A DNA stretch of 64,000 nucleotides, from positions 4,434,501 to 4,498,500 of the forward strand of contig NZ_CP045429.1 of the NCBI RefSeq assembly GCF_005886805.2, read 5' to 3'. A model generated the notes under the pieces. That model was given only the letters and a program-made list of their open reading frames with translations. It made no database searches and was not told the DNA's origin. Both the position numbers and the translations under genes were made by a program. Of this stretch, positions 1-64,000 are shown one piece after another (the first letter of the stretch is position 1; each line of letters starts with the position of its first letter). This DNA comes from Pseudoalteromonas rubra. GTDB taxonomy: Bacteria; Pseudomonadota; Gammaproteobacteria; Enterobacterales; Alteromonadaceae.

Positions 1-109
1 CATAGCTGGCACCTGCCAGGTGGCCAACCAGGCCCACAACAAAGGTCAACAGTGCTATCACCACGACAGCGATTTCGGATTTATGTTGAGAAGGGGTTTT
101 ACCTTGCAT
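1..109 (-). CDS. Small membrane protein, N-terminal part only (runs off the window)
   Basis: The reverse strand has an ATG at 107-109 preceded by an AAGGAG ribosome binding site, and the frame stays open to the window edge (36 codons visible). The protein begins MQGKTPSQHKSE and then has one hydrophobic stretch of about 22 residues, so it is a membrane-anchored or membrane-spanning protein. The family is not recognised. The gene is transcribed away from dps. Confidence 0.55.
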   Translation of the reverse strand, partial: MQGKTPSQHKSEIAVVVIALLTFVVGLVGHLAGASY

Positions 110-578
110 GATACGCTCCTTGGGTGCTGCACAGTATTTGTGCTCTGACACACCGAAATAATAACCTAACGGGATGGCTCAGATGCGCACTTAAATTACC
201 CTGAAAAAATACACGCTCTGTGCCTGTTAAGTTCATTATGCGCCTCTGAATCGTGGAAATTTTGACCTGAATCAAAACGCTGCTGTGGCAAAAATACAAC
301 CCATTTTACGTTTGAGATAGATCAACTTAGCTGTCGTTGTTGGGGTGCGGCGTGTCAAATTGGCAAACTTTAAGCATCCTTAACACCCACGCTAAGCGCT
401 TGCTGTACCTTCTTTTTTCTAACAAGGAGACACGCGTGTGGCAGCACTGTCTTCAATAATCTCGATACCGGCAATCGACTTTTCCCATTTGGCATCTGCC
501 GCCTTTTTAGTCACACTAAGCATCAATCAGACGCATCATGTCGCGTCCTCTTTTTTAACCACAGTACAGGAGTAAACA
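110..578. other. Intergenic region between the partial gene and dps
   Basis: This 469-base divergent region must hold the promoters of the leftward partial gene and of dps. No convincing -35/-10 pair, OxyR or Fur site was picked out by eye. A 34-codon reverse-strand frame lies at 419-523 but has no clear ribosome binding site. Confidence 0.5.
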
Positions 579-1046
579 ATGAGCAACAGCATTGGATTAG
601 ACAGTCAGAAAAGTCAGGCACTGGTAGGCAGCCTCAATACCCTGTTAAGTAGTTACCAGATCCAATATATGAATGCCCGCAGTGTTCACTGGAACATCAA
701 AGGCCGTAACTTCTTCGAGTTACACGTTAAGTTTGAAGAAATTTATAACCAGTTACTGCTTCAGGTCGATGAAATCGCAGAGCGTATCCTGACTATTGAA
801 GGCACCCCTTTGCACGCCTTCAGCGATTATCTGGAGCACAGTCAAATCAGTGAAGCGAAAGGGATCAGTGATGGTCAGGAAGCGGTAAAACGCTTACTGG
901 ATGGCTTTACCACCTTGATTAAAATGCAGCGCAATATTCTGGAGCAGGCAGGTGATGCCAGCGATGAAGGCACCGCAGCAATGATGAGTGATTACATCAA
1001 AGAGCAGGAAAAACTGGTGTGGATGCTTAAAGCGTATCTCGCATAA
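579..1046 (+). CDS. dps: Dps family DNA-binding ferritin-like protein
   Basis: The 155-residue product is a Dps miniferritin, which oxidises and stores iron using hydrogen peroxide, compacts DNA and protects the starved or stressed cell. The intersubunit ferroxidase ligands are visible as His37, His49, Asp64 and Glu68, with the same spacing as in E. coli Dps (51, 63, 78, 82), and the ARSVHWNIKG and VDEIAERI segments are characteristic. Length is normal for the shorter Dps group lacking a long Lys-rich tail. The start is supported by AGGAG seven bases upstream. The gene appears monocistronic and is followed by a hairpin at 1066-1085. Confidence 0.95.
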   Translation: MSNSIGLDSQKSQALVGSLNTLLSSYQIQYMNARSVHWNIKGRNFFELHVKFEEIYNQLLLQVDEIAERILTIEGTPLHAFSDYLEHSQISEAKGISDGQEAVKRLLDGFTTLIKMQRNILEQAGDASDEGTAAMMSDYIKEQEKLVWMLKAYLA

Positions 1047-1065
1047 TACCAATTAACTTAATTAA

Positions 1066-1085
1066 GTGGAGGGCACGCCCTCCAC
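1066..1085. terminator. Hairpin between convergent dps and the STAS-like gene
   Basis: GTGGAGGGC and GCCCTCCAC form a 9-bp GC-rich stem with a two-base loop. The T-rich side (TTAATTAAGTTAATT) follows in the leftward direction, so it should end the reverse-strand gene and possibly also dps. Confidence 0.6.
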
Positions 1086-1100
1086 CTCAAACAAGGCGGC

Positions 1101-1550
1101 TCAGCTCAGCCAGGACGTCGCCTCACGATAATGCGGGTGCTGGACCAGGTAAGCATCGGCATCCAGGTAAAATAACACTTTCACCGGCTGTGTCTGCCAC
1201 AATTGTGTCAATAATTGACGCGACACCGCATTCACCCCGATAAAATCAATTTCCTGATAACCGCGCTGGGCCACATCCGCAAAATACACCTGCAATGCAG
1301 CCAGACTGTCTGCGGTTGCCAGTTCACACTGGGTCAGATTTATCACCACGCGCTGAAGCTCACCAGCGGTACAAGGCGCGATTTCAGTCAGCACTTGTTG
1401 CTCAAACGCCCGCACTCCTTCACGATTAAATGCGCCAACCAGATCCACAAATATCACTGGCGGCACAATGTCGATTTGCCATTTTCCATGTGCTGAAAAC
1501 ATACCTTGTTCTCCAAACGTTTGTATCACCTGTGTCACGTTTTCTGGCAA
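1101..1550 (-). CDS. STAS-like domain protein
   Basis: The 149-residue soluble protein has the alternating strand/helix pattern of a STAS (anti-sigma-factor antagonist-like) domain: a strand around VVINLTQCELATADSLAAL, a helix, then QEIDFIGVNAVSRQLL. The assignment rests on pattern only and no catalytic residue is implied. It lies 35 bases downstream of the oligopeptidase B gene in the same direction, so the two are probably co-transcribed. A role in stress signalling or protein-protein regulation is possible, but no partner is visible here. Confidence 0.6.
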   Translation of the reverse strand: MPENVTQVIQTFGEQGMFSAHGKWQIDIVPPVIFVDLVGAFNREGVRAFEQQVLTEIAPCTAGELQRVVINLTQCELATADSLAALQVYFADVAQRGYQEIDFIGVNAVSRQLLTQLWQTQPVKVLFYLDADAYLVQHPHYREATSWLS

Positions 1551-1585
1551 ACCGGCTGACAGATGCCAACCGACGGTTGCACCAG

Positions 1586-3643
1586 TTAGTGTTCTAACAA
1601 GCCAATAAAGAAAGCCATTTCCAGGGCTTTTTCACGCAAACTCTTAAAGCGACCTGAAGCACCGCCGTGCCCTGCATCCATATCGGTTTTAAACAACAGT
1701 TGATTGTCATCAGTTTTTAACTCACGCAGCTTAGCCACCCACTTCATCGGCTCCCAATACTGCACCTGAGAATCATGCAGGCCAGTTGTTACCAGAATAT
1801 TAGGATAGTCCCCTGCGCGCAGGTTGTCATAGGGTGAGTAGGCTAAAATGGTGCGATAATCCGCCTCATCATTGGGGTTTCCCCACTCGTCATATTCATT
1901 GGTGGTCAGCGGGATGCTTTCGTCCAGCATGGTTGTCAATACATCCAAAAACGGCACATGACATCCGATACCACGATAGAGCGCTGGCGCCTGATTCACC
2001 ACGGCTCCCATCAGCAGGCCACCGGCACTGCCACCAGAGGCAAATACTTTATCCGCAGCACCGTACCCTTGTTCAACCAACGCCCGGGTTACATCTTCAA
2101 AGTCGTTAAAGCTGTTTTGTTTATGCGCTTTTTTACCTTGCTCATACCAGTGACGACCCAGCATTTCTGAACCACGAATATGCGCAATGGCATACACAAA
2201 ACCACGGTTCAGCAGACTCAGCGTATTACTGGAGAAGTTCGGATCTATGGTGATCCCATAAGCACCATAGCCGTACTGCAACAAGGGGTTGGTGCCATCT
2301 TTATTGAATTTGTCTTTGCGGTAGACCAGAGACACCGGCACCTCAACACCATCGCGCACAGGAATATGTAATCGCTCGGACGCATAGTGATCCGGGTTAA
2401 ACTCACCCAATACACGTTGCTGCTTCTTCAAGGTCTTTTTGCCCCCTTCCAATGCAAAATCATAAATACTGCTTGGGGTAGTCAGGCTTGAATAATAGAT
2501 CCGAACCACCTGAGCGTCGGGCTCAGGGTTATAGCCCAGGCCAGCGTAGAAGCAGGCATCATCAAATTTCAGCTGATAACTGTGCCCGGCATAATCGTGC
2601 ACCACAAAGCGGATCTGGCCGCGCTCGCGCTCTGTCACCACATAGTGGCTGTTGAACAACTCCATGCCCTCAAGCAGCACATGTTCTCGGTGTGCAATTA
2701 GCTCTTCCCATTGTTCCGGCTCTGCCAGCGTATCTTTGGTAGCACGCAACAGGCGAAAGTTTTTTGCTGCCCGGTTCGACACCAGGTAGTAATACTCGCC
2801 CAGCTTATCCAGCCCATATTCATGACCCGGCGTGCGTGCCAGCAAAGGCTCAAACTTACCCAGAGGCTCATCAGCCGACAACGCCAGAATGTCTGTGGTT
2901 TCCGTTGCCGCCAGATGAATGTAGATTTCGCTTTCATCTCGGCTCTTGCCCAGGCCCATATAGAACTGACGATCCTGTTCTTCATACACCAGCTGGTCGT
3001 CACTTTGCGGCGTACCCAGGACATGGCGGTAAACCTGATAACCCAGCAGGGTTTGCAAATCTTTACGGACATAAAACACGGTTTTGCTGTCGTTGGCCCA
3101 GACCACTTCCCCTTCGGTTTCGGTCAGTACGTCACTCAGCATCTCGCCGCTTTGTAAGTCTTTAAAGCGCACAGTATAAATACGCCGGCCATCCGTATCT
3201 TCACTGTAGGCCAGCAAATTGTCATTGGGGCTGACGGCAATGTCACCCAGTTCAAAAAACTCGTATGCCTGCGCCAGCTGATTGACATCCAGTAGTAACT
3301 GCTTGTCTGTCATGGCTTCATCGCTGCCACGATAATGACGCGAGTATTCATCGTCGCCTCTGACTTCGCTCATATACCAAAAACGCCCATCCTTAACCGG
3401 CACCGTGCTGTCATCTTTGACAATGCGACCTTTCATTTCTTCAAACAACTGGTCCTGCAGCCCTTTATGCGTTGCCATCATCGCCTCACAATAGGCGTTC
3501 TCAGCATGCAAATGGTCTAATATCTCGGCGTTCTGACGTTTATCGTCACGCATCCAGTAGTAGTTGTCTGTCCTTTGATGTTGGTGATGTGTCATGGTGT
3601 GTGGCACTTTTTTAGCCACTGGCGGGGTCAGGGTTTTGGTCAC
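1586..3643 (-). CDS. ptrB: Oligopeptidase B (prolyl oligopeptidase family, S9A)
   Basis: The 685-residue cytoplasmic serine peptidase cleaves short peptides after Arg or Lys. The N-terminal part (about 1-410) is the gating beta-propeller, with the family's YYWMRDD near residue 30. The C-terminal alpha/beta-hydrolase domain carries the catalytic triad: Ser539 in GGSAGG, Asp624 in GLHDSQVQ and His659 in DAGHGG. Length matches bacterial oligopeptidase B (about 680-700). There is no signal peptide. It appears to be the first gene of a two-gene unit with the STAS-like gene. Closely related prolyl endopeptidases cannot be fully excluded, but the motif set fits oligopeptidase B. Confidence 0.93.
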   Translation of the reverse strand: MTKTLTPPVAKKVPHTMTHHQHQRTDNYYWMRDDKRQNAEILDHLHAENAYCEAMMATHKGLQDQLFEEMKGRIVKDDSTVPVKDGRFWYMSEVRGDDEYSRHYRGSDEAMTDKQLLLDVNQLAQAYEFFELGDIAVSPNDNLLAYSEDTDGRRIYTVRFKDLQSGEMLSDVLTETEGEVVWANDSKTVFYVRKDLQTLLGYQVYRHVLGTPQSDDQLVYEEQDRQFYMGLGKSRDESEIYIHLAATETTDILALSADEPLGKFEPLLARTPGHEYGLDKLGEYYYLVSNRAAKNFRLLRATKDTLAEPEQWEELIAHREHVLLEGMELFNSHYVVTERERGQIRFVVHDYAGHSYQLKFDDACFYAGLGYNPEPDAQVVRIYYSSLTTPSSIYDFALEGGKKTLKKQQRVLGEFNPDHYASERLHIPVRDGVEVPVSLVYRKDKFNKDGTNPLLQYGYGAYGITIDPNFSSNTLSLLNRGFVYAIAHIRGSEMLGRHWYEQGKKAHKQNSFNDFEDVTRALVEQGYGAADKVFASGGSAGGLLMGAVVNQAPALYRGIGCHVPFLDVLTTMLDESIPLTTNEYDEWGNPNDEADYRTILAYSPYDNLRAGDYPNILVTTGLHDSQVQYWEPMKWVAKLRELKTDDNQLLFKTDMDAGHGGASGRFKSLREKALEMAFFIGLLEH

Positions 3644-3750
3644 TCACTTGTTCCTAATTTGTTAAAAACCGTTGTAATCCTAACATAGCAAATAAACGCC
3701 TGAGATGTCATTTAATTCACTGTGAGCCGCTGAGATTCTATCTGAAAACG

Positions 3751-3776
3751 AAAAAGGCCAGCGAATGCTGGCCTCT
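3751..3776 (-). terminator. Rho-independent terminator of the exported-protein gene
   Basis: Read leftward, AGGCCAGC / GCTGGCCT form an 8-bp stem with an ATTC loop followed by five T. It lies 18 bases after the stop at 3794. The 26 bases are identical to the terminator at 4753-4778. Confidence 0.88.
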
Positions 3777-3793
3777 GAATAGTGAACGCGGCT

Positions 3794-4639
3794 TTATTTC
3801 ATTACACAGACCATTTGCAACACCCTGCCCCCGCCTGTATCTGTATAAGCTGGGATACATTCGTACTCTAGATGGTGCAGATAGTCTCGAATATCCTTCT
3901 CCCGCTGCCAGTATTTTTCACTGTCGCCTCCACCAGAGCCATCACTCACGGGAACAGATACCGCGATCTTGCCACGGTTTAAGTCACGAATTGTCACATC
4001 GATCTGTTCTTCGCAATCTCCGGGGACTATCTTACATATTGAAAAGGGGATTTTCTGACCTCGCTTATTATAGGAGCTAAAGCGGTATGTCTTAAATTTA
4101 CCATTCTCGTCTGCACTATCTGCCTTTAAAAAATCAGCCATGGCACCAATCGATTGTGAGCCTGTTGCCTGAGCCATTGAATGTAGGAACGTCTGCAAAT
4201 AACTAGGGTGACTGGATTGTGGTTCTGGACGATATCCACCTCGCCTTTGAATATCATCATTACCAGTTTTCAACCCTCCTTCAGAAGATTCAATTCCCAT
4301 TGGTATACACCCAGGTGTAACATCACAAGGATCAAAAGGTACATAAACATATTTATAGAATTTTTTGTATTTTAATGCTGCAACAAAATCATCCATCATT
4401 TGCATACTGAATGCATTTGAATGGCACCGAGTATGGTTGCGATCACATACAGTTGAAAAAATAATGCGCTCAAAGGGTGAGTATATATTATCTCTTTTGA
4501 GATCAACTTTGACCTCAATTCCCTGAGATTCAAAGTACAACCCTCTAAATTCCGGGTCCATCGGCATAGATGCCAATGCCGACAAAGATGAAAGCAAGGT
4601 CAGTAACGCCAGGCCAGACCTAAAAAATGTTGATTTCAT
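3794..4639 (-). CDS. Exported protein of unknown function
   Basis: The start at 4639 is chosen because AAGGAG sits just upstream and the product then begins with a signal peptide, MKSTFFRSGLALLTLLSSLS, cleaved after ALA. A start eight codons earlier would lack a ribosome binding site. The 281-residue product is polar after the signal and has about eight cysteines, some in close pairs (CDVTPGC, CKIVPGDC), suggesting disulfides in the periplasm or outside. No family is recognised. The gene is isolated between two identical terminators, and its AT-richer sequence and position suggest it was inserted between ptrB and the RND operon. Confidence 0.75.
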   Translation of the reverse strand: MKSTFFRSGLALLTLLSSLSALASMPMDPEFRGLYFESQGIEVKVDLKRDNIYSPFERIIFSTVCDRNHTRCHSNAFSMQMMDDFVAALKYKKFYKYVYVPFDPCDVTPGCIPMGIESSEGGLKTGNDDIQRRGGYRPEPQSSHPSYLQTFLHSMAQATGSQSIGAMADFLKADSADENGKFKTYRFSSYNKRGQKIPFSICKIVPGDCEEQIDVTIRDLNRGKIAVSVPVSDGSGGGDSEKYWQREKDIRDYLHHLEYECIPAYTDTGGGRVLQMVCVMK

Positions 4640-4752
4640 GACTATCTCCTTATTTAAAATCAACGCAAATGTAACACCAAAAAAAACACCTATTCAACAA
4701 TAATTAACCAAAATAGAAACACCCCCTGAATCACCACTGAGTTGCGCACATA

Positions 4753-4778
4753 AAAAAGGCCAGCGAATGCTGGCCTCT
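4753..4778 (-). terminator. Rho-independent terminator of the RND efflux operon
   Basis: The stem AGGCCAGC / GCTGGCCT, ATTC loop and T-run lie 25 bases after the RND stop. All 26 bases match the copy at 3751-3776, about 1 kb away. Confidence 0.88.
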
Positions 4779-4802
4779 AAAGATTGTAACTCTGGCAGAT
4801 AG

Positions 4803-7800
4803 TTAGCCTTGCGGCTGACTTGCCCTGCTGTTAGTAACACGACGTGCGGCTTTACCAAACACACCGAATACCCCGCCAAATACCTTGCTGATATCAATTA
4901 AAATGATATACAGGCACGGTACCAGCACTAAGGTAATTAAGGTCGCAAACAGCACCGCAAAGCCCAGTGATACCGCCATGGGGATCACAAACTTAGCCTG
5001 TAAGCTGGTCTCAAAGATGATGGGCATAACACCGGCAAAGGTCGTGATAGACGTCAGGGTAATTGCCCTGAAACGCGCACATCCAGCTTCAACCACGGCA
5101 TCTTTCAGCTTCACGCCTTCTTTTCTGACCTGGTTCACATAATCGGTCATGACCAGCGAGTCATTGATCACAACCCCTGCAGCCGCAATCAGACCATAGG
5201 TCGACATCATGCTCATATCCAGACCAAAGAACCAGTGGCCCCAGATGGCACCAACCAGGCTGAACGGGATCACCGACATAATGATTAACGGCTGACCATA
5301 ACTCTTCAGCGGCACCGCCAGTAAGATATAGACAATGAACATACCGGCAATGAAGAACATCATTTGCTCGTTGGCCTGCGCCTGATCTTCTTCGATATCA
5401 CCGCCCAGTTCGGTCTTCACCTCAGGGAACTGTTCAAACAGCTTAGGCAACAGGTTATTTTTGATATTCTCAACCACCTGATTAGGTTCAATCACCTGCT
5501 CATCAATGTTGCCGTAGATATACACAGTGCGGTAGCCATTTTCACGACGAATATAGCTCACACCCGGGCGCTCCACGAACTCAACCACATCGCCCAGCAT
5601 CACATCTTTGCCCTCAGGCGTTGTGATGACCGTATGCTTCAGGGATGAGAAGGCTTCCCTGTCCAGGCGCGGGTAACGCACCATCACTTTGATTTCTTCA
5701 CCATCGCGGATCACGCGCTGCGCTTCACCACCATAGAAACTCATGCCGACCTGGTTAGCAATGTCTGACAGGCTCAGGTTCAAATCGTACGCCACCTGCT
5801 TGAGCACCAGCTGCACTTCTTTGCTTTCCGGGTCGATACTTGAACTCACATCAAACAGACCCTTTTCTTGTTGCAGCATAGAAATAAACTGGCGACCCGC
5901 AGCATTGAGCATATCGATGTCCGGACCATACAGCAGATAGCCAAACTCGCCCTGCCCCTGGCCTTCATCGTTAACGTCATCAATCACGAGCAAAGACTTC
6001 ACACCAGCAATGTCCGGCATGTTTTCACGCCAGCGGCGCGACAGCTCAAAGGCATCAAACGGACGGTCGTCTTCTTCTACCAATACCGCCAGCACGTTGC
6101 CTTCTGTGCGACCCTCATTCCAAACCATGATGTCTTTGATCATGCCCTGTCCATACTCCTGCTCGATCTCGTCTTCCACCTTCAACATCATGTTTTCGAT
6201 GGTGGTCAGCGCTTCCAGCGTTTGCGAGTCCGAGGCGTTGTCGTTCAGGGTCAGTTTTACCATTGGGTAGTCGTGCGGTACTTTGGGCATCGCCACAAAC
6301 CTGACCTGATTCGAGGTGATCAGTGATACGCTCAATATTAGCATACCAACAAAGCCACACAGCACCGTCCAGCGCCACTGTACACAGGTTTCGATGAGGT
6401 TTCGGTAAGGCCCATTCACAAAGGCGAAGAAACGCGTATTGAACTTCGCACGCCAGCTGCCCTCACGCATCGGTGAAAACTTGGTATGGCCAATGTGTGC
6501 AGGCAGGATCCACTTAGACTCAATCAGACTGAAGGCCAGACACAGCATGACCACAACCGCAATCGATTTAAAAAATGCCGCTTCCGGGCCACTCGACAAC
6601 ACCATAGGGGCAAACACCGCCATGGTCGTCAACACCCCAAATGTGGCCGGAGTAGCGACCCGTTTCGCGCCAACAACCACGTTATTCACGCCAGGTCCTT
6701 TGCGCTCAATTTCGGTATAGGCGGCTTCACCGATGACAATGGCGTCATCCACCACGATCCCCAGCACCATGATAAAGGCAAACAGAGACACAATGTTCAT
6801 GCTGATCCCAAATACCGGCATCATCATAATAGCACCCAGGAAACACACAGGCAGACCCACCATAACCCAGAACGCGAGCTTAAAGCGTAAGAAAATGCTC
6901 AGCATAATGGCGACCAAAATCGCCCCCTGGAACATGTTCTTTTTCATCATGGCCAGACGGGCTTCAAGGTAGTAAGTCATGTCCACGAAGGCAGTTAACT
7001 CAACTCCTTCCGGTAGCGTTTCATTCTTCGCTTCAATGTAGGAATGGATCGTATTGGCGATCGGCACCATGTTTTGGTCATTGGTTGCTTTAACCGACAG
7101 GTAAGCCGCATTCACGCCGTTAAGTTGAAAGTAGAATTCGCCTTCAATAAAGGCGTCTTTAATGTCTGCAATATCCTGCAGCAGCACTTTAGCGCCATTT
7201 TCGCCCACTTTAACCGGGATACGGCGGAACTCGTTACCACGGTATTTCTGATTTTCGACCCGTACTGAGATCAGGCCTGAATTGGTGCGGATCTGACCGG
7301 CTGAGACATTGGTTGAATAGCGACTGATCGCCATGGCCACTTCTTCCATCGACATGTTGTAACGGCGCAGCGCGTCCGGGTCAACTTCAATGGCGATTTC
7401 ATATTCCGGCATATTACGATCGACCAAAGAAATATTAGACAGCTGCAACAGCTCGTCTTCGACTTCTTTCGCCAACGGCTTCAGTTGTGTCAGAGGCAGA
7501 TCAGCCACCAGAGCCATCTGTACAACATCCTGAGTAAACTCTATTTGTTGCACACGGATCGGTTCCATCGAGGCCGGGAAGGTTGCGATACCATCGACCC
7601 GGGATCGTACTTTGTCGGCGACGTCGGCCAGCTCTGCACTGGTATCAATCTCCAGTTGCACACTACCGCCGTTACGGTAGGCACGATACACCGCCTTATC
7701 TATTTCCGTAACATCCTTAAGTGCTTCTTCTACCTTTATCAGAATGCTTTCTTCAATTTCCTGTGGCGAAGCGCCCGGGTAGGTCGCATTAACCGAGATG

Positions 7801-7958
7801 AGATTAAGCTCAATACTCGGAAACATCTGGCGCTGGATCGTAAAGTAGCTGATGATCCCCATGATCAGGATAAATATCATCATCAGGTTCGCAGCGACCG
7901 GGTTATGGGCAAAGTAGGCTATCAGCCCCGTTTGCTTTGGTGTAGGTTGTTCACTCAT
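4803..7958 (-). CDS. RND family efflux transporter, inner-membrane permease
   Basis: The 1051-residue proton-driven RND pump moves drugs or other amphiphiles from the inner membrane and periplasm through a tripartite complex. The usual RND architecture is visible: TM1 at about 22-42, a first large periplasmic loop with YPGASPQEIEESI near residue 60, the TM2-6 bundle from about 343, and a second repeat from about 530. The proton-relay pair is Asp404-Asp405 in GIVVDDAIVIGEA. Length is typical of HAE1/AcrB-like pumps, although the sequence looks closer to the divergent AcrB-like group common in Vibrio and Pseudoalteromonas than to AcrB itself. It follows its adaptor gene by 15 bases. No outer-membrane TolC-like gene is linked, so a shared one is presumably used. 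The substrate is unknown. Confidence 0.95.
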   Translation of the reverse strand: MSEQPTPKQTGLIAYFAHNPVAANLMMIFILIMGIISYFTIQRQMFPSIELNLISVNATYPGASPQEIEESILIKVEEALKDVTEIDKAVYRAYRNGGSVQLEIDTSAELADVADKVRSRVDGIATFPASMEPIRVQQIEFTQDVVQMALVADLPLTQLKPLAKEVEDELLQLSNISLVDRNMPEYEIAIEVDPDALRRYNMSMEEVAMAISRYSTNVSAGQIRTNSGLISVRVENQKYRGNEFRRIPVKVGENGAKVLLQDIADIKDAFIEGEFYFQLNGVNAAYLSVKATNDQNMVPIANTIHSYIEAKNETLPEGVELTAFVDMTYYLEARLAMMKKNMFQGAILVAIMLSIFLRFKLAFWVMVGLPVCFLGAIMMMPVFGISMNIVSLFAFIMVLGIVVDDAIVIGEAAYTEIERKGPGVNNVVVGAKRVATPATFGVLTTMAVFAPMVLSSGPEAAFFKSIAVVVMLCLAFSLIESKWILPAHIGHTKFSPMREGSWRAKFNTRFFAFVNGPYRNLIETCVQWRWTVLCGFVGMLILSVSLITSNQVRFVAMPKVPHDYPMVKLTLNDNASDSQTLEALTTIENMMLKVEDEIEQEYGQGMIKDIMVWNEGRTEGNVLAVLVEEDDRPFDAFELSRRWRENMPDIAGVKSLLVIDDVNDEGQGQGEFGYLLYGPDIDMLNAAGRQFISMLQQEKGLFDVSSSIDPESKEVQLVLKQVAYDLNLSLSDIANQVGMSFYGGEAQRVIRDGEEIKVMVRYPRLDREAFSSLKHTVITTPEGKDVMLGDVVEFVERPGVSYIRRENGYRTVYIYGNIDEQVIEPNQVVENIKNNLLPKLFEQFPEVKTELGGDIEEDQAQANEQMMFFIAGMFIVYILLAVPLKSYGQPLIIMSVIPFSLVGAIWGHWFFGLDMSMMSTYGLIAAAGVVINDSLVMTDYVNQVRKEGVKLKDAVVEAGCARFRAITLTSITTFAGVMPIIFETSLQAKFVIPMAVSLGFAVLFATLITLVLVPCLYIILIDISKVFGGVFGVFGKAARRVTNSRASQPQG

Positions 7959-7973
7959 TATCCGTCCCTGCCG

Positions 7974-9140
7974 TTATAGCTTTTCCAGGCCAGAGCCCTG
8001 TGCATTGGATTCGTCTGCACCCGCAACTTTCACCGCCATACCACGTTGTGGATACTCAGGTAAGGTGACAACCACCTTGTCGCTGTTGTTCAGTCCGGCA
8101 CCCACCAGGAAGTATTCACCTTCCTCACGGACCACCTGCACCTCACGAGGCTCAAGTTCCGCATTGTCATTAAGTAACCAGACCGTCTGGTTATTGACCA
8201 GCTCTTGCGGCAAACGATAAATTTGTTTGAGCGTTTTACCTAAAAAGCTCACCTGCACATAAGTACCAAACTTCACTTTTGGCTTGTCACTGTTCAGGCC
8301 ATATGGATCTTCGATACGCACGACCAGATTGCTCATGCGTGTTTGCGTATCAACCGTGCCCAGGTCACGATGGATCTGCGCTTCGCGGGTAAAGCTATTC
8401 ACGCCTTTGTTAAACACCGTTGCTTTGGTACCACCCACGGTTTCAGGTAAAAACACTGAATCGAACCCAGCGATGGGGATCACCACTTCAGCCTGCTCAA
8501 TGTTATTAAGCTGGGCAACGACACTGCCCGTTGACACAAACTGACCCAGGCCCACGTCACGAGACACAATCAAACCGTTGAATGGCGCAACCACATCACA
8601 ATTATCCAGATCACGCTGAGCACGCATTAATGCGGCCTTAGCGGATTTAACCGCAGCCTTGGCACTCATCACCTGAGGTTTACGCAAAAACAGGTCGGTG
8701 TGTTTTTTGTTTGGAAAACGTTTGGCTTCATCTGCTGCCACGTCTGCTTGTGCCTGCTCTTCGATCAAGGCTGCTTCAGCACTGGCCAGCTGAGCTTCGG
8801 CCTGTAAAACCGCCGCTTCGTAATTGTCTTTTTCTATGCTGAGCAAAATATCGCCCTTCGCAACCACGCCGCCGGCCAAAAAGCTGGGATGCCAGTAAAC
8901 GACTTCGCCAGCTACCTGAACAGACAACTGGGTTGTTTCAAGCGGTGTGACTTCACCATAGCTCTGAATAAGAACCTGATGATCCTGTGCCTGAACGGAT
9001 TCGACCTGTACCACAGGACGTGTGTCCACGACCTGTTTATCTTCCTCACCCTTTGCGACCGCGTTGATGGCTGAAAAGCCTGCCACCCCAAGGCCCAACG
9101 CCACAACGGGAAAGATCCATTTTAGTGCTTGTGCTTTCAT
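7974..9140 (-). CDS. RND efflux periplasmic adaptor (membrane fusion protein)
   Basis: The 388-residue HlyD/AcrA-like adaptor links the RND pump downstream to an outer-membrane channel. An N-terminal anchor (about 8-30) precedes the barrel-sandwich (lipoyl-like) half around residues 60-100, an Ala/Glu-rich coiled-coil hairpin at about 105-175, the second lipoyl half (CDVVAPFNGLIVSRDVGLGQ) and beta-barrel and membrane-proximal domains. The ATG at 9140 is preceded by AGGTAAAG. It is the first gene of the two-gene efflux operon. The promoter must lie in the 88 bases before it, and no clear regulator gene is adjacent. Confidence 0.93.
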   Translation of the reverse strand: MKAQALKWIFPVVALGLGVAGFSAINAVAKGEEDKQVVDTRPVVQVESVQAQDHQVLIQSYGEVTPLETTQLSVQVAGEVVYWHPSFLAGGVVAKGDILLSIEKDNYEAAVLQAEAQLASAEAALIEEQAQADVAADEAKRFPNKKHTDLFLRKPQVMSAKAAVKSAKAALMRAQRDLDNCDVVAPFNGLIVSRDVGLGQFVSTGSVVAQLNNIEQAEVVIPIAGFDSVFLPETVGGTKATVFNKGVNSFTREAQIHRDLGTVDTQTRMSNLVVRIEDPYGLNSDKPKVKFGTYVQVSFLGKTLKQIYRLPQELVNNQTVWLLNDNAELEPREVQVVREEGEYFLVGAGLNNSDKVVVTLPEYPQRGMAVKVAGADESNAQGSGLEKL

Positions 9141-9228
9141 GACTTTACCTATTGATATTTTCCTACCGCCTATCTTACCAATATAGAGACGTTCAATAAC
9201 GTGACATTTGTAAGAATCTGTTACTGAT

Positions 9229-11622
9229 TTAGCAAAAATCTTTCAGCCGGCTTTTAGTATGGTAATAGTCCAGCAATAAAACCATTAAAAACATAAAGGT
9301 AACAGCCATTAAAAAGCTGGTTACCAGGCCCAGCAACGCCGTTTTAAACACCCAGCACAGCAGAGTAAGTAACAACAATGCCACAAAAGCAACTGGTAAG
9401 ACCTGACAAAACCGCCTGATCAATTGCTCTTTTAGCAACGTGCCCGCCTTGGCACCCACCTGCCACTTGATGTGCCACACAGGTGCAGACAACAGCGCCA
9501 GGTAGCCCAACACCCCATATAAGCCTGCACCGACCAGCAGCAACATCAACAGACTCAGGGTGATACCCGTATAGGCACTGAGCCGGGCCGATTTACTCAA
9601 CGCAGCAGCACGCGCCGTCATACTGGTTAACTGAAATACACTTTGCGTAGTATCTTGTACGCGCAGCAGGGCATTCAGATCAGATTTTGCGAGCGACTGC
9701 CCCGGCTTCAGCCGGATAATCAGATTACTGACAAAAAAGTTGTGTGGCAGATACACTATGTCCGGCGTCCCCAGTGTCGGTGAATAGATATCTTCGACAA
9801 TGGCTTGTAATCTGACCGGACGCTGATTACGAGAATACAAAGTGGTGCCGACATCTTGCAGCGTCAAACCTAGCTTACCTGCCAGACTTTGGTTAATAAT
9901 CACCACCTCAGCTGGAGTATCCAGCGTCAGTTGTTCCGCACTGAACGCCTGACCTGCCAGCACGCGTTGGCCAACGGTGGCAAAGTAGCCCACGCCACTC
10001 CATTGCCCAAAAGCGGTCAGTTGCCGGGCACTGTCTGGCACTGTGCTGATAGGCTCGACCCACGACATTTCCAGAGGATCATTGGCAGCCAGACTGACCG
10101 CGGCTATCTGGGGCTGAGCCAGCAAGGTTGCAATATTGGCTTCACTGAGCTGACGTCGTGCCCGGGCTTTTTGTTCACCGCGCTCAAAGTCCAGTTGCTG
10201 CATCTGCACGTGAATTAAGCCCTTGTCATCAAACCCCTGTGCTTTACCTATCTGTGCACCGTAATGACTTAACAGCCAGATGCTAAAACACAGCACCACG
10301 ATGCCTATCGTCAATTGTGCATTGATCAGTAATTGACTGAGCCAGCCCGGTAATTGCTTTACCTGACCTTTACCTGAGCCACTGAGTTGCTGCCTGAGCC
10401 CACGTAAGTCAACAAAGGTAAAGACACTGCGAGCAAACCCCCAGGCCAGTAATAACGCCACAAACCACATCCCCAGGTAAGCAGGCCAGGACAATTTCAG
10501 CCAGGTAATGCTGCCCAGAATATCCTCCCCCCAATATTGCACCAGCGCCATCAAGCCCGGTGCCAGCCCCGTTGCTACCAGAGCCGCCAGTGCAAACAGC
10601 GCAACTGCATGGCACAACACCTGACGAAACAATCGGGACTGACGCGCCCCCAGTGCCAGATGTAACGCCAGCTGAGACTGGCGGCTTTTAAAATCCAATA
10701 AATAAAGTGCAAACAAATTGCACAGGGTCACTACGATTACGCCCAATGCAGCGCCAACCAGCCATTGCCCCATATCCTGTAGCGCCCCTTTGAGTTTAGT
10801 GTCGAGCGGGCTCAGTGTCAGATGAAGGGTTGTTTCACCAAATCCATATTGCTGTGTCAATGCATTGATGCGGGCACTCAGCTGCATAGCTTCTGAATGT
10901 AATACCCTGGAGGCCTGAGGTAAGGTCCTGCCGACCAGCAGTACATTATTACGGATCGCCATATCGGCAAACGGGGTCATGTCGGTCGCGGTGTGACTAA
11001 AAAAGGGTAAAAAGACATCACTATACTGTGCAGCCCGAAACAGCTCCGGCTCCCGGCTGTCCTCGGCCAGAATGCCCACCACCTGAAAACGCCGATCATC
11101 GAGCTGGATCACCTGCCCGCTGGCCTCCTGGCCCGGCAAATAACGGTGGGCAAAACGCGCACTGACAACGGCCTGAGCAGCACTTTGCGCTTGCTGCCCT
11201 TGTAAAGACGACGCAGCAAAATAATCGCCACTTTGCAGTGACATATTAAACAAGGAAAAATAACCGGGCTCGACCAGTGCCGTCGCAATTTTAGGCTGTT
11301 CGGGATGATCCACATACAACATATCCGTGTAATAAAGTGGCGTGGCCAGCTCGAATAACCCATGCGTTTGATGCAAATGCCAGGCAGCGGGAACAGACAG
11401 CGATTCGCTGAGGGTTACCTCACCCTGCTCATTGCGCAACTCACCATCTACCCAGGCAAGCTGCTCTGGTGCGTCATAAGGCAATGGACCATGTGCCTGC
11501 CAGGCAATCACGCCGGCGACCAACAAGGCCGCCATGGCGCTGGACAACAACACAATAAAAAACACCGTCATACGCCAACGGGTATGCAACGCCTTCAGCG
11601 CGTCCTGAATATCTAACCACAT
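9229..11622 (-). CDS. ABC transporter permease, ADOP/MacB-FtsX type (fused tandem permease)
   Basis: The 797-residue membrane protein has two FtsX/MacB-like halves. TM1 is at about 17-40, followed by a periplasmic MacB_PCD domain beginning with the PLPYDAPEQLAWVDGE motif typical of ADOP permeases. Three helices follow at about 285-400, then a second TM and periplasmic domain from about 430 and a final three-helix group at about 675-790. Such permeases do not translocate through the membrane. They couple ATP hydrolysis to movement of periplasmic substrates, lipids or peptides through an adaptor. It lies 15 bases after the ATPase gene. Substrate not predictable. Confidence 0.88.
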   Translation of the reverse strand: MWLDIQDALKALHTRWRMTVFFIVLLSSAMAALLVAGVIAWQAHGPLPYDAPEQLAWVDGELRNEQGEVTLSESLSVPAAWHLHQTHGLFELATPLYYTDMLYVDHPEQPKIATALVEPGYFSLFNMSLQSGDYFAASSLQGQQAQSAAQAVVSARFAHRYLPGQEASGQVIQLDDRRFQVVGILAEDSREPELFRAAQYSDVFLPFFSHTATDMTPFADMAIRNNVLLVGRTLPQASRVLHSEAMQLSARINALTQQYGFGETTLHLTLSPLDTKLKGALQDMGQWLVGAALGVIVVTLCNLFALYLLDFKSRQSQLALHLALGARQSRLFRQVLCHAVALFALAALVATGLAPGLMALVQYWGEDILGSITWLKLSWPAYLGMWFVALLLAWGFARSVFTFVDLRGLRQQLSGSGKGQVKQLPGWLSQLLINAQLTIGIVVLCFSIWLLSHYGAQIGKAQGFDDKGLIHVQMQQLDFERGEQKARARRQLSEANIATLLAQPQIAAVSLAANDPLEMSWVEPISTVPDSARQLTAFGQWSGVGYFATVGQRVLAGQAFSAEQLTLDTPAEVVIINQSLAGKLGLTLQDVGTTLYSRNQRPVRLQAIVEDIYSPTLGTPDIVYLPHNFFVSNLIIRLKPGQSLAKSDLNALLRVQDTTQSVFQLTSMTARAAALSKSARLSAYTGITLSLLMLLLVGAGLYGVLGYLALLSAPVWHIKWQVGAKAGTLLKEQLIRRFCQVLPVAFVALLLLTLLCWVFKTALLGLVTSFLMAVTFMFLMVLLLDYYHTKSRLKDFC

Positions 11623-11636
11623 TTCATAGCATTCCT

Positions 11637-12353
11637 TCAGGCAATCGCACTGCGTGCAGTGCGATGAGTGTGACTGCCGCCGACGATTTCACCATCGAGA
11701 AGACGGATCTGCCTCGCTGCCATATCGGCATACCTGGGATCATGCGTCACCATACAAATGGTCGTCCCTTGCTGATGCAGCTGCGCGATCAATTGCATCA
11801 CCGCGTCACCACTTTTGGAGTCGAGGTTACCTGTGGGTTCATCCACCAGTAAAATGCTGGGGTGTGCAACCAAGGCCCGGGCAATGGCAACCCGTTGCTG
11901 TTGTCCACCAGAGAGCTGATCTGGCTTGTGCCCGGCACGATGCGACAACCCCACCTTGTCGAGACAGCTTTGTACGCGACTGTGCACCTCTGCACGTGAT
12001 AATCGGGTCTCGCTATAACGCAGCGGCAATGCCACATTATTAAATACCGACAACTCATCAATCAGATTAAAAGACTGGAAAATAAACCCGATGTGGCGGT
12101 TTCTTAATTCTGCTCGCTGATCGGCGGTCAGGCTGCCAACTTCAATCCCCTGAATAAGGTATTGCCCACTGCTGGCTTCATCCAGCAAGCCCATAATAGA
12201 CAACAAAGTGGATTTACCACATCCGGACGGGCCAGAGATGGAAACAAACTCGCCTTGCTCTATGGTCAGGCTCACCTGACGCAAAGCATGTGTTTGCAGT
12301 GCTTCGGTTTCGAATACCTTGCTGATGTGCTGCATTGTTATTATCTGTGTCAT
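11637..12353 (-). CDS. ABC transporter ATP-binding protein, MacB/LolD type
   Basis: The 238-residue ATPase energises the permease encoded downstream. Walker A ([11 protein letters not shown]), the Q-loop, the signature [15 protein letters not shown] and Walker B ([12 protein letters not shown]) are all present and ordered normally. The NLDS after Walker B marks the MacB/LolD/FtsE class. The start at 12353 gives [12 protein letters not shown] and has GGGGA upstream. A start ten codons earlier is possible but adds residues atypical of the family. It is the middle gene of the adaptor-ATPase-permease operon. Confidence 0.93.
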
Positions 12354-12408
12354 ACTATCCCCGCTGACAAACCGACACCCCATTGTGCCATAGTTGTCCT
12401 TTAAACCC

Positions 12409-13653
12409 TTAATTCAGTGCAACCTGCACGCCCTGTTGTGCCAGGTTACTCAAATCAGAAATAATCCAGCGTTGGTTTTTTTCGGCGCCCTGCTCTATCA
12501 CCACATAGCGACCAGCCAGCGCGCCAAATTGCACCGTCTTCAACTCAGTGGTGTCGTCTTCACGCAGACGATACAACTGCACTGTCTGCTGTTCACGCAC
12601 ATTGGCCGGACGACGAATATATAAAGCCTGATCCAGCTCAGCCACGGTGATACTGGCGTCAATACTGAGCATAGGTCGGGCCGCTTTGGGAAGCGCCTGA
12701 GGGAGCGCAACTTCCACTTTCACGCTGTTTTCTGCCACCACAGGATCAATCCGCCCCACGGTGCCTGTGACCTGTTGCTCACGGATCCGCACGCTCACCG
12801 TCTGCCCCGGCAGTACTTTTTGCACCTGCGACTGCGGCACGCGCAGCTCAGCCAGCAGCTGCGTCTGGCTGCCGATCAATGCGGTTTCGTCGCCCACTGT
12901 CAGGCGTTGACCCACCGCCAGTGGCATACGCTCCAAAATACCCGCAACGGGGGCCGTGATAGTCAATGCAGCTAACCTAGCACGGCTGCGCGCCAGCTCC
13001 TGGCGCCGGATAACAATGCGCTGCGATGCCAGCTGCTGCGCACTGGCATGGAGCTTTTTTAGCTGTTCCAGACGCTGTCGTGCGCTCTGCATTTGACGGA
13101 CCAGATTGGCAACACGGGACTGAGTCTGAGCAAATGCCAGGTGTGAAATAATCCCTTTTTCAGCCAGCCCCTGCTCAGCCTGCTGCTGTAATTGGGCAGT
13201 TGCCAGATCTCCGGTTAATTTATCCAGTGCCGTTTGCTCACTAAGAAACTCCCGCTGCTGATTCAGTGTGAGCTGTTGCAGTGCCATCTCACTGCTTTGC
13301 AAAGCCTGTTGTGCCTGCGCAACCGCCAGTGACAGGTCCGGATTATCAAGCGTCGCAATGACCTCTCCGACGGATACAGACGCGCCTGCTTTAAGGTGGA
13401 TCTGTTTCACCACCGCATCACTGTCGGCAGTGATCAAGTGTTGCTCCGCACTGCGCAGCACGCCAAAGCTGTCCACGCCAATCAATAGAGGCCCATTTTC
13501 GACAGTTGCAATCAGCACTTCATGCCGTCCCAGTCGGGTGATCTGATCGCTGGGGCCAGCCAGCCAGACACTCACACCAAAAACACAGGCGACCAGCCCC
13601 CACATCCAGCGACGCCAGCGCTTGGTGGGTTCAGGCGGTTTAATTACATCCAT
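12409..13653 (-). CDS. ABC efflux periplasmic adaptor (HlyD/MacA family)
   Basis: The 414-residue inner-membrane-anchored adaptor partners the ADOP-type ABC transporter. A basic N-terminus and one TM (about 18-35) precede a barrel-sandwich half at about 75-110, a long coiled-coil hairpin rich in Gln/Ala/Leu (about 110-220), the second lipoyl half (ITAPVAGILERMPLAVGQ) and beta-barrel domains. The start at 13653 is preferred over one ten codons upstream because GGAG lies eight bases before it. It is the first gene of the operon and lies about 27 bases downstream of the predicted sigma-54 start site. Confidence 0.9.
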   Translation of the reverse strand: MDVIKPPEPTKRWRRWMWGLVACVFGVSVWLAGPSDQITRLGRHEVLIATVENGPLLIGVDSFGVLRSAEQHLITADSDAVVKQIHLKAGASVSVGEVIATLDNPDLSLAVAQAQQALQSSEMALQQLTLNQQREFLSEQTALDKLTGDLATAQLQQQAEQGLAEKGIISHLAFAQTQSRVANLVRQMQSARQRLEQLKKLHASAQQLASQRIVIRRQELARSRARLAALTITAPVAGILERMPLAVGQRLTVGDETALIGSQTQLLAELRVPQSQVQKVLPGQTVSVRIREQQVTGTVGRIDPVVAENSVKVEVALPQALPKAARPMLSIDASITVAELDQALYIRRPANVREQQTVQLYRLREDDTTELKTVQFGALAGRYVVIEQGAEKNQRWIISDLSNLAQQGVQVALN

Positions 13654-13690
13654 TCTCAGCTCCGTAAATATTATCTCTGTCACCCTTGCA

Positions 13691-13705
13691 GCCAGTTTCG
13701 TGCCA
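13691..13705 (-). promoter_or_regulatory. Sigma-54 (-24/-12) promoter of the ABC efflux operon
   Basis: Read leftward the sequence is TGGCACG-AAAC-TGGC followed by T, against the RpoN consensus TGGCACG-N4-TTGC-W. It has one mismatch in the core, and both invariant GG and GC are at the right spacing. Transcription would start near 13680, about 27 bases before the adaptor ATG, leaving room for its GGAG. A sigma-54 activator gene lies in the same window (26735-28099). Confidence 0.75.
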
Positions 13706-13765
13706 AAATTTTATAACTTTAAAATCATGAAGTTAAATAAATCACACTGCCAATTTCGGCGAAAG

Positions 13766-13780
13766 CGGACGCGTTGTCCG
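13766..13780. promoter_or_regulatory. Inverted repeat upstream of the sigma-54 promoter, possible activator site
   Basis: CGGAC-GCGTT-GTCCG is a perfect 5-bp inverted repeat with a 5-base spacer, 61 bases upstream of the -24 element, where enhancer-binding proteins usually bind. The upstream region of the sigma-54 response regulator contains a related CGGACGC segment (28159-28173). Confidence 0.45.
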
Positions 13781-13860
13781 GAATTGGAACGGGAGCAAAG
13801 AGGGTCATGACAGATGGCAAAAGCGGTTGCTTCATTTCGCTGTCACAGTCGGGCAAGAAA

Positions 13861-13887
13861 AAGGGGGAAGTCGCAGACTTCCCCCTT
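13861..13887 (-). terminator. Strong rho-independent terminator of the RTX-protein gene
   Basis: AAGGGGGAAGTC and GACTTCCCCCTT form a perfect 12-bp stem with a 3-base loop, followed leftward by a T-run. It lies 67 bases after the stop at 13954 and separates that gene from the sigma-54 promoter region. Confidence 0.9.
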
Positions 13888-13953
13888 ACTCGGGACGGAT
13901 CCTATTACGGACCTCAAGTAATTAATATGTGCTTTGTAAAAGCACTGTCAGTA

Positions 13954-16083
13954 TTATTGCAAGTCGTACACACTCTTACTGCGGTTGTTCAGCCAGGCTT
14001 CAAAGGTGGTTTTGTCTACCAGATCAGCTATCAGACCCTTAAACTTACTATAGCCTCGCCGCTCGTTGAAGTACCTTAATCTGAGTACTTCCTCATGACG
14101 CGATGACATGCCGCTGGCCGCTTTGCGTACTGCGGTATCAAAATAGCCAGATTTGTGATTCACGCTCGACAGGTAACCACTGATATCTCGATCACTCCAT
14201 TCGTTATACGCAAAGTCATTACCACTACCGCCGCCACCCGACGGAATTTCATCACCGCGAACAAAGAGAATATCGCCGCCGTTTCCTCCATTCAAACCAA
14301 TGTCAGAGTATGTAGAAATGGCCGCTAAAAAGTCTTTGCTACCGCCCCCACTCAGTTCACAATGGCCCCATTCACAGACAATGATATCCTGGCCACTGCC
14401 ACCCCAGGCTTTAGCTCGGTTGCCCCATGAGCCACCGCCTGAATCGACCAACAGGTCAGCGCCTGAATTACCGTACAATCGATCTTTATTACCGTCATTG
14501 CCGAAGATAATATCGTCACCATTACCACCGCTCAGGTTATCGCCATCTTTATTGCCAAACAGCACATCGTTACCATTGCCGCCTTCGATTTTATCTGCAC
14601 CATCACCATTAGTGCCACTGAGACTCACTTTGTGCACGACGCCATCATGATCGGTCGCAATTTCTGAACCACCCGCAATCCAGTCGTTACCATCGCCCGC
14701 TTTAATCGTGTCTTTGCCGTCACCACCAAAGATCAAATCGTTGCCGCGCCCGGTATAGAGTTGGTCGTTACCGTTTAAGCCGTAAACCGTCATGTCCCGA
14801 CTAACACTGGTTGCTGACAAAATATCGTTGCCATTTGATAACTGCACCTCGACCTCTTCAACTGCATTGCTAAACGAACAGTGCTGATAACCTGCGGAGT
14901 AAGCAAAGACATATTCCTCGTGCTCTTCAACATACAACATCAGGTTGCTGTCCAGTGCACGCAGTTTCCACACCCCATTGTTCAGCTCACTGTCAAAACT
15001 ACCAGTTTGCACATGACAACGCGCGTATGCAGCGATCAGGCTGTCTGGTACATCACCCTCAGGTGTACATGAGTATTGCTCAATACCAGTGATATTGCTC
15101 TGGATACTGCCGCTTGACCCTTCGGTCAGACAGTCCATGCCCGTGCCACCGTCTACTTTCTCATAATCGCCATAGGTGTAAATGGTGTCATCGCCTTTAC
15201 CGGCGTACACGTAATCCACTTTATTACCAGTTAAAATGGTGTCATTGCCATCACCGCCATACACCAGCTGGTGCCAGTTCAGTGCGGTACCATCATATTC
15301 TTCACCACTGTCTAACAGATTTACCTGAAAACCATTGTGGTTACTCACATCAAAGGTTTCACAGCTGTCAGCATAATACACAGTCACCAGGGATTCATCG
15401 CCTTCGGCCGTTAGCTTCTCACCTGTCAAACTCGGTGAGACCGACAGATAATTCATATAAGGGTTTGATGAGTTATCATCCGCAATCGCAATCTTGCTGC
15501 GGTCCAGACCCTCACACTGGGCGGGCGCATAGTTGGTACAGCTGGTTGCTTCTACATTTTGAATATTGCTCTGGATTGTCCCTTCGCTGCCCTGCTCAGC
15601 GCAATCTGCCCCGGGACCACCGTCAACACGCTCATAGTCACCAAATGAGTAAATTTGATCATTACCACCATTGCCGTAAATGTAGTCAACCTTGTTGCCG
15701 GTAAGGATTTTATCATTTCCTTCGCCACCAAAGACCTGCTGGTGAAAGTCCAGATTAATACCGTTATAAGACTCTCCACTGTCTGGTAAGTTGACGTGCA
15801 ATCCGTTGTAGTTACTGCCATCCAGCACTTCACAGCGACCATTGTATGTCACCACAATAGTAGACTGGCTACCCGACACGGTCAGCTCGGTGTCGGCCAA
15901 TTTAGGGCTCAGTGCCAGATACGTCATAAATTGATTTTCAACATGCTCACCAACGTCTATTTGAGTCCGATCCAGCTCACCACAGGAGGTGCCCGTCTCA
16001 GCCAGACGCAGCGCCTGTGCATTATTTGGCATCAGGGTCAGCGACAGTGCCACTGCCAGGAGTGCTTTTTGATAAACCACCAT
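13954..16083 (-). CDS. Secreted RTX-type calcium-binding repeat protein
   Basis: The start at 16083 is chosen because GGAGA lies six bases before it. A start four codons earlier overlaps that site. The 709-residue product opens with a Sec signal, MVVYQKALLAVALSLTLM, cleaved near NAQA. Two homologous modules of about 150 residues follow (about 30-180 and 185-345). Each begins Cys-x-x-LDR, contains LTGNKVDYxYxGxGxD and GDYExVDGGxGxDC, and ends QSNI...Cys. The second half (about 410-620) is a run of GGxGxDxxx nonapeptides that bind calcium in a beta-roll, e.g. GGNGNDVLFG and GGNGDDIIFG. The C-terminus is basic and helical, with no recognised catalytic domain and no obvious type I secretion signal. 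Function could be adhesion or matrix binding. Confidence 0.85.
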   Translation of the reverse strand: MVVYQKALLAVALSLTLMPNNAQALRLAETGTSCGELDRTQIDVGEHVENQFMTYLALSPKLADTELTVSGSQSTIVVTYNGRCEVLDGSNYNGLHVNLPDSGESYNGINLDFHQQVFGGEGNDKILTGNKVDYIYGNGGNDQIYSFGDYERVDGGPGADCAEQGSEGTIQSNIQNVEATSCTNYAPAQCEGLDRSKIAIADDNSSNPYMNYLSVSPSLTGEKLTAEGDESLVTVYYADSCETFDVSNHNGFQVNLLDSGEEYDGTALNWHQLVYGGDGNDTILTGNKVDYVYAGKGDDTIYTYGDYEKVDGGTGMDCLTEGSSGSIQSNITGIEQYSCTPEGDVPDSLIAAYARCHVQTGSFDSELNNGVWKLRALDSNLMLYVEEHEEYVFAYSAGYQHCSFSNAVEEVEVQLSNGNDILSATSVSRDMTVYGLNGNDQLYTGRGNDLIFGGDGKDTIKAGDGNDWIAGGSEIATDHDGVVHKVSLSGTNGDGADKIEGGNGNDVLFGNKDGDNLSGGNGDDIIFGNDGNKDRLYGNSGADLLVDSGGGSWGNRAKAWGGSGQDIIVCEWGHCELSGGGSKDFLAAISTYSDIGLNGGNGGDILFVRGDEIPSGGGGSGNDFAYNEWSDRDISGYLSSVNHKSGYFDTAVRKAASGMSSRHEEVLRLRYFNERRGYSKFKGLIADLVDKTTFEAWLNNRSKSVYDLQ

Positions 16084-16663
16084 GTTAGTCTCCATGAGTT
16101 AAGTAAAGATTTGCGCAAAGAAATCTTGATCATGGAATTTATAAGCCACAATTGTGCAATCACTATGGACTCAGACTGGGTAAAAAGGATGAGTTTTTCA
16201 ATCTATCCTACTGGTCAAGAGCACTGCACAGCCTGCCTTTTTTATTTCAAAAGTACTTTGCTGCTCACATCCGGAGTGAGTTAGCGCAGGTTAGCCAGCA
16301 AAAAACGGGGAATTTACTACCCATTTTGTCTGCAAAATACGCTGTTGAAAAAACGTCATAAAATAAATCATAGCGTCTTGGATAACACTTGTTTACATAT
16401 TCACGGGTACTGGTCATGAATCCATTCATAAAGTGCATCAGGCAAGGCGCGCACCAACGTCCATTAGAAACCCTTTATAACTCATGATTTTTACCTAAAT
16501 CAATGTAACTAAAACAAACTTTTAACGCGCAACCTAATCAGTATTCGGGTACAAAATAACAGATTGATACTTTACATTTTTTAAACAGCTGTTAAATTAC
16601 CCCGTATAATAATAAGCAACAAAATGTAACTTCACTGTTTTAATATTCATATACGGATGTACA
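16084..16663. other. Long divergent intergenic region before the XRE-peptide operon
   Basis: This 580-base AT-rich region separates the leftward RTX gene from the rightward regulator gene. It must hold both promoters, and the rightward one is recognisable at 16581-16610. A 69-codon frame inside it starts with TTG, has no ribosome binding site and is not considered coding. Confidence 0.6.
16581..16610 (+). promoter_or_regulatory. Predicted promoter with palindromic operator, XRE-peptide operon
   Basis: TTAAAC at 16581-16586 and TATAAT at 16605-16610 are 18 bases apart and could serve as -35 and -10. A perfect palindrome AACAGCTGTT (16584-16593) overlaps the -35, the usual place for an operator bound by a dimeric HTH repressor. 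Autoregulation by the XRE protein encoded 54 bases downstream is an inference. Confidence 0.5.
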
Positions 16664-16996
16664 ATGAATTCACGTCAAAGATTGAACTGGCTAAACAGCG
16701 CCCGAAGGGACATTCAGGCGTCACTGCGTAGTTTGCGAATACAACAAAAAATGTCGCAAGCCGAGCTGGCCAAGAAAATGTCCGTCCCGGTTGATCAGTC
16801 CACCATCTCCAATTGGGAAAGTGGTAAGACCATCATGGATCTGGAGCAATTGCTTGATATCCTGATGATCTTTGGTAAAGACTGGAAAAGCTTTTTTGGC
16901 TTACTGGCCGACAACGCAGAAAAAAGAACAACTAAAAAGCCCCAACAGAAAGAACCATCTATGGAACCAGAGACAGAAGACAAGGGAGAAGACTGA
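16664..16996 (+). CDS. XRE-family helix-turn-helix transcriptional regulator
   Basis: The 110-residue protein has a Cro/CI-type HTH at about residues 18-75. It runs LRIQQKMSQAELAKKM (helices 1-2), then QSTISNWESGKTIM, the recognition helix with the near-invariant SxWExGK, and LEQLLDILMIFG. The remaining 35 residues are Lys/Glu/Pro-rich and probably disordered. Its TGA overlaps the ATG of the next gene, so the two are translationally coupled. Small two-domain regulators of this kind commonly control linked peptide or toxin genes. The palindrome at 16584-16593 is a candidate operator. Confidence 0.85.
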   Translation: MNSRQRLNWLNSARRDIQASLRSLRIQQKMSQAELAKKMSVPVDQSTISNWESGKTIMDLEQLLDILMIFGKDWKSFFGLLADNAEKRTTKKPQQKEPSMEPETEDKGED

Positions 16997-17517
16997 TGCA
17001 TATTGTTGAGGTATTGCTCTCTTCCGTAACACTGATTGGACTAGTCATGACATGGCAGCACTATAACGCCAGGTGGCTATTTTTAATTCTTATTTTAGTA
17101 CAGTCAATTGAAGCCACAGTAAAGCCAATTGCCATTCAATGGACCCAGCATTATTACTTATGGCTGTTATTCGCCAACATTTTATACTTGTTCCTTCTTT
17201 TGACTCGCAGCGTACTTGCTCGCAGACTACACAAAGCTTCAGGCTGGAATTTCTTCAAACTTGCAGGAGAAAACTATTCATTGACTGTACCTGAATGCGC
17301 ATATTATGTTTTAGCTCTTGTAGCTATGATACTTTGCGGTGCTCAGTGGATTGAAATTCAACTCTATTATTATGAAATTCTTGATTATCCATTCATTTAT
17401 CACCATGTTTGGGTACCCGTTATGTATGTACTTCATGTATTGCAATCTCTATCACTCATTACATACATTTTTGTGACTAAAAGAACACAAGGAACTTTAC
17501 AATATGAAAATAATTAA
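16996..17517 (+). CDS. Polytopic membrane protein, possible immunity or sensor/export component
   Basis: The 173-residue protein is mostly hydrophobic, with about five candidate membrane segments (about 3-20, 27-45, 53-71, 100-120 and 135-160) separated by short basic loops such as LARRLHKASGWNFF. No enzymatic motif, Walker box or peptidase motif is visible, and the family is not recognised. It is translationally coupled to the XRE gene (TGATG) and overlaps the first small-peptide gene by 14 bases. In bacteriocin-like operons a gene in this position and of this size often encodes immunity, but that role is inferred from context only. Confidence 0.75.
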   Translation: MHIVEVLLSSVTLIGLVMTWQHYNARWLFLILILVQSIEATVKPIAIQWTQHYYLWLLFANILYLFLLLTRSVLARRLHKASGWNFFKLAGENYSLTVPECAYYVLALVAMILCGAQWIEIQLYYYEILDYPFIYHHVWVPVMYVLHVLQSLSLITYIFVTKRTQGTLQYENN

Positions 17518-17641
17518 ACGTGTTTTACTGACTCAGGTTGCAGGTGGAGTCAGTGGAGACCCTGATAGATCAACATTGCCTAGAATGGCACCGATCGATC
17601 CCCCTTTTGAGAAAAAGAAAAAAGCGCCTTATACAGGTTGA
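17504..17641 (+). CDS. Double-glycine leader peptide 1 (candidate exported peptide precursor)
   Basis: The 45-residue peptide starts with the ATG that overlaps the end of the membrane-protein gene. Its first 15 residues, MKIIKRVLLTQVAGG, have Gly-Gly at -2/-1, Val at -4 and Leu at -7, matching double-glycine leaders cut by C39 peptidase transporters. The 30-residue remainder contains TLPRMAPIDPP and a basic KKKK tail and lacks cysteine, so no disulfide or lanthionine is expected. The same leader length and an AP-Ile-Asp/Asn motif occur in the peptides at 17800 and 18185. Function unknown: bacteriocin, signal or competence-like pheromone are all possible. Confidence 0.75.
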   Translation: MKIIKRVLLTQVAGGVSGDPDRSTLPRMAPIDPPFEKKKKAPYTG

Positions 17642-17960
17642 ATTTATTAATTGATTCATAAACAACACTGCAACTTTATAGCCAGAGATAATATATCACC
17701 ACATATGAGCACCAGCTAAATATACGCTTTATATAGTAGATATATCAGTGCTATTTACTTTTATCATCAGAACATTAAGAACACATGGAGCACCACATTA
17801 TGAAGGTAATTAAAAATGAGTTTTTACCGACAATTAATGGCGGTGGGGGAGGCAATCCCAACTTGCCCGTATTACTCAAATTCGCACCGATAAACCCTCC
17901 TCTTAAGGAAAAAAAACATAGAACAGGTTAAACACGTCGATTTATTAGTCTATTCATAAA
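17642..17960 (+). repeat. Conserved inter-peptide segment, two copies (17642-17662 and 17940-17960)
   Basis: Just downstream of the stops of the first and second peptide genes are 21-base segments of the form ATTTATTA...ATTCATAAA that agree at 18 of 21 positions. A shorter relative (GAATTTATTAATAAAAG) lies near the end of the third peptide gene. The shared flanks indicate that the peptide genes arose by tandem duplication including non-coding DNA. Confidence 0.6.
17800..17931 (+). CDS. Double-glycine leader peptide 2
   Basis: The 43-residue peptide is preceded by GGAG ten bases before its ATG. The leader MKVIKNEFLPTINGG is again 15 residues, with Leu at -7, Ile at -4 and Gly-Gly at -2/-1. 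It runs into a five-glycine stretch, so the exact cut could be later. The predicted core has NLPVLLKFAPINPP and a basic tail (KEKKHRTG) similar to peptide 1. No cysteine. It lies 158 bases downstream of peptide 1. Confidence 0.72.
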   Translation: MKVIKNEFLPTINGGGGGNPNLPVLLKFAPINPPLKEKKHRTG

Positions 17961-17975
17961 GAGGAAAGTAACCTA

Positions 17976-18164
17976 ATGGAGATACCTATTAGGCTCCCAT
18001 TAAAACACGACATGTTACCTAAAGTCTTTGGAGACGCAGCAGGAGGAGGTAAACCTGAACTACGAGATGTTGAAGCAGTAATACGGATTAAAGAGCCAGG
18101 TAAAAAATTTAAGTCACTCATGAGTATGAATTTATTAATAAAAGCAAGGCCAGCACAACAGTAA
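17976..18164 (+). CDS. Diverged member of the small-peptide family
   Basis: The 62-residue peptide has a good GAGGA ribosome binding site before its ATG and lies 44 bases after peptide 2. It resembles the neighbours loosely. MLPKVFGD sits where FLPTINGG and NLGHIFGG lie in the others, followed by GGGKPEL and IRIKEPGKK in place of GGGNPNL and INPPLKEKK. The terminal Gly of the leader is Asp, and the characteristic AP-Ile-Asp is not kept. Its extended C-terminus reads through sequence related to the non-coding segment after its neighbours. It may be a decayed or specialised copy. Confidence 0.55.
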   Translation: MEIPIRLPLKHDMLPKVFGDAAGGGKPELRDVEAVIRIKEPGKKFKSLMSMNLLIKARPAQQ

Positions 18165-18184
18165 ATACAAAAGGATATCTTCAT

Positions 18185-18313
18185 ATGAAAAGAATCAATC
18201 GAGACAATCTAGGCCATATTTTTGGTGGTTTACCTGCAAATTCAAAACTACCAACATTGCCAAAAAGCGCACCAATAGATAAAACAAAGCTCTCTGAAAG
18301 TACGCAAAGCTAA
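18185..18313 (+). CDS. Double-glycine leader peptide 3
   Basis: The 42-residue peptide starts at an ATG preceded by AAAGGA. MKRINRDNLGHIFGG is a 15-residue leader with Leu at -7, Ile at -4 and Gly-Gly at -2/-1. The 27-residue core contains KLPTLPKSAPIDKT, which aligns with the TLPRMAPIDPP of peptide 1, but ends in a neutral Ser/Thr/Gln tail rather than a lysine-rich one. It is the last gene before a clear terminator, 21 bases after the diverged copy. Confidence 0.75.
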   Translation: MKRINRDNLGHIFGGLPANSKLPTLPKSAPIDKTKLSESTQS

Positions 18314-18320
18314 GCTTAGG

Positions 18321-18350
18321 AGTACATGCTTTTTAGGCATGTGCTCTTTC
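18321..18350 (+). terminator. Terminator of the XRE-peptide operon
   Basis: AGTACATGC and GCATGTGCT form a 9-bp stem (one G-U pair) with a 7-base loop, followed by CTTTCTT. It lies 8 bases after the stop of the last peptide gene and marks the end of the operon. Confidence 0.75.
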
Positions 18351-18589
18351 TTACATACTTCAATTGATAAGAAGAGAATGAATTGGCGGTCAGGCTGCTA
18401 CTTGCATGTCGAAAACGTGTTATAGAACATCGTTTAGATTTCCTTGCAATGAGCAATTCCTACTACAGTACACCAGCTAACCACAAACCCGTTGGCAGAA
18501 CATCAGGATAGGTGTAAAGTCAAAGCGCAATAATAACAAAAACTGCGACCAAGCGAATGCGCTGAGTGCGTGTCTTAAGGAGTATGACT

Positions 18590-19753
18590 ATGCCTGCTCG
18601 CCTCTGGCTAGTAAGCCTGTTCACTGTGCTGCTGAGTGCCTGTGCCAGCCCACAAAAACGTCCCACAACACCACCACCACGGCCGGACATGCCATTTAAC
18701 CATGCCCTGTTTAACCCGGTTGAGGTACTCGATGAGCAATCAATTTTTACCCTGCCGGAACAAGAGCAACAAGCCTTTCTGATCTACTATCAAAAACATA
18801 TTTTAGCGGGCATACGCGGCGACCGGATCATTTATGATTACCTGCATGACCAGCTGGACGAGTTCCACTATCGGGGCGAAACCTACAGCGCCACAGAATC
18901 GTTACAATACGGTGGTGGCAACTGTATTTCACTCGCCGTACTGACGCAGGCTTATGCCTTTGTGGCAGGCATAGACACCCGTTATCACAAAGTGGCCTCG
19001 GCCCCTGTGTATCAGCAAGTCGCCGATACCATACTGATCTCGTCACACTTTAAAACCAAGCTGCTGGCACCTGAGGAGCAGGAAGAGGAAGACTGGATCA
19101 CGCTGGTCCGCCCGGGCACCATCATCGACTACTTCCCGGCGCAGGATGCCATATTTGTGGCATCAGCCCGGTACCAAGATCTGGTCGCCAAGTTTTACGC
19201 TAACCTGGCCGTAAAAGCCATGCTGGCAGATGAGTTTGACCTCAGTGCCGCCCGAATTCTGCGCGCCCGCAGTTATGCCCCTGACGACCCGGAGCTGATC
19301 AATATCGCTGCCGTACTGCACCGTCGGGCTGGCGATCTGAAAGGCGCTGAAACCATTTATCAATACGCCGACCAGCATCGTCTGACCAGCCACAACCTGC
19401 TATCAAATTATCTGGTCTTAGCGAAAGAGCAACAGGCAACAGCGCTGGCTGCACGCCTTGAGCAACAGCTCGAAGAGGATGCCAAAACCCCATTCGACTT
19501 TTTGATGAATGCGCGCAGTGCCATTGCCAAAGGCCAGCTGAAAAAAGCCTCCCGCCTGCTGGTTAACGTGGTAAAAGAAACCCCTTACCTGCCTGAGCCG
19601 TATTTTGAGCTGGCCAAGATCAGTTACCTGCAGGGCGACCATAATACAGCCCGTCAGCTGCTTGAGCTGGCTATAGAGAAAACCTCAGATCCGGAAAAAA
19701 GCCGGGTGTTCACCGCCAAACACAGCATGTTGCAGTCGCTTACTGAGCAGTAA
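18590..19753 (+). CDS. Lipoprotein with transglutaminase-like (papain-fold) domain and TPR repeats
   Basis: The start at 18590 is seven bases from AAGGAG. Upstream alternatives at 18566 and 18584 are too close to or before that site. The 387-residue product has a lipoprotein signal, MPARLWLVSLFTVLLSAC, with the lipidated Cys in LLSAC. Residues about 90-190 carry YGGGNCISLAVLTQAYA, the Cys-centred motif of transglutaminase-like/SirB1-type domains, and a later SSHF may supply the His. The C-terminal half (about 205-385) is a helical repeat array of TPR type, ending PEPYFELAKISYLQGDHNTARQLLELA. It probably sits on the periplasmic face of a membrane. Substrate unknown. It lies 276 bases after the peptide operon's terminator and has its own ribosome site, so it is likely a separate unit. 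Confidence 0.8.
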   Translation: MPARLWLVSLFTVLLSACASPQKRPTTPPPRPDMPFNHALFNPVEVLDEQSIFTLPEQEQQAFLIYYQKHILAGIRGDRIIYDYLHDQLDEFHYRGETYSATESLQYGGGNCISLAVLTQAYAFVAGIDTRYHKVASAPVYQQVADTILISSHFKTKLLAPEEQEEEDWITLVRPGTIIDYFPAQDAIFVASARYQDLVAKFYANLAVKAMLADEFDLSAARILRARSYAPDDPELINIAAVLHRRAGDLKGAETIYQYADQHRLTSHNLLSNYLVLAKEQQATALAARLEQQLEEDAKTPFDFLMNARSAIAKGQLKKASRLLVNVVKETPYLPEPYFELAKISYLQGDHNTARQLLELAIEKTSDPEKSRVFTAKHSMLQSLTEQ

Positions 19754-20254
19754 CAACAGCTGCGAGCTGACTGCCCCCTGACGTACGCGGCCGCTCAGCG
19801 TCTCAGCACGCAACATCATTCTCAGCCCTGAATGATGGCTTTGCCCGCGTTCAATTATTACCCCGTCATTACAGCCGCTTGGCCCTGCAACAATGGACAT
19901 GTAAAGTCTCCGTTAACAGAAATATCGAGCATGCTAAACCCAAGCCGGTGACACGTAATCGCTTCTAAAATAAAGGAAGATCCTGGATATTTGCTGATTT
20001 CCTCTGAAAAACACACCTTCAGTCCACAAAACAGGAATAAATTACAGAGCGAAAATGGTGAAAATAAAAATTTTTTACCCGAAACACGCGTAGATACAGC
20101 ACTTAAATGATGAGTGATGATTTACTTTATTAATTTTTTGTTATCACTTTCTTTACAACAACTGATTTTGTGATTACCTTTGTACCTGTGCGAAATTTAT
20201 TCAATAACTTTTTATTCTAAAAAATCATTCAACAACAAGTGAAAAGGAACAGCA
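19754..20254 (+). other. Intergenic region before the secreted protease gene
   Basis: This 501-base gap becomes strongly AT-rich towards the protease. A hairpin of CATCATTC / GAATGATG lies at 19814-19837, which may end the lipoprotein transcript, although its T-run is short. The promoter of the protease gene must lie in the AT-rich half, and the gene's ribosome binding site AAAGGAA is at its end. No gene is seen. Confidence 0.5.
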
Positions 20255-22087
20255 ATGAAACTAACCTATCTTGTCTCTGCGCTCGGCTTACTCTCTACCG
20301 CAGCACTGGCTCAAAACACTGCGCCACTGACAGAAGCACAAATGATGCAATACACCAGTAAGGCCAGCAAAGCCATCATTGGTGCCCGTGCCGATGCCAA
20401 CATTTCGCTCGGTCAGGAATTTGCGACACTCAGCAGCACAGGCAGCACAGTGATCACACGCACCATCACCCACCCTGATGCCAGCTACATCAAACTACAC
20501 TTTAAAAATGTAAACTTGGCCAATGGCGGCAAACTGGTTGTGCGCTCAGCAGATGGCAGCGAACGCTACGAGTACACTGAAGCGAATATGCATGCAGCGA
20601 CCGTTAACAGCAAACTGGGAGACGACGGCGTAACGAGCTTCTCAGCAATGTCTATCTCTGCTGAAACGGCAATCGTTGAATATACACCGGGTAGCGCGTC
20701 TGACTCAGGCCAAATTTCAACTCAGGCAATCACACCAGCAGTGATTGATTTCTACGACCACGGCACAGAAAACACGCCGATGATGGAAGCCATGAACGCA
20801 TCAACCGACGTGGGCATTGAGTCAACATGTGGTGTTAATGAACGTCGTGACGTACAGTGCTGGGCAGGTTCAAACCCCACTGAATTTGAACGTTCACGCC
20901 CGGTTGCTCGCCTGCTGATGAACGGTAGCGGCCTGTGTACTGGCTGGCGTGTTGGCCCGGACAACCGCATGTTCACCAACGAGCACTGTGTGGGTTCTGC
21001 CTCTGAGCTGGCCAATACGGAAGTATGGTTCAACTACCAGCACACCAGCTGTAATGGTTCAAACCTTGAAACTGTGGTGAAAGTCACAGGTAAAGACTTC
21101 CTGTCTTCAGACTACACACTAGACTACACCCTGTTCACCATCAACGAGTTCAACAAAGCGGCGCCATTTGGCTACTTTGGTCTGGATGTTCGCGATGCGA
21201 CACAAGGCGAGCGCATCTATATTCCACAGCACGGTTCAGGTAACCCGAAAGAGCTGGCCATTGAGTCAGATCAGAACAGCAGCGGCAACTGTGAAGCTGA
21301 CGTCGTAACAGCCAATGGCCGCGGCACTGGCACAGACATGGGCTACTACTGTGACACCATTGGCGGTTCTTCTGGCTCACCGGTTCTGGCTGCATCAAGC
21401 AACAAGGTTATTGCACTGCACCACTTCGGTGGCTGTACTAACCAGGGTGTTAAAATAAGCAAAATCTGGCCTGAAGTATCGAGCCACTTCAATGGTATTC
21501 CGGATGGCGACAACAACAGCGATCCAATGCCAGTAGCCGACTTTACTGCCAACTGTACAGAACTGGCATGTAGCTTTGACGGCAGCGCGTCTAGCTCACC
21601 GAATGGCGCTATCTCTCAGTACGAGTGGAACTATGGTGACAACGCAACAGGCTTTGGCGCTTCTGTAAGCCACACTTATGCCGCTGGCGGTAACTACACA
21701 GTGTCACTAACTGTAACAGACAGCACAGGTGCAACTGCGACAACCTCGAAGCAAGTGCCAGTCTATGGCCCAGGTGGTGAAGATCAGCTGCAAAAAGGCG
21801 TAGCAAGAACTGGCCTGTCAGCTGCACGTGGCGAGATGACTTACTTCTACTTCGACGTGCCAGCGGGCGCTACCAACATCACCTTTGATATCTCAGGTGG
21901 CAGCGGTGATGCTGACTTGTACGTACGTAAAGATGCACAACCCACTACCAGCACTTATGATTGTCGTCCGTACCGTTGGGGTAACACCGAAAACTGTACA
22001 CGCAACGATGGTGCAGGTCGTTACTGGGTCGGTATTCGTGCCTACAACGCTTACTCAGGTCTGAGCCTGGTTGCGGATTACCAGTAA
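20255..22087 (+). CDS. Secreted trypsin-like serine protease with PKD and PPC domains
   Basis: The 610-residue extracellular endopeptidase is of the lysyl-endopeptidase/chymotrypsin (S1) group. A Sec signal (MKLTYLVSALGLLSTAALA) is followed by a propeptide to about residue 190. The catalytic domain at about 192-415 has His244 in TNEHC, Asp290 in LDYTLF and Ser373 in GGSSGSP, with several disulfide cysteines. A PKD domain (about 427-505, containing YEWNYGD) and a C-terminal PPC domain (about 512-608, containing GGSGDADLYV) follow. These accessory domains usually bind substrate or are removed during maturation. The gene has its own promoter region and terminator. It probably supplies amino acids from protein in the environment. 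Confidence 0.93.
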   Translation: MKLTYLVSALGLLSTAALAQNTAPLTEAQMMQYTSKASKAIIGARADANISLGQEFATLSSTGSTVITRTITHPDASYIKLHFKNVNLANGGKLVVRSADGSERYEYTEANMHAATVNSKLGDDGVTSFSAMSISAETAIVEYTPGSASDSGQISTQAITPAVIDFYDHGTENTPMMEAMNASTDVGIESTCGVNERRDVQCWAGSNPTEFERSRPVARLLMNGSGLCTGWRVGPDNRMFTNEHCVGSASELANTEVWFNYQHTSCNGSNLETVVKVTGKDFLSSDYTLDYTLFTINEFNKAAPFGYFGLDVRDATQGERIYIPQHGSGNPKELAIESDQNSSGNCEADVVTANGRGTGTDMGYYCDTIGGSSGSPVLAASSNKVIALHHFGGCTNQGVKISKIWPEVSSHFNGIPDGDNNSDPMPVADFTANCTELACSFDGSASSSPNGAISQYEWNYGDNATGFGASVSHTYAAGGNYTVSLTVTDSTGATATTSKQVPVYGPGGEDQLQKGVARTGLSAARGEMTYFYFDVPAGATNITFDISGGSGDADLYVRKDAQPTTSTYDCRPYRWGNTENCTRNDGAGRYWVGIRAYNAYSGLSLVADYQ

Positions 22088-22110
22088 TACTGAATTAAAC
22101 TTTTCTCCCT

Positions 22111-22136
22111 AAAAAGGCAGCACAGGCTGCCTTTTT
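22111..22136. terminator. Bidirectional terminator between protease and metallopeptidase genes
   Basis: AAAAAGGCAGC and GCTGCCTTTTT form an 11-bp stem around a 4-base loop. It lies 23 bases after the protease stop and 13 bases after the stop of the convergent gene, with T-runs on both sides. Confidence 0.93.
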
Positions 22137-22149
22137 ATTTATCTGACCC

Positions 22150-25008
22150 TCACAACGCGTACCACAGCCCTAACCAGGCACGCAGTGAGTCCTCTGCCAG
22201 ATCGCTTTCCACCCGGGCAACACCTAAATCAAAATGCAGATCGGTCATCCCGGCAGGCGCAAACCAGTTTGCCCATCCGAGCACTTGCTGACTCAGGTCA
22301 ACTTGCCACTTCACCCCATAGCTTTTCGCAATCCGCTGGCCATCAAGGCGGTGGTGTTTAATAAAGAGTCTGGGCTGACCCAGTGACCAGCTGGATGCCA
22401 GTTCATAGCCGTAATAATGCCGGCCGGTGGCAAACTGAAAAGGCAGCTCGGGGCTGAGCACCAGATCGCTGCGGGTGCGACCACTGAGAATATTGTTATC
22501 AAACCCGCCCAGACGCAGCAACTGAGCGTCACGATACTGAGACTGCACACCCGCAAACCAGGGCCAGTCCCACACCTTGCCATATCCCTGCCAGTCATAA
22601 CCGTGTCCCTGACTGTCACCACTCAATATGGCTGCTTTAAGACGATAGCCCAGGGCAGAATCCTGTTGGTAGTATTGCCAGCCATGCTCCAGCCCGGCCC
22701 ATTGCGTGGTCATAGCCTCATCGCCTTCATCATCGTAGTGGGTAACCGCAGCAAAAGGCGCAACAGACAAGGTATCAAAGCGCCACTCATAACTCATACT
22801 GGTGCTCAGTCCTGTGCCATGCAACTTGACCGGCTGTGCCTCACCATGCTGGTGACGGCTGTCTAAGCGGTAGTTGCTCAGGTGGGCATCAAAACGCCAG
22901 TCTCCCCAGCGGTAGCGCAGCGCGGCAAAACTGCCATCCAGTACATTGTCGCTGCTCTGTGTCAGTCCCAGTTGCCAAGATAATTGCTGCAGCAGATCGC
23001 TGCCTTTGACGCCCACGCTCAGCAATTCACTGGCAGCAGTGCTGGCCTGCGCCGATAATGCCACAGACGCATTTTGCTTCAGCCACTGGTAATCACTGTG
23101 GGTAATAGCGTGCTCCTCAGCGTCATAAATCTGTGCTTCAGGCAGTACTACGGCATCGGTTTTACCCAGCGGCACAGCAAAATCCTCACTGAGGGCAGTG
23201 ACCGGCTGTTCCGTGATCTGACTATCCAGCGCATGCAATCGCGTGCCCTGCGGCGTAGATTGAGTATATAACAGCGGCTGATCCGCCCGGGGCACCAGTT
23301 GTTCAAAAACCGCTTGTCCGGCTGTGATCAGATACAGGCTGTTTTGCTTTATATCGTAACGATACACACCTAGCTGGCCATTCAGGCCCGCAATAAAGTA
23401 AAGCCCTTGTCCGTCTGCTTGCCAGCTGGGTGCAGTCAGGTACTGATACCCCTGAGGCATAGGCACACCGCGCACTGTGCCGGATTGCAAGTCTTGTATA
23501 TACAATTGCCAATTGCCGTTCAGCGCGGTTTTCAGGTAGGCCAGCTGACGTTTGTCAGGGGCAAGCTGCGGATAATCGTACACAGTGCCGAGGTTGCGCG
23601 CCGACAGTGGTGTGACGGTGTTGCTGCTGATCTCGACCCGCACCAATTCAGAAAATCCACTACGTACCTGCTCAGCAAACAGCGTATCTGCGTCCAGCAA
23701 GGTGAAACGGCGGATCCCCAGCGACTTCGTTAGTCGCGTCACCTCACCGCTGGGAATATGCCAGCGATACAAATCGTTGACCCGGTTACCCCGCGCCTCA
23801 TCAACGCGCGCACGGGCCACAAAGTAAAGCGTTTCCTGGTTCAGCCACTGCGGATATTGTATGCCTGCAAAATCACGCGCCGCCAGCTCAGCCACTTGTT
23901 CACGCTTAAATACGGCCGGGGGCTTATCCGCAATGTCTGTGGGGTCCGCAGCCAAAATGGCCTGTTGTGCTTTGTCGAAGGCTTGTTTGGCTTCAATATT
24001 GTCTTCGGTTTTATACACTCTAAGCCAGCGCTCTGTGTCACGGCTGCGCTCTGTCAGCGCAATTTGCGAGCCATCCGGGGATAACACAGGATCGCTCGCC
24101 GCATAGTCAAACTCTTGCCATAATGGGCTGTTCAGCGTATCCAGGTCGCGCTCTTGAGTCATAGCAAGGTAGGTGTATTCCGCGATAAAGCGACGATACA
24201 GCTGTGGCGCACTTTGTCCGAATGCCCCTTCAAAGGCGCTGGCAAAGCTGCGCTTGTGTACGCCATGAACGCGCGTCCAGACAGCATCCAGTGTCTCTTT
24301 CCCATGCTTGTCCTCGAGCCAGGCCAAAAACCTCACTCCCAGCAAATAAGCCATCGCACTGGAGCGGTAACTGCCATCCCCATTGCTCAGCGCCCCGTAA
24401 GACAACAAGGCCCCCTGACGGGCAAACGCACGCAGCAAGGCCTCGCTGTAATTATCATAAAGGCGGCCACGACCCGTCAGCCGAGATTCCAACAAGGTGG
24501 CATACCCTTCTGCAACCCAGCGGGGTAATACCGCACTGGAAAGATCATAAATATCAAACCAGTCGCGCAGGTGCTGACGCCACACACTGCGGCTGGGTTG
24601 AGATAAATGGACCAGGTGGATGTATTCATGCAGGATCAATAGTTGCTGCCAGCCCGGGCTATTGGCAATCACAGAGTCTGACTGTGGCGGCGTGGTAAAC
24701 AACGCCATCAGCGGGGTGCCAGTACTGGGTAATGCAAAGCCATTTGCCCCATTGATGGGATCAAACACCACCACATCGGCAATACTATCCAGGGCCCGAC
24801 CCTGTTGCTGTAACACCAAATCTCTGACCAGCTCCAGCTCAACGGCTGCGGATCGCGCCCAGGCCTGCTGGGTCGGTGTATAGTGTACTCTGAAGTGCTC
24901 GGTATGAAGGGTTTGCCAGTCATTGGCGCGAGCCTGAGTGCTCACAATAAGCAGCAAATATGCAGCGCACAACGCAGCAAAAGAAGTTCTCATCAATTGC
25001 ACAACCAT
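22150..25008 (-). CDS. Peptidase-MA-like zinc metallopeptidase fused to a beta-propeller and barrel domain
   Basis: The start at 25008 is preferred because AGGA lies eight bases upstream. A start two codons earlier has none. The 952-residue product has a Sec signal ending near STQARA. Residues about 30-280 form a gluzincin-like domain with HEYIH at 127-131 and a third ligand Glu167 in VAEGYA. The middle (about 290-620) has TolB/PD40-type blades such as DPVLSPDGSQIAL and YPQLAPDKRQLAYL. The last 300 residues are rich in alternating aromatic strands and end in WLGLWYAL, with a C-terminal pattern consistent with an outer-membrane beta-barrel. It could be a surface or periplasmic peptidase. Substrate unknown. 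Confidence 0.75.
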   Translation of the reverse strand: MVVQLMRTSFAALCAAYLLLIVSTQARANDWQTLHTEHFRVHYTPTQQAWARSAAVELELVRDLVLQQQGRALDSIADVVVFDPINGANGFALPSTGTPLMALFTTPPQSDSVIANSPGWQQLLILHEYIHLVHLSQPSRSVWRQHLRDWFDIYDLSSAVLPRWVAEGYATLLESRLTGRGRLYDNYSEALLRAFARQGALLSYGALSNGDGSYRSSAMAYLLGVRFLAWLEDKHGKETLDAVWTRVHGVHKRSFASAFEGAFGQSAPQLYRRFIAEYTYLAMTQERDLDTLNSPLWQEFDYAASDPVLSPDGSQIALTERSRDTERWLRVYKTEDNIEAKQAFDKAQQAILAADPTDIADKPPAVFKREQVAELAARDFAGIQYPQWLNQETLYFVARARVDEARGNRVNDLYRWHIPSGEVTRLTKSLGIRRFTLLDADTLFAEQVRSGFSELVRVEISSNTVTPLSARNLGTVYDYPQLAPDKRQLAYLKTALNGNWQLYIQDLQSGTVRGVPMPQGYQYLTAPSWQADGQGLYFIAGLNGQLGVYRYDIKQNSLYLITAGQAVFEQLVPRADQPLLYTQSTPQGTRLHALDSQITEQPVTALSEDFAVPLGKTDAVVLPEAQIYDAEEHAITHSDYQWLKQNASVALSAQASTAASELLSVGVKGSDLLQQLSWQLGLTQSSDNVLDGSFAALRYRWGDWRFDAHLSNYRLDSRHQHGEAQPVKLHGTGLSTSMSYEWRFDTLSVAPFAAVTHYDDEGDEAMTTQWAGLEHGWQYYQQDSALGYRLKAAILSGDSQGHGYDWQGYGKVWDWPWFAGVQSQYRDAQLLRLGGFDNNILSGRTRSDLVLSPELPFQFATGRHYYGYELASSWSLGQPRLFIKHHRLDGQRIAKSYGVKWQVDLSQQVLGWANWFAPAGMTDLHFDLGVARVESDLAEDSLRAWLGLWYAL

Positions 25009-25112
25009 GCTCATCCTCGATGAAGTGATCCAAAGTTGCGCTTAGTATGGCAAAAAATGTGCTTAAGAATCAGTAGGTATTTATCTTTTGAAACACTTTA
25101 ACCCAATGCAGC

Positions 25113-25436
25113 TCAGGCATCGCTGTGCTGATCAAGCGAACTAACCATATGTAAAATGCCACCGGCGACGATAAACACCGCAAAAGCTGCAGACAAGCTC
25201 AACCCGGCGTACACTTTTGCCAGTGCCAGAATGCCCGCACTACTCCAGGCAAGCAACCCTCTGAGCCTGGCCGTCATCAAACGCGCTAGCCTCAGTTGGC
25301 TGACGCACGCAGCCGCGACAATAAATACGATTAAAGGGATTAAAACCAACATAGACCACTCCCGGATCAGGGTTTGCTGGCATGATAATACGACGGCAGC
25401 ATAGGTTAAGATCAGTATGAGGGTTATTATACGCAA
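25113..25436 (-). CDS. Small polytopic membrane protein downstream of the kinase
   Basis: The 107-residue protein has three or four hydrophobic helices (about 2-18, 27-47, 60-78 and 80-98) and a short polar tail. The family is not recognised. It follows the histidine kinase gene by only 13 bases in the same direction and is probably part of the same operon, perhaps as an accessory to signalling, but nothing in the sequence shows this. Confidence 0.6.
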   Translation of the reverse strand: MRIITLILILTYAAVVLSCQQTLIREWSMLVLIPLIVFIVAAACVSQLRLARLMTARLRGLLAWSSAGILALAKVYAGLSLSAAFAVFIVAGGILHMVSSLDQHSDA

Positions 25437-25449
25437 ATGATAATTATTA

Positions 25450-26745
25450 TCAACTAGGGAGTGTCATCTTAATAACCGCACCCGCTCGCTCACCTCGCTG
25501 TTCGTTGCCAACATCAAACTGGCCCTCATGACATTCAATCACATGCTGGCTGAAGGTCAGCCCAATGCCCTGTCCCTCGGTTTTGGTGGAATAAAACGGC
25601 GTCAGCACATTGTCGAGATTGGCAAATCCGCCCCCTTCATCCGCCACCTCTATCACCACCGCCGGGCTGAGGTAATAGCTACGTATCAGCACCTGATGAC
25701 CAGCTGGTGAGGCAGTCTGGTTGGCTTCGATGGCATTTTTAACCAGGTTGATCAGGACCTGCTCAAGCAACTGCGGATCGCAATGACACTGATGCGCCTG
25801 GCAATCCAGTGCTATACATTGTGCCGGGTGCTGTGATGCAAATAAATCCTGCACTGACGTAAACAACGGGTGGAGCTGCACCTGCTGAACCTGAGGCTCA
25901 ATGGCTTTACTTATCTCGCCATAACGGGCAACAAAGTGCTGCAAATGCTGACAACGCTGCTCAATGACCCCCAGTGCTTGTCGCTCTCTGGCTGAGTTTG
26001 CACGCTCCGCCAGGCTTTGCGCCAATGAACTCACCGGGGTCAGCGAGTTACGTATTTCATGACTAATCACTCGGATCAGTTGCTGCCAGGCTGCCAGCTC
26101 TTTTTGCCTCAGCGCTTTGGTAATATCCAGCGCGACCAGCAAACTGTGGCGCTTGCCTTGCTCATAAAAATAGCTGCTGTGCAGCTGCCAGCGGGCTCCC
26201 TGTGTGTGACTGACAAACTGCCACCCCTGCTGCGTTTCTTCCAGCCCCAAAGACAGGGCTGTTGCCCCTTTATAATGCTGCCAAGGTTGTCTATACAAGG
26301 ATTCAAAAGCTTGATTTGCATAGCTTAATCGTGATTCTTCTGTAAAAACTAGGATCGGGGTATTGAGCTTGTCGATCAGCTGATAAATAACAAAGATCTG
26401 TGAATTATAACGCGACTTTTGATGATGTAACTGCTCGCCCAGCGCTATCAACTGCTGTTCAAATGCCGCCACCTGCCCGGAACGAAAATGGGGCCGGATC
26501 TGTTGACTGAAATCCGCCTGTTGCATGGCCTCAAGCTGCCAGTGTGCGCGCGAAAAAATGCTCTCCAACTTTGCCAGACGCTGTATTTGCAGACGCCACA
26601 ATAGTCCGCTGACGCCCCCCGCTATGAGCGTACTCTGCCACCATGGCATCGCCTGCTGCCACAATAAATATGACAACAGGGCCACGACGACTAAGCCCAG
26701 CAAAGCAAGATGCACATGTAGCCCGCGCTCAAAGTTAGCTTTCAT
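25450..26745 (-). CDS. Sensor histidine kinase (NtrY/AtoS-like)
   Basis: The 431-residue membrane kinase partners the sigma-54 response regulator encoded just upstream. Two membrane helices at about 10-29 and 36-51 leave only a very short periplasmic loop, so the signal is probably sensed in the membrane or cytoplasm. A PAS-like region (about 115-210) precedes HisKA with the phosphoacceptor His229 in VISHEIRNSLTPV, then the HATPase domain with N-box LINLVKNAIEAN, the G1 box VADEGGGF and G2 box GQGIGLTF. Its start overlaps the end of the regulator gene by 11 bases, so expression is coupled. Confidence 0.92.
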   Translation of the reverse strand: MKANFERGLHVHLALLGLVVVALLSYLLWQQAMPWWQSTLIAGGVSGLLWRLQIQRLAKLESIFSRAHWQLEAMQQADFSQQIRPHFRSGQVAAFEQQLIALGEQLHHQKSRYNSQIFVIYQLIDKLNTPILVFTEESRLSYANQAFESLYRQPWQHYKGATALSLGLEETQQGWQFVSHTQGARWQLHSSYFYEQGKRHSLLVALDITKALRQKELAAWQQLIRVISHEIRNSLTPVSSLAQSLAERANSARERQALGVIEQRCQHLQHFVARYGEISKAIEPQVQQVQLHPLFTSVQDLFASQHPAQCIALDCQAHQCHCDPQLLEQVLINLVKNAIEANQTASPAGHQVLIRSYYLSPAVVIEVADEGGGFANLDNVLTPFYSTKTEGQGIGLTFSQHVIECHEGQFDVGNEQRGERAGAVIKMTLPS

Positions 26746-28099
26746 TGCGCAACCCGTATTTGTCCAGTCGGCGATATAAAGAGGACTTAGTCAGCCCAAG
26801 TGCTCGGGCTGCTTCACTGACTTGGCCCTGATGCAGTGCCAGGGTCTGTTCTATCAGGGTTTTCTCGACCTCCGCCAGCGTCCGGCCCGACGGATGTGCC
26901 CCCTCTTTATACGACAGCTCGGGTTCAGGGCTGGACAGACGCAGCTGACAGTCCACAACACCGATCTGTGTCCCTTCACTGAGCAATAAAGCTCGTTCCA
27001 TCACATGGCTAAGTTCACGAATGTTACCGGGCCAGCGGTAGGCCAGCAATGCAGCCTGTGCCTCACTATCCAGTGCCTTAGTGTCGAGATTGTAACGTGC
27101 CGCGTGGCGCGCAAGCAGATAATTGGCCAGTGGCACTATGTCATCCAACCGTGCACGCAATGGCGGAAGCTCAAAGGTAAAGGTATTGATGCGATACAAC
27201 AGATCGCTGCGAAACTGCCCTGCGGCCACCGCTTTTTCCAGATCACTATTGGTGGCGCAGATCAGACGAATGTCGGCACGCTCTGTGCGACTGCTACCGA
27301 CCCGCTCATATTCACCACTTTCCAGCACCCGAAGTAACTTGGCTTGTTGAGTCAGCGGAATGGTCGCAACCTCATCAAGGAACAAAGTCCCGCCACCAGC
27401 CAGTTCAAAACGCCCGCTGCGCTGCGATTTAGCATCAGTGAACGCCCCTTTGGTGTGCCCGAACATTTCACTCTCAAACAAACTCTCGGGAATGGCGCCC
27501 ATATTCATACTGATCAAAGGGCCATCTCGGCGTGCCGACTGACTGTGTAGCGCATCAACGAGGTAACTTTTGCCACATCCACTTTCACCACACAGTAAAA
27601 CGCTGGCGTCAGTGACTGCGATCCGCTCCAGCTTCCTGAATAAGGTTTTCATGGCCTCTGAGCGCCACGTATAAGCCGGTAACGTGACCTCAGTATCTGC
27701 CACCACACTTTGTTGTGTTTGTAGCGCGCTAAGCTTACTCTGCTTTCGGATCGCATCCAGCAATTGCAGGTTTTGCCAGGGTTTTTCGATAAAGTCTGCG
27801 GCGCCCAGGCGCATCGCCTCCACGGCCAGTGTCACACTCCCCCAGCCGGTCAAACAGATCACCGCCGGTGCACCATCTAACGACTTCAACCAGCTCAAAA
27901 ATGCCAGTCCCTCATTGCCGGATGTGGTGTCGCGGGTAAAATTCATATCGAGCAGGATCAGCTCTATTTGCTTACAACTCAAAAACTGCTTAGCCACGTC
28001 TGGATGCTCTGCTTCAAACACCTCAAAACCATGATCTTCAAGCAAAAATGCCGCGCTTAAGCGCACCTCCGGATTGTCATCCACAATGAGTACTGCCAT
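26735..28099 (-). CDS. Sigma-54-dependent response regulator (NtrC family)
   Basis: The 454-residue regulator starts at 28099 ([12 protein letters not shown]), with GGGA upstream. An upstream extension of 28 codons has no family resemblance. The receiver domain has Asp51 as phosphoacceptor (LILLDMNF) and the central AAA+ domain has Walker [11 protein letters not shown]. The sigma-54-contacting loop reads GAFTDA instead of the commoner GAFTGA. The C-terminal Fis-type HTH runs [24 protein letters not shown]. It should activate RpoN promoters. The only good one seen in the window is that of the ABC efflux operon at 13691-13705. Confidence 0.93.
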
Positions 28100-28158
28100 C
28101 GTATTCCCTGTCCGATTATTACTGCATTCAGAATACGGGAAATTGACCGAGACGAAAA

Positions 28159-28173
28159 GCGTCCGACAGACGC
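28159..28173. promoter_or_regulatory. Inverted repeat upstream of the sigma-54 regulator gene
   Basis: GCGTC-CGACA-GACGC is a perfect 5-bp inverted repeat about 60 bases before the regulator's start codon. Read on the reverse strand it contains CGGACGC followed by TTTT. The operator-like element before the ABC efflux operon has CGGACGC followed by GTT, so both may bind the same regulator. Confidence 0.4.
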
Positions 28174-28240
28174 TTGTGTCCATGCCGCAGGCACAACGCT
28201 ATGAGAAGTGACCTACTCACTGGCTAAGTAGCTTAGTAGT

Positions 28241-28262
28241 GCCCGTGTCGAGCACGGGATGA
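28241..28262. repeat. Short GC-rich hairpin of the dispersed-repeat type
   Basis: CCCGTG-TCGAG-CACGGG followed by ATGACG resembles a short intergenic palindrome seen scattered in many proteobacterial genomes (known from experience, not searched here). Only one copy is present in this window. Confidence 0.45.
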
Positions 28263-28476
28263 CGGGGTGTAAAACAGTGAACAGTGCAGCGCGCTAAAGT
28301 GGTACCCAGGCAAACATGGCTTGGTATAAAGCTACGAGTGGGCACACTTCCATATGGAAGGCACCCAGTTACCAAAGTGAATGATGCCAGGATCTTTAAA
28401 ACGGCTCATTTCACCTTGCGCAAAGGCCGCGCTAAAGCACGACTTTGCACGATAGCTGCAAAGCGTTGCTTCGGTC

Positions 28477-29331
28477 TTACTGAATCCAACTGATTTTGGT
28501 GGTTAGGGTGTGGGATTCACCCGGGGCCAGTGTCACTGCATCATCCATCACATTGGCCGCTTCCAGACACAGCATAGTGTGGTATTCATCGTCGCGGAAG
28601 TTACTCAGACGTTTGGACTTTTCTATCCAGGGGTTCCATAACACACAAGAACTTGAGTGTTCGCGGCCTACTTCAATTTTGCCATCTGGCGTTTCAATGA
28701 TTTGTACTTCGGATGCCTGGGTGTAAACCATGTCGGTTTCGCGGCCGAAGGTGACCACTTCGTTCTGAACAAATGGGCCTTCACCAAACTCAATATAGTT
28801 TGCCCCTTGCAACCCATCCACACGGGTTTGGGTTATTGCTGGCGTTGGAAAATAGGTGTGCAGCGCCTGTGTCAGGGTAAACGTTTCACTGCCAGTATTG
28901 GTGTTGCAGAGTTTAACTTCAAGCCGGTCACTAAGTACAAACTCGACAGTCAAACTGGACTCATAAGGCCAGAAAGTACGGTCAATAGAGACCATAGGCA
29001 AAGACAACACAATGCGAATTGCAGCATCGTCTTCTTCAACACGCTCTGCACGCCAAACCTGCTTACGCGCAAACCCATGCGCAGGCCAGTCTGGATTAGC
29101 ATGCACGCCAAACCAAGGCCAACAAATGGGAATGCCACCACGAATAGATTGGCCCTCCAGGTAGGTTTCATCCTGGGATACCCATAACAGGTTTTTCTGA
29201 CCTGTTGGAATGAACTCGGTGATCTGTGCACCTTGAAGATAAATTTTAGCCTGACACTGAGGTCCGTTAACGTCAAAATACTCCAGGCCGGACTCGGTAC
29301 GTGCCAATTTTACTGAGGCAGAAAGTTCCAT
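28477..29331 (-). CDS. D-hexose-6-phosphate mutarotase (YeaD-like aldose-1-epimerase family)
   Basis: The 284-residue cytoplasmic enzyme interconverts alpha and beta anomers of hexose 6-phosphates. The galactose-mutarotase-like fold is recognisable from GGIPICWPWFG near residue 65, the catalytic His85 in PAHGFARKQVW, a second conserved His in LTQALHTYF, and a late acidic residue in MLCLEAANV that probably acts as the base. Length is normal for the YeaD group. It appears to be a single-gene unit. Confidence 0.9.
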   Translation of the reverse strand: MELSASVKLARTESGLEYFDVNGPQCQAKIYLQGAQITEFIPTGQKNLLWVSQDETYLEGQSIRGGIPICWPWFGVHANPDWPAHGFARKQVWRAERVEEDDAAIRIVLSLPMVSIDRTFWPYESSLTVEFVLSDRLEVKLCNTNTGSETFTLTQALHTYFPTPAITQTRVDGLQGANYIEFGEGPFVQNEVVTFGRETDMVYTQASEVQIIETPDGKIEVGREHSSSCVLWNPWIEKSKRLSNFRDDEYHTMLCLEAANVMDDAVTLAPGESHTLTTKISWIQ

Positions 29332-29437
29332 ATAACACCTATTTTTAAACTAAACTGGCACTACCTTACCTAAATTGCCCGGGCGGTGTAAGAGGTACCC
29401 ATCGAATATGAGTGATCTTCATCACATCCCTCGCTTA

Positions 29438-31396
29438 TTACACCTTAAACTGGCCCACCAGGCGGGTCAGTTGTTCAGATAATCGCTGCATTTTATCGCC
29501 ATTTTCGCTGGTGTTATTGGCCACATCGCTGACACTGTCGGCCGCATTTTTTATTTCAATCACATTACGGTTAATGTCTTCTGCAACGTGCTGCTGCTCC
29601 TCAGCTGCGGTGGCGATTTGTGTATTTAGATCACTGATGGTTTGAATCGACTGGGTGATTTCGCTGAACTGGCTTTGCGCAGAGTCGGTCAGCTCTACCG
29701 TTTTATCTGTGCGGGTCAAACTGCTGCGCATATCCAGCGACACCCCTTCTGTCATTTTTCTCAACTTGTCGAGCTGTGAGGCAATTTCTTCGGTTGATTC
29801 TGAGGTGCGTTGAGACAAAGCCCGGACTTCGTCGGCAACCACCGCAAACCCCCGACCATGCTCGCCGGCCCGGGCAGCCTCAATGGCTGCATTCAATGCC
29901 AGTAGGTTAGTTTGTTCAGCAATCCCACGGATCACACTGAGAATTGACATGATATTTTCACTTTCACTATCCAGCTGATTAATATCTGACGTTGCCCGCT
30001 TAATCACATCTGACAGCGCAACCACACTGTCTACTGCCTCCGACATCACCGACTGACCCAGCTCTGAAGCCTGCTGAGTTTGGGTGGCCAGCTCTGCGGC
30101 ATTCGCACAACTGGATGCCACTTCGTTGGCCGTTGCCGCCATCTGATTAATGGCCGTTGCAGCCATTTCAAGGGCTTGTTGTTGCTGCGCAGTTGAACTG
30201 GTTAGTTCCTCCGACTCTGAGGCCGTAGCGCCGGCCGTTTGATTGAGCTGCTGAGCGCACGTATTAATATCTGTCACCAGCTGGGCAATCAAATTAAGAA
30301 AGCTGTTGAAGCTATCCGCCAATTTGCCGGTTTCATCTTTGCTGTCGACCTCCAAACGTTGCGTCAGATCGCCACCTCCCTGGGAGATGACGGTCAAGCC
30401 ATCACTAACTTCCACAATCGGGCCAGATAACACATTCGCGATATAGTTAGCCAGTACCACAAACAAAGCCACCAGCACCACACTCAGGATCACCAGAGTC
30501 CAGGTCATGGCATTGGCCGCTGCCATCACTTCACTTTGTTCCACAAATGCAATGAACTTCCAGCCCAGCTTCTTCGACGTGTAGATACTGGCGAAGTAAT
30601 CAGTATCATCAATCTGAATTTCATACAGCCCGGACTGATTACTGGCAAGGGTTTTATACAGACCGTTTTCGACCTGTTTAACATCTTTGAATCGATAATC
30701 GCTATGTTTGGCATCGACCAGAATTTTACCCGTGTCTTCCACTAGCATCAGATAGCCCGTTTCACCCAGTTTGACCTCCCGAATGATCTTAGTCAGGCCC
30801 TGCAATGAGACATCCATGCCCGTGACACCAATCTCCCGACCATTGGATCTGACGGAGCGCACGGTTGAAACAATCGCCATATCATCCGGTGCCCAATAAT
30901 AAGCATCGGTCATTGCAGTTTGGCCATTGGCCGCTTGCCCGCTGCGATACCAGGGTCTGGGACGAGGATCATAGTTTGCACTCACTTCACCCTGAGGCCA
31001 TTGAATATAACCACCTTCAGTGTTACCAAAGTAGATATAAGCAATCCCCGGATGGGTATCTCCAAAGCGCTCAAACAAATCATAAACGGCCTGCTCTGTC
31101 TCGCTGCCAGCACGGGAGTTAAGCGCAGTCGCGGTACTATTACCGGTATAAACCTGCACGTCGCTTTGTGCCCGGGTGAGCTTGGGATTGGTAGCCAGGA
31201 ACTCGACATTCTTCGCAATTTCATCGAAGAACATACCTATTCCATTATCGACCTGAAGGGCTTCCCGACCACTCATCTCCACGAACTTATCGAGCGCCAG
31301 TTGCCGTGTCTGGGACACAATCAGCACAGCGATAATTAAAATAGGCGAGACGATGGCAACGATAAAAGCCAGTCTGAGCTTTTGCGAAATAGTCAT
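29438..31396 (-). CDS. Methyl-accepting chemotaxis protein with periplasmic Cache domain
   Basis: The 652-residue chemoreceptor has TM1 at about 11-30, a double-Cache ligand domain (about 40-280) and TM2 at about 300-322. The Cache domain contains [21 protein letters not shown] and GVTGMDVSL, typical of dCache_1 receptors. A HAMP linker follows, then the signalling domain with the invariant hairpin tip around [20 protein letters not shown]. It should feed a CheA/CheW array. The ligand is not predictable, although many dCache_1 receptors bind amino acids. No other chemotaxis gene is linked. Confidence 0.95.
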
Positions 31397-31499
31397 AGAG
31401 TGGATTCCTCACGGGATGGGTTGGCTGTGCCAACACACTAAAACGCACATACCATAGCGTTGCTGATCAAATTAACGTTACTGCTCAAAAATATAGTTT

Positions 31500-31515
31500 A
31501 TAGTTGCGCAACTAT
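31500..31515. promoter_or_regulatory. Perfect 16-base palindrome between chemoreceptor and porin genes
   Basis: ATAGTTGCGCAACTAT is its own reverse complement. It lies in the divergent region, 104 bases before the chemoreceptor start and 120 bases before the porin start. It could be an operator for a dimeric regulator of either gene. Confidence 0.45.
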
Positions 31516-31635
31516 CCAAAGGATCAGGGAAAATTCCTGGTGTTCATAGCGGATTTCTTGGAACATAAGAGTGAATGGTCTAGGCTATTGAGAGATAAAT
31601 TATTCTCACTAACTCAACCATACGGGTATTCTCCC

Positions 31636-32907
31636 ATGCTAAAACGCTCTCGACTCATGACGGCTCTTTGCGGCGCTATGATGTTGTCTTCTGGTCCCGC
31701 CATTGCCAGCGAAGATGAACTGGCACAGTTAAAGAAGCAACTTGAACTGCTGCAGCAAAAAGTGCATAAAATGGAACGCGAACAGGCACGCGAAAAAGCA
31801 CAGGCCAAAGCCGATAAAAAAGCGCGCCAGGCCGACCCTGCCAAGCCCAGTATCAAAGTGGGCGGTGCTGTGCGGACTAACCTCAGCCACACGTCGTATG
31901 ACGACGATAACAAAAACCGCGGCGGCGATTTTGACTTCGATATTTTTCGGCTTAACTTTTCCGGCAATGTGGGCGGTTTTGGCCTCAATGCCGAGATCCG
32001 CTTTTTCGACTACATGACCGCCGTTAAGTATGCCTATTTACATTATGACTTTGCCAAAGACTGGCAGGCACAGCTGGGTATGACCAAAGTGCCTTTTGGT
32101 AACTGGCCTTACAACTCACATAATTACTTTTTTAACACCACTTACTACGTGGGGTTAGAAGACGATCACGATATGGGCGTGTTGTTTAAACGCAAAATTG
32201 CCGACAACTGGCAGCTGGATCTGGGTTTTTTCAAAAATGATGAGCTGGGCGGTGTCGATGGTTATGTAGAAGACCGCAGCGATCGCTACTCATACGACAT
32301 AGTTGGCTTTCGCAAAACCGGCGATGGCATCTATGATGATCCAACCCAGCCGCTGGGCGAATACAACACCTTTGCCGGCCGCTATGCCTATCATTTCAAG
32401 CATAAAGGCGGTACCACCGAGCTGGGCGTCTCTGGTTTAAGTGGTGGCCTGCACGACGGGACCGAAAGAGCCGGTGATTACATGGCCTGGGCTATCCACT
32501 TCAACGGCAACTATGGCCCCTGGAACCTGCAATTGCAGCACGGTGAGTACGAATACAATGTCGATACACCTGCCACACGTATGGCCGTCGGCGCCTATGC
32601 ATTTTTTGATTCTATTGCTGCCGAGGCAACGATGAGCAATGCCAATATCGCATACAGCTTACCGGTACAATTTGGCCCAATCACGGGGCTGCAATTCTAC
32701 AATGACTACGGCATTATCTACGATAAATCGGACGACAGCGAAGACACCTGGATGAACGTCACCGGTGTTTCTCTCTCTGCGGGTGCGTTCTTTAGCTACA
32801 TAGATTATGTGCTTGCCAAAAACCAACCCTTCGTGGGTGGTTCCATTGCGGGTAACAGCGATGAAACTGAGCGCCGCTTTAACATAAACATAGGCTACTA
32901 CTTCTAA
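31636..32907 (+). CDS. OprP/OprO-type outer-membrane porin
   Basis: The 423-residue product starts at MLKRSRLMTALCGAMMLSSG, a signal peptide ending PAIA. The open frame extends 44 codons upstream, but that part is not signal-like and the chosen ATG has only a weak GGG ribosome site. After the signal a coiled coil (about 25-65, rich in Leu, Gln and Lys) is followed by alternating aromatic strands of a 16-stranded barrel, with GGDFDFDIFRLNFSG and the family-like GMTKVPFGNWPYNS. It ends in a Tyr-Tyr-Phe outer-membrane signature. This group includes phosphate and pyrophosphate porins, but substrate is uncertain. The palindrome at 31500-31515 may control it. Confidence 0.85.
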   Translation: MLKRSRLMTALCGAMMLSSGPAIASEDELAQLKKQLELLQQKVHKMEREQAREKAQAKADKKARQADPAKPSIKVGGAVRTNLSHTSYDDDNKNRGGDFDFDIFRLNFSGNVGGFGLNAEIRFFDYMTAVKYAYLHYDFAKDWQAQLGMTKVPFGNWPYNSHNYFFNTTYYVGLEDDHDMGVLFKRKIADNWQLDLGFFKNDELGGVDGYVEDRSDRYSYDIVGFRKTGDGIYDDPTQPLGEYNTFAGRYAYHFKHKGGTTELGVSGLSGGLHDGTERAGDYMAWAIHFNGNYGPWNLQLQHGEYEYNVDTPATRMAVGAYAFFDSIAAEATMSNANIAYSLPVQFGPITGLQFYNDYGIIYDKSDDSEDTWMNVTGVSLSAGAFFSYIDYVLAKNQPFVGGSIAGNSDETERRFNINIGYYF

Positions 32908-32915
32908 GTGCCACC

Positions 32916-32939
32916 AGCAGCGGCGTTTCGGCCGCTGCT
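32916..32939 (+). terminator. Hairpin terminator after the porin gene
   Basis: AGCAGCGGC and GCCGCTGCT form a 9-bp stem with a 6-base loop, 8 bases after the porin stop. The T-run is weak, so termination strength is uncertain. Confidence 0.65.
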
Positions 32940-33111
32940 TAACGCTTCATAGTGCATAGATATCACACACCAACTCATCACCAACTTGGGTAAATATTAC
33001 ACACAGCGCGAAAATATTACAGCGACTATTCGTCTGTTTGTTTTTAGCTATAATGAACAGAGTAAGTCACACCGATGATCAACACACGGGATAATACCGG
33101 GAAGGACTGCG

Positions 33112-33507
33112 ATGAAAAAACACGCACAAAAACTATTTAACCGTTGCTTCTGGTTACACCTTGCCGGGATCTTATGTGTGGCGCTGGGTTTTATTGGCAT
33201 GGCGCTGCCCGTGATGCCAACCACGATTTTTTTTATTCTGGCACTGGCTTGCTTTACCCGCTCTAACCCCAAATTAGCCAACTGGCTGCTGGCTCATCCC
33301 AAATTTGGTCCCACCCTGGCTGCCTGGCAATCCCATCAAGTTGTGCCAGTCAAAGGCAAATGGGGCGCGGGTTTAGGGATGCTATTTGGCTTTGTGATCT
33401 TATGCATGACCACCGCGCCCTGGTTTGTACTGGTCGGCGTCGCGTTAACCGAGCTGATGGTCATGGCCTATCTGCTCAGCAAACCATCCGAGTTGCCCGC
33501 CAGCTAA
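33112..33507 (+). CDS. ybaN: YbaN-family (DUF454) inner-membrane protein
   Basis: The 131-residue protein has the DUF454 signature: a first helix LHLAGILCVALGFIGMALPVMPTTIFFILA containing the GMALPVMPTTPF-like core, then CFTRSNPKLANWLLAHPKFGP. Two further helices follow at about 85-120. The function of the family is unknown. GGGAAGGAC gives a good ribosome binding site. It is a single gene, convergent with the signal peptidase gene. Confidence 0.9.
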   Translation: MKKHAQKLFNRCFWLHLAGILCVALGFIGMALPVMPTTIFFILALACFTRSNPKLANWLLAHPKFGPTLAAWQSHQVVPVKGKWGAGLGMLFGFVILCMTTAPWFVLVGVALTELMVMAYLLSKPSELPAS

Positions 33508-33538
33508 CATTTACCACTTTGACGGTGTATGTTTGGCT

Positions 33539-34042
33539 TCAGGTTTTCTGCGCAGCAACGTTTTGATTGTGGGTCGTACAGAGTATCAACATCACGGCAC
33601 CGCACATAATTGCTACGTCAGCAATATTAAACACCCCCGTTCGCAATTCACCGATCCCCAGATTGAGAAAGTCGATCACCGCACCATTGTTAAGCACCCG
33701 ATCAATCAGGTTACTCACACCGCCAGACAACACCAAAGACAAGCCAGTGATCTGGTTACGATTCAAGTCCTCACTTTTCAATGTGTATAGTAAAATCGCC
33801 ACCAACAGCAAACCAATCACACCAATAAACAACACACTGCGCAATGGCGCTGGTAATTCACTGCCTAAACTCAAAAACACACCGCTATTTTCCCGGTAGC
33901 CAAGGCGCACCAGGTCATGCCAGTAGCTGGCCATCTGCCAGCCATTTAAGTAGTCACTTGCAAACCACTTACTGAGCTGATCCAGGCACATACCTGCACC
34001 CGCTATCACAGATATCCAGTATACACGTTGTTTAATTGTCAT
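33539..34042 (-). CDS. lspA: Signal peptidase II (lipoprotein signal peptidase), stand-alone copy
   Basis: The 167-residue integral membrane aspartic peptidase removes signal peptides from prolipoproteins. Four membrane helices are evident, and the catalytic aspartates are Asp114 (NLIDRV) and Asp142 (FNIADVAI), close to the E. coli pair. ENSGVFLSLG matches the conserved N-terminal motif. The usual housekeeping gene lies between ileS and fkpB. This copy stands alone and is probably a second paralog, useful in a genome rich in lipoproteins. Confidence 0.9.
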   Translation of the reverse strand: MTIKQRVYWISVIAGAGMCLDQLSKWFASDYLNGWQMASYWHDLVRLGYRENSGVFLSLGSELPAPLRSVLFIGVIGLLLVAILLYTLKSEDLNRNQITGLSLVLSGGVSNLIDRVLNNGAVIDFLNLGIGELRTGVFNIADVAIMCGAVMLILCTTHNQNVAAQKT

Positions 34043-34240
34043 ACGTTGTTGTCTTTATTCGTTGGCAGTATGCCACTATAAAACGCGCATTGTGACACCG
34101 GCATGACAGGTTGGATGAAATATACATTGTTTAGCAGATACCATACAGAAGATTACAATTGCCCCATGACATTCGCTCCATGCTGCCAATTGAGGCGATT
34201 TCAACTACACTCAGAACAGTGAGAAAATAAGGGGGCTGGT

Positions 34241-35002
34241 GTGCGCAATTTCGTGCTAATGGCGTTTGTCTGGTGCCTGACATGTGCCTCTCCATTGCTA
34301 GCAAAACCCATTCTGCTGGGCAGTCATAGCGTATGGCCACCTTATGTACAGGACGATGATCGTGGTCTTAGCTATGATATCGTTGCCGCAGCCTTTGCTC
34401 GCAGTGGCGAAACCTTTGCGCTTGAAGTCGCGCCATTTAGCCGGGCAATGCGCCTGGCACAGAGCGGGAAAGTCGATGTGATCCCGGCACTTTGGTATAC
34501 TCAGGCACGTGCACAGCAATTTTTCTTTAGCACCGCGTATTTGCACAATGAACTCATTTTTATCTCACTCGCCGCTCACGCCCTGCCTTTTTCTGGATTA
34601 AGATCTCTCAATGGCAAACGCGTGTGTATGATCCGTGGCTTTGCTTATCAAAACTTGGTTCGTGGGTATCCCGCTATCGGCGTGATCAGCCAGCTACATT
34701 TAAGCGAATGTCTGCAACAGCTGGCCCGGGGCCGGGTCGATGGTGTAATTGCTGATCGGTTTGCCGCGGCCTATGTAATCACCCACCATTTTCAGCAAGA
34801 GATATTCACCGTACACACTCAGGTCATCGCATCATGGCCACTTCATATTGGAATCCTCAAAACACATCCCCGATCCCGTAAGCTTATCGGCCTGTTCAAT
34901 CAGGGCCTCAGCGACATCATCCAGGATGGCACCTATCAGCATCTGCTCTCGCAATATCCACAGATCGGCCAAGAGCAAGGTATTAATCCTATCTCACATT
35001 AA
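34241..35002 (+). CDS. Periplasmic solute-binding-like protein (family 3)
   Basis: The gene begins with GTG preceded by GGGGG. The 253-residue product has a Sec signal (MRNFVLMAFVWCLTCASPLLA) and a type-II periplasmic binding fold. The first lobe contains SVWPPYVQDDDRGLSYDIV and MRLAQSGKVDVIPALW, and the second lobe contains GKRVCMIRGFAYQNLV and ARGRVDGVIADR. No ABC permease is linked, so it may serve as a sensor ligand protein or orphan binding protein. The ligand could be an amino acid or similar small molecule. Confidence 0.8.
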   Translation: MRNFVLMAFVWCLTCASPLLAKPILLGSHSVWPPYVQDDDRGLSYDIVAAAFARSGETFALEVAPFSRAMRLAQSGKVDVIPALWYTQARAQQFFFSTAYLHNELIFISLAAHALPFSGLRSLNGKRVCMIRGFAYQNLVRGYPAIGVISQLHLSECLQQLARGRVDGVIADRFAAAYVITHHFQQEIFTVHTQVIASWPLHIGILKTHPRSRKLIGLFNQGLSDIIQDGTYQHLLSQYPQIGQEQGINPISH

Positions 35003-35268
35003 TCACAAACATGTCTTGTACCCGTAACTTAGAGTGAATTATTGAAAGCACTGTCTATAATTTAATCACACTCTCTTGGTCCGTTGACTTAAAACTGATA
35101 GAGATTAACCTGTTAGGTCGTTATCAGTGACACCCTGGCGTGTTAGCGGTGTACGTATCAGTTCGCCGTTTTAAACGCTCCGGCATGGCATGCCCGGGTA
35201 TGAAATAATGCTTACAAACAAAGTTGACTGGCAGTACCAGAGAATAATCGAACCTTGGGTGATCTGTT

Positions 35269-36582
35269 ATGCAGCTATTACTTCATCGCGCGTTTATTCC
35301 GGTCGTTTTGCTGGTTGGACTGCACACTAGTGCAGCGCTGGCCGCACCGACACCGCTCACACAACTCCAATCAACACTCGAGCAGGGACAATTTGAACAG
35401 GCTTATGCATTAGCGCAAGCACAATTCGAGACTGCCGCTGGCGATCCTGCCTTTGATTTTATGTACGCCAGAGCCGCACTCGAAACGGGTCATTATAATG
35501 AGGCTGTGTTTGCCCTTGAGCGGGTGCTCGCCGCCAAACCTAATCATCAACCCAGCTTGTACCTGCTAGGCCTGACCTACAACAAGCAAAAGAATTACCC
35601 GCAAGCTGCCAGTACACTCAGCTCGCTACTGAATACGCCACTCAGTGATGAGTTTAGACAACAGGTAACGCGTGCGCTGGATGCCATTGAAGACAACCTT
35701 GCCAGCCTGAAACAGGAATTGAAGCACCGGATTTCATTGGCGCTGGGCCACGACAGCAACGTCAACAGTGGTACCACAGATGACCGCATAGTGATTGGCG
35801 GCCTGCCCATTTTGCTCGATGAAACTAGCCGCGAAGCGTCGGATTCCTTCACCCGTGCCAGTTATCGTTTTGATGGCCGTTGGCAACAAACTCAACATCA
35901 GGCATGGCGAGCCAATCTTCAGGTATCAGATCAACGGCACCAGGACAGCGATGAATTCGACCGAACTCAGCTCAGCGCTAACCTCAGCTACATTCAGGAT
36001 ATTGCGGCCTTTCAGCTGCATCTTGGTACCCAGCTGGGTGTTATGTCACTGGACTCTGCGACCTATCAGCAAGATGCAGGCGTGTTTGGTGCGCTGAGAT
36101 ACGCCATCAATGAACACTGGGCAGCGACCGTCAATATAAGCGCGTTTAATTTGAACAATGTCCGAGACAGTGCTCTTGACAGTCGCTTATATACTTCTGG
36201 CTTGGCCCTCAGCCGGGCAACCCGAAACTGGCTATTACGCCTGAGTGCGGGATATACCTGGCAACCAGCGCGAAACCCTGAAGGCGAGCATTATGCCCGT
36301 GACTACAGCCATTTTAGTGCCTCGATGGTGTATCGGTTCAATGATGCACATCGCCTAAATGCCAAAGTGCAATACCGGGATATTGAACACAGAGCAGCGC
36401 ACCCTTTCTTTTTACAAGTGCGAGACGAAACACTGCATATTGCACACCTGGTCTGGCAATACCAGATAACACCAGCCTGGAGTCTGGAAACTAAGCTGGC
36501 TTACTACGACAAAGACAGCTCACTGCAACTGTACAGTTATGATCGTACTGAATGGTCCTTAGGAGTACATTATGATTTCTAA
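35269..36582 (+). CDS. TPR and outer-membrane beta-barrel protein (SLAM/DUF560-like)
   Basis: The 437-residue exported protein has a signal peptide ending SAALA and two to three TPR units (about 30-140: FEQAYALAQAQFE, YARAALETGHYNEAVFALE, LGLTYNKQKNYPQAASTL). The C-terminal 290 residues have alternating aromatic strands starting ISLALGHDSNVNSG and ending WSLGVHYDF, a barrel-closing Phe. The architecture resembles surface lipoprotein assembly modulators, which move lipoproteins to the cell surface. The linked giant lipoprotein gene makes that an attractive but unproven role. The last 11 bases overlap the FecR-protein gene. Confidence 0.75.
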   Translation: MQLLLHRAFIPVVLLVGLHTSAALAAPTPLTQLQSTLEQGQFEQAYALAQAQFETAAGDPAFDFMYARAALETGHYNEAVFALERVLAAKPNHQPSLYLLGLTYNKQKNYPQAASTLSSLLNTPLSDEFRQQVTRALDAIEDNLASLKQELKHRISLALGHDSNVNSGTTDDRIVIGGLPILLDETSREASDSFTRASYRFDGRWQQTQHQAWRANLQVSDQRHQDSDEFDRTQLSANLSYIQDIAAFQLHLGTQLGVMSLDSATYQQDAGVFGALRYAINEHWAATVNISAFNLNNVRDSALDSRLYTSGLALSRATRNWLLRLSAGYTWQPARNPEGEHYARDYSHFSASMVYRFNDAHRLNAKVQYRDIEHRAAHPFFLQVRDETLHIAHLVWQYQITPAWSLETKLAYYDKDSSLQLYSYDRTEWSLGVHYDF

Positions 36583-37837
36583 TTTTCGCACCCGCTGGCA
36601 GCCACTCAGACACAGCACGCACCTGACTCTACTGTTATCCGGCTTGTTCTTTGCAACCGTCAGTCAGGCTGCCCCGGCGGGCAAAACCCTGATGTCCCGT
36701 GGCCAAGTAGTGGCAACAGCCAGTGACAGCGCCGAACAGCGCGCACTAAAACGTCGCAGCCCGGTTTTTGATGTCGATGTGGTTAATACCGGACAACAAA
36801 GCAATGCCCAGCTGCGTATGCAAGATGGTGCTTTAATCGCCTTAAAAGAAAACACCCAACTGATCATCAATGAATATAGCGGTTCCTCTGAAGAGGATGG
36901 CTCTGTTGTGATGGAATTAGTGACGGGCGGACTGCGCACCATTACAGGCAAAATAAAGGGCAACAAAGACAATTATCAGCTCCGCACCCCAGTCGGCAGT
37001 ATCGGGATCCGAGGCACGCATTATGAAGTTGAATGGCAAGGAGATGCTCTACTGCTGGCCGTGTGGGATGGCACCATTGAAGTCAGCGTCAACGAGGAGC
37101 CGTTGCTGCTCGGGCAAGAAGGTAACTTTTCCTTTGCCAGTGTCAGCCAAAGCGGTGAAGTAACGCCCCTACTTGCACCACCATCACAACTGACCCGGCT
37201 CACGCCAACCAGCCGGGGCGCTGCCAGCGGTAACGATCCAGATGAGCAAAACGATGACAGTAACACTGAGGATACCAGCGCTGAGCTAGATGACTCTCCT
37301 GCTGAGGCAACAACACTGACTATTGCGCAAACCCCGGTAGCCACCCCTCCTGCGGCTCAGGAGGCCTTTGAAGCCGCCTTGCCCGATGTCGGTCGGGATA
37401 TCTCTGATAACGGCTTTATTACGGAAGAGAGCCTCGACACCGTCGGGATCGAGCCCCTTGAAGATCTACTTGCCGAGCGCACCGGGACGGCCCTATACAC
37501 CACGCTTGAACGCACCGAGTTTAACTCTACTGCTGGCGCAGTCAGCAACATCCAAATGCAGATCAATGTCGACTTCGACAATGGCACAGTGCCGCAAGGC
37601 GTGCTGTCGTTTAACGACCAACAAGGCGAATGGTTTGCCGCCTTTAATGGCCTGATCGACGCCAGTGGCATGACGCTGGGCGTCAACTTTGCCTCGCATG
37701 GGCAAAATCTGGCTGAAGGCACTATCGAAACCCAGTTCAGCGACGAGCTAAATAAGCTGCGTGGCAATTTTAATTTGAACGAAATTGATGAGCCGAGTGT
37801 TACCGCTTCTGGCTTGTTTATTTTGAGTCAACCTTAA
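36572..37837 (+). CDS. Exported FecR-domain protein
   Basis: The 421-residue product has a signal peptide ending VSQAAPA, then a FecR domain (about 60-165) with LRTPVGSIGIRGTHYEVEW and an LKENTQL strand before it. A long acidic, Ser/Thr/Asp-rich linker follows (about 205-260), and a C-terminal segment (about 290-420) resembles the stranded domain of some surface proteins. FecR domains in this type of protein occur without a sigma factor partner in clusters with CHASE2 adenylate cyclases and giant repeat proteins, as here. It overlaps the preceding gene by 11 bases and lies 12 bases before the giant lipoprotein gene. Confidence 0.82.
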   Translation: MISNFRTRWQPLRHSTHLTLLLSGLFFATVSQAAPAGKTLMSRGQVVATASDSAEQRALKRRSPVFDVDVVNTGQQSNAQLRMQDGALIALKENTQLIINEYSGSSEEDGSVVMELVTGGLRTITGKIKGNKDNYQLRTPVGSIGIRGTHYEVEWQGDALLLAVWDGTIEVSVNEEPLLLGQEGNFSFASVSQSGEVTPLLAPPSQLTRLTPTSRGAASGNDPDEQNDDSNTEDTSAELDDSPAEATTLTIAQTPVATPPAAQEAFEAALPDVGRDISDNGFITEESLDTVGIEPLEDLLAERTGTALYTTLERTEFNSTAGAVSNIQMQINVDFDNGTVPQGVLSFNDQQGEWFAAFNGLIDASGMTLGVNFASHGQNLAEGTIETQFSDELNKLRGNFNLNEIDEPSVTASGLFILSQP

Positions 37838-37849
37838 GGGGGATGGGGG

Positions 37850-40800
37850 ATGAAGCGCTCGCAATTACACCAACTGGGCATTCTGACACTGTTTTGTACC
37901 GGGCTTTTAACGGGTTGCTCAGGCGATGGTGACGACACAACAAACACAACACCCAACCAAAATACGACCACTGAACCACCTGACCAGGATAACGGTGCCG
38001 AACAGCCAGATACACCATCAGGCCAGGTCAGTTTGATCCCTTTTGACTATCAGCCCAAGTTCGCAAACCGTACCCTCGCCGCGCGCCAGGTGGTCAACAC
38101 ACAGTTTGTAAACGGAACGGGCAACGTCCTGTTCCCCGATACACAGCGTACCTACCGGGGTAACCTAACCGTCTCGCTGGATGCTATCACCGATCCGGAA
38201 GGCGTAAGCCGGGTATTGCTCGGCTTTGACAATGCAGAGCAGGCACAGGTTTTATGCGATGGCAATTGCAGCGATCCATTCGCGTTTACCGAAACGGGTA
38301 TTAACCCGGCTAATTTTGCGCAGCAACCAGGTAGCCTGCAATTACAGGTCTGGGTAGAAGACAACGGCGGCAATCTGACCACAATAGCCACCCAACAAAT
38401 TACCTGGTTACCACGTAGTATCGCGTTTAACAGCACGCCACGCAGTGACGGGAGCGCGGCACTGGACTGGCAGCCACTGCCCAGTTTTTTGCGCTATAAC
38501 GCCTATCTGGCCGAATCACCCATTGATGATGTGCGCAACATCACCACATTACCAGGTGGCCAGCGAGTCATCGCTTTAACCGACTCTACGCACACCTTCA
38601 GTGGATTAGATCCACAAAAACACTATTACACCCGCATCACTGGCATTGACGGCAGCGGTGAAAGTGCCTTCAGCGAGTCGCGCATGCTAGCAGCCTCCAA
38701 CCTGATCACCCCTGTTGCCGTTGCTGACAGCTTTAGTGGTGTTCAGTTTGCGTCACTCTCAGGCAATCTGCTGAGCAACGACAATGCCAATGGCCTGGAA
38801 CCGCTGACACTGGTCACCACAGCGGTTCGCGATCCACAAAACGGTACGCTGACTCTATTTGCCGACGGCCGTTTTACTTATGAACCCCGAGAGAGCTTCT
38901 TTGGCACCGATGGATTTCGCTATCGTATCGTCAATAGCCAGGGCGTCACTGCTGAGGCCGAAGTCACCTTATTAATTGAGCGCGTTAATCAGGATCCGAT
39001 CGCCTTTGACAATCACTATGCGCTGACACAAAACAGCGAGCTCACTGTCAGTGGCGCCGGGCTGCTGGTAAATGACATAGACTTCGATGGCGATGCACTC
39101 ACTGTGAACACCTCCCCCGTCACCGATGTACAAAATGGCACCCTGACACTCAATGCTGATGGAAGCTTTAACTATCAACCCAACTCTGATTTTATCGGCA
39201 CAGACAGCTTTGAATACCGGGTGGAAGATGGCAATGGTGGCTCAAACACAGCCACTATCACACTGCTTATAGAGACCGAAGTCAGTAATTTTCCGCCCGT
39301 CGCAGTCAATGACAGTTATCAGACTAACGAGGATGAACAGCTGTTTGTCGACCTCCCTGGCGTGCTGGAAAATGACAGTGATGCCGATGAAGATACGCTG
39401 ACCTTATCGATAATAGAGCAACCCTTAATGGGCACACTAGAGCTCAGTGACACAGGGAGTTTCCGCTATACCCCGCAACAAAATAGCTATGGCCAAGACT
39501 ATTTCGTCTATCAAATTGATGATGGCGCAGCCAGTGTGCAGGCTTTTGTGGTGATTGAAGTCAGCGAAGTCAATGACGCGCCTTTGGCCAACGATGACAG
39601 TGTTGAAGTCGCACAAGGGCAACCAGTCAGCATTTCGGTGGCAGCCAATGACCAGGATATTGATGGCAGTCTGAACCCAACCAGCCTGATGCTGATTGAA
39701 GGGCCCAGTCATGGTGATGTGAGCCTGAATGCAAACCGCACCCAGTTCATTTATCAGAGTGAACCGAGCTACCGGGGTAGCGACAGTTTTACCTACCAAA
39801 TTCAAGATGACAGAGGGGCAACGTCCAATGTGGCTCATGTCTTTATCGAAGTCACAGGCAACAACCAGCCACCGATTGCTGTGAATGATAGCGCCACTAC
39901 GACCCAAGATGTAGCGGTTGCCATAGATGTACTGGCCAACGACAGCGACAGTGACGGCAGCCTGAATTACAACAGCCTCACAGTGGTCAGCGCCCCAACT
40001 AACGGCAGCGTGACATTGGATACTGTGGAGCTGAGCGGATTTATCTATAGCCCGCAAAGCGGCTTCTCAGGCAGTGATTCTTTTACTTATCAGGTACAAG
40101 ATAATGAAGACGGTCTTTCCAACACTGCAACCGTCACCATTACGGTTGAACCACTTAATCAGCCACCGGTTGCCGTGAATGACAGCGCCACAACGACCCA
40201 AGAGGTAGCGGTTGCCATAGACGTACTGGCCAACGACAGCGACAGTGACGGCAGCCTGAATTACAACAGCCTCACAGTGGTCAGCGCCCCGACTAACGGC
40301 AGCGTGACATTGGATACCGTAGAGCTGAGCGGATTTATCTATACCCCGCAAAGCGGCTTCTCAGGCAGTGATTCTTTTACGTATCAAGTGCAAGACAATG
40401 AAGGGGGTCTTTCCAATACTGCAACCGTCACCATTACGGTTGAACGGCTCAATCAGCCACCGGTTGCGGTGAATGACAGCGCCTCTGTCGAAGTCGCCCA
40501 GTCTGTCACTATCACAGTGTTGGACAATGACAGTGATGCCGATGGCACACTGCAAGCCGGCACCGTTGAGATAGTACAAAGTGCGCAAATGGGCACCACA
40601 GAAGTAAGCAGCAGCGGGGAGATCACCTATTTTCATACCGGCACGTCGGAGGGAGAGGACAGCTTCACCTATCAAGTGCAAGACAACCAGGGAGCAGTCT
40701 CCAACACTGCCACCGTGACCATTACTATCACAGCGCCGAATACAACCCCGGTGGCAGTCGATGACAGTGCACAAGTCGATAAAAATGAGGCGGTGGCTAT

Positions 40801-43800
40801 CTCCGTCCTGAACAATGATCAGGCCAAAGGACGTGATCTACTGGTCAATAGCGTAATGGTTGTGATTGAACCGTCCCACGGCAGTGTCTCGATAGATTCA
40901 ACCTCTGGCATAGCCCTTTACGTTCCCCAGTTTAACTTCGTCGGCAGTGATAGTTTTGGTTACGCGATGAGCAACGACCTGGCCGAAATCTCCAACGTCG
41001 CGACGGTTACCATCACCGTAAACGACAAAAACTACCCACCCACTGTAGAGCCCGGTTCAGCGGAGATTGAAACGGATATCAGCAATGGAACGCAGGTGCT
41101 GCAGATCAGTGCCTCCGATCCAGATGGCGACTCTCTCACCTATCAGTTGTCGGGTAACAATGCGGGGCTTTTCTCAGTCGATACAGATGGTAAAGTCACC
41201 GTTGCCGATGCCGAGCTGCTGGCTAGCAATGGAGAGCAAACCTATACCCTGACCGTCACAGTCTGTGACTCTGGTACACCTCAGCTATGTGCAGAAAGCG
41301 AGATCACTATCTCCGTCACACAAGCAGCACCGAGCTATATTGCCACTAAGCGAAGTACATTTGGTAATGACGGCAGCTTAACGGTGGCGCTCAATGCCAG
41401 CCTGGAATTCCACAACCCCGGCGAAACCATTCTGCTTAGCGATGGCAAACTGATCAGCGTCGGCGCTGTTGGCCATTTCAATGACGCCGCCAGCCGCAAT
41501 ATTCACCGTGCTTACGTCAGCAAGCAACTCAGTGATGGCCGCCCTGATAATAGCTTTGCGGAGGCAGGCAACTTCCAAAGTAGCTTCGGCATCGAGATTG
41601 AGAGCATTCCACAGGATGTCTGGGCAAAAGTAGCGGCTGTTGATGAACAGGGGCGTATTTATGTGGCAGGTTACGTCAATTTCTTAAGCTCACAACAACT
41701 ACTCTTATTCCGTCTGCTCGGCGATGGATCATTGGATACCAGCTATGCCAACAACAATGGCTATATGATCTTACCTTTAGGCAGCAACGTGTTTGTTACC
41801 CCCGTTGCTATTGCGCTGGAAGACAATGAAACCCTCACCGTTGTGAGTAATATCAGAGCCACCAGCACCGCAACAACAGGTACAGTGACGCTGTCCAGGA
41901 TCACAGCTCAGGGCGAGGTCACCACAACCCAATCGCTGGCAGAAACGCCCACCAAGAATGCACGAGGTATGGTCACTTTGCCTTCTGGAGACTATCTGGT
42001 GTACGGCGAGATTACGTCGACCGAAACGGGTGAGGATGTGATGTTAATGCGCCTCACACAAAGCACGCTGGCTCCGGATAGCAGCTTCCAGAGCAACGGT
42101 CTGCTACAAATCAATATCACCACAGTGCCCGAAGGCGCAGACGGCACCAAGTTCAATGACACTGCCCGTCATGTGCAGATTAAAGACAGTAATACCCTAT
42201 TGGTTACCGGGCTGACAACACTGGACGAATTTGGCGAAGAACGCTCTGCGTACTTACTGCAATTGAGCATGGATGGCGTGCTGGACACGGCCTTTGCTGG
42301 CACAGGTAAACGCGTCTATCTGCTCAGTGAACTCCCCACAGACTCAGACAATGATATCTCTGGTTATGCTGCAACCGGCATAGGGATCGCAGCGGATAGC
42401 GATACTTACTATCTGGCCATTCAGCGCAGTTTCTTTAGTAGTGATCAGGCAGTTCAGGTAATCAAGGTTGGCCTCAATGGTGATGTAGATACCAACTGGC
42501 TCCCTGGCAGCAATGGCTACAGCCTGTATCATGGTACCGGGCTCAAGATATTCGATTTCCTGGAAACCCAGGGTGGGTTGTTATTCAGTGGTCAGAAATT
42601 CAATCATCTGGGTAACAACTACCTATCAGAGCTCTGGCTTGGTGAAATAACCACAGCAGCCGAACTGAACCCGAACTTTGGCTCTTTTGGTCAACGTACT
42701 GTCAGTGTCGGCCGTCGAGACGAATCCTTTGTCGCCGGACAAGTATCGACCTTTAGCGCCTCCTTAGGACATCTATTGCTCGGAGGCCAGGCAGCAACCT
42801 GGCAAACCACACCACAAACCGTGCCGTACGTACTGAAACTCGATAGTGTGGGCCAACGGACGAATACCTTTGCCAATCTGGGCTTGGTATCCACTGTGCC
42901 CGCTACAACTTTAGGACCTATGTCCAGCGCCACCGTGGGTGCCATTAAGGAAAACAGCACAGGCGACGTTTTACTTAGTGCCTCTGGCAACGTCTCGGTA
43001 TCAGCGGGGGATGAGCAAGCCATGGCAACACTGAATAAGTTCAGTAACTTAGGAGCTCTGGATAGCGGCTTTGCCAACAACGGTGTGCTGAGCTTGCTCG
43101 CCAGCGAGTATCAAGCAGAGTCTACCGCATTAGAGCTAACTCAGTTAACAACGCTGCCGAGTGGGAATATTCTGGCCCTGGGTCAGGCAACAGCCAGTTG
43201 TTATGTGCACAGTATAGCCTTTGTCATCCCCAGCTCTGGTAGCTTACCTGCTCACTTTGATTACCCCATTCCGAGTGGTTACAGTTGCAGCCCCAATGCA
43301 CATAAAGTATCTATGATCCATACTGTAGGAAGTAGCCTGGTCGGCGTTGGCCAAAGTCAACCGGGGCCGACGGCACCTCAACTGCTGCTGGCCAAAGCCA
43401 ATGAAGCAGGCGTCCCCGATACCAGCTTCGGCACAAACGGCCTGGCGTTACTCGATATCGGCCTGAGTGTGGGTGACGACATCACCATAAGGGGCTCAGT
43501 GGTGGATGCCAGCCAGGGCTTTATCGTCTTTGGCCATGCAGGCACTAAGAACTTTATCGTTCGGGTGACCAGTACCGGCGCACTGGATACCAGCTTTGCG
43601 ACTGGAGGGGTACTGATGTTTGAACAAATATCCGGTGAAGCTGTGCTGATCAACCAGGCCTGGATCGAAAGCAACGGTAAATTATTGTTGTTCGCCCAGG
43701 CAAGCAGCTCTAAATCCCTGTATGTCGGTCAGCTATTACTGAGTGAATCACCGGGAAGTTGGGATACCAGTTTTGATGAAGATGGCACACAGCTATTCAG

Positions 43801-43927
43801 TAGCGCAGTCAGCGGTGAGCTGAAAACCGTCATACAGCATAACAGCAGTACGGAGTTTACCTTTGTCCTGCAACAGTCTTCTCCCGCAAGGGTGAGTTTA
43901 CAAGCCGGCCAGGTCGTTCAACAGTGA
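37850..43927 (+). CDS. Giant surface lipoprotein with cadherin-like tandem repeats and delta-60 repeats
   Basis: The 2025-residue protein begins with a lipoprotein signal whose lipobox LLTGC puts the lipidated Cys at 23, followed by an acidic linker. A fibronectin-III-like domain (about 187-284) precedes eight tandem cadherin-like/VCBS-type domains (about 286-1060). Each has the AVNDS start, a LANDSD strand and GSDSFTYQVQD. A cadherin-like domain at about 1061-1160 follows. The C-terminal 860 residues carry at least six delta-60 motifs of the form Gly-x-LDTSF...NG, a propeller-like region. It is probably an adhesin or matrix protein exposed at the surface. Two repeats are nearly identical at DNA level (39866-40453). 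Confidence 0.88.
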   Translation: MKRSQLHQLGILTLFCTGLLTGCSGDGDDTTNTTPNQNTTTEPPDQDNGAEQPDTPSGQVSLIPFDYQPKFANRTLAARQVVNTQFVNGTGNVLFPDTQRTYRGNLTVSLDAITDPEGVSRVLLGFDNAEQAQVLCDGNCSDPFAFTETGINPANFAQQPGSLQLQVWVEDNGGNLTTIATQQITWLPRSIAFNSTPRSDGSAALDWQPLPSFLRYNAYLAESPIDDVRNITTLPGGQRVIALTDSTHTFSGLDPQKHYYTRITGIDGSGESAFSESRMLAASNLITPVAVADSFSGVQFASLSGNLLSNDNANGLEPLTLVTTAVRDPQNGTLTLFADGRFTYEPRESFFGTDGFRYRIVNSQGVTAEAEVTLLIERVNQDPIAFDNHYALTQNSELTVSGAGLLVNDIDFDGDALTVNTSPVTDVQNGTLTLNADGSFNYQPNSDFIGTDSFEYRVEDGNGGSNTATITLLIETEVSNFPPVAVNDSYQTNEDEQLFVDLPGVLENDSDADEDTLTLSIIEQPLMGTLELSDTGSFRYTPQQNSYGQDYFVYQIDDGAASVQAFVVIEVSEVNDAPLANDDSVEVAQGQPVSISVAANDQDIDGSLNPTSLMLIEGPSHGDVSLNANRTQFIYQSEPSYRGSDSFTYQIQDDRGATSNVAHVFIEVTGNNQPPIAVNDSATTTQDVAVAIDVLANDSDSDGSLNYNSLTVVSAPTNGSVTLDTVELSGFIYSPQSGFSGSDSFTYQVQDNEDGLSNTATVTITVEPLNQPPVAVNDSATTTQEVAVAIDVLANDSDSDGSLNYNSLTVVSAPTNGSVTLDTVELSGFIYTPQSGFSGSDSFTYQVQDNEGGLSNTATVTITVERLNQPPVAVNDSASVEVAQSVTITVLDNDSDADGTLQAGTVEIVQSAQMGTTEVSSSGEITYFHTGTSEGEDSFTYQVQDNQGAVSNTATVTITITAPNTTPVAVDDSAQVDKNEAVAISVLNNDQAKGRDLLVNSVMVVIEPSHGSVSIDSTSGIALYVPQFNFVGSDSFGYAMSNDLAEISNVATVTITVNDKNYPPTVEPGSAEIETDISNGTQVLQISASDPDGDSLTYQLSGNNAGLFSVDTDGKVTVADAELLASNGEQTYTLTVTVCDSGTPQLCAESEITISVTQAAPSYIATKRSTFGNDGSLTVALNASLEFHNPGETILLSDGKLISVGAVGHFNDAASRNIHRAYVSKQLSDGRPDNSFAEAGNFQSSFGIEIESIPQDVWAKVAAVDEQGRIYVAGYVNFLSSQQLLLFRLLGDGSLDTSYANNNGYMILPLGSNVFVTPVAIALEDNETLTVVSNIRATSTATTGTVTLSRITAQGEVTTTQSLAETPTKNARGMVTLPSGDYLVYGEITSTETGEDVMLMRLTQSTLAPDSSFQSNGLLQINITTVPEGADGTKFNDTARHVQIKDSNTLLVTGLTTLDEFGEERSAYLLQLSMDGVLDTAFAGTGKRVYLLSELPTDSDNDISGYAATGIGIAADSDTYYLAIQRSFFSSDQAVQVIKVGLNGDVDTNWLPGSNGYSLYHGTGLKIFDFLETQGGLLFSGQKFNHLGNNYLSELWLGEITTAAELNPNFGSFGQRTVSVGRRDESFVAGQVSTFSASLGHLLLGGQAATWQTTPQTVPYVLKLDSVGQRTNTFANLGLVSTVPATTLGPMSSATVGAIKENSTGDVLLSASGNVSVSAGDEQAMATLNKFSNLGALDSGFANNGVLSLLASEYQAESTALELTQLTTLPSGNILALGQATASCYVHSIAFVIPSSGSLPAHFDYPIPSGYSCSPNAHKVSMIHTVGSSLVGVGQSQPGPTAPQLLLAKANEAGVPDTSFGTNGLALLDIGLSVGDDITIRGSVVDASQGFIVFGHAGTKNFIVRVTSTGALDTSFATGGVLMFEQISGEAVLINQAWIESNGKLLLFAQASSSKSLYVGQLLLSESPGSWDTSFDEDGTQLFSSAVSGELKTVIQHNSSTEFTFVLQQSSPARVSLQAGQVVQQ
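39866..40453 (+). repeat. Two nearly identical 294-bp tandem repeats in the giant lipoprotein gene
   Basis: Units 39866-40159 and 40160-40453 encode consecutive 98-residue cadherin-like domains differing at only a few residues (e.g. Asp/Glu after TTTQ, Ser/Thr in FIY-x-PQ, EDG/EGG). The near identity at nucleotide level, unlike the other six domains, indicates recent duplication or gene conversion. Confidence 0.92.
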
Positions 43928-43960
43928 CGCATTAAGTAATCAGTCACCAAAGGGTTAGGT

Positions 43961-44779
43961 ATGAAAATAAAGTTTTATGGTGTGCGGGGGTCCACCCCCA
44001 CACCGGGGCCAACAACCGTCCACTACGGCGGTAACACAGTGTGTGTAACCCTTGAAAGCGATGCTGGTAAGCGTATGATCCTGGATGCGGGGACCGGGCT
44101 TAGAATACTAGGCCAGGAGGTGATGCATACCCGCCAACCTTTTTACATCTTACTGAGCCACAACCACTGGGACCATATTCAGGGTTTTCCGTTTTTCATT
44201 CCCGCGTACATTGCAAAACGCCAGATCACCATTGTACCGGGTGTCACAGAAGAGTATGCTCCTGACGCCATTTTAAAGCAAATGCAGGGGAGCTATTTTC
44301 CCGTGCCACATAACACCTTAGCTGCCGATATTCAGGTAACGCCACAAGTGAAGGACCACTGGCAGTATGAAGACTTTGACATTCGCCGCTGCGCAATGAA
44401 CCACCCGGGTGGTGGCAGTGCCTACCGAATTGCTGCAGACGGTATCGAGGTGGTCTACGCCACTGACAATGAGCTGAACCCGCCGGGTCTGCCTGTCACC
44501 TCATTTCAACAGTGGGTTGATTTTGTTAAAGACGCAGACTACCTGATCCACGATGGCCAGTTTGTACCGGATGATTATCCGCTTAAGCACGGCTGGGGCC
44601 ACTCACTGATCAAAGATGCGCTGCTCCTGGCCGAACAAGGGGCTGTGAAGCACCTTGTGCTGATCAGCCATGATCCGGACCGCAGCGATTCAGCGCTGGA
44701 TCAGATAGCCGCAGACATTCAGCGCCAGAACCGGCCTTTCAAAACCATTCTGGCTCGCGAGGGACTAACACTGCCATGA
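43961..44779 (+). CDS. Metallo-beta-lactamase-fold hydrolase, phosphodiesterase-like
   Basis: The 272-residue protein has an MBL fold close to the PhnP/RNase Z-like branch, starting MKIKFYGVRGSTPTPG. The metal motif HNHWDH lies at residues 67-72 (His67, His69, Asp71, His72), with further ligands in MNHPGGG, ATDNE and the late ISHDP. The group includes cyclic-nucleotide and cyclic-phosphate phosphodiesterases, and this gene overlaps the adenylate cyclase gene by four bases (ATGA). Turnover of cAMP is therefore a reasonable guess but is not shown. No signal peptide, so cytoplasmic. Confidence 0.85.
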   Translation: MKIKFYGVRGSTPTPGPTTVHYGGNTVCVTLESDAGKRMILDAGTGLRILGQEVMHTRQPFYILLSHNHWDHIQGFPFFIPAYIAKRQITIVPGVTEEYAPDAILKQMQGSYFPVPHNTLAADIQVTPQVKDHWQYEDFDIRRCAMNHPGGGSAYRIAADGIEVVYATDNELNPPGLPVTSFQQWVDFVKDADYLIHDGQFVPDDYPLKHGWGHSLIKDALLLAEQGAVKHLVLISHDPDRSDSALDQIAADIQRQNRPFKTILAREGLTLP

Positions 44780-47004
44780 GCCTCCCGCGATTATGGCGTA
44801 AATACTATCAGCAATGGCTCTGTGGCCTCTGCCTTATCATCCTATTTATCGCCTTACAATTGCTCACACTATCCCCGGCCTCGCCCTATGGCGACGCCTT
44901 AAAGCGCCTTGAAGGGCTAGGTTACGACCTGCGTTTGAAATCGACTCTGTCTTTGCACTCGCGCTCTTTCTTACCTATTGTGATTGTCGATATCGATGAA
45001 CCCAGTCTCAAACAAGTCGGTCGCTTCCCGTGGAGCCGCCATGTGATGGCACGATTACAATCTCAGCTGGCTGATGCGGGCGTAGCCGTCATTGCCTACG
45101 ACATCTTATTTTCAGAACCGGAACTGAACCCGGCGCGGCAAGTGCTCAGCCACCTTGATGAGCAAACCACTGCCAATGTCTCTCATACGTTACATGCTCT
45201 GGCCCCAACCATAGATGCCGACAAAGCCTTTGCCAGCCGCTTACAAGAAACGGACACTGTACTTGGCCTGTTGTTCGAGCATCAGCCTGACATTCTCGTT
45301 GGCACGTTACCAGAGACCATTTTTTTCAGCGCCATTCCTGCTGCTGCGTTGCCCGTTCCCAATTTCGCCGGGCATGTTGCCAATGTCTCCGAATTACAAC
45401 AAAACAGCCCGGGAAGTGGCTTTATTAACAGTGCCCCAGACAGCGATGGCTTTATTCGTAACTCGATGCTGCTGGCCAAGCATCAGGGTCAGCTCTATCC
45501 TGCATTAGCACTGGAAGCCGCGCGACTCTACACCATGGCCGAGCAAGTCGAGGTAGTCACTAAACCCTTTGGTACCGGGCACAGCGTTGAGGGAATACGC
45601 CTGGGTACAGCACTTATTCCAACAGACGACTATGGCCGGGTCAATGTCCCTTACCGAGGCCCCGCCTTCAGCTTTCCGTATGTCTCCGCCGCCGATGTCC
45701 TGAACGGCCAGATAGACCCCGCACTGTTCGATCAGGCCATTATCTTTGTCGGTACGTCCGCGGTTGGTCATGCCGATCTAAGAACGACGCCTGTGGGTGT
45801 CCAGTATCCCGGAGTTGAAGTCCACGCTAACGTACTAGAGGGCTTGGTTTTTCCAGAGCTATTACCGAGCAGACCCAACTGGATGGATGGGGCGGTGATC
45901 ATGCTATTGCTGTTACTGGGCCTCCTGTGCGTCTTTATTTTACCCCGCCTCGAAGTATTGGGCATTGCAGTCTTTACCCTCTGTGTGAGCGGATTATTTA
46001 TCACACTGAGTGCTTATTTATGGGTCAAGCTCCGACTGGATTTACCTCAAGTGGCAGTGCTGGCTATGTTGATTAGCCAGGCCATGATCCTGGGCAGCCT
46101 GGGGTTTGTCAGGGAGCACAAAGAGCGACTTCAGATAAAATCAATTTTCGATCAATATGTCCCGCCTGCCCATATTCAGGCGATGTTAGACAACCCGGAC
46201 AGTGTGTCTATGGAAGGGGAAAAACGTGATATCACCGTGTTGTTTGCTGATATTCGCTCCTTTACCACTATCTCTGAATCCCTGGATGCAGGTCGGCTCA
46301 AGTCTTATCTCAATCAGTATTTCTCGCCCATTACACGGATCATCTTCGAGCACCAGGGCACCATAGACAAATATGTGGGCGACATGGTGATGGCGTTTTG
46401 GAATGCTCCCTTGCCTGTTGAGGCGCACCCTGAACTGGCGGTGCGCTGTGCCATGGCGATGCAAGATCAGGTTGATGCGCTGCAAGAACCTATGCGCCAA
46501 CAATCGTTGCCCCCGTTTAAAATTGGTATTGGGCTCAATACCGGCGATATGAATGTGGGAGATATGGGGTCCGAATATCGTCGCGCCTACACGGTACTTG
46601 GCGATGCCGTGAATTTGGGCTCCCGGCTTGAAGGTCTGACGAAATACTATGGTGTGGGCATTCTTATCAATGAAACGACGTATGCACAATGCTCAGGCCT
46701 GGTATGCCGCCCAATTGACAAAGTTAAAGTCAAAGGCAAAAACCAGGCCGTCACGGTATATGAACCGATTTGCAGTCATGAGGCGTTAACCCCAGCCATA
46801 CGCGAAGAACTGGACGCCCATGAACAAGCCTGGTCACTTTATTTATCACAACAATGGCAGCAGGCTCAGGCAGCATTTACTAAACTTAAAGAACGCTCAC
46901 CAGAGCGAAAAATCTATACGCTACTTAGTGAGCGGATCTTGGTCTTACAGGCTAACCCGCCCGGTGAGCAGTGGGATGGCAGCTACACCCATACATCGAA
47001 ATAG
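44776..47004 (+). CDS. CHASE2-domain adenylate cyclase (class III)
   Basis: The 742-residue membrane enzyme has TM1 (about 14-32), an extracytoplasmic CHASE2 sensor (about 60-370, including RFPWSRHVMARL and AYDILFSE), and three membrane helices at about 372-450. The catalytic domain (about 485-665) has metal aspartates Asp492 (LFADIRSFT) and Asp536 (YVGDMVMAFWNAP). Lys532 and Asp610 (VLGDAVNLGSRLEGL) are the residue types that select adenine, so the product should be cAMP. The C-terminal 60 residues are helical. It is translationally coupled to the MBL-fold gene and followed by the HD-GYP gene after 10 bases. Confidence 0.92.
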   Translation: MSLPRLWRKYYQQWLCGLCLIILFIALQLLTLSPASPYGDALKRLEGLGYDLRLKSTLSLHSRSFLPIVIVDIDEPSLKQVGRFPWSRHVMARLQSQLADAGVAVIAYDILFSEPELNPARQVLSHLDEQTTANVSHTLHALAPTIDADKAFASRLQETDTVLGLLFEHQPDILVGTLPETIFFSAIPAAALPVPNFAGHVANVSELQQNSPGSGFINSAPDSDGFIRNSMLLAKHQGQLYPALALEAARLYTMAEQVEVVTKPFGTGHSVEGIRLGTALIPTDDYGRVNVPYRGPAFSFPYVSAADVLNGQIDPALFDQAIIFVGTSAVGHADLRTTPVGVQYPGVEVHANVLEGLVFPELLPSRPNWMDGAVIMLLLLLGLLCVFILPRLEVLGIAVFTLCVSGLFITLSAYLWVKLRLDLPQVAVLAMLISQAMILGSLGFVREHKERLQIKSIFDQYVPPAHIQAMLDNPDSVSMEGEKRDITVLFADIRSFTTISESLDAGRLKSYLNQYFSPITRIIFEHQGTIDKYVGDMVMAFWNAPLPVEAHPELAVRCAMAMQDQVDALQEPMRQQSLPPFKIGIGLNTGDMNVGDMGSEYRRAYTVLGDAVNLGSRLEGLTKYYGVGILINETTYAQCSGLVCRPIDKVKVKGKNQAVTVYEPICSHEALTPAIREELDAHEQAWSLYLSQQWQQAQAAFTKLKERSPERKIYTLLSERILVLQANPPGEQWDGSYTHTSK

Positions 47005-47014
47005 CAGGTGAGTT

Positions 47015-48673
47015 ATGGAACAGCATATTCGAAACATTGCAAATAAGTTTGAGCAGGCAGGCTCACAGGTCGCGCTGCAACATCTACTCAAATTGGCCAT
47101 TGAGCTGGCATCGGAGCACGATACAAGTCGACTCCTGGAAAACATCCTGCTTTCGGCGATGGAACTCAGTGCAACTGATGGCGGTACCATATATTCCGTC
47201 ACGGAAGACATGCAACTGCAATTTGCCACACTGATCAATGGGCCTTTGGATCTACACATGGGCGGTACCTCCAATCAGCCAATCCCCTTTCCTCCGATCC
47301 CTATCTATCTGGACAATGGACAATGTAACGAAAGTGCCTTAGTCGCGCTGGCTGCGGCAAAGCGGGAAATGATCAAAATAGACGACGTATACGAATGCCA
47401 GGAATACGATCTATCCGCAGCACGAGCGATGGATGCAAAAACGGGCTATCACACGCAATCCGTGCTCACCATTCCATTACTTAATCATGAGCAAGAGCTT
47501 AACGGAGTGCTGCAACTGATCAACCCGCACAGCAAGGGTGAGATAGTCCCTTTTTCTAAACAGCAAACCGACATGATTTGTTCCATTGGTGCGCTAGCCG
47601 CTGTGGCATTGACCAACCGTCAGCTTATCGATGGCATGGAAACCTTGTTTCAGGCATTTACCCGCCTGATTGCAAAAGCCATAGACGAAAAATCGCCTTA
47701 CACCGGGGGGCACTGTCGACGCGTGCCAGAACTCACCATGATGATTGCCGAAGCAGTACATGACGCCACATCAGGTCCCATGGCCGATTTCTCCATGACG
47801 GAAGCCGATCGGGCCGAGCTGTCATTAGCAGGTTGGCTGCATGATTGTGGGAAAATCGCCATTCCTGAATATGTCATGGATAAAGCCACCAAACTTGAAT
47901 CGGTAAACGACAGAATCGCGCTGGTAGATACCAAAATTGAACTGGCAAAGCGCGACCTTGAACTCGACTATACAAAACGTATTTTCCGTTTTGAGCGGGA
48001 TGGTGACCACGCTCAGGTCAATTACCTTAGAGTGGAGTTAGAGGAAAAACTCACCCAATTGGAGCAAGATCGCCAATTTTTACGACATGCCAATATCGGT
48101 GGAGAATTCATGCGCGACGAAGATCAGCAACGCGTAAAAGACATTGCCGAACAAGCGTCAGTGCGGATAGGCTCAGAAATACAACCCCTATTAACTGAGA
48201 ACGAAGTCTATAATCTGAGCATTGCACGCGGCACGTTAACTGCCGAGGAACGTAGTATCATCAATCGCCATATGGACATCACACTGGAAATGCTTGAAGC
48301 GCTCCCCTTCCCAAAACACTTGCGCCGTGTGCCTGAATTTGCCGGCGGTCATCATGAAAAGATGGACGGCACTGGATACCCTAGAGGGCTATCACGTGAG
48401 CAAATGTCGATCCCCGCCAGGATCATGGCCATTGCCGATATTTTTGAAGCGCTCACGGCGGCAGATCGCCCCTATAAAGATGCGAAAAAGCTCAGTGAAT
48501 GTTTGTTCATCATGGGGAAAATGAAACTAGGCGATCACATTGACCCAGACTTATTTGACGTCTTTGTTGATTCGAAAGTCTATTTGAAATATGCGCATCA
48601 GTTCCTAAAACCTGACCAAATTGATGAAGTGACGCACGAGCAGATCCCCGGCTATGGGAAAAAACAGGGCTGA
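47015..48673 (+). CDS. GAF domain/HD-GYP cyclic-di-GMP phosphodiesterase with insertion
   Basis: The 552-residue cytoplasmic protein has an N-terminal GAF domain (about 28-205) and an HD-GYP domain with His233 (TGGHCRRV), His276-Asp277 (WLHDCGK) and His446-His447-Glu448 (GGHHEKMDGTGYP). RIMAIADIFEALTAADRPYK completes the active site, so it should hydrolyse cyclic di-GMP. Unusually, about 100 mostly helical, charged residues (about 297-400) are inserted between the HDxGK helix and the NRHMDIT segment, probably a coiled coil. It is the last gene of the co-oriented locus that starts at 35269. Confidence 0.9.
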   Translation: MEQHIRNIANKFEQAGSQVALQHLLKLAIELASEHDTSRLLENILLSAMELSATDGGTIYSVTEDMQLQFATLINGPLDLHMGGTSNQPIPFPPIPIYLDNGQCNESALVALAAAKREMIKIDDVYECQEYDLSAARAMDAKTGYHTQSVLTIPLLNHEQELNGVLQLINPHSKGEIVPFSKQQTDMICSIGALAAVALTNRQLIDGMETLFQAFTRLIAKAIDEKSPYTGGHCRRVPELTMMIAEAVHDATSGPMADFSMTEADRAELSLAGWLHDCGKIAIPEYVMDKATKLESVNDRIALVDTKIELAKRDLELDYTKRIFRFERDGDHAQVNYLRVELEEKLTQLEQDRQFLRHANIGGEFMRDEDQQRVKDIAEQASVRIGSEIQPLLTENEVYNLSIARGTLTAEERSIINRHMDITLEMLEALPFPKHLRRVPEFAGGHHEKMDGTGYPRGLSREQMSIPARIMAIADIFEALTAADRPYKDAKKLSECLFIMGKMKLGDHIDPDLFDVFVDSKVYLKYAHQFLKPDQIDEVTHEQIPGYGKKQG

Positions 48674-49336
48674 AAAACAAAAACCAATATTGGTGGGTAT
48701 TGGCAACTAGCTGTGACGACATGTTGTTTAACAGCCCCATATTTAATGGTGACATTGTTATCGTTGTTATTATTTAATTTGGAATACGATCTTCCTTTTA
48801 CAGCAAGCAACACCTGTTAATGCTATTGATGAATCTAACCAGCAATACAACGGCAGTAGGACCGCTGCATCACTGGCAATCACTCCTTGATCTTCATCAG
48901 TCAATCCTTGTAACAATCCAGAGCACTGACAATGCGAGTGGTAGGTAGTCACTCTGTGCTTCCAACACTATTCCTGTTGCTCTCCCTGTGTTGGTCCGGA
49001 TTTCTATATTATTGTTATTATTTCACCTACATGTTGCATAAGGTGCAACATATGTACCCCAAAAGACAACAAGACAATTTAGCGATACATCCTAAGCTAA
49101 CGCCAAACACTGCAGTTTACATACAACAGAGTTTGATACTTACTTCTTCCAATCCTTGGAAAAAAGCATTGTCGGCATCTCACTTTCAATCCTTGATAGT
49201 GCTAACAAACTACACAGATTGCCGACTAAGTTACAACCTTTCATCAGTCCCTGTCCGGTTGTCGTTAACTCGGAACCAACTATAGAAATTTATCGCAATT
49301 TTCTAAACAACTGTTACATCTATTTTTTATAACTAA
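48674..49336. other. AT-rich intergenic region after the HD-GYP gene
   Basis: This 663-base gap includes a hairpin TGTTGCA-TAAGG-TGCAACA near 49035 and three or four scattered copies of CAATCCTTG (e.g. near 48900, 49150 and 49188). A 117-codon rightward frame (48932-49285) with one hydrophobic stretch lacks a ribosome binding site and is judged doubtful. The region may contain decayed genes. Confidence 0.45.
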
Positions 49337-49369
49337 AAAAATAAGCCATTATATCAATGGCTTATTTTT
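49337..49369. terminator. Strong bidirectional terminator near the small-peptide gene
   Basis: AAAAATAAGCCATT and AATGGCTTATTTTT form a perfect 14-bp stem with a 5-base loop and A/T runs on both sides. It lies 40 bases past the stop of the leftward peptide gene and supports that gene being real. Confidence 0.9.
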
Positions 49370-49408
49370 AGAATTTTAAAGGCGTTGCTGGACTAATTGA
49401 ATATTGAG

Positions 49409-49558
49409 TTAGCGCAAAAATTTTTCATGTGGCTTATCACAGTCTAGAATTCCACAAACCCAGATAGGGTTTTGTGGACCTTTTTCGTCTGCATACGTAG
49501 AAAATGACCCAACAACGGAGAAAAGAGAGATAATGGCTATACAGATTGTTTTTTTCAC
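49409..49558 (-). CDS. Small secreted two-cysteine peptide
   Basis: The gene starts with GTG at 49558, preceded by AAAGGATC. Upstream codons in the same frame lack a signal-like beginning. The 49-residue product is a Sec signal, VKKTICIAIISLFSVVGS, cleaved near STYA, and a 27-residue mature peptide with two cysteines in WVCGILDCDK, likely a disulfide. No family is recognised. It lies just downstream of a CadC-like regulator gene and is followed by a strong terminator. It could be an effector, a signalling peptide or a small toxin. Confidence 0.65.
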   Translation of the reverse strand: MKKTICIAIISLFSVVGSFSTYADEKGPQNPIWVCGILDCDKPHEKFLR

Positions 49559-49654
49559 ACTAATGATCCTTTTGTTTTTTATTAAGTAGAGTGAACAAGG
49601 AGAATAGAGCGAGGGTGCGTAACCCAAACACTCGGCCCCTTTTCAGGTATCATC

Positions 49655-51847
49655 TTAGTGATCTATTTTAATTGTTGCAATAGAGGTATCATTTAATTGC
49701 ACTGACAGTGACAGGACTTTATCTCCACTTATATCTGCCGCTATGGTGGGGTAAAGAGCGAAAAAGCGCTCTTCATAAACGAGATGCGAATCCGTCTGCC
49801 AGTTGAGTTTGTGCAGATAAGTATTACGTTCATCAAATGCCGTCCAGATAATATGCTCACCCCGGACGTACCAACGGCTAATATATCTAAAGTCAATTGG
49901 ATGATTCAATGCCCTAGCCGGGCCAGTAAGGGTAGGTAGATAGAAAAGCTGTGCATCAATGGGCTCAGCGACGATATAGCCAGTCCCTGCAGGGCGGATA
50001 GAGCGATAACCGGATAACAGCAGGCTACTGATTTTAGAGCCTATATCATAGCTTTGTATTTCCCACTCACCCGCTACATTGACCCCGTAATAAATAGCAC
50101 TGCCGTCTGCACTGAACGCAGCATCGCTGCTGGTCTCCATAGATGAGGTAATATAACTAACCTGACGGTGTTCAAACGAGTAAAATGCCAGCTTGGGACC
50201 TTCCTTAAACAAAATCCCACCAGCTTGATACGATACATCCAGTAATTCGACATTCTCATCAGAGCTGTAATAAGAATCCATCTCTCTGTTGCTCATTGTC
50301 ATCCTGCCAATGGTTGTGATCCCGTCTTTTAAGTGCATCACCCATCGATGTTCATCTGACAGTTCATCATACAGCATAGCGACAACCTGAGGCGCGGTAT
50401 TGATGATCTGCTGGACTTCTAATTGTGGAACCAGTTGATGTTCTATATACAGGCGCTTCGCCCGGCTAAACTCTTTTTGTAGCAATACAACATCTGCCCC
50501 ATCATGGGTATCAAAACTGCGCAACACAACATCGCCGTCTTCGATCAACCTGATTTGCTCCCCGGTCAGGGTGTCAACCTGGAAAAACGCACCTGCGGCC
50601 ATAACCAGCAAAGACGTATTGTTTTTCCACTCAACGCCGTACAACTTATGCTTAGTGCTGTAGATCAGGGTTTCTTCTTTGGTTGCTAAATCAAATAACA
50701 AGATGTGGAACTGACCTTTGATCTTTTTTATCAAAGCCAGCTTCTGTTTATCTGGTGACAAGCTTACATCATACAATATTTCACTTGCATCACTGGGGGC
50801 CAGCATACGCAAGTACTCTCGTGTATGCAGGTCAAGCGCGTACAGGGTCATTTCACTTTCCAGATCCACTAACATAGGCAATAGCAGCTCTGATGCATGA
50901 CGGCCACGAGAAGGGTCCCCTACCGCAACCACGCCTTCTATCAGGGTGACCCTCCCTGACTCAGGTTCAGACAAGGTCAGCGGTAACAACTGAACAGACG
51001 TTTTCCCACCACTTAGGTCACTGTATATTATAACTTTATCATTCTGAGCAAACTGCACACGCGCGGCATTATTGGCATGATAGGTGAGCTGTCTGATCTT
51101 GTTATTTTGTCGGTCAAGCAAATATACCTGCCGGTCTTCCTCGATAGAAGTGCGACCAGAAAAAGCAACATATCGACCATCTAGAGACACCGATAAGTCA
51201 TGTTTTTCGCCATTAAACCCCGTTAGTGGATCAAGATCGCCGACGTTTGCCAACTGGCTGTCCAGCACATACTTAGTGATGACATCATATTTCGTCCACC
51301 CGATTATCGCAGACAGAAATATAACCAAAAACATCAATAACTTATAAACCAGCCCTGATGATTTCTCTAATCTGGGCGGTTGCTTGTCTGTCGTATTGAT
51401 AAGCGCTTCCGACACGTCGTTTGACGCACCGACGGTGCCACTATCAAGGCCCTCATCAGGCAGTGTTGCAACGTTAGCTTCTTTTGTGGGGTGGGCTGCG
51501 GCCTCAAGCGCTTCGACTGGCTCAATATCGCAGATTAACTTGTAGCCGCGCTTTGATACTGACTTTACATAGCGGGCGTTCGCAATATCATTATCACCCA
51601 GAATCAATCTGAGCTTTTTAACAGCACTACGTACTGCCGTATCCGATACCACGCGATCAGACCATACTTGCTGGTGCAACTCTTCAATGCTTACGTATCT
51701 GTCTTTGTTTTCATACAAATACAACAAAAGCGCCATGACCTTAGGTTCAATAGCAACCTCGCTGGCATCGCGATATAAAACCTGATCGCTCAGATCCAGA
51801 ACAAACGCTCCGAGTTTTGTCAGTTTAATATCCATTAACGAAGACAT
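49655..51847 (-). CDS. CadC/ToxR-like membrane-bound transcriptional regulator with beta-propeller
   Basis: The 730-residue protein has an N-terminal OmpR/CadC-type winged helix (about 10-106: IEPKVMALLLYLYEN, SDTAVRSAVKKLRLILGD, RYVKSVSKRGYKL) and an acidic linker. One membrane helix follows at about 166-184. The large periplasmic part (about 200-720) is built of TolB/PD40-like blades such as HDLSVSLDGRYVAFSG. Such proteins bind DNA while membrane-anchored and sense a periplasmic signal. The small secreted peptide gene downstream is an obvious candidate target or signal. The start at 51847 has GGGA upstream. Confidence 0.88.
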   Translation of the reverse strand: MSSLMDIKLTKLGAFVLDLSDQVLYRDASEVAIEPKVMALLLYLYENKDRYVSIEELHQQVWSDRVVSDTAVRSAVKKLRLILGDNDIANARYVKSVSKRGYKLICDIEPVEALEAAAHPTKEANVATLPDEGLDSGTVGASNDVSEALINTTDKQPPRLEKSSGLVYKLLMFLVIFLSAIIGWTKYDVITKYVLDSQLANVGDLDPLTGFNGEKHDLSVSLDGRYVAFSGRTSIEEDRQVYLLDRQNNKIRQLTYHANNAARVQFAQNDKVIIYSDLSGGKTSVQLLPLTLSEPESGRVTLIEGVVAVGDPSRGRHASELLLPMLVDLESEMTLYALDLHTREYLRMLAPSDASEILYDVSLSPDKQKLALIKKIKGQFHILLFDLATKEETLIYSTKHKLYGVEWKNNTSLLVMAAGAFFQVDTLTGEQIRLIEDGDVVLRSFDTHDGADVVLLQKEFSRAKRLYIEHQLVPQLEVQQIINTAPQVVAMLYDELSDEHRWVMHLKDGITTIGRMTMSNREMDSYYSSDENVELLDVSYQAGGILFKEGPKLAFYSFEHRQVSYITSSMETSSDAAFSADGSAIYYGVNVAGEWEIQSYDIGSKISSLLLSGYRSIRPAGTGYIVAEPIDAQLFYLPTLTGPARALNHPIDFRYISRWYVRGEHIIWTAFDERNTYLHKLNWQTDSHLVYEERFFALYPTIAADISGDKVLSLSVQLNDTSIATIKIDH

Positions 51848-52245
51848 GGCATCCCATCAAAGTGGTCAAAATTTCCAGTTATTGATGGACGATTAGACGG
51901 CCAAACCCAGCGCACAGGAGAGACGCTCAGGCCCTACTAGGACACCTCAGGCAAGGCATTATTCCAATAAATAAGAGTATTCTAAAATTTCAAATCGTCA
52001 CAACGTATTAGACTAACAGGGAAAAGAAATGAAGTTCAACTAAAACCTGACAAACTCATAGCAACTCAGGTAAAAACTCATTACAAATATGACTAATAAT
52101 TTCTATTTTCGCAATTCAATACACGAAAGGCCAGTTACTCGCATAAATGATCCACATTTGTGCCTCTTCCATGATCTGACCATTTTGCTTTTAATAGCCC
52201 CGCGTGCATTAACTCAAATGTGCTTTTCGAACGCAGTTTAATAGC
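51848..52245. other. Intergenic region between CadC-like and propeller-lipoprotein genes
   Basis: This 398-base AT-rich gap must contain the promoter of the CadC-like gene and the transcript end of the lipoprotein gene. No clear promoter, terminator or small gene was recognised. Confidence 0.5.
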
Positions 52246-53442
52246 TCATTGGCCACAGACATTTGTATAGATTTGGATCGCGTCACTCTTGGCAAAACTG
52301 ATAGCAACCTTATCCTGGGAGATAAACGCCGCAGAGGTGGGAGCCTGTCCGCCGCCAATATCGAGTTGTGACTCATGCAGCCAATGGGTATCACCGTGAC
52401 GTTTAAAAATATGAACCTGATCCGCAGACTCCGACATAGCCAGCATACATTGCCCCGCAGAGTCAAAAGCCAAACGTGATACAGCGCTCAGCTTTTGGTT
52501 ATCTGACACCTTCAGCTCTGTAGAGGATGTATAATTGCCCTGTGGATCAGGAGAATAGGCAAATACACTTTGCTTATCCGCCACTAACAAACGCTCGGTC
52601 CCAGGTACAAAAGTCACAAGTACCGGCTCGATTAACGCTCTTTGGTGCCCGATAGATAAAGTTTGCTGCAACTTAAGTGGCTGTGAGCCTGATACCTCAA
52701 ACAGCGCAATTTGATTTGCCTGCATGCCCGCCACGGCGACTTTCTGGCCGCTATCAGATTGCGCGACCGACACTGCGCCACCCAGTGCATTGACGTCTTT
52801 GGCCCGAATTGTCTGACGTGTGCTCAGCTGTCCCTGTGTGGAAGTCAGTTGCACCAATGCCTGCGACACATTAGCCGCCACATAACTGATACCAGCGGCA
52901 TCACCAACAATGGCATATGGCCCTAACAGAGCCAGTTTATCCTCTTGTGTTGAAATGGGCTTACCCTGTCTGAACACGCGCTGGATATCAATTCGGTCAG
53001 ATAAACCTGACTGCAAAGTCAATGTATCATTACGGCCCAACCGAAACTGTGCAACGGCACCACTGTAAAAGCTAACAACCTGAATATCCCTGTCAGCTCC
53101 CACAAACGTCATATCCGATGCACCGATGAGCATACCTCCTGCGCGTTCACCTGACATCATATCCAGCATAGTCAAAGAGTGATCATCGCCGACACGATAT
53201 GCAGTCAATGCATCATCATCCGCGCTGACTGCATACAGCACCTTGTCAGTGTCATCAAATAACAGCCGCCGAACATTATCCAGCCCATCGATGCCACCTT
53301 GGTTATCTACATAACGATGCAACAAAGCAGCGCTTTTTTTCGGCTCATCAGACGTTGCGCATCCCGCGATCAAACCACTCATAACAACTGCGACACACAG
53401 CCCTTTAAGGCAGCGCTTTCGTTTTCTATTTGCCAATAACAT
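52246..53442 (-). CDS. Beta-propeller lipoprotein (lactonase-like fold)
   Basis: The 398-residue product has a basic start and a lipoprotein signal with lipobox LIAGC (Cys near 28). The remainder is a repetitive beta-strand protein. Blades such as LLFDDTDKVLYAVSADDDALTAYRV, GGAVSVAQSDSGQKVAVAG and RLAFDSAGQCMLAMSESADQVHIF fit a seven-bladed propeller of the YncE/6-phosphogluconolactonase type. No catalytic residues stand out, so it may be a scaffold or sensor. The ATG has AAGGAG before it, and a terminator separates it from rsgA. Confidence 0.78.
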   Translation of the reverse strand: MLLANRKRKRCLKGLCVAVVMSGLIAGCATSDEPKKSAALLHRYVDNQGGIDGLDNVRRLLFDDTDKVLYAVSADDDALTAYRVGDDHSLTMLDMMSGERAGGMLIGASDMTFVGADRDIQVVSFYSGAVAQFRLGRNDTLTLQSGLSDRIDIQRVFRQGKPISTQEDKLALLGPYAIVGDAAGISYVAANVSQALVQLTSTQGQLSTRQTIRAKDVNALGGAVSVAQSDSGQKVAVAGMQANQIALFEVSGSQPLKLQQTLSIGHQRALIEPVLVTFVPGTERLLVADKQSVFAYSPDPQGNYTSSTELKVSDNQKLSAVSRLAFDSAGQCMLAMSESADQVHIFKRHGDTHWLHESQLDIGGGQAPTSAAFISQDKVAISFAKSDAIQIYTNVCGQ

Positions 53443-53484
53443 AGTACTCCTTTGGGATAGATATTTAAGTAGCTGTATTAAATT

Positions 53485-53521
53485 AAAAAACGTCAGGCTA
53501 TGCGCTGGGCATGACCTGACG
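53485..53521 (-). terminator. Rho-independent terminator of rsgA
   Basis: Read leftward, CGTCAGG...CCTGACG closes a stem with an inner ATGC/GCAT helix, followed by six T and AATTTAA. It begins 7 bases after the rsgA stop at 53528. Confidence 0.9.
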
Positions 53522-53527
53522 CATATA

Positions 53528-54568
53528 CTAACACTCTTTAAACCGCTCCCTGTCTTTCACTATCTGCTTAACCAGTTTGCCAAACGATTTTTCTTTGGCA
53601 CGCCTTTGTGCCATGGTGGAAGTATTAAAGGCATTTTCTCGGTTCAACTTAAGGTAGTTCTTTAGCCGTCTTTGACTCAGCTCGCCGGATTCAATCGCGC
53701 GATGCACTGCACACCCGGGCTCCTGATCGTGCTGACAATCATTAAACCGGCATTGCTTACTAAGCAGTTCTATATCAGCAAATGCCGAGCTGATCCCCGT
53801 ATCGCAACCACCCAGTTGCAACTCCCGCATCCCCGGCGTATCGAGCAACAAAGCACCTGATGGCAAGGTAACCAACTCCCGGTGCGTCGTTGTGTGCCGT
53901 CCTTTTCCGTCGTCCTCACGGATCCTGCCAGTTTGTTGATGGTGTACCTTCATCAGCGTATTTGTCAGCGTTGACTTGCCGACGCCCGATGACCCCAGCA
54001 ATACGACCGTCTGGCCTTTGGTGAGCCAGGGAGACAAACGTTCAGCACAGTCGGACGCTTGCGTATTCAGTGCCAGCACATCCAGGCTGGCGTCAAGCTC
54101 GCGCACCATAGTGAGTGCCTGATCCGTATGGTCAACCTGATCGGCCTTAGTCAGCAGAATGACGGCTTGTACGTCCGAGCTGTGCACCATTGCCAGGTAG
54201 CGTTCCAGTCGGTTCAGATTAAAATCTTCATTCAGTGAGCACAAAATAAAGGCCGTATCGACATTTGCCGAGATTAACTGCCACTCTCTGTGTGCCCCTG
54301 GCGCCTTGCGTCTGAAACAACTTTGTCGCTCCAGCATGCGGATATGTCGCTGCTGATTGTCCACCAGTATCCAGTCACCAACGGCAAGAGTATCCATGGC
54401 AGGTGTTACCGACAGAGAAAAGCTCCCGGTGTCGCTTTGCACTGAAATACGGGTTCGGTGTACCGAGACTACCCGCACAGGACAGGCATTACTCCACTCT
54501 TCAAGTGTAAGTTGTTGTTGAAAAAAGGGTGTCCAGCCTAAGCTGGCGAGTATCTGAAAATTGGTCAT
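53528..54568 (-). CDS. rsgA: RsgA-type ribosome small subunit GTPase (possibly a paralog)
   Basis: The 346-residue circularly permuted GTPase helps mature or dissociate the 30S ribosomal subunit. An N-terminal OB domain (about 20-105) precedes the G-domain in permuted order: G4 (LTKADQ), G1 (GSSGVGKSTL) and G3 (LDTPGMRELQL). A zinc finger follows with CRFNDCQHDQEPGCAVHRAI. It contains the switch segment GRHTTTHRELV. The housekeeping gene usually sits beside orn. This one stands alone with an unusual leader (54569-54733), so it may be a second copy under separate control. Confidence 0.9.
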   Translation of the reverse strand: MTNFQILASLGWTPFFQQQLTLEEWSNACPVRVVSVHRTRISVQSDTGSFSLSVTPAMDTLAVGDWILVDNQQRHIRMLERQSCFRRKAPGAHREWQLISANVDTAFILCSLNEDFNLNRLERYLAMVHSSDVQAVILLTKADQVDHTDQALTMVRELDASLDVLALNTQASDCAERLSPWLTKGQTVVLLGSSGVGKSTLTNTLMKVHHQQTGRIREDDGKGRHTTTHRELVTLPSGALLLDTPGMRELQLGGCDTGISSAFADIELLSKQCRFNDCQHDQEPGCAVHRAIESGELSQRRLKNYLKLNRENAFNTSTMAQRRAKEKSFGKLVKQIVKDRERFKEC

Positions 54569-54733
54569 GACGACCCCTTAACAATGATGTTAATAATTGA
54601 CAAAGGGGCTGAGTGCCCCGGTAGATACCGGGCGAAAAGAAGTGCTGGCTAGACTAAATTAATTGAGGCCAGTCTGCCCGGTCGGTTTGGTTACTATCAT
54701 CATTGTCCTCCTGGGTGTTTTTCCGTCAATTCC
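54569..54733 (-). promoter_or_regulatory. Structured rsgA leader with mutually exclusive hairpins
   Basis: The 165-base leader holds segments that can pair in alternative ways (forward coordinates, read leftward). Segment 1 is ACCGGGC at 54676-54682, inside a 14-codon peptide gene. Segment 2 is GCCCGGT at 54627-54633, segment 3 ACCGGGGC at 54615-54622, and segment 4 GCCCCTT at 54603-54609. The rsgA ribosome site AAGGGG is at 54574-54579. Pairs 1:2, 2:3, 3:4 and 4:ribosome site are all possible, the layout of attenuation leaders. A further small hairpin TTAACA/TGTTAA (54578-54593) touches the ribosome site. Confidence 0.55.
54659..54703 (-). CDS. 14-residue leader peptide upstream of rsgA
   Basis: MMIVTKPTGQTGLN is encoded with a very strong AGGAGG ribosome site 4 bases before the first ATG, and it ends in TAA. 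It lies downstream of a good promoter. Its codons 8-10 include segment 1 of the alternating hairpins, so ribosome position on this peptide would decide which structure forms. No single amino acid is repeated, so it is unlike amino acid biosynthesis leaders. A ribosome-state sensor, as in erm-type leaders, is the better model. Confidence 0.55.
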   Translation of the reverse strand: MMIVTKPTGQTGLN

Positions 54734-54739
54734 GACCAC

Positions 54740-54767
54740 ATCATATCGGATCGACGCACAGAGTCAA
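54740..54767 (-). promoter_or_regulatory. Sigma-70 promoter of the rsgA leader
   Basis: Read leftward, TTGACT (54762-54767), a 16-base spacer and TATGAT (54740-54745) match the consensus closely. The start site would be near 54733, 30 bases before the leader peptide's ATG. Confidence 0.75.
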
Positions 54768-54795
54768 TGTATCCTTAAGGGGAGGTGAAAGGGTA

Positions 54796-55695
54796 TCACA
54801 CCCCAACAATCAACATCTTACCTTGTGCCATGCCCTCTCGCTCACAGCTTAAATCAATTCGACTGTCGAGTGGATACTGATATAGGCGTTCCAGTTTAGG
54901 GTGAGTTTTAGTTAGGAAAGAGCAGCTTCTGACAAACAAACTCATTTTGCTTTGTTTGTCGACGAATGCATACGCCGTTTTAGCCAGCGCCTCTTTGCAC
55001 GCCGCCATAATTTCCGGATTCACCTGATTTAAATGAATGGCTTTGTGCGCTTCTTCTTGTGGGATCACTTGCAGACTGCTGGCTAACACACACGCCGCAT
55101 AAATATCTAACACTCCAATCACCCGGGGTTTCTGACTGCCCCGTTCAGCATACACCACCATCATACATGGTACTTTGCTTTCATCCAGTTGCTGCGCTTT
55201 GATGGGTTTCAACACCAGTGAGCCACTGATATTTTTCTGCATCAGCCGTTCAAGTAAATCAGTTTTCGGCAAAGCCAGCTCTTCTCTGAGCGGCACAGCT
55301 TCATCCTCAGCAATCACTTCGTTGGCTTCCTGCTCCAACACCAAAGGCATAATGGCGCTACGCAGCGCATCATCACTGAAAGGTTTTGACAGGAAAAAAG
55401 CACAGCCCAAGGACGTTGCATAGTCAATTTGCGCCGTATCATCGACGGTGGAGATCATCGCCACAGGGAGATCAGGGTGGCTGACACGCACTAACTCCAG
55501 CAACTCTATGCCGGTTTTATCCGGCATGTGCCAGTCGGTCAAAATGATTTGGGGCTGCCAGCTGGTTATCTGTGCCAATGCATCATCGACACGGCTGGCA
55601 CACTGCAAAAGCAGCTTGCGGTACTCAAACTGTTGCAAGGCCCGGCGGATGATCTCACAGGTCGCATGGCTGTCGTCAACGATCAGGACTTTCAC
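54796..55695 (-). CDS. Response regulator with receiver domain and uncharacterised C-terminal domain
   Basis: The gene begins with GTG at 55695 with AGGG upstream. The 299-residue protein has an N-terminal receiver (about 1-122) with the acidic pair Asp7-Asp8, phosphoacceptor Asp54 in ILTDWHMP, Ser/Thr switch residue in MISTVD and Lys in LSKPF. The C-terminal 160 residues have no HTH or catalytic motif seen; the strand/helix pattern (MMVVYAERGSQKPRVIGVLD, helix, NPEIMAACKEALAK) is compatible with a CheX/CheC-like or PilZ-free signalling domain, but this is weak. No kinase is directly adjacent in the same direction; the propeller kinase at 56650 is the nearest. Confidence 0.82.
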   Translation of the reverse strand: MKVLIVDDSHATCEIIRRALQQFEYRKLLLQCASRVDDALAQITSWQPQIILTDWHMPDKTGIELLELVRVSHPDLPVAMISTVDDTAQIDYATSLGCAFFLSKPFSDDALRSAIMPLVLEQEANEVIAEDEAVPLREELALPKTDLLERLMQKNISGSLVLKPIKAQQLDESKVPCMMVVYAERGSQKPRVIGVLDIYAACVLASSLQVIPQEEAHKAIHLNQVNPEIMAACKEALAKTAYAFVDKQSKMSLFVRSCSFLTKTHPKLERLYQYPLDSRIDLSCEREGMAQGKMLIVGV

Positions 55696-55794
55696 TCTTT
55701 ACCCTAACGCAATTATTCTTCTTCAGTATAGGCAGAATTTTGAACGAAAACTAAACTTATCTTATTGATAAACAAAAGCGGCGTATCTCAGCTC

Positions 55795-56565
55795 ATGGTT
55801 CCTCTCGAAGTTTACCAGTACGTAGCACTGAATGTGGGGCTTTTGATCCTGGCGGCCTGGTTCTATATTTTGTTGTTGATTTTAAGAGAGTTTCGTCATT
55901 TTGCCGGGACTTTTTTGAGCCACAAACAGGGGGCACCCGCCAACAATGAACTACTTGCACAGTGCCGTGAGGCCGTGGCCCGTGCCAGCCAGTTTTCTCA
56001 GCAACATAGCCAGACCATTTCTGAACTTTTGCAGGTGCAAATGACGCTGGAAAATCAATTGTCACAGATCCGCGCATCCACCGCGGATCACATCACCAAA
56101 GAAGAGCAAGGCTCCATCAATGAATTAAATAAAAAGCTGATCCGCTCTCATAAACTCATTAAACGCCTCAAAGGCGAGCTAGACAACAGTGACAAAAAGC
56201 TCCAGCACGTCAGCTCCAAACTGGAGCATCAGTTCCAGTCTACTGACACCTTGCGCCAGGCCAATACGCAATTACAAGAAGAGCTGGAGCAACTGAAGCA
56301 AACCAAAGCCAGTACCTCCGCCAATACCATGAGCGATCAGCAAACTCAGACATTGCTCAACCAATACAAACGTCAGATCGAGGAGCAGAATCAGTTGATA
56401 GATCAACTCTCCGTAGAACACGAAGGGGACGGCAGCAGTGCAGAAGTGGCCGCCCTGAAAACCGAGCTTGAACAAACCCGGCAAAAACTGAAACACCTGA
56501 GTAAAGAGAAAAATTTTGTGGAAAGTCGTTACCTTGAAGCCATTAAGCAGACTAAACCAGAATAA
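55795..56565 (+). CDS. Membrane-anchored coiled-coil protein
   Basis: The start at 55795 gives MVPLEVYQYVALNVGLLILA. An in-frame TTG ten codons earlier has no better ribosome site. The 256-residue protein has one N-terminal membrane helix (about 10-30) and then a cytoplasmic, charged, heptad-rich body to the end, with Leu/Gln/Lys/Glu repeats such as LNKKLIRSHKLIKRLKGELD. It is probably a long coiled coil and the family is not recognised. It lies between a divergent response regulator gene and a kinase gene. A structural or scaffolding role at the membrane is likely. Confidence 0.72.
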   Translation: MVPLEVYQYVALNVGLLILAAWFYILLLILREFRHFAGTFLSHKQGAPANNELLAQCREAVARASQFSQQHSQTISELLQVQMTLENQLSQIRASTADHITKEEQGSINELNKKLIRSHKLIKRLKGELDNSDKKLQHVSSKLEHQFQSTDTLRQANTQLQEELEQLKQTKASTSANTMSDQQTQTLLNQYKRQIEEQNQLIDQLSVEHEGDGSSAEVAALKTELEQTRQKLKHLSKEKNFVESRYLEAIKQTKPE

Positions 56566-56649
56566 CCACTGTCCAGTCATGGCAGGTCATCTATACTGGT
56601 TATGGATGTATTGGTATCACCTCAACGCACTGATACCGGAGGGTTGGCA

Positions 56650-59600
56650 GTGACAACATTAAGGCGAGTATGGCATGCAATTCTGATTACTTTATTGTCA
56701 TGTACTTACCTGATTTCCAGTCAGAGTTGGGCCGCCGCTCCAGTCTCTCAGACGAACATAGCCCAGACGCAAACAACCAGCGTAAACACACCGTTTTTCG
56801 ACACCGGTGAACTGATTTTTCAGACCATAGGCGACAATGAGCAAATCCCCAAAGGCGTGGTCACCGCGCTGGCTCAGGACCGGGATGGATTTATCTGGAT
56901 CGGTACCCAGTTTGGCTTGATCCGTCATGATGGCTACCGGTTTGTGCCTTTTCAACATGATCCGCAAGACCAGACAAGCCTGTCTGGCAATTTTGTACGT
57001 ACGTTATGGACCGCCCAGGACGGACGGATCTGGGTCGGTACCTTCTCTGATGGCGTGTCTGTCTATGATCCCAAAAGTGGCCAGTTCAGCCGCTTTGCAC
57101 ATCACCGCTCAGCAACAGGTGGCTTGCCTCACAATACAGTGCGTTCACTGACAGGCGACAATCGGGGTAATCTGTATGTTGCCACAGACAACGGGCTGGC
57201 GCATATCCAGACACAAACAGGCCAGGTAACACGGCTACGTGTTGAAGGCTGTGATATACCACTGCAACAACCCAGGCTCCGCTCAGTCTTGCTGACAGAC
57301 ACAGATACCTTGTGGCTGGGCAGCAAAAGTGGTTTATGCCGTATCACCTTGCCTGCTTTACGGGCAACTCAGAATGTGGACTGGCAGCAACCACTGGCTG
57401 GCACAACCTTGTCAGCCTTTAATCATCAAAATGTATTTCGGTTGTTTCAGGCGACTGATCGATCCATCTGGATTGGCACCACAGATCATGGCGCGGCGTT
57501 TTTCGTACCCGGCGCTGACGAGGTCAAGCGGATCACGCATCGCCCGGATGATCCTTCCAGCCTCAGTTATCACTGGGTCAACGGCATTGCACAGCCTAAT
57601 GATCAGGAGATCTGGTTAAGCACGTCCGGCGGCGGTATCACCGTGGTGGATGCCACAACTGGCGCGGTAAAGCGCCATATTCGTCATGATCCCCTGAATC
57701 CCTACAGTATTAACCTTGACTCTATGGGTGCCCTGCTCGTTGACGCGTCCGGACTTATCTGGGCAGGCACCTGGGGCAATGGACTCAATCGCCACAACCC
57801 GCACAATGGTGCGTTCAGAACCTTTGTCCGACGGCTCACCTACCCTCATTCGCTAAGTCATGTCGATGTGCGCAGTTTTGCCGAACTCAGTAACGGCTTG
57901 ATATGGGTTGGCAACGCTCAAACGGGGATCGACATCATAGATCCGCAGATCGGTGTGGTAGCCGGCCACCGTCCCGATCCATCGGATCCAACCAAACTGG
58001 ACGATGGCTACGCCCGAACGATCCGCCAAACCTTTGATGGTCATATCTGGGTCGGCTCGGCAAACACCGGGTTGTACCATTTTGATCCTGATACCCAGCA
58101 TTTCACACGCTTCAGTAAAGCTGATGGCCTGCCCGGCTATCAGGTTGTCACCTTGCAGGAAACCCCAGGTGGCCAACTCTGGGTCGGTACTGGCGAAGGG
58201 CTGGCTCTCATGGATATTAATACGCGCCAGATCCAAACCTTAAATCACTTCAGTGATTACACCATTTTGTCAGGAAAATCAGTGCTGAGCATGACCTACG
58301 CGGCCCCAAATTATCTGTGGGTAGGGACCCGCAATGGCCTGTTTGTACTCGATTTAGCCGCGCACAGTGTCACGGAGATCAGTGCCCAGACCGGTACTAC
58401 AGAGACCTTGTCAGACAACTATATCAATAGTCTGCTGATTGATAGTCAAGGGCACCTGCTGGTTGCCACGCCACATGGGCTCGACAAACTGGTCCACTTT
58501 GACGGTCAGCACGCCCAGTTCGAATCTTTGGATCAATTAGTTGGCAGACCAACCGGCACAGCGGGCAATCTACTGGAAGATGATCAGGGGCGTCTCTGGA
58601 ACGGTTATGGCTGGATAGATCCCGTAAATCGCGGTTATGCAGACTTAAGCGTCGCCGATGACTGGGATACCGGAACAATGTGGACCGGCTCTTATACTAA
58701 GCTGCGTAATGGCACTTTGCTGTTCGGCGGAACGAAAGGGATCCTCTTGTTACGTCCTGAACTTTGGACTTCCTGGGAGTATCATCCCCCCCTTGTGATC
58801 AGTGAACTGGCGGTCAATAATCACCCCGTAACCAACACCAACCAACTGACCCTGCAACCCAATACCCGCAGCTTTTCAGTCGAGTTTGCGGCACTGGACT
58901 ATACGGCACCACACAGCAATCGCTATGCCTATCAGCTCATAGGTTATGACGACAACTGGATCCAGGTGGACGCCAGCAAACGCCATATCACCTATTCACA
59001 GTTACCCCCTGGCGACTACCAGCTCAGGATTAAAGGGAGCAACCGCAAAGGTCAATGGAGTCAGCATCAAATAAGCCTGGCCATTACTCAGTTACCGACC
59101 TGGTATGAGACCTGGTGGTTTCGCCTGGGGCTACTGCTGCTGATCACCTCTTTGTTATACAAGGCGTATTTATGGCGAATAAAAGAACTCAAACAGCAAC
59201 AAGTTGTGCTGGATAATCTGGTTCAGTCCCGCACTGAAAATATCACCATGCTGGGCACCATAGGCAAAGACATCACCTCTACTTTAGATCTCTCCTCGGT
59301 ACTGGAACGTGTCTATAAACACGTTAATGAGTTGATGGGCGCAGACGTCTTTGTGGTCGGGATCCTGGACACCGAGAATCAGCGCATATCCTGTCGACTG
59401 GCGATTGAAAAAGGGCAAAAGCTACCTGAATTTGAATATGCTTTGTCCGACACCCAGCGCCCTGCTGTGTGGTGCGTCACCCACCAAAAAGAGCTCAGGG
59501 TCAATCAGATCAGCGAACTGACGCAGTTTGTTAACCACATTGCAGCGCCGGTTAGCGGCGCCGAGAGTGAGTCGCTGGTTTACCTGCCTCTGATTATTGA

Positions 59601-60546
59601 TACCCGGACCATTGGCTGTCTGACCGTGCAGAGCTTTCAGCCATGTGCTTTTAGCGACAATGATGTGCAAATGCTGCGTACGATCGCCAATTACACCGCT
59701 ATTGCCCTGGCAAACGCCGACGCAGTGGCCCAGCTTGAGAGTACCTTCAACCAGCTACAAACGGCCCACGAAGACCTCAAAGTCACGCAGCAACAACTGG
59801 TACAGCAGGAAAAAATGGCGGGACTGGGCCGTCTGGTTTCCGGCGTTGCCCATGAAATTAATACGCCGCTTGGGATTGGCATTACGGCTGGCTCTTATGC
59901 CAGCAAAGCGCTGGCAGAATGCGAGCAAAAACTGGCTGACGCACGACTCAGCAAAGACAACCTGGAGCAGTTTCTTGCCACACTAAAAGAAAGCCTGCAG
60001 TTGCTGGAATCAAACCTAAATCGTGCAGCACAGCTAGTGAAAAACTTTAAACAGGTGGCTGTTGACCAATCCATAGAAGAGCTCAGCACCATCAACCTAC
60101 CGGATTATCTCAACGATGTGCTAACCAGTTTGCACCCTAAGTGGAAACATTCCCAGGTCACGGTGAAAACCGACTTTCCAGCAGAGGCTCGCTTGTCCAC
60201 TTACCCGGGTGCCATCGCCCAGATCCTCACAAACCTGGTCGACAACGCCATTAAACATGGATTCGATGATGGAAAACAGCCTGGTACTATCTGTATTACA
60301 GTGAACGACCAACCGCAGCAGCTCACCTGGACAGTATCTGATGATGGCGCTGGCATGAGCGAAGAAACGCGGGATAAAGTCTTTGAACCGTTTTACACCA
60401 CCCGACGCAGCAGCGGCGGCACCGGGCTGGGTATGCACATCGTCTTTAATATCGTGACGCAAAAGCTCAAGGGCACCATAGAATGTAGCAGTGAGGCCGG
60501 ACAAGGCTGTCGCTACACCCTAGTGCTTCCCAAGTCAGTCGGTTGA
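56650..60546 (+). CDS. Two-component propeller sensor histidine kinase with GAF domain
   Basis: The start at GTG 56650 is supported by GGAGGG six bases upstream and gives a Sec signal ending SQSWAAA. The first ATG lies 16 codons earlier. The 1298-residue product has a periplasmic 14-blade two-component propeller (about 50-700) with repeated DGFIWIGTQFGL-like motifs, and a Y_Y_Y domain (about 705-800). A membrane helix at about 820-840 and a GAF domain (about 870-1030) follow. The HisKA domain has His1068 (VAHEINTPLGI), and the HATPase domain has NLVDNAIKHG and DDGAGMS...GTGLGMHI. There is no receiver or DNA-binding domain, so it must signal to a separate regulator. Confidence 0.9.
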   Translation: MTTLRRVWHAILITLLSCTYLISSQSWAAAPVSQTNIAQTQTTSVNTPFFDTGELIFQTIGDNEQIPKGVVTALAQDRDGFIWIGTQFGLIRHDGYRFVPFQHDPQDQTSLSGNFVRTLWTAQDGRIWVGTFSDGVSVYDPKSGQFSRFAHHRSATGGLPHNTVRSLTGDNRGNLYVATDNGLAHIQTQTGQVTRLRVEGCDIPLQQPRLRSVLLTDTDTLWLGSKSGLCRITLPALRATQNVDWQQPLAGTTLSAFNHQNVFRLFQATDRSIWIGTTDHGAAFFVPGADEVKRITHRPDDPSSLSYHWVNGIAQPNDQEIWLSTSGGGITVVDATTGAVKRHIRHDPLNPYSINLDSMGALLVDASGLIWAGTWGNGLNRHNPHNGAFRTFVRRLTYPHSLSHVDVRSFAELSNGLIWVGNAQTGIDIIDPQIGVVAGHRPDPSDPTKLDDGYARTIRQTFDGHIWVGSANTGLYHFDPDTQHFTRFSKADGLPGYQVVTLQETPGGQLWVGTGEGLALMDINTRQIQTLNHFSDYTILSGKSVLSMTYAAPNYLWVGTRNGLFVLDLAAHSVTEISAQTGTTETLSDNYINSLLIDSQGHLLVATPHGLDKLVHFDGQHAQFESLDQLVGRPTGTAGNLLEDDQGRLWNGYGWIDPVNRGYADLSVADDWDTGTMWTGSYTKLRNGTLLFGGTKGILLLRPELWTSWEYHPPLVISELAVNNHPVTNTNQLTLQPNTRSFSVEFAALDYTAPHSNRYAYQLIGYDDNWIQVDASKRHITYSQLPPGDYQLRIKGSNRKGQWSQHQISLAITQLPTWYETWWFRLGLLLLITSLLYKAYLWRIKELKQQQVVLDNLVQSRTENITMLGTIGKDITSTLDLSSVLERVYKHVNELMGADVFVVGILDTENQRISCRLAIEKGQKLPEFEYALSDTQRPAVWCVTHQKELRVNQISELTQFVNHIAAPVSGAESESLVYLPLIIDTRTIGCLTVQSFQPCAFSDNDVQMLRTIANYTAIALANADAVAQLESTFNQLQTAHEDLKVTQQQLVQQEKMAGLGRLVSGVAHEINTPLGIGITAGSYASKALAECEQKLADARLSKDNLEQFLATLKESLQLLESNLNRAAQLVKNFKQVAVDQSIEELSTINLPDYLNDVLTSLHPKWKHSQVTVKTDFPAEARLSTYPGAIAQILTNLVDNAIKHGFDDGKQPGTICITVNDQPQQLTWTVSDDGAGMSEETRDKVFEPFYTTRRSSGGTGLGMHIVFNIVTQKLKGTIECSSEAGQGCRYTLVLPKSVG

Positions 60547-60826
60547 CACCCATTTGGATTAAAATCAGACACGCGTTTGCAATTAACACCGCTTTTCAGG
60601 TGTACTCTGTCAGCCCCTTTGCTCAAGTGATGTCGGCAAGTGCAATTCGATATTGGCAATCACCTGGTTACATATTGACGATTGAATTATTGCCCGAAGG
60701 TTCTGCTCAAGGTACATTCGTACGTTAAAAGAACAAATACTATCAGCCTTCGAAAGGTGTCAGGCCGTTCATTTGAGGCCGTCATCTACGTCGGTTGCCA
60801 ACCCACTCACAGGTTAAATAAATACA

Positions 60827-61528
60827 ATGAACACGGCGCAAACACCATCAGTCAGATCCATTAAACTGGCCGCATTTTTTGACATTCTTCCCCTATCTAT
60901 TGCCGTGATCCCTTGGGGAGTTTTATGCGGCTCATTGGCCATTCAGGTTGGCCTGAGCCCGTTACAGTCCCAGTTGATGTCCTTGCTGGTCTTTGCTGGT
61001 GCAGCGCAACTTTCTGCCCTGACTCTGGTGGGTGTCGGTGGCGGGATCGCCGCCACTTTGGGGAGTACCGCGGTGATCAGCTCACGCCATTTGCTGTACT
61101 CGGCCACCTTTCGCCATGACGCGCTAGGTTTGCCGCTACATCATAAAATCCTGATGGCCTTTTTGCTCACTGATGAAATGTTCGCGGTCACTGAAAATAA
61201 GCGTAACGAGCTAGGTCATTTCCCGTTGGATTATGCGCTGATCTCTGGTGCCACTTTCTATGTTATCTGGAATCTCTCCACACTGGCTGGCATTGTGGCT
61301 GGCACCAGTATTCCTGACCTCGACAGCCTAGGACTCGAATTTGCCATTGCTGCTACCTTTATTGCCATGGTAGTACCTAATATTAAATCATCGCCGGTGC
61401 TCATCGCAGTACTGGTATCGGCCTGTAGCGCCGTGCTGCTTCACAAATTCGATGTGCCTAACGGCCTGCTGCTGTCTGCACTATTCGGCATGGTGGTTGG
61501 CTACCGTTTAGACAAAGAAACCAGCTAG
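60827..61528 (+). CDS. azlC: AzlC family branched-chain amino acid exporter subunit
   Basis: The 233-residue membrane protein has the AzlC/YgaZ fold: an N-terminal IAVIPWGVLCGSLAIQVGLSPLQSQLMSLLVFAGAAQLSAL region, ISSRHLLYSATF and VPNIKSSPVLIAVLVSA. It forms the large subunit of a two-subunit exporter of branched-chain amino acids or analogues. It lies 10 bases before the azlD gene. The ATG at 60827 is the first plausible start, with only a weak AGG upstream. Confidence 0.9.
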   Translation: MNTAQTPSVRSIKLAAFFDILPLSIAVIPWGVLCGSLAIQVGLSPLQSQLMSLLVFAGAAQLSALTLVGVGGGIAATLGSTAVISSRHLLYSATFRHDALGLPLHHKILMAFLLTDEMFAVTENKRNELGHFPLDYALISGATFYVIWNLSTLAGIVAGTSIPDLDSLGLEFAIAATFIAMVVPNIKSSPVLIAVLVSACSAVLLHKFDVPNGLLLSALFGMVVGYRLDKETS

Positions 61529-61538
61529 GGGGCAAACC

Positions 61539-61850
61539 ATGAGCTACGATCTAATATTTTTAATGGCACTGATCACCTTCTTTATGCGTTATGCCTTTTT
61601 TATGGAAAAGCTACCCGTCAAACTCGATCTAAGAGTCCAACGGTTTTTAAGTTATACCGCCCCCTGTATTTTGACCGCGATGGCGGCACCCATTGTATTT
61701 GGCGAAGTGACATTCAATACGCATGATCTTGCTAATCCTTTTTTGCTGGGGGGAATACTGACCATCATGCTAAGCCTGCTGGTGAAAAACACCCTGTTCG
61801 TTGTATTGGCGAGTATGGGCATCTTCTTCGCACTAAAAGCCCTGTTGTGA
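61539..61850 (+). CDS. azlD: AzlD family branched-chain amino acid exporter small subunit
   Basis: The 103-residue protein has about four membrane helices and typical AzlD/YgaH motifs (MALITFFMRYAFFM, VQRFLSYTAPCILTAMAAPIVF). It partners AzlC, encoded just upstream. The ribosome site GGGGGC lies about 8 bases before the ATG. Confidence 0.9.
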   Translation: MSYDLIFLMALITFFMRYAFFMEKLPVKLDLRVQRFLSYTAPCILTAMAAPIVFGEVTFNTHDLANPFLLGGILTIMLSLLVKNTLFVVLASMGIFFALKALL

Positions 61851-62017
61851 ATACATACAATGGCTGACCTAACTATAGTGAATAGCGAGTTTGGCGATTA
61901 TTACAAGCTTCGATAGAGCATCACCTAAAAACAAGGTAGCAACATATTTACATCAAGTGTTGAATTTAATTAATGCATGCAGAATAATATTGTTTTTATA
62001 AAAGGACCAAACAAATC

Positions 62018-62338
62018 ATGAAGCTCGTTTCCATTCTCACATTATCTTTATTGCTACCGCTCGCGCCAGCAGCTTTCGCCGCAAAAGGCGTCGGTCAAGT
62101 TGAACGTATCTATCCAAGTGGCGGTAAAGTATTCTTCCGTCTCAAAGGCGATGAGTGTAAGCAAAGTGCCAATGCCGGCAATACCTACTGGTATTTTGAA
62201 CTCGCAGACGCCACAGCAGGGGTGAACGTATCTATGTTACTGGCTGCCGCAAACACATCCAAAACGATAAAGATCGGCTACCCTTCCTGTGACCCGACAA
62301 AAAACCAGAAAATAAATTACCTCTATCAAGATTTTTGA
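62018..62338 (+). CDS. Small secreted protein of unknown function
   Basis: The 106-residue product has a Sec signal (MKLVSILTLSLLLPLAPAAFA) and a mature beta-rich domain of about 85 residues with two cysteines (GDECKQS and YPSCDPT), probably disulfide bonded. The motif VGQVERIYPSGGKVFFRLKG begins it. Similar small periplasmic proteins of unknown role are common in Alteromonadales. AAAGGACC is a good ribosome binding site. It precedes a large Ig-like repeat gene by 162 bases and the two may be related in function, but co-transcription is not shown. Confidence 0.75.
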   Translation: MKLVSILTLSLLLPLAPAAFAAKGVGQVERIYPSGGKVFFRLKGDECKQSANAGNTYWYFELADATAGVNVSMLLAAANTSKTIKIGYPSCDPTKNQKINYLYQDF

Positions 62339-62344
62339 TTCACC

Positions 62345-62414
62345 AAGGCATAGCACCCTATAAAAAATAAGAAACAGATGGTTTATCCCATTGCCTTTTA
62401 TTGTGCTATGCCTT
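62345..62414. repeat. 12-bp perfect inverted repeat with long loop
   Basis: AAGGCATAGCAC (62345-62356) and GTGCTATGCCTT (62403-62414) are perfect complements separated by 46 bases, starting 7 bases after the small gene's stop. There is no T-run after the right arm, so it is not a typical terminator. It may be a small mobile palindrome or structured RNA element. Confidence 0.55.
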
Positions 62415-62500
62415 TCATGCCAATTGATCCCCATCAAGAGCTTTTATTACAAGTAGTTGGCTCATCTCGGTCGATCGAACTATAAAAATAAGACACGCAT

Positions 62501-64000
62501 ATGAAAGTTTTAACACGCTTACTCTTGTGGCTTACACTCGCTACCAGTTTTCAATCGTTTGCTATCAGCAGCCCAAGCTTTAGCCTCAGTACATATAGTA
62601 TGTACCGGGGGAACACAGTAACGCTGTCCTGGAGTCGTCCCAGCGGGACACAGTATTTCAATCTATGGGTACTCAAGCCTGGCGATACCTGGCTGAAATT
62701 CAGAGGGGGTTACACCAGCACCTCCTTTAACCGTTATATCAATAAAAACGGCACCCATACTTTTTACGTCGAGGCGTGTGATGCCAGTGGATGCAGCGCA
62801 TCAGGGTCGGCATCCGTCACGGTCAGTGAACCGCCTCCGCCTGGGCCGAGTGCAGTGCGGGGGTTCTCTTTATCCACCTCACAAATATACACTGGCGGCA
62901 GTGTGATGCTGCAATGGCAACCGCCGAGCAGCTATTCAGGTTCACTTTATTATCGCTTACGCACTAAAAAGCCAGGCGGAAACTGGTTTGTATTTCGAGA
63001 CGTTTCGACCCCAAATTTCCTCCGCTCAGGGATCAATCTGGCAGGGACTCATTATTTCCAGATCCAAGCCTGTGATTCTTGGAACCAATGCAGCTACTCC
63101 TCTGTACACAGCCTCTCAGTGCTATCACCGCCCCCGGTACCAGATGCGGTTACCGGGCTGTCTGCCAGCAAGACGCAACTAAATTATGGTGATTCCGTTA
63201 AAATCAGTTGGCGTAAACCCGGCAACATCAGTGATACGACTTACTACGATGTCTATATCACTAAGCCAGGCGCACAACCCGGGCTGCCAGATGAGCATTT
63301 TCTTTGGCATGATAATTTCAGAGCGACTGAGCTGACACGTAATGAGATTTACCGTCGGGGTGCAACCAAAGTGGGTATAGTGCCGTGCAACGTGCTCAAT
63401 CAATGTGGCCCATTACGTGAAGTCAGTTTCACGGTAGGCGGCACGCTACCACAACCCACATTTACCCGAAATAAGTCTGTCATTCGTCAGGGAGAACAAG
63501 TCACTTTCAACTGGTCGCTCCACCCCTATTACAAAGACACGGTCAGTTATACGCTCTACCAACATTCGCAAGGAACGACGCGTAAAATAGCAGGCCCACT
63601 GGCGGCGACCGTACAAAGCTTTACTCATACACTCAATGAAGTGGGAAGCAGCACTTTTTACCTTGAAATGTGTAACACCTATGGTGAATGTAACAATAAA
63701 TCACTCACTGCGTTGACCGTGCGGGCGACGCCTGTGATCACCCAAGCCGCGGTAGTGCAGTTGGCCGTCAATAAATCTGATATCACTTACGGTGAGCATG
63801 TCGCACTATCATGGCAACGCCCGGCAGGCTACGATGAAAACAGTGGGCTGGTATTTGATGTCTATGTGACTAAGCCCAGTCCGAACCCAGGTGAAGCAGA
63901 TATCCGCTTCCTATGGCGTGATAACCACCCGTCTCTTACATTAACAAGGGGCCCCAATTATCGTCGTGGCACCATTAAGGTAGAAGTCGTGCCATGCCTG
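62501..64000 (+). CDS. Large secreted Ig-like repeat protein, N-terminal 500 residues (cut by window end)
   Basis: An ATG at 62501 opens a frame with no stop to the window end. A signal peptide (MKVLTRLLLWLTLATSFQSFA) is followed by about five Ig/fibronectin-like modules of about 95-120 residues. Each begins like YGDSVKISWRKPG and has a Tyr-aromatic strand such as YYDVYITKPG. Each ends with a two-cysteine strand (EACDASGCSA, QACDSWNQCS, PCNVLNQCG, MCNTYGECN). The regular cysteine pairs suggest one disulfide per module. The rest is missing, so a C-terminal enzymatic, adhesive or Rhs-like part cannot be judged. Confidence 0.8.
   Translation, partial: MKVLTRLLLWLTLATSFQSFAISSPSFSLSTYSMYRGNTVTLSWSRPSGTQYFNLWVLKPGDTWLKFRGGYTSTSFNRYINKNGTHTFYVEACDASGCSASGSASVTVSEPPPPGPSAVRGFSLSTSQIYTGGSVMLQWQPPSSYSGSLYYRLRTKKPGGNWFVFRDVSTPNFLRSGINLAGTHYFQIQACDSWNQCSYSSVHSLSVLSPPPVPDAVTGLSASKTQLNYGDSVKISWRKPGNISDTTYYDVYITKPGAQPGLPDEHFLWHDNFRATELTRNEIYRRGATKVGIVPCNVLNQCGPLREVSFTVGGTLPQPTFTRNKSVIRQGEQVTFNWSLHPYYKDTVSYTLYQHSQGTTRKIAGPLAATVQSFTHTLNEVGSSTFYLEMCNTYGECNNKSLTALTVRATPVITQAAVVQLAVNKSDITYGEHVALSWQRPAGYDENSGLVFDVYVTKPSPNPGEADIRFLWRDNHPSLTLTRGPNYRRGTIKVEVVPCL

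Follow-up and report, generated by a model that had tools for sequence, protein, structure and literature searches.

We asked what is done by a compact operon that places four very small peptides behind a DNA-binding regulator and a membrane protein. The operon occupies positions 16664–18350 of a 64,000-nt stretch of the Pseudoalteromonas rubra genome (hereafter, the window), and a first-pass annotation, made from the letters alone, had read it as an undescribed double-glycine (GG) peptide operon. Sequence reading and ORF listing recovered all six claimed ORFs at the same positions and, like every feature described below, on the forward strand. The first gene (16664–16996) encodes a 110-aa XRE-type regulator with an HTH_3 match over the cut-off (PF01381, E 4.5e-12); family scans put only HTH families above cut-off and recognised no sensory domain in it. 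The second gene (16996–17517) encodes a 173-aa membrane protein, and base 16996 is common to the XRE stop and the membrane-protein start. The end of the membrane-protein gene in turn overlaps the start of peptide 1 (17504–17641) by 14 nt, and peptides 2 (17800–17931), 3 (17976–18164) and 4 (18185–18313) follow. The claimed terminator is real: a hairpin at 18318–18348 folds with –19.9 kcal/mol (z –4.9), although it is absent from the pattern-scan list. Neither a histidine kinase nor a response regulator was found among the six operon proteins by the ORF list and family scans.

Peptides 1, 2 and 4 each carry a 15-residue leader ending in GG, with L at –7 and I or V at –4 (MKIIKRVLLTQVAGG, MKVIKNEFLPTINGG and MKRINRDNLGHIFGG, respectively), and their cores of 30, 28 and 27 residues have LP...APID/N in common and lack Cys, all as first described. 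The three match a peptide profile at E 1.4e-13, 3.0e-11 and 5.2e-9, respectively. Peptide 3 had been called a diverged relative, and it does align (17/42 identities, E 0.003) with one of the peptides in an orthologous operon. It has GD where its siblings have GG, hence lacks a GG leader, and is possibly not exported. A search of the own genome with the peptide profile returned peptides 1, 2 and 4 plus one peptide beside a second module (L048); peptide 3 was not among the hits, and there was no further match below E 0.17. None of the four window peptides contains Cys, and family scans listed no family for any of them at E ≤ 10.

To place the operon among its relatives, we collected matches to the membrane protein across the genus. 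They occur in 33/108 genomes, with at least two matches in 24 of the 33 (fragments counted); all but 8 of the listed places were retrieved and contained 119 ORFs, which reduce to 106 distinct proteins. In 75 of the 106 cases, an XRE gene belonging to one subfamily is found no more than 900 nt upstream of the membrane gene, and in 70 it is the direct upstream neighbour. A profile peptide was found downstream of 62 of these 70 XRE-membrane pairs, and of 8 of the 36 other membrane genes. The profile comprises 64 peptides and was built from the family members themselves; its controls were empty both on the reverse strand (0/106; 0/70 pairs) and in one shuffle (0/106; 0/70 pairs). An independent leader rule, applied to ATG ORFs at the 105 of 106 loci with enough flanking DNA, gave downstream hits at 61/105 versus 1/105 on the reverse strand, 10/105 upstream and a mean of 1.55 of 105 in shuffles. 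The profile also hit 12/106 upstream stretches, perhaps because modules sit in tandem. Eight of the 70 pairs had no profile peptide behind them, two of which are followed by an ORF of a different type with a GG or GC leader. Among 56 loci, the number of distinct peptides within 1 kb was one in 35, two in 13, three in 4, four in 3 and five in 1.

Protein-search hits that bear an organism name were all Pseudoalteromonas and annotated as hypothetical proteins, with the nearest named matches to the membrane protein in P. rubra; named relatives are P. rubra S2676 and P. sp. XMcav2-N. An order-wide search of 394 genomes with the membrane protein, scoring up to 8 candidates in each, yielded the own genome, G478 (1.6e-5) and G436 (9.5e-4). 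The open-access literature gave no description of the module family among the matches listed. The operon belongs to a family of XRE/membrane-protein/GG-peptide modules that is, as far as these comparisons reach, specific to the lineage. The first-pass annotation had held that a lack of homologous small ORFs beside such pairs in relatives would count against an undescribed peptide operon, and the 62 of 70 pairs in related genomes show that such ORFs are present. G478, from a different family within the order, has its weakly matching membrane protein (E 1.6e-5) in a row with an HTH_3 protein and an 83-aa ORF. New to the description of the locus are the wider family and, as set out below, an exporter encoded elsewhere, a second membrane-protein copy in decay and the palindromes.

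Leader and core statistics were taken over 90 of the 93 peptide ORFs of the family, leaving out two with GTG starts and one unlikely ORF. Family peptides had been selected on positions –4 and –7 and on a cleavage site of G-G/A/S/C, with –12 unused. At –12, a position outside these rules, V, I or L is present in 90/90 leaders, and M occupies –15 in 77/87. The excerpted text of PMC7018657 gives –4, –7, –12 and –15 as the leader positions bound by the peptidase domain of C39 exporters. By their sequence, family leaders thus follow the –15/–12/–7/–4 pattern read by such exporters. Cores have a median length of 27 aa (range 12–44; 11/90 are at most 16 aa) and are hydrophilic, with a median GRAVY of –0.99 and a median charge of +1 (n = 90). 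P-x-L-P occurs in 54/90 cores and Cys in 10/90. The suggested selection check on the peptides showed an excess of synonymous change, with a pN/pS of 0.38 for leaders and 0.35 for cores over 26 peptide pairs, which were picked at ≥60% identity, a choice that favours low values.

The exporter lies outside the window. A single C39 domain is present in the own genome, in a 714-aa protein encoded ~97 kb away from the operon, where two ABC domains accompany it; the catalytic Cys, His and Asp are present in the printed sequence by eye, and HlyD, LanC and LanB proteins adjoin. In plain counts that ignore kinship, both C39 and LanC were found in 33/33 module-bearing genomes, and, among 75 module-free genomes, C39 in 48 and LanC in 18, with one LanC below cut-off. 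Class I lanthipeptides are known from Pseudoalteromonas, among them the pseudorosins named in PMC12819058. Precursors with a KLKLxKK...GG leader were found in 13 of 21 LanB/LanC or C39 stretches scanned, and also elsewhere in those genomes; the leader scan found no precursor in the 20-kb LanB/LanC stretch of the own genome.

For the membrane protein, an alignment of 46 of 59 representatives revealed six invariant residues (W20, R26, Y54, R71, E100 and E120). The predicted structure is a helical bundle (pLDDT 92.4, pTM 0.84). We found no Pfam match, PDB-sequence match or confident fold match, which does not prove the fold to be new. Since the XRE protein has no recognised sensory domain, the membrane protein is the natural sensor. 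We regard it as a candidate for either sensing the peptides or inhibiting the XRE protein.

We next compared how the parts of a module diverge together, using the first peptide of each locus at 32 non-redundant loci of 51. The membrane protein co-varies with the XRE protein (r 0.83), with the core (r 0.51, p 0.0005) and with the first 14 core residues, a length-matched comparison (r 0.52). Its correlation with the leader is about 0.09–0.10 (p 0.07). Likewise, the XRE protein co-varies with the core (r 0.49) and shows a small, nominally significant correlation with the leader (r about 0.10–0.11, p 0.03). Cores therefore co-vary with the membrane protein and regulator far more than leaders do. 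At 15 more diverged loci, the membrane protein followed the core less closely (r 0.21, p 0.02), and the first 14 core residues gave r 0.07 (p 0.20) with the XRE protein; at 6 loci, membrane protein against core gave r 0.44 (p 0.03), with p 0.06 for the first 14 residues. This difference would be expected if one exporter recognised the leaders of all modules and the proteins of each module recognised its core. Joint inheritance contributes to the covariation and can produce all of it.

Upstream of the operon, a palindrome, ATGAA-TCCA-TTCAT(AAAG), lies at 16416–16433, ~230 nt before the XRE start (an exact match, repeat D1). A second palindrome, TTTAAACAGCTGTTAAA, at 16580–16596, is identical in the nine window-clade operons compared, the window operon included, and overlaps the –35 of a pair of promoter-like hexamers (16582–16610, 10/12; the scan overall gave 8 sites versus 6.7 expected). 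Weaker copies of the first palindrome occur inside the operon, after peptide 1 (17646–17663), after peptide 2 (17944–17961), and inside the end of peptide 3, before peptide 4 (18126–18143). The form ATGAA-N4-TTCAT was picked by eye from upstream regions and then counted: with at most one mismatch, it is present in 21/34 non-redundant upstream regions versus 0.75 in shuffles. A longer form, sought in a wider interval, matched 17/38 regions with at most one mismatch, versus 0.1 in shuffles and 0/38 for the reversed pattern; 9/38 regions had three or four mismatches. Across 39 loci, the 700 nt that follow the membrane gene contain 27 sites (18 loci) versus 2.45 in shuffles, or 0.99 per kb; the 700 nt beyond them contain 7 sites, or 0.26 per kb. 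At the same 39 loci, the upstream interval has 28 sites (27 loci), the membrane gene 7, and the region further upstream 4. Genome-wide, a related 17-mer has 8–16 copies in each of six genomes; it outnumbers its reversed control in five of them and is no commoner than that control in the sixth.

We consider the palindromes candidate XRE operators; they may instead be duplication scars or cassette boundaries. Before HlyD, at 18 loci (HlyD locus L110 left out), there was no palindrome with at most one mismatch and four with two, so nothing points to control of the exporter by the modules.

The peptide array bears traces of its history. Between peptides 1 and 2 lies what remains of a second membrane-protein gene, a decayed C-terminal piece (17679–17810) that aligns to query residues 130–173 with 39% identity and contains two stops. 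The overlap between the end of this piece and peptide 2 mirrors that between the intact gene and peptide 1, from which we infer that the array grew through duplicated membrane-protein-plus-peptide units. Frameshifts in close strains, named beforehand as evidence against the peptides, gave a divided answer. The first peptide of G061 is frameshifted, with the core going on in another frame, and G007 lacks peptides 2–4; peptide 1, on the other hand, is identical in amino acids in G007. A third relative, G106, has ORFs like peptides 1, 2 and 4. The retention of peptide 1 alone in G007 and the frameshift in G061 point to fast turnover, and peptides 2–4 are not stable among relatives.

What, then, might the module do? 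We put at about an even chance that it is an autoinducing peptide signalling system with the membrane protein as peptide sensor or XRE inhibitor and one shared exporter. The peptides would be made with a 15-residue leader, and the single C39 peptidase exporter would cut after Gly-Gly and export the short, hydrophilic core. The core would then act on the same or neighbouring cells by reaching the membrane protein of its own operon, which would control the small XRE regulator. XRE would in turn act at the palindromes, both upstream and between the peptides, which would make the operon an autoregulated switch. The computation itself shows the gene order, the leaders of exporter type, the closer covariation of cores than of leaders with the membrane protein and regulator, the recurring palindromes and the co-occurrence with C39 and LanC; export by that C39 exporter, sensing by the membrane protein, binding of XRE to the palindromes and signalling over killing are inferred steps. 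A bolder form of the proposal, which we hold tentatively and would not expect to prove right on present evidence, is a Gram-negative, multi-channel pheromone system, in which many genomes have several private XRE-membrane receivers with Pro-rich peptides, and one exporter that also serves lanthipeptides.

The weaker covariation at diverged loci, the 8/70 pairs with no profile peptide and the loss of GG from peptide 3 speak against signalling. The strongest point against it is that two to five different peptides lie behind one receiver in 21/56 loci. Several peptides per membrane protein are unusual for pheromone/receptor pairs and usual in bacteriocin operons. The modules might thus be bacteriocin or microcin-like, with peptides that inhibit related bacteria, the membrane protein as immunity and the XRE protein regulating production, a reading that we consider unlikely and still the most serious of the alternatives. 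The several distinct peptides at those loci, their gain, loss and decay among relatives, and the covariation of core with membrane protein would all suit it. So would the size, location and adjacency of the membrane protein, which fit class II microcin immunity proteins as the excerpted text of PMC9746304 describes them. Against it, the cores are hydrophilic and 12–44 aa long, versus 60–90 aa in class II microcins (excerpted text of PMC10233263), more than half of them share P-x-L-P (54/90), and the 46 aligned membrane proteins all agree at six residues. Moreover, 8/70 XRE-membrane pairs have no profile-recognised peptide, and in the window a membrane gene has decayed beside a kept peptide. 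Because the cores are hydrophilic and shorter than class II microcins, we favour signalling over a bacteriocin role.

It is more doubtful that the XRE-membrane pair senses something else, such as envelope stress or phage, with the peptides as outputs and not signals. The pair does show the strongest covariation of all (r 0.83), it stands without a recognised peptide in 8/70 cases, and in G478 an HTH_3 protein, an 83-aa ORF and a membrane protein related at E 1.6e-5 form a row. A mere output role would, however, leave the covariation of core and membrane protein unexplained. We think it very improbable that the peptides are extra, remote LanB/LanC substrates modified before export: LanC in 33/33 module-bearing genomes, the precursor-free 20-kb stretch of the own genome and the lanthipeptide-like leaders seen by eye in the peptides of some modules would fit, but the window peptides have no Cys, just 10/90 cores contain it, and the lanthipeptide-type precursors in 13/21 stretches are other likely substrates, which makes this reading less likely.

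Peptide signalling through GG leaders is well known in Gram-positives and sparsely documented in Gram-negatives. Were the signalling proposal correct, a ~2-kb block would hold receiver, regulator, candidate operator and peptides, in many paralogous modules. The window genome has a single C39 exporter gene, so its removal should silence all channels, and peptide communication in a Gram-negative would become testable. The XRE-membrane receiver would then be a sensory architecture for which we found no described counterpart. Should they turn out to inhibit competitors, the peptides would form an unusually short, hydrophilic class.

Several known systems share parts of this arrangement. Class I lanthipeptides of Pseudoalteromonas, reportedly described by Wang et al. 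in 2023, come from the same genus, and the window genome has LanB and LanC at the locus of its C39 exporter; the window peptides, by contrast, have neither Cys nor a lanthipeptide-type leader, and so lack the Ser/Thr-plus-Cys make-up of that class. RRNPP receptors (Rgg/SHP and others) join an HTH to a C-terminal TPR peptide-binding domain, whereas the regulator here has 110 aa and only HTH families above cut-off, which places it outside that group. ComC/EntF pheromones resemble the window peptides in leader type, and weak matches to the EntF model were seen in 13/64 members and to the ComC model in 4/64 (E ≤ 1; best E 0.0014 and 0.0026, against no stated cut-off). The receptors of these GG-leader pheromones are histidine kinases; here, by contrast, the operon has an XRE and a membrane protein in their place and encodes neither a histidine kinase nor a response regulator.

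Class II microcins of the colicin V type are likewise Gram-negative, with a GG leader, a C39 exporter and a membrane-fusion protein (excerpted texts of PMC9746304 and PMC10233263), and a small membrane protein, here of 173 aa and with a putative immunity role, adjoins the peptide. Their cores have 60–90 aa according to the excerpts of PMC10233263, unlike those of the modules at 12–44 aa (27–30 in the window), which fall below that range. The modules further differ in having an unlinked exporter, an XRE regulator, several copies in many genomes and frequent P-x-L-P. Lastly, in the LytTR Regulatory Systems of Streptococcus mutans (HdrRM and BrsRM), a regulator is held by a membrane protein, is autoregulated and controls bacteriocin genes, as the excerpted text of PMC6193735 relates. 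The regulator here is of the HTH_3/XRE type and not LytTR, the candidate sites are palindromes whereas LytTR sites are direct repeats upstream of the –35, the peptides lie within the same operon, and the membrane protein is without a family match. In both cases, the regulator is encoded together with a membrane protein, and here the two co-vary. A LytTR Regulatory System is the closest working analogue, although the proteins differ.

Between peptides 1 and 2 of the operon, at window positions 17679-17810, lies a decayed second copy of the membrane protein, probably a trace of a duplication of the module (XRE regulator, membrane protein and Gly-Gly-leader peptides). At two loci (L059 and L039), the first module is followed by another XRE-like ORF with a membrane protein, for which no leader-type peptide was found. 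Separately, in the own genome, the peptide profile picked up a lone 53-aa ORF of GA-leader-like type that lies on contig 2 (stretch L121, 1495-1656; E 0.17). A distant counterpart occurs in G478, a genome from another family of the order, where an HTH_3 protein, an 83-aa ORF and a 210-aa membrane protein distantly related to that of the module stand in a row (L094). Judged from this arrangement, the regulator/membrane-protein pair may be of older origin and may serve with other small proteins too.

We also noted precursors that combine a KLKLxKK...GG leader with a highly variable, Cys-bearing core. These lanthipeptide-like precursors are located singly around the own genome (stretches L127, L129 and L130) and those of relatives (L131, L133, L134 and L136-L138), and 9 of 14 fetched stretches contain one that has Cys in its core. 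A search for them gave matches, mostly weak, in 44 of the 108 genus genomes (E ≤ 0.1). Five examples had no match among NCBIfam models at E ≤ 0.01. Precursors with this leader also lie close to LanB/LanC (stretches L098-L116) or C39 genes, in 13 of 21 stretches scanned. By eye, the leader of some module peptides (KKLKELSL..AK.V.G; L026, L078 and L085) resembles lanthipeptide leaders, hinting that one exporter might be used by both kinds of peptide.

Prochlorosins are many dispersed substrates for one enzyme set. The Pseudoalteromonas lanthipeptide-like precursors would be alike in this respect; by contrast, the enzymes in these genomes are of class I.
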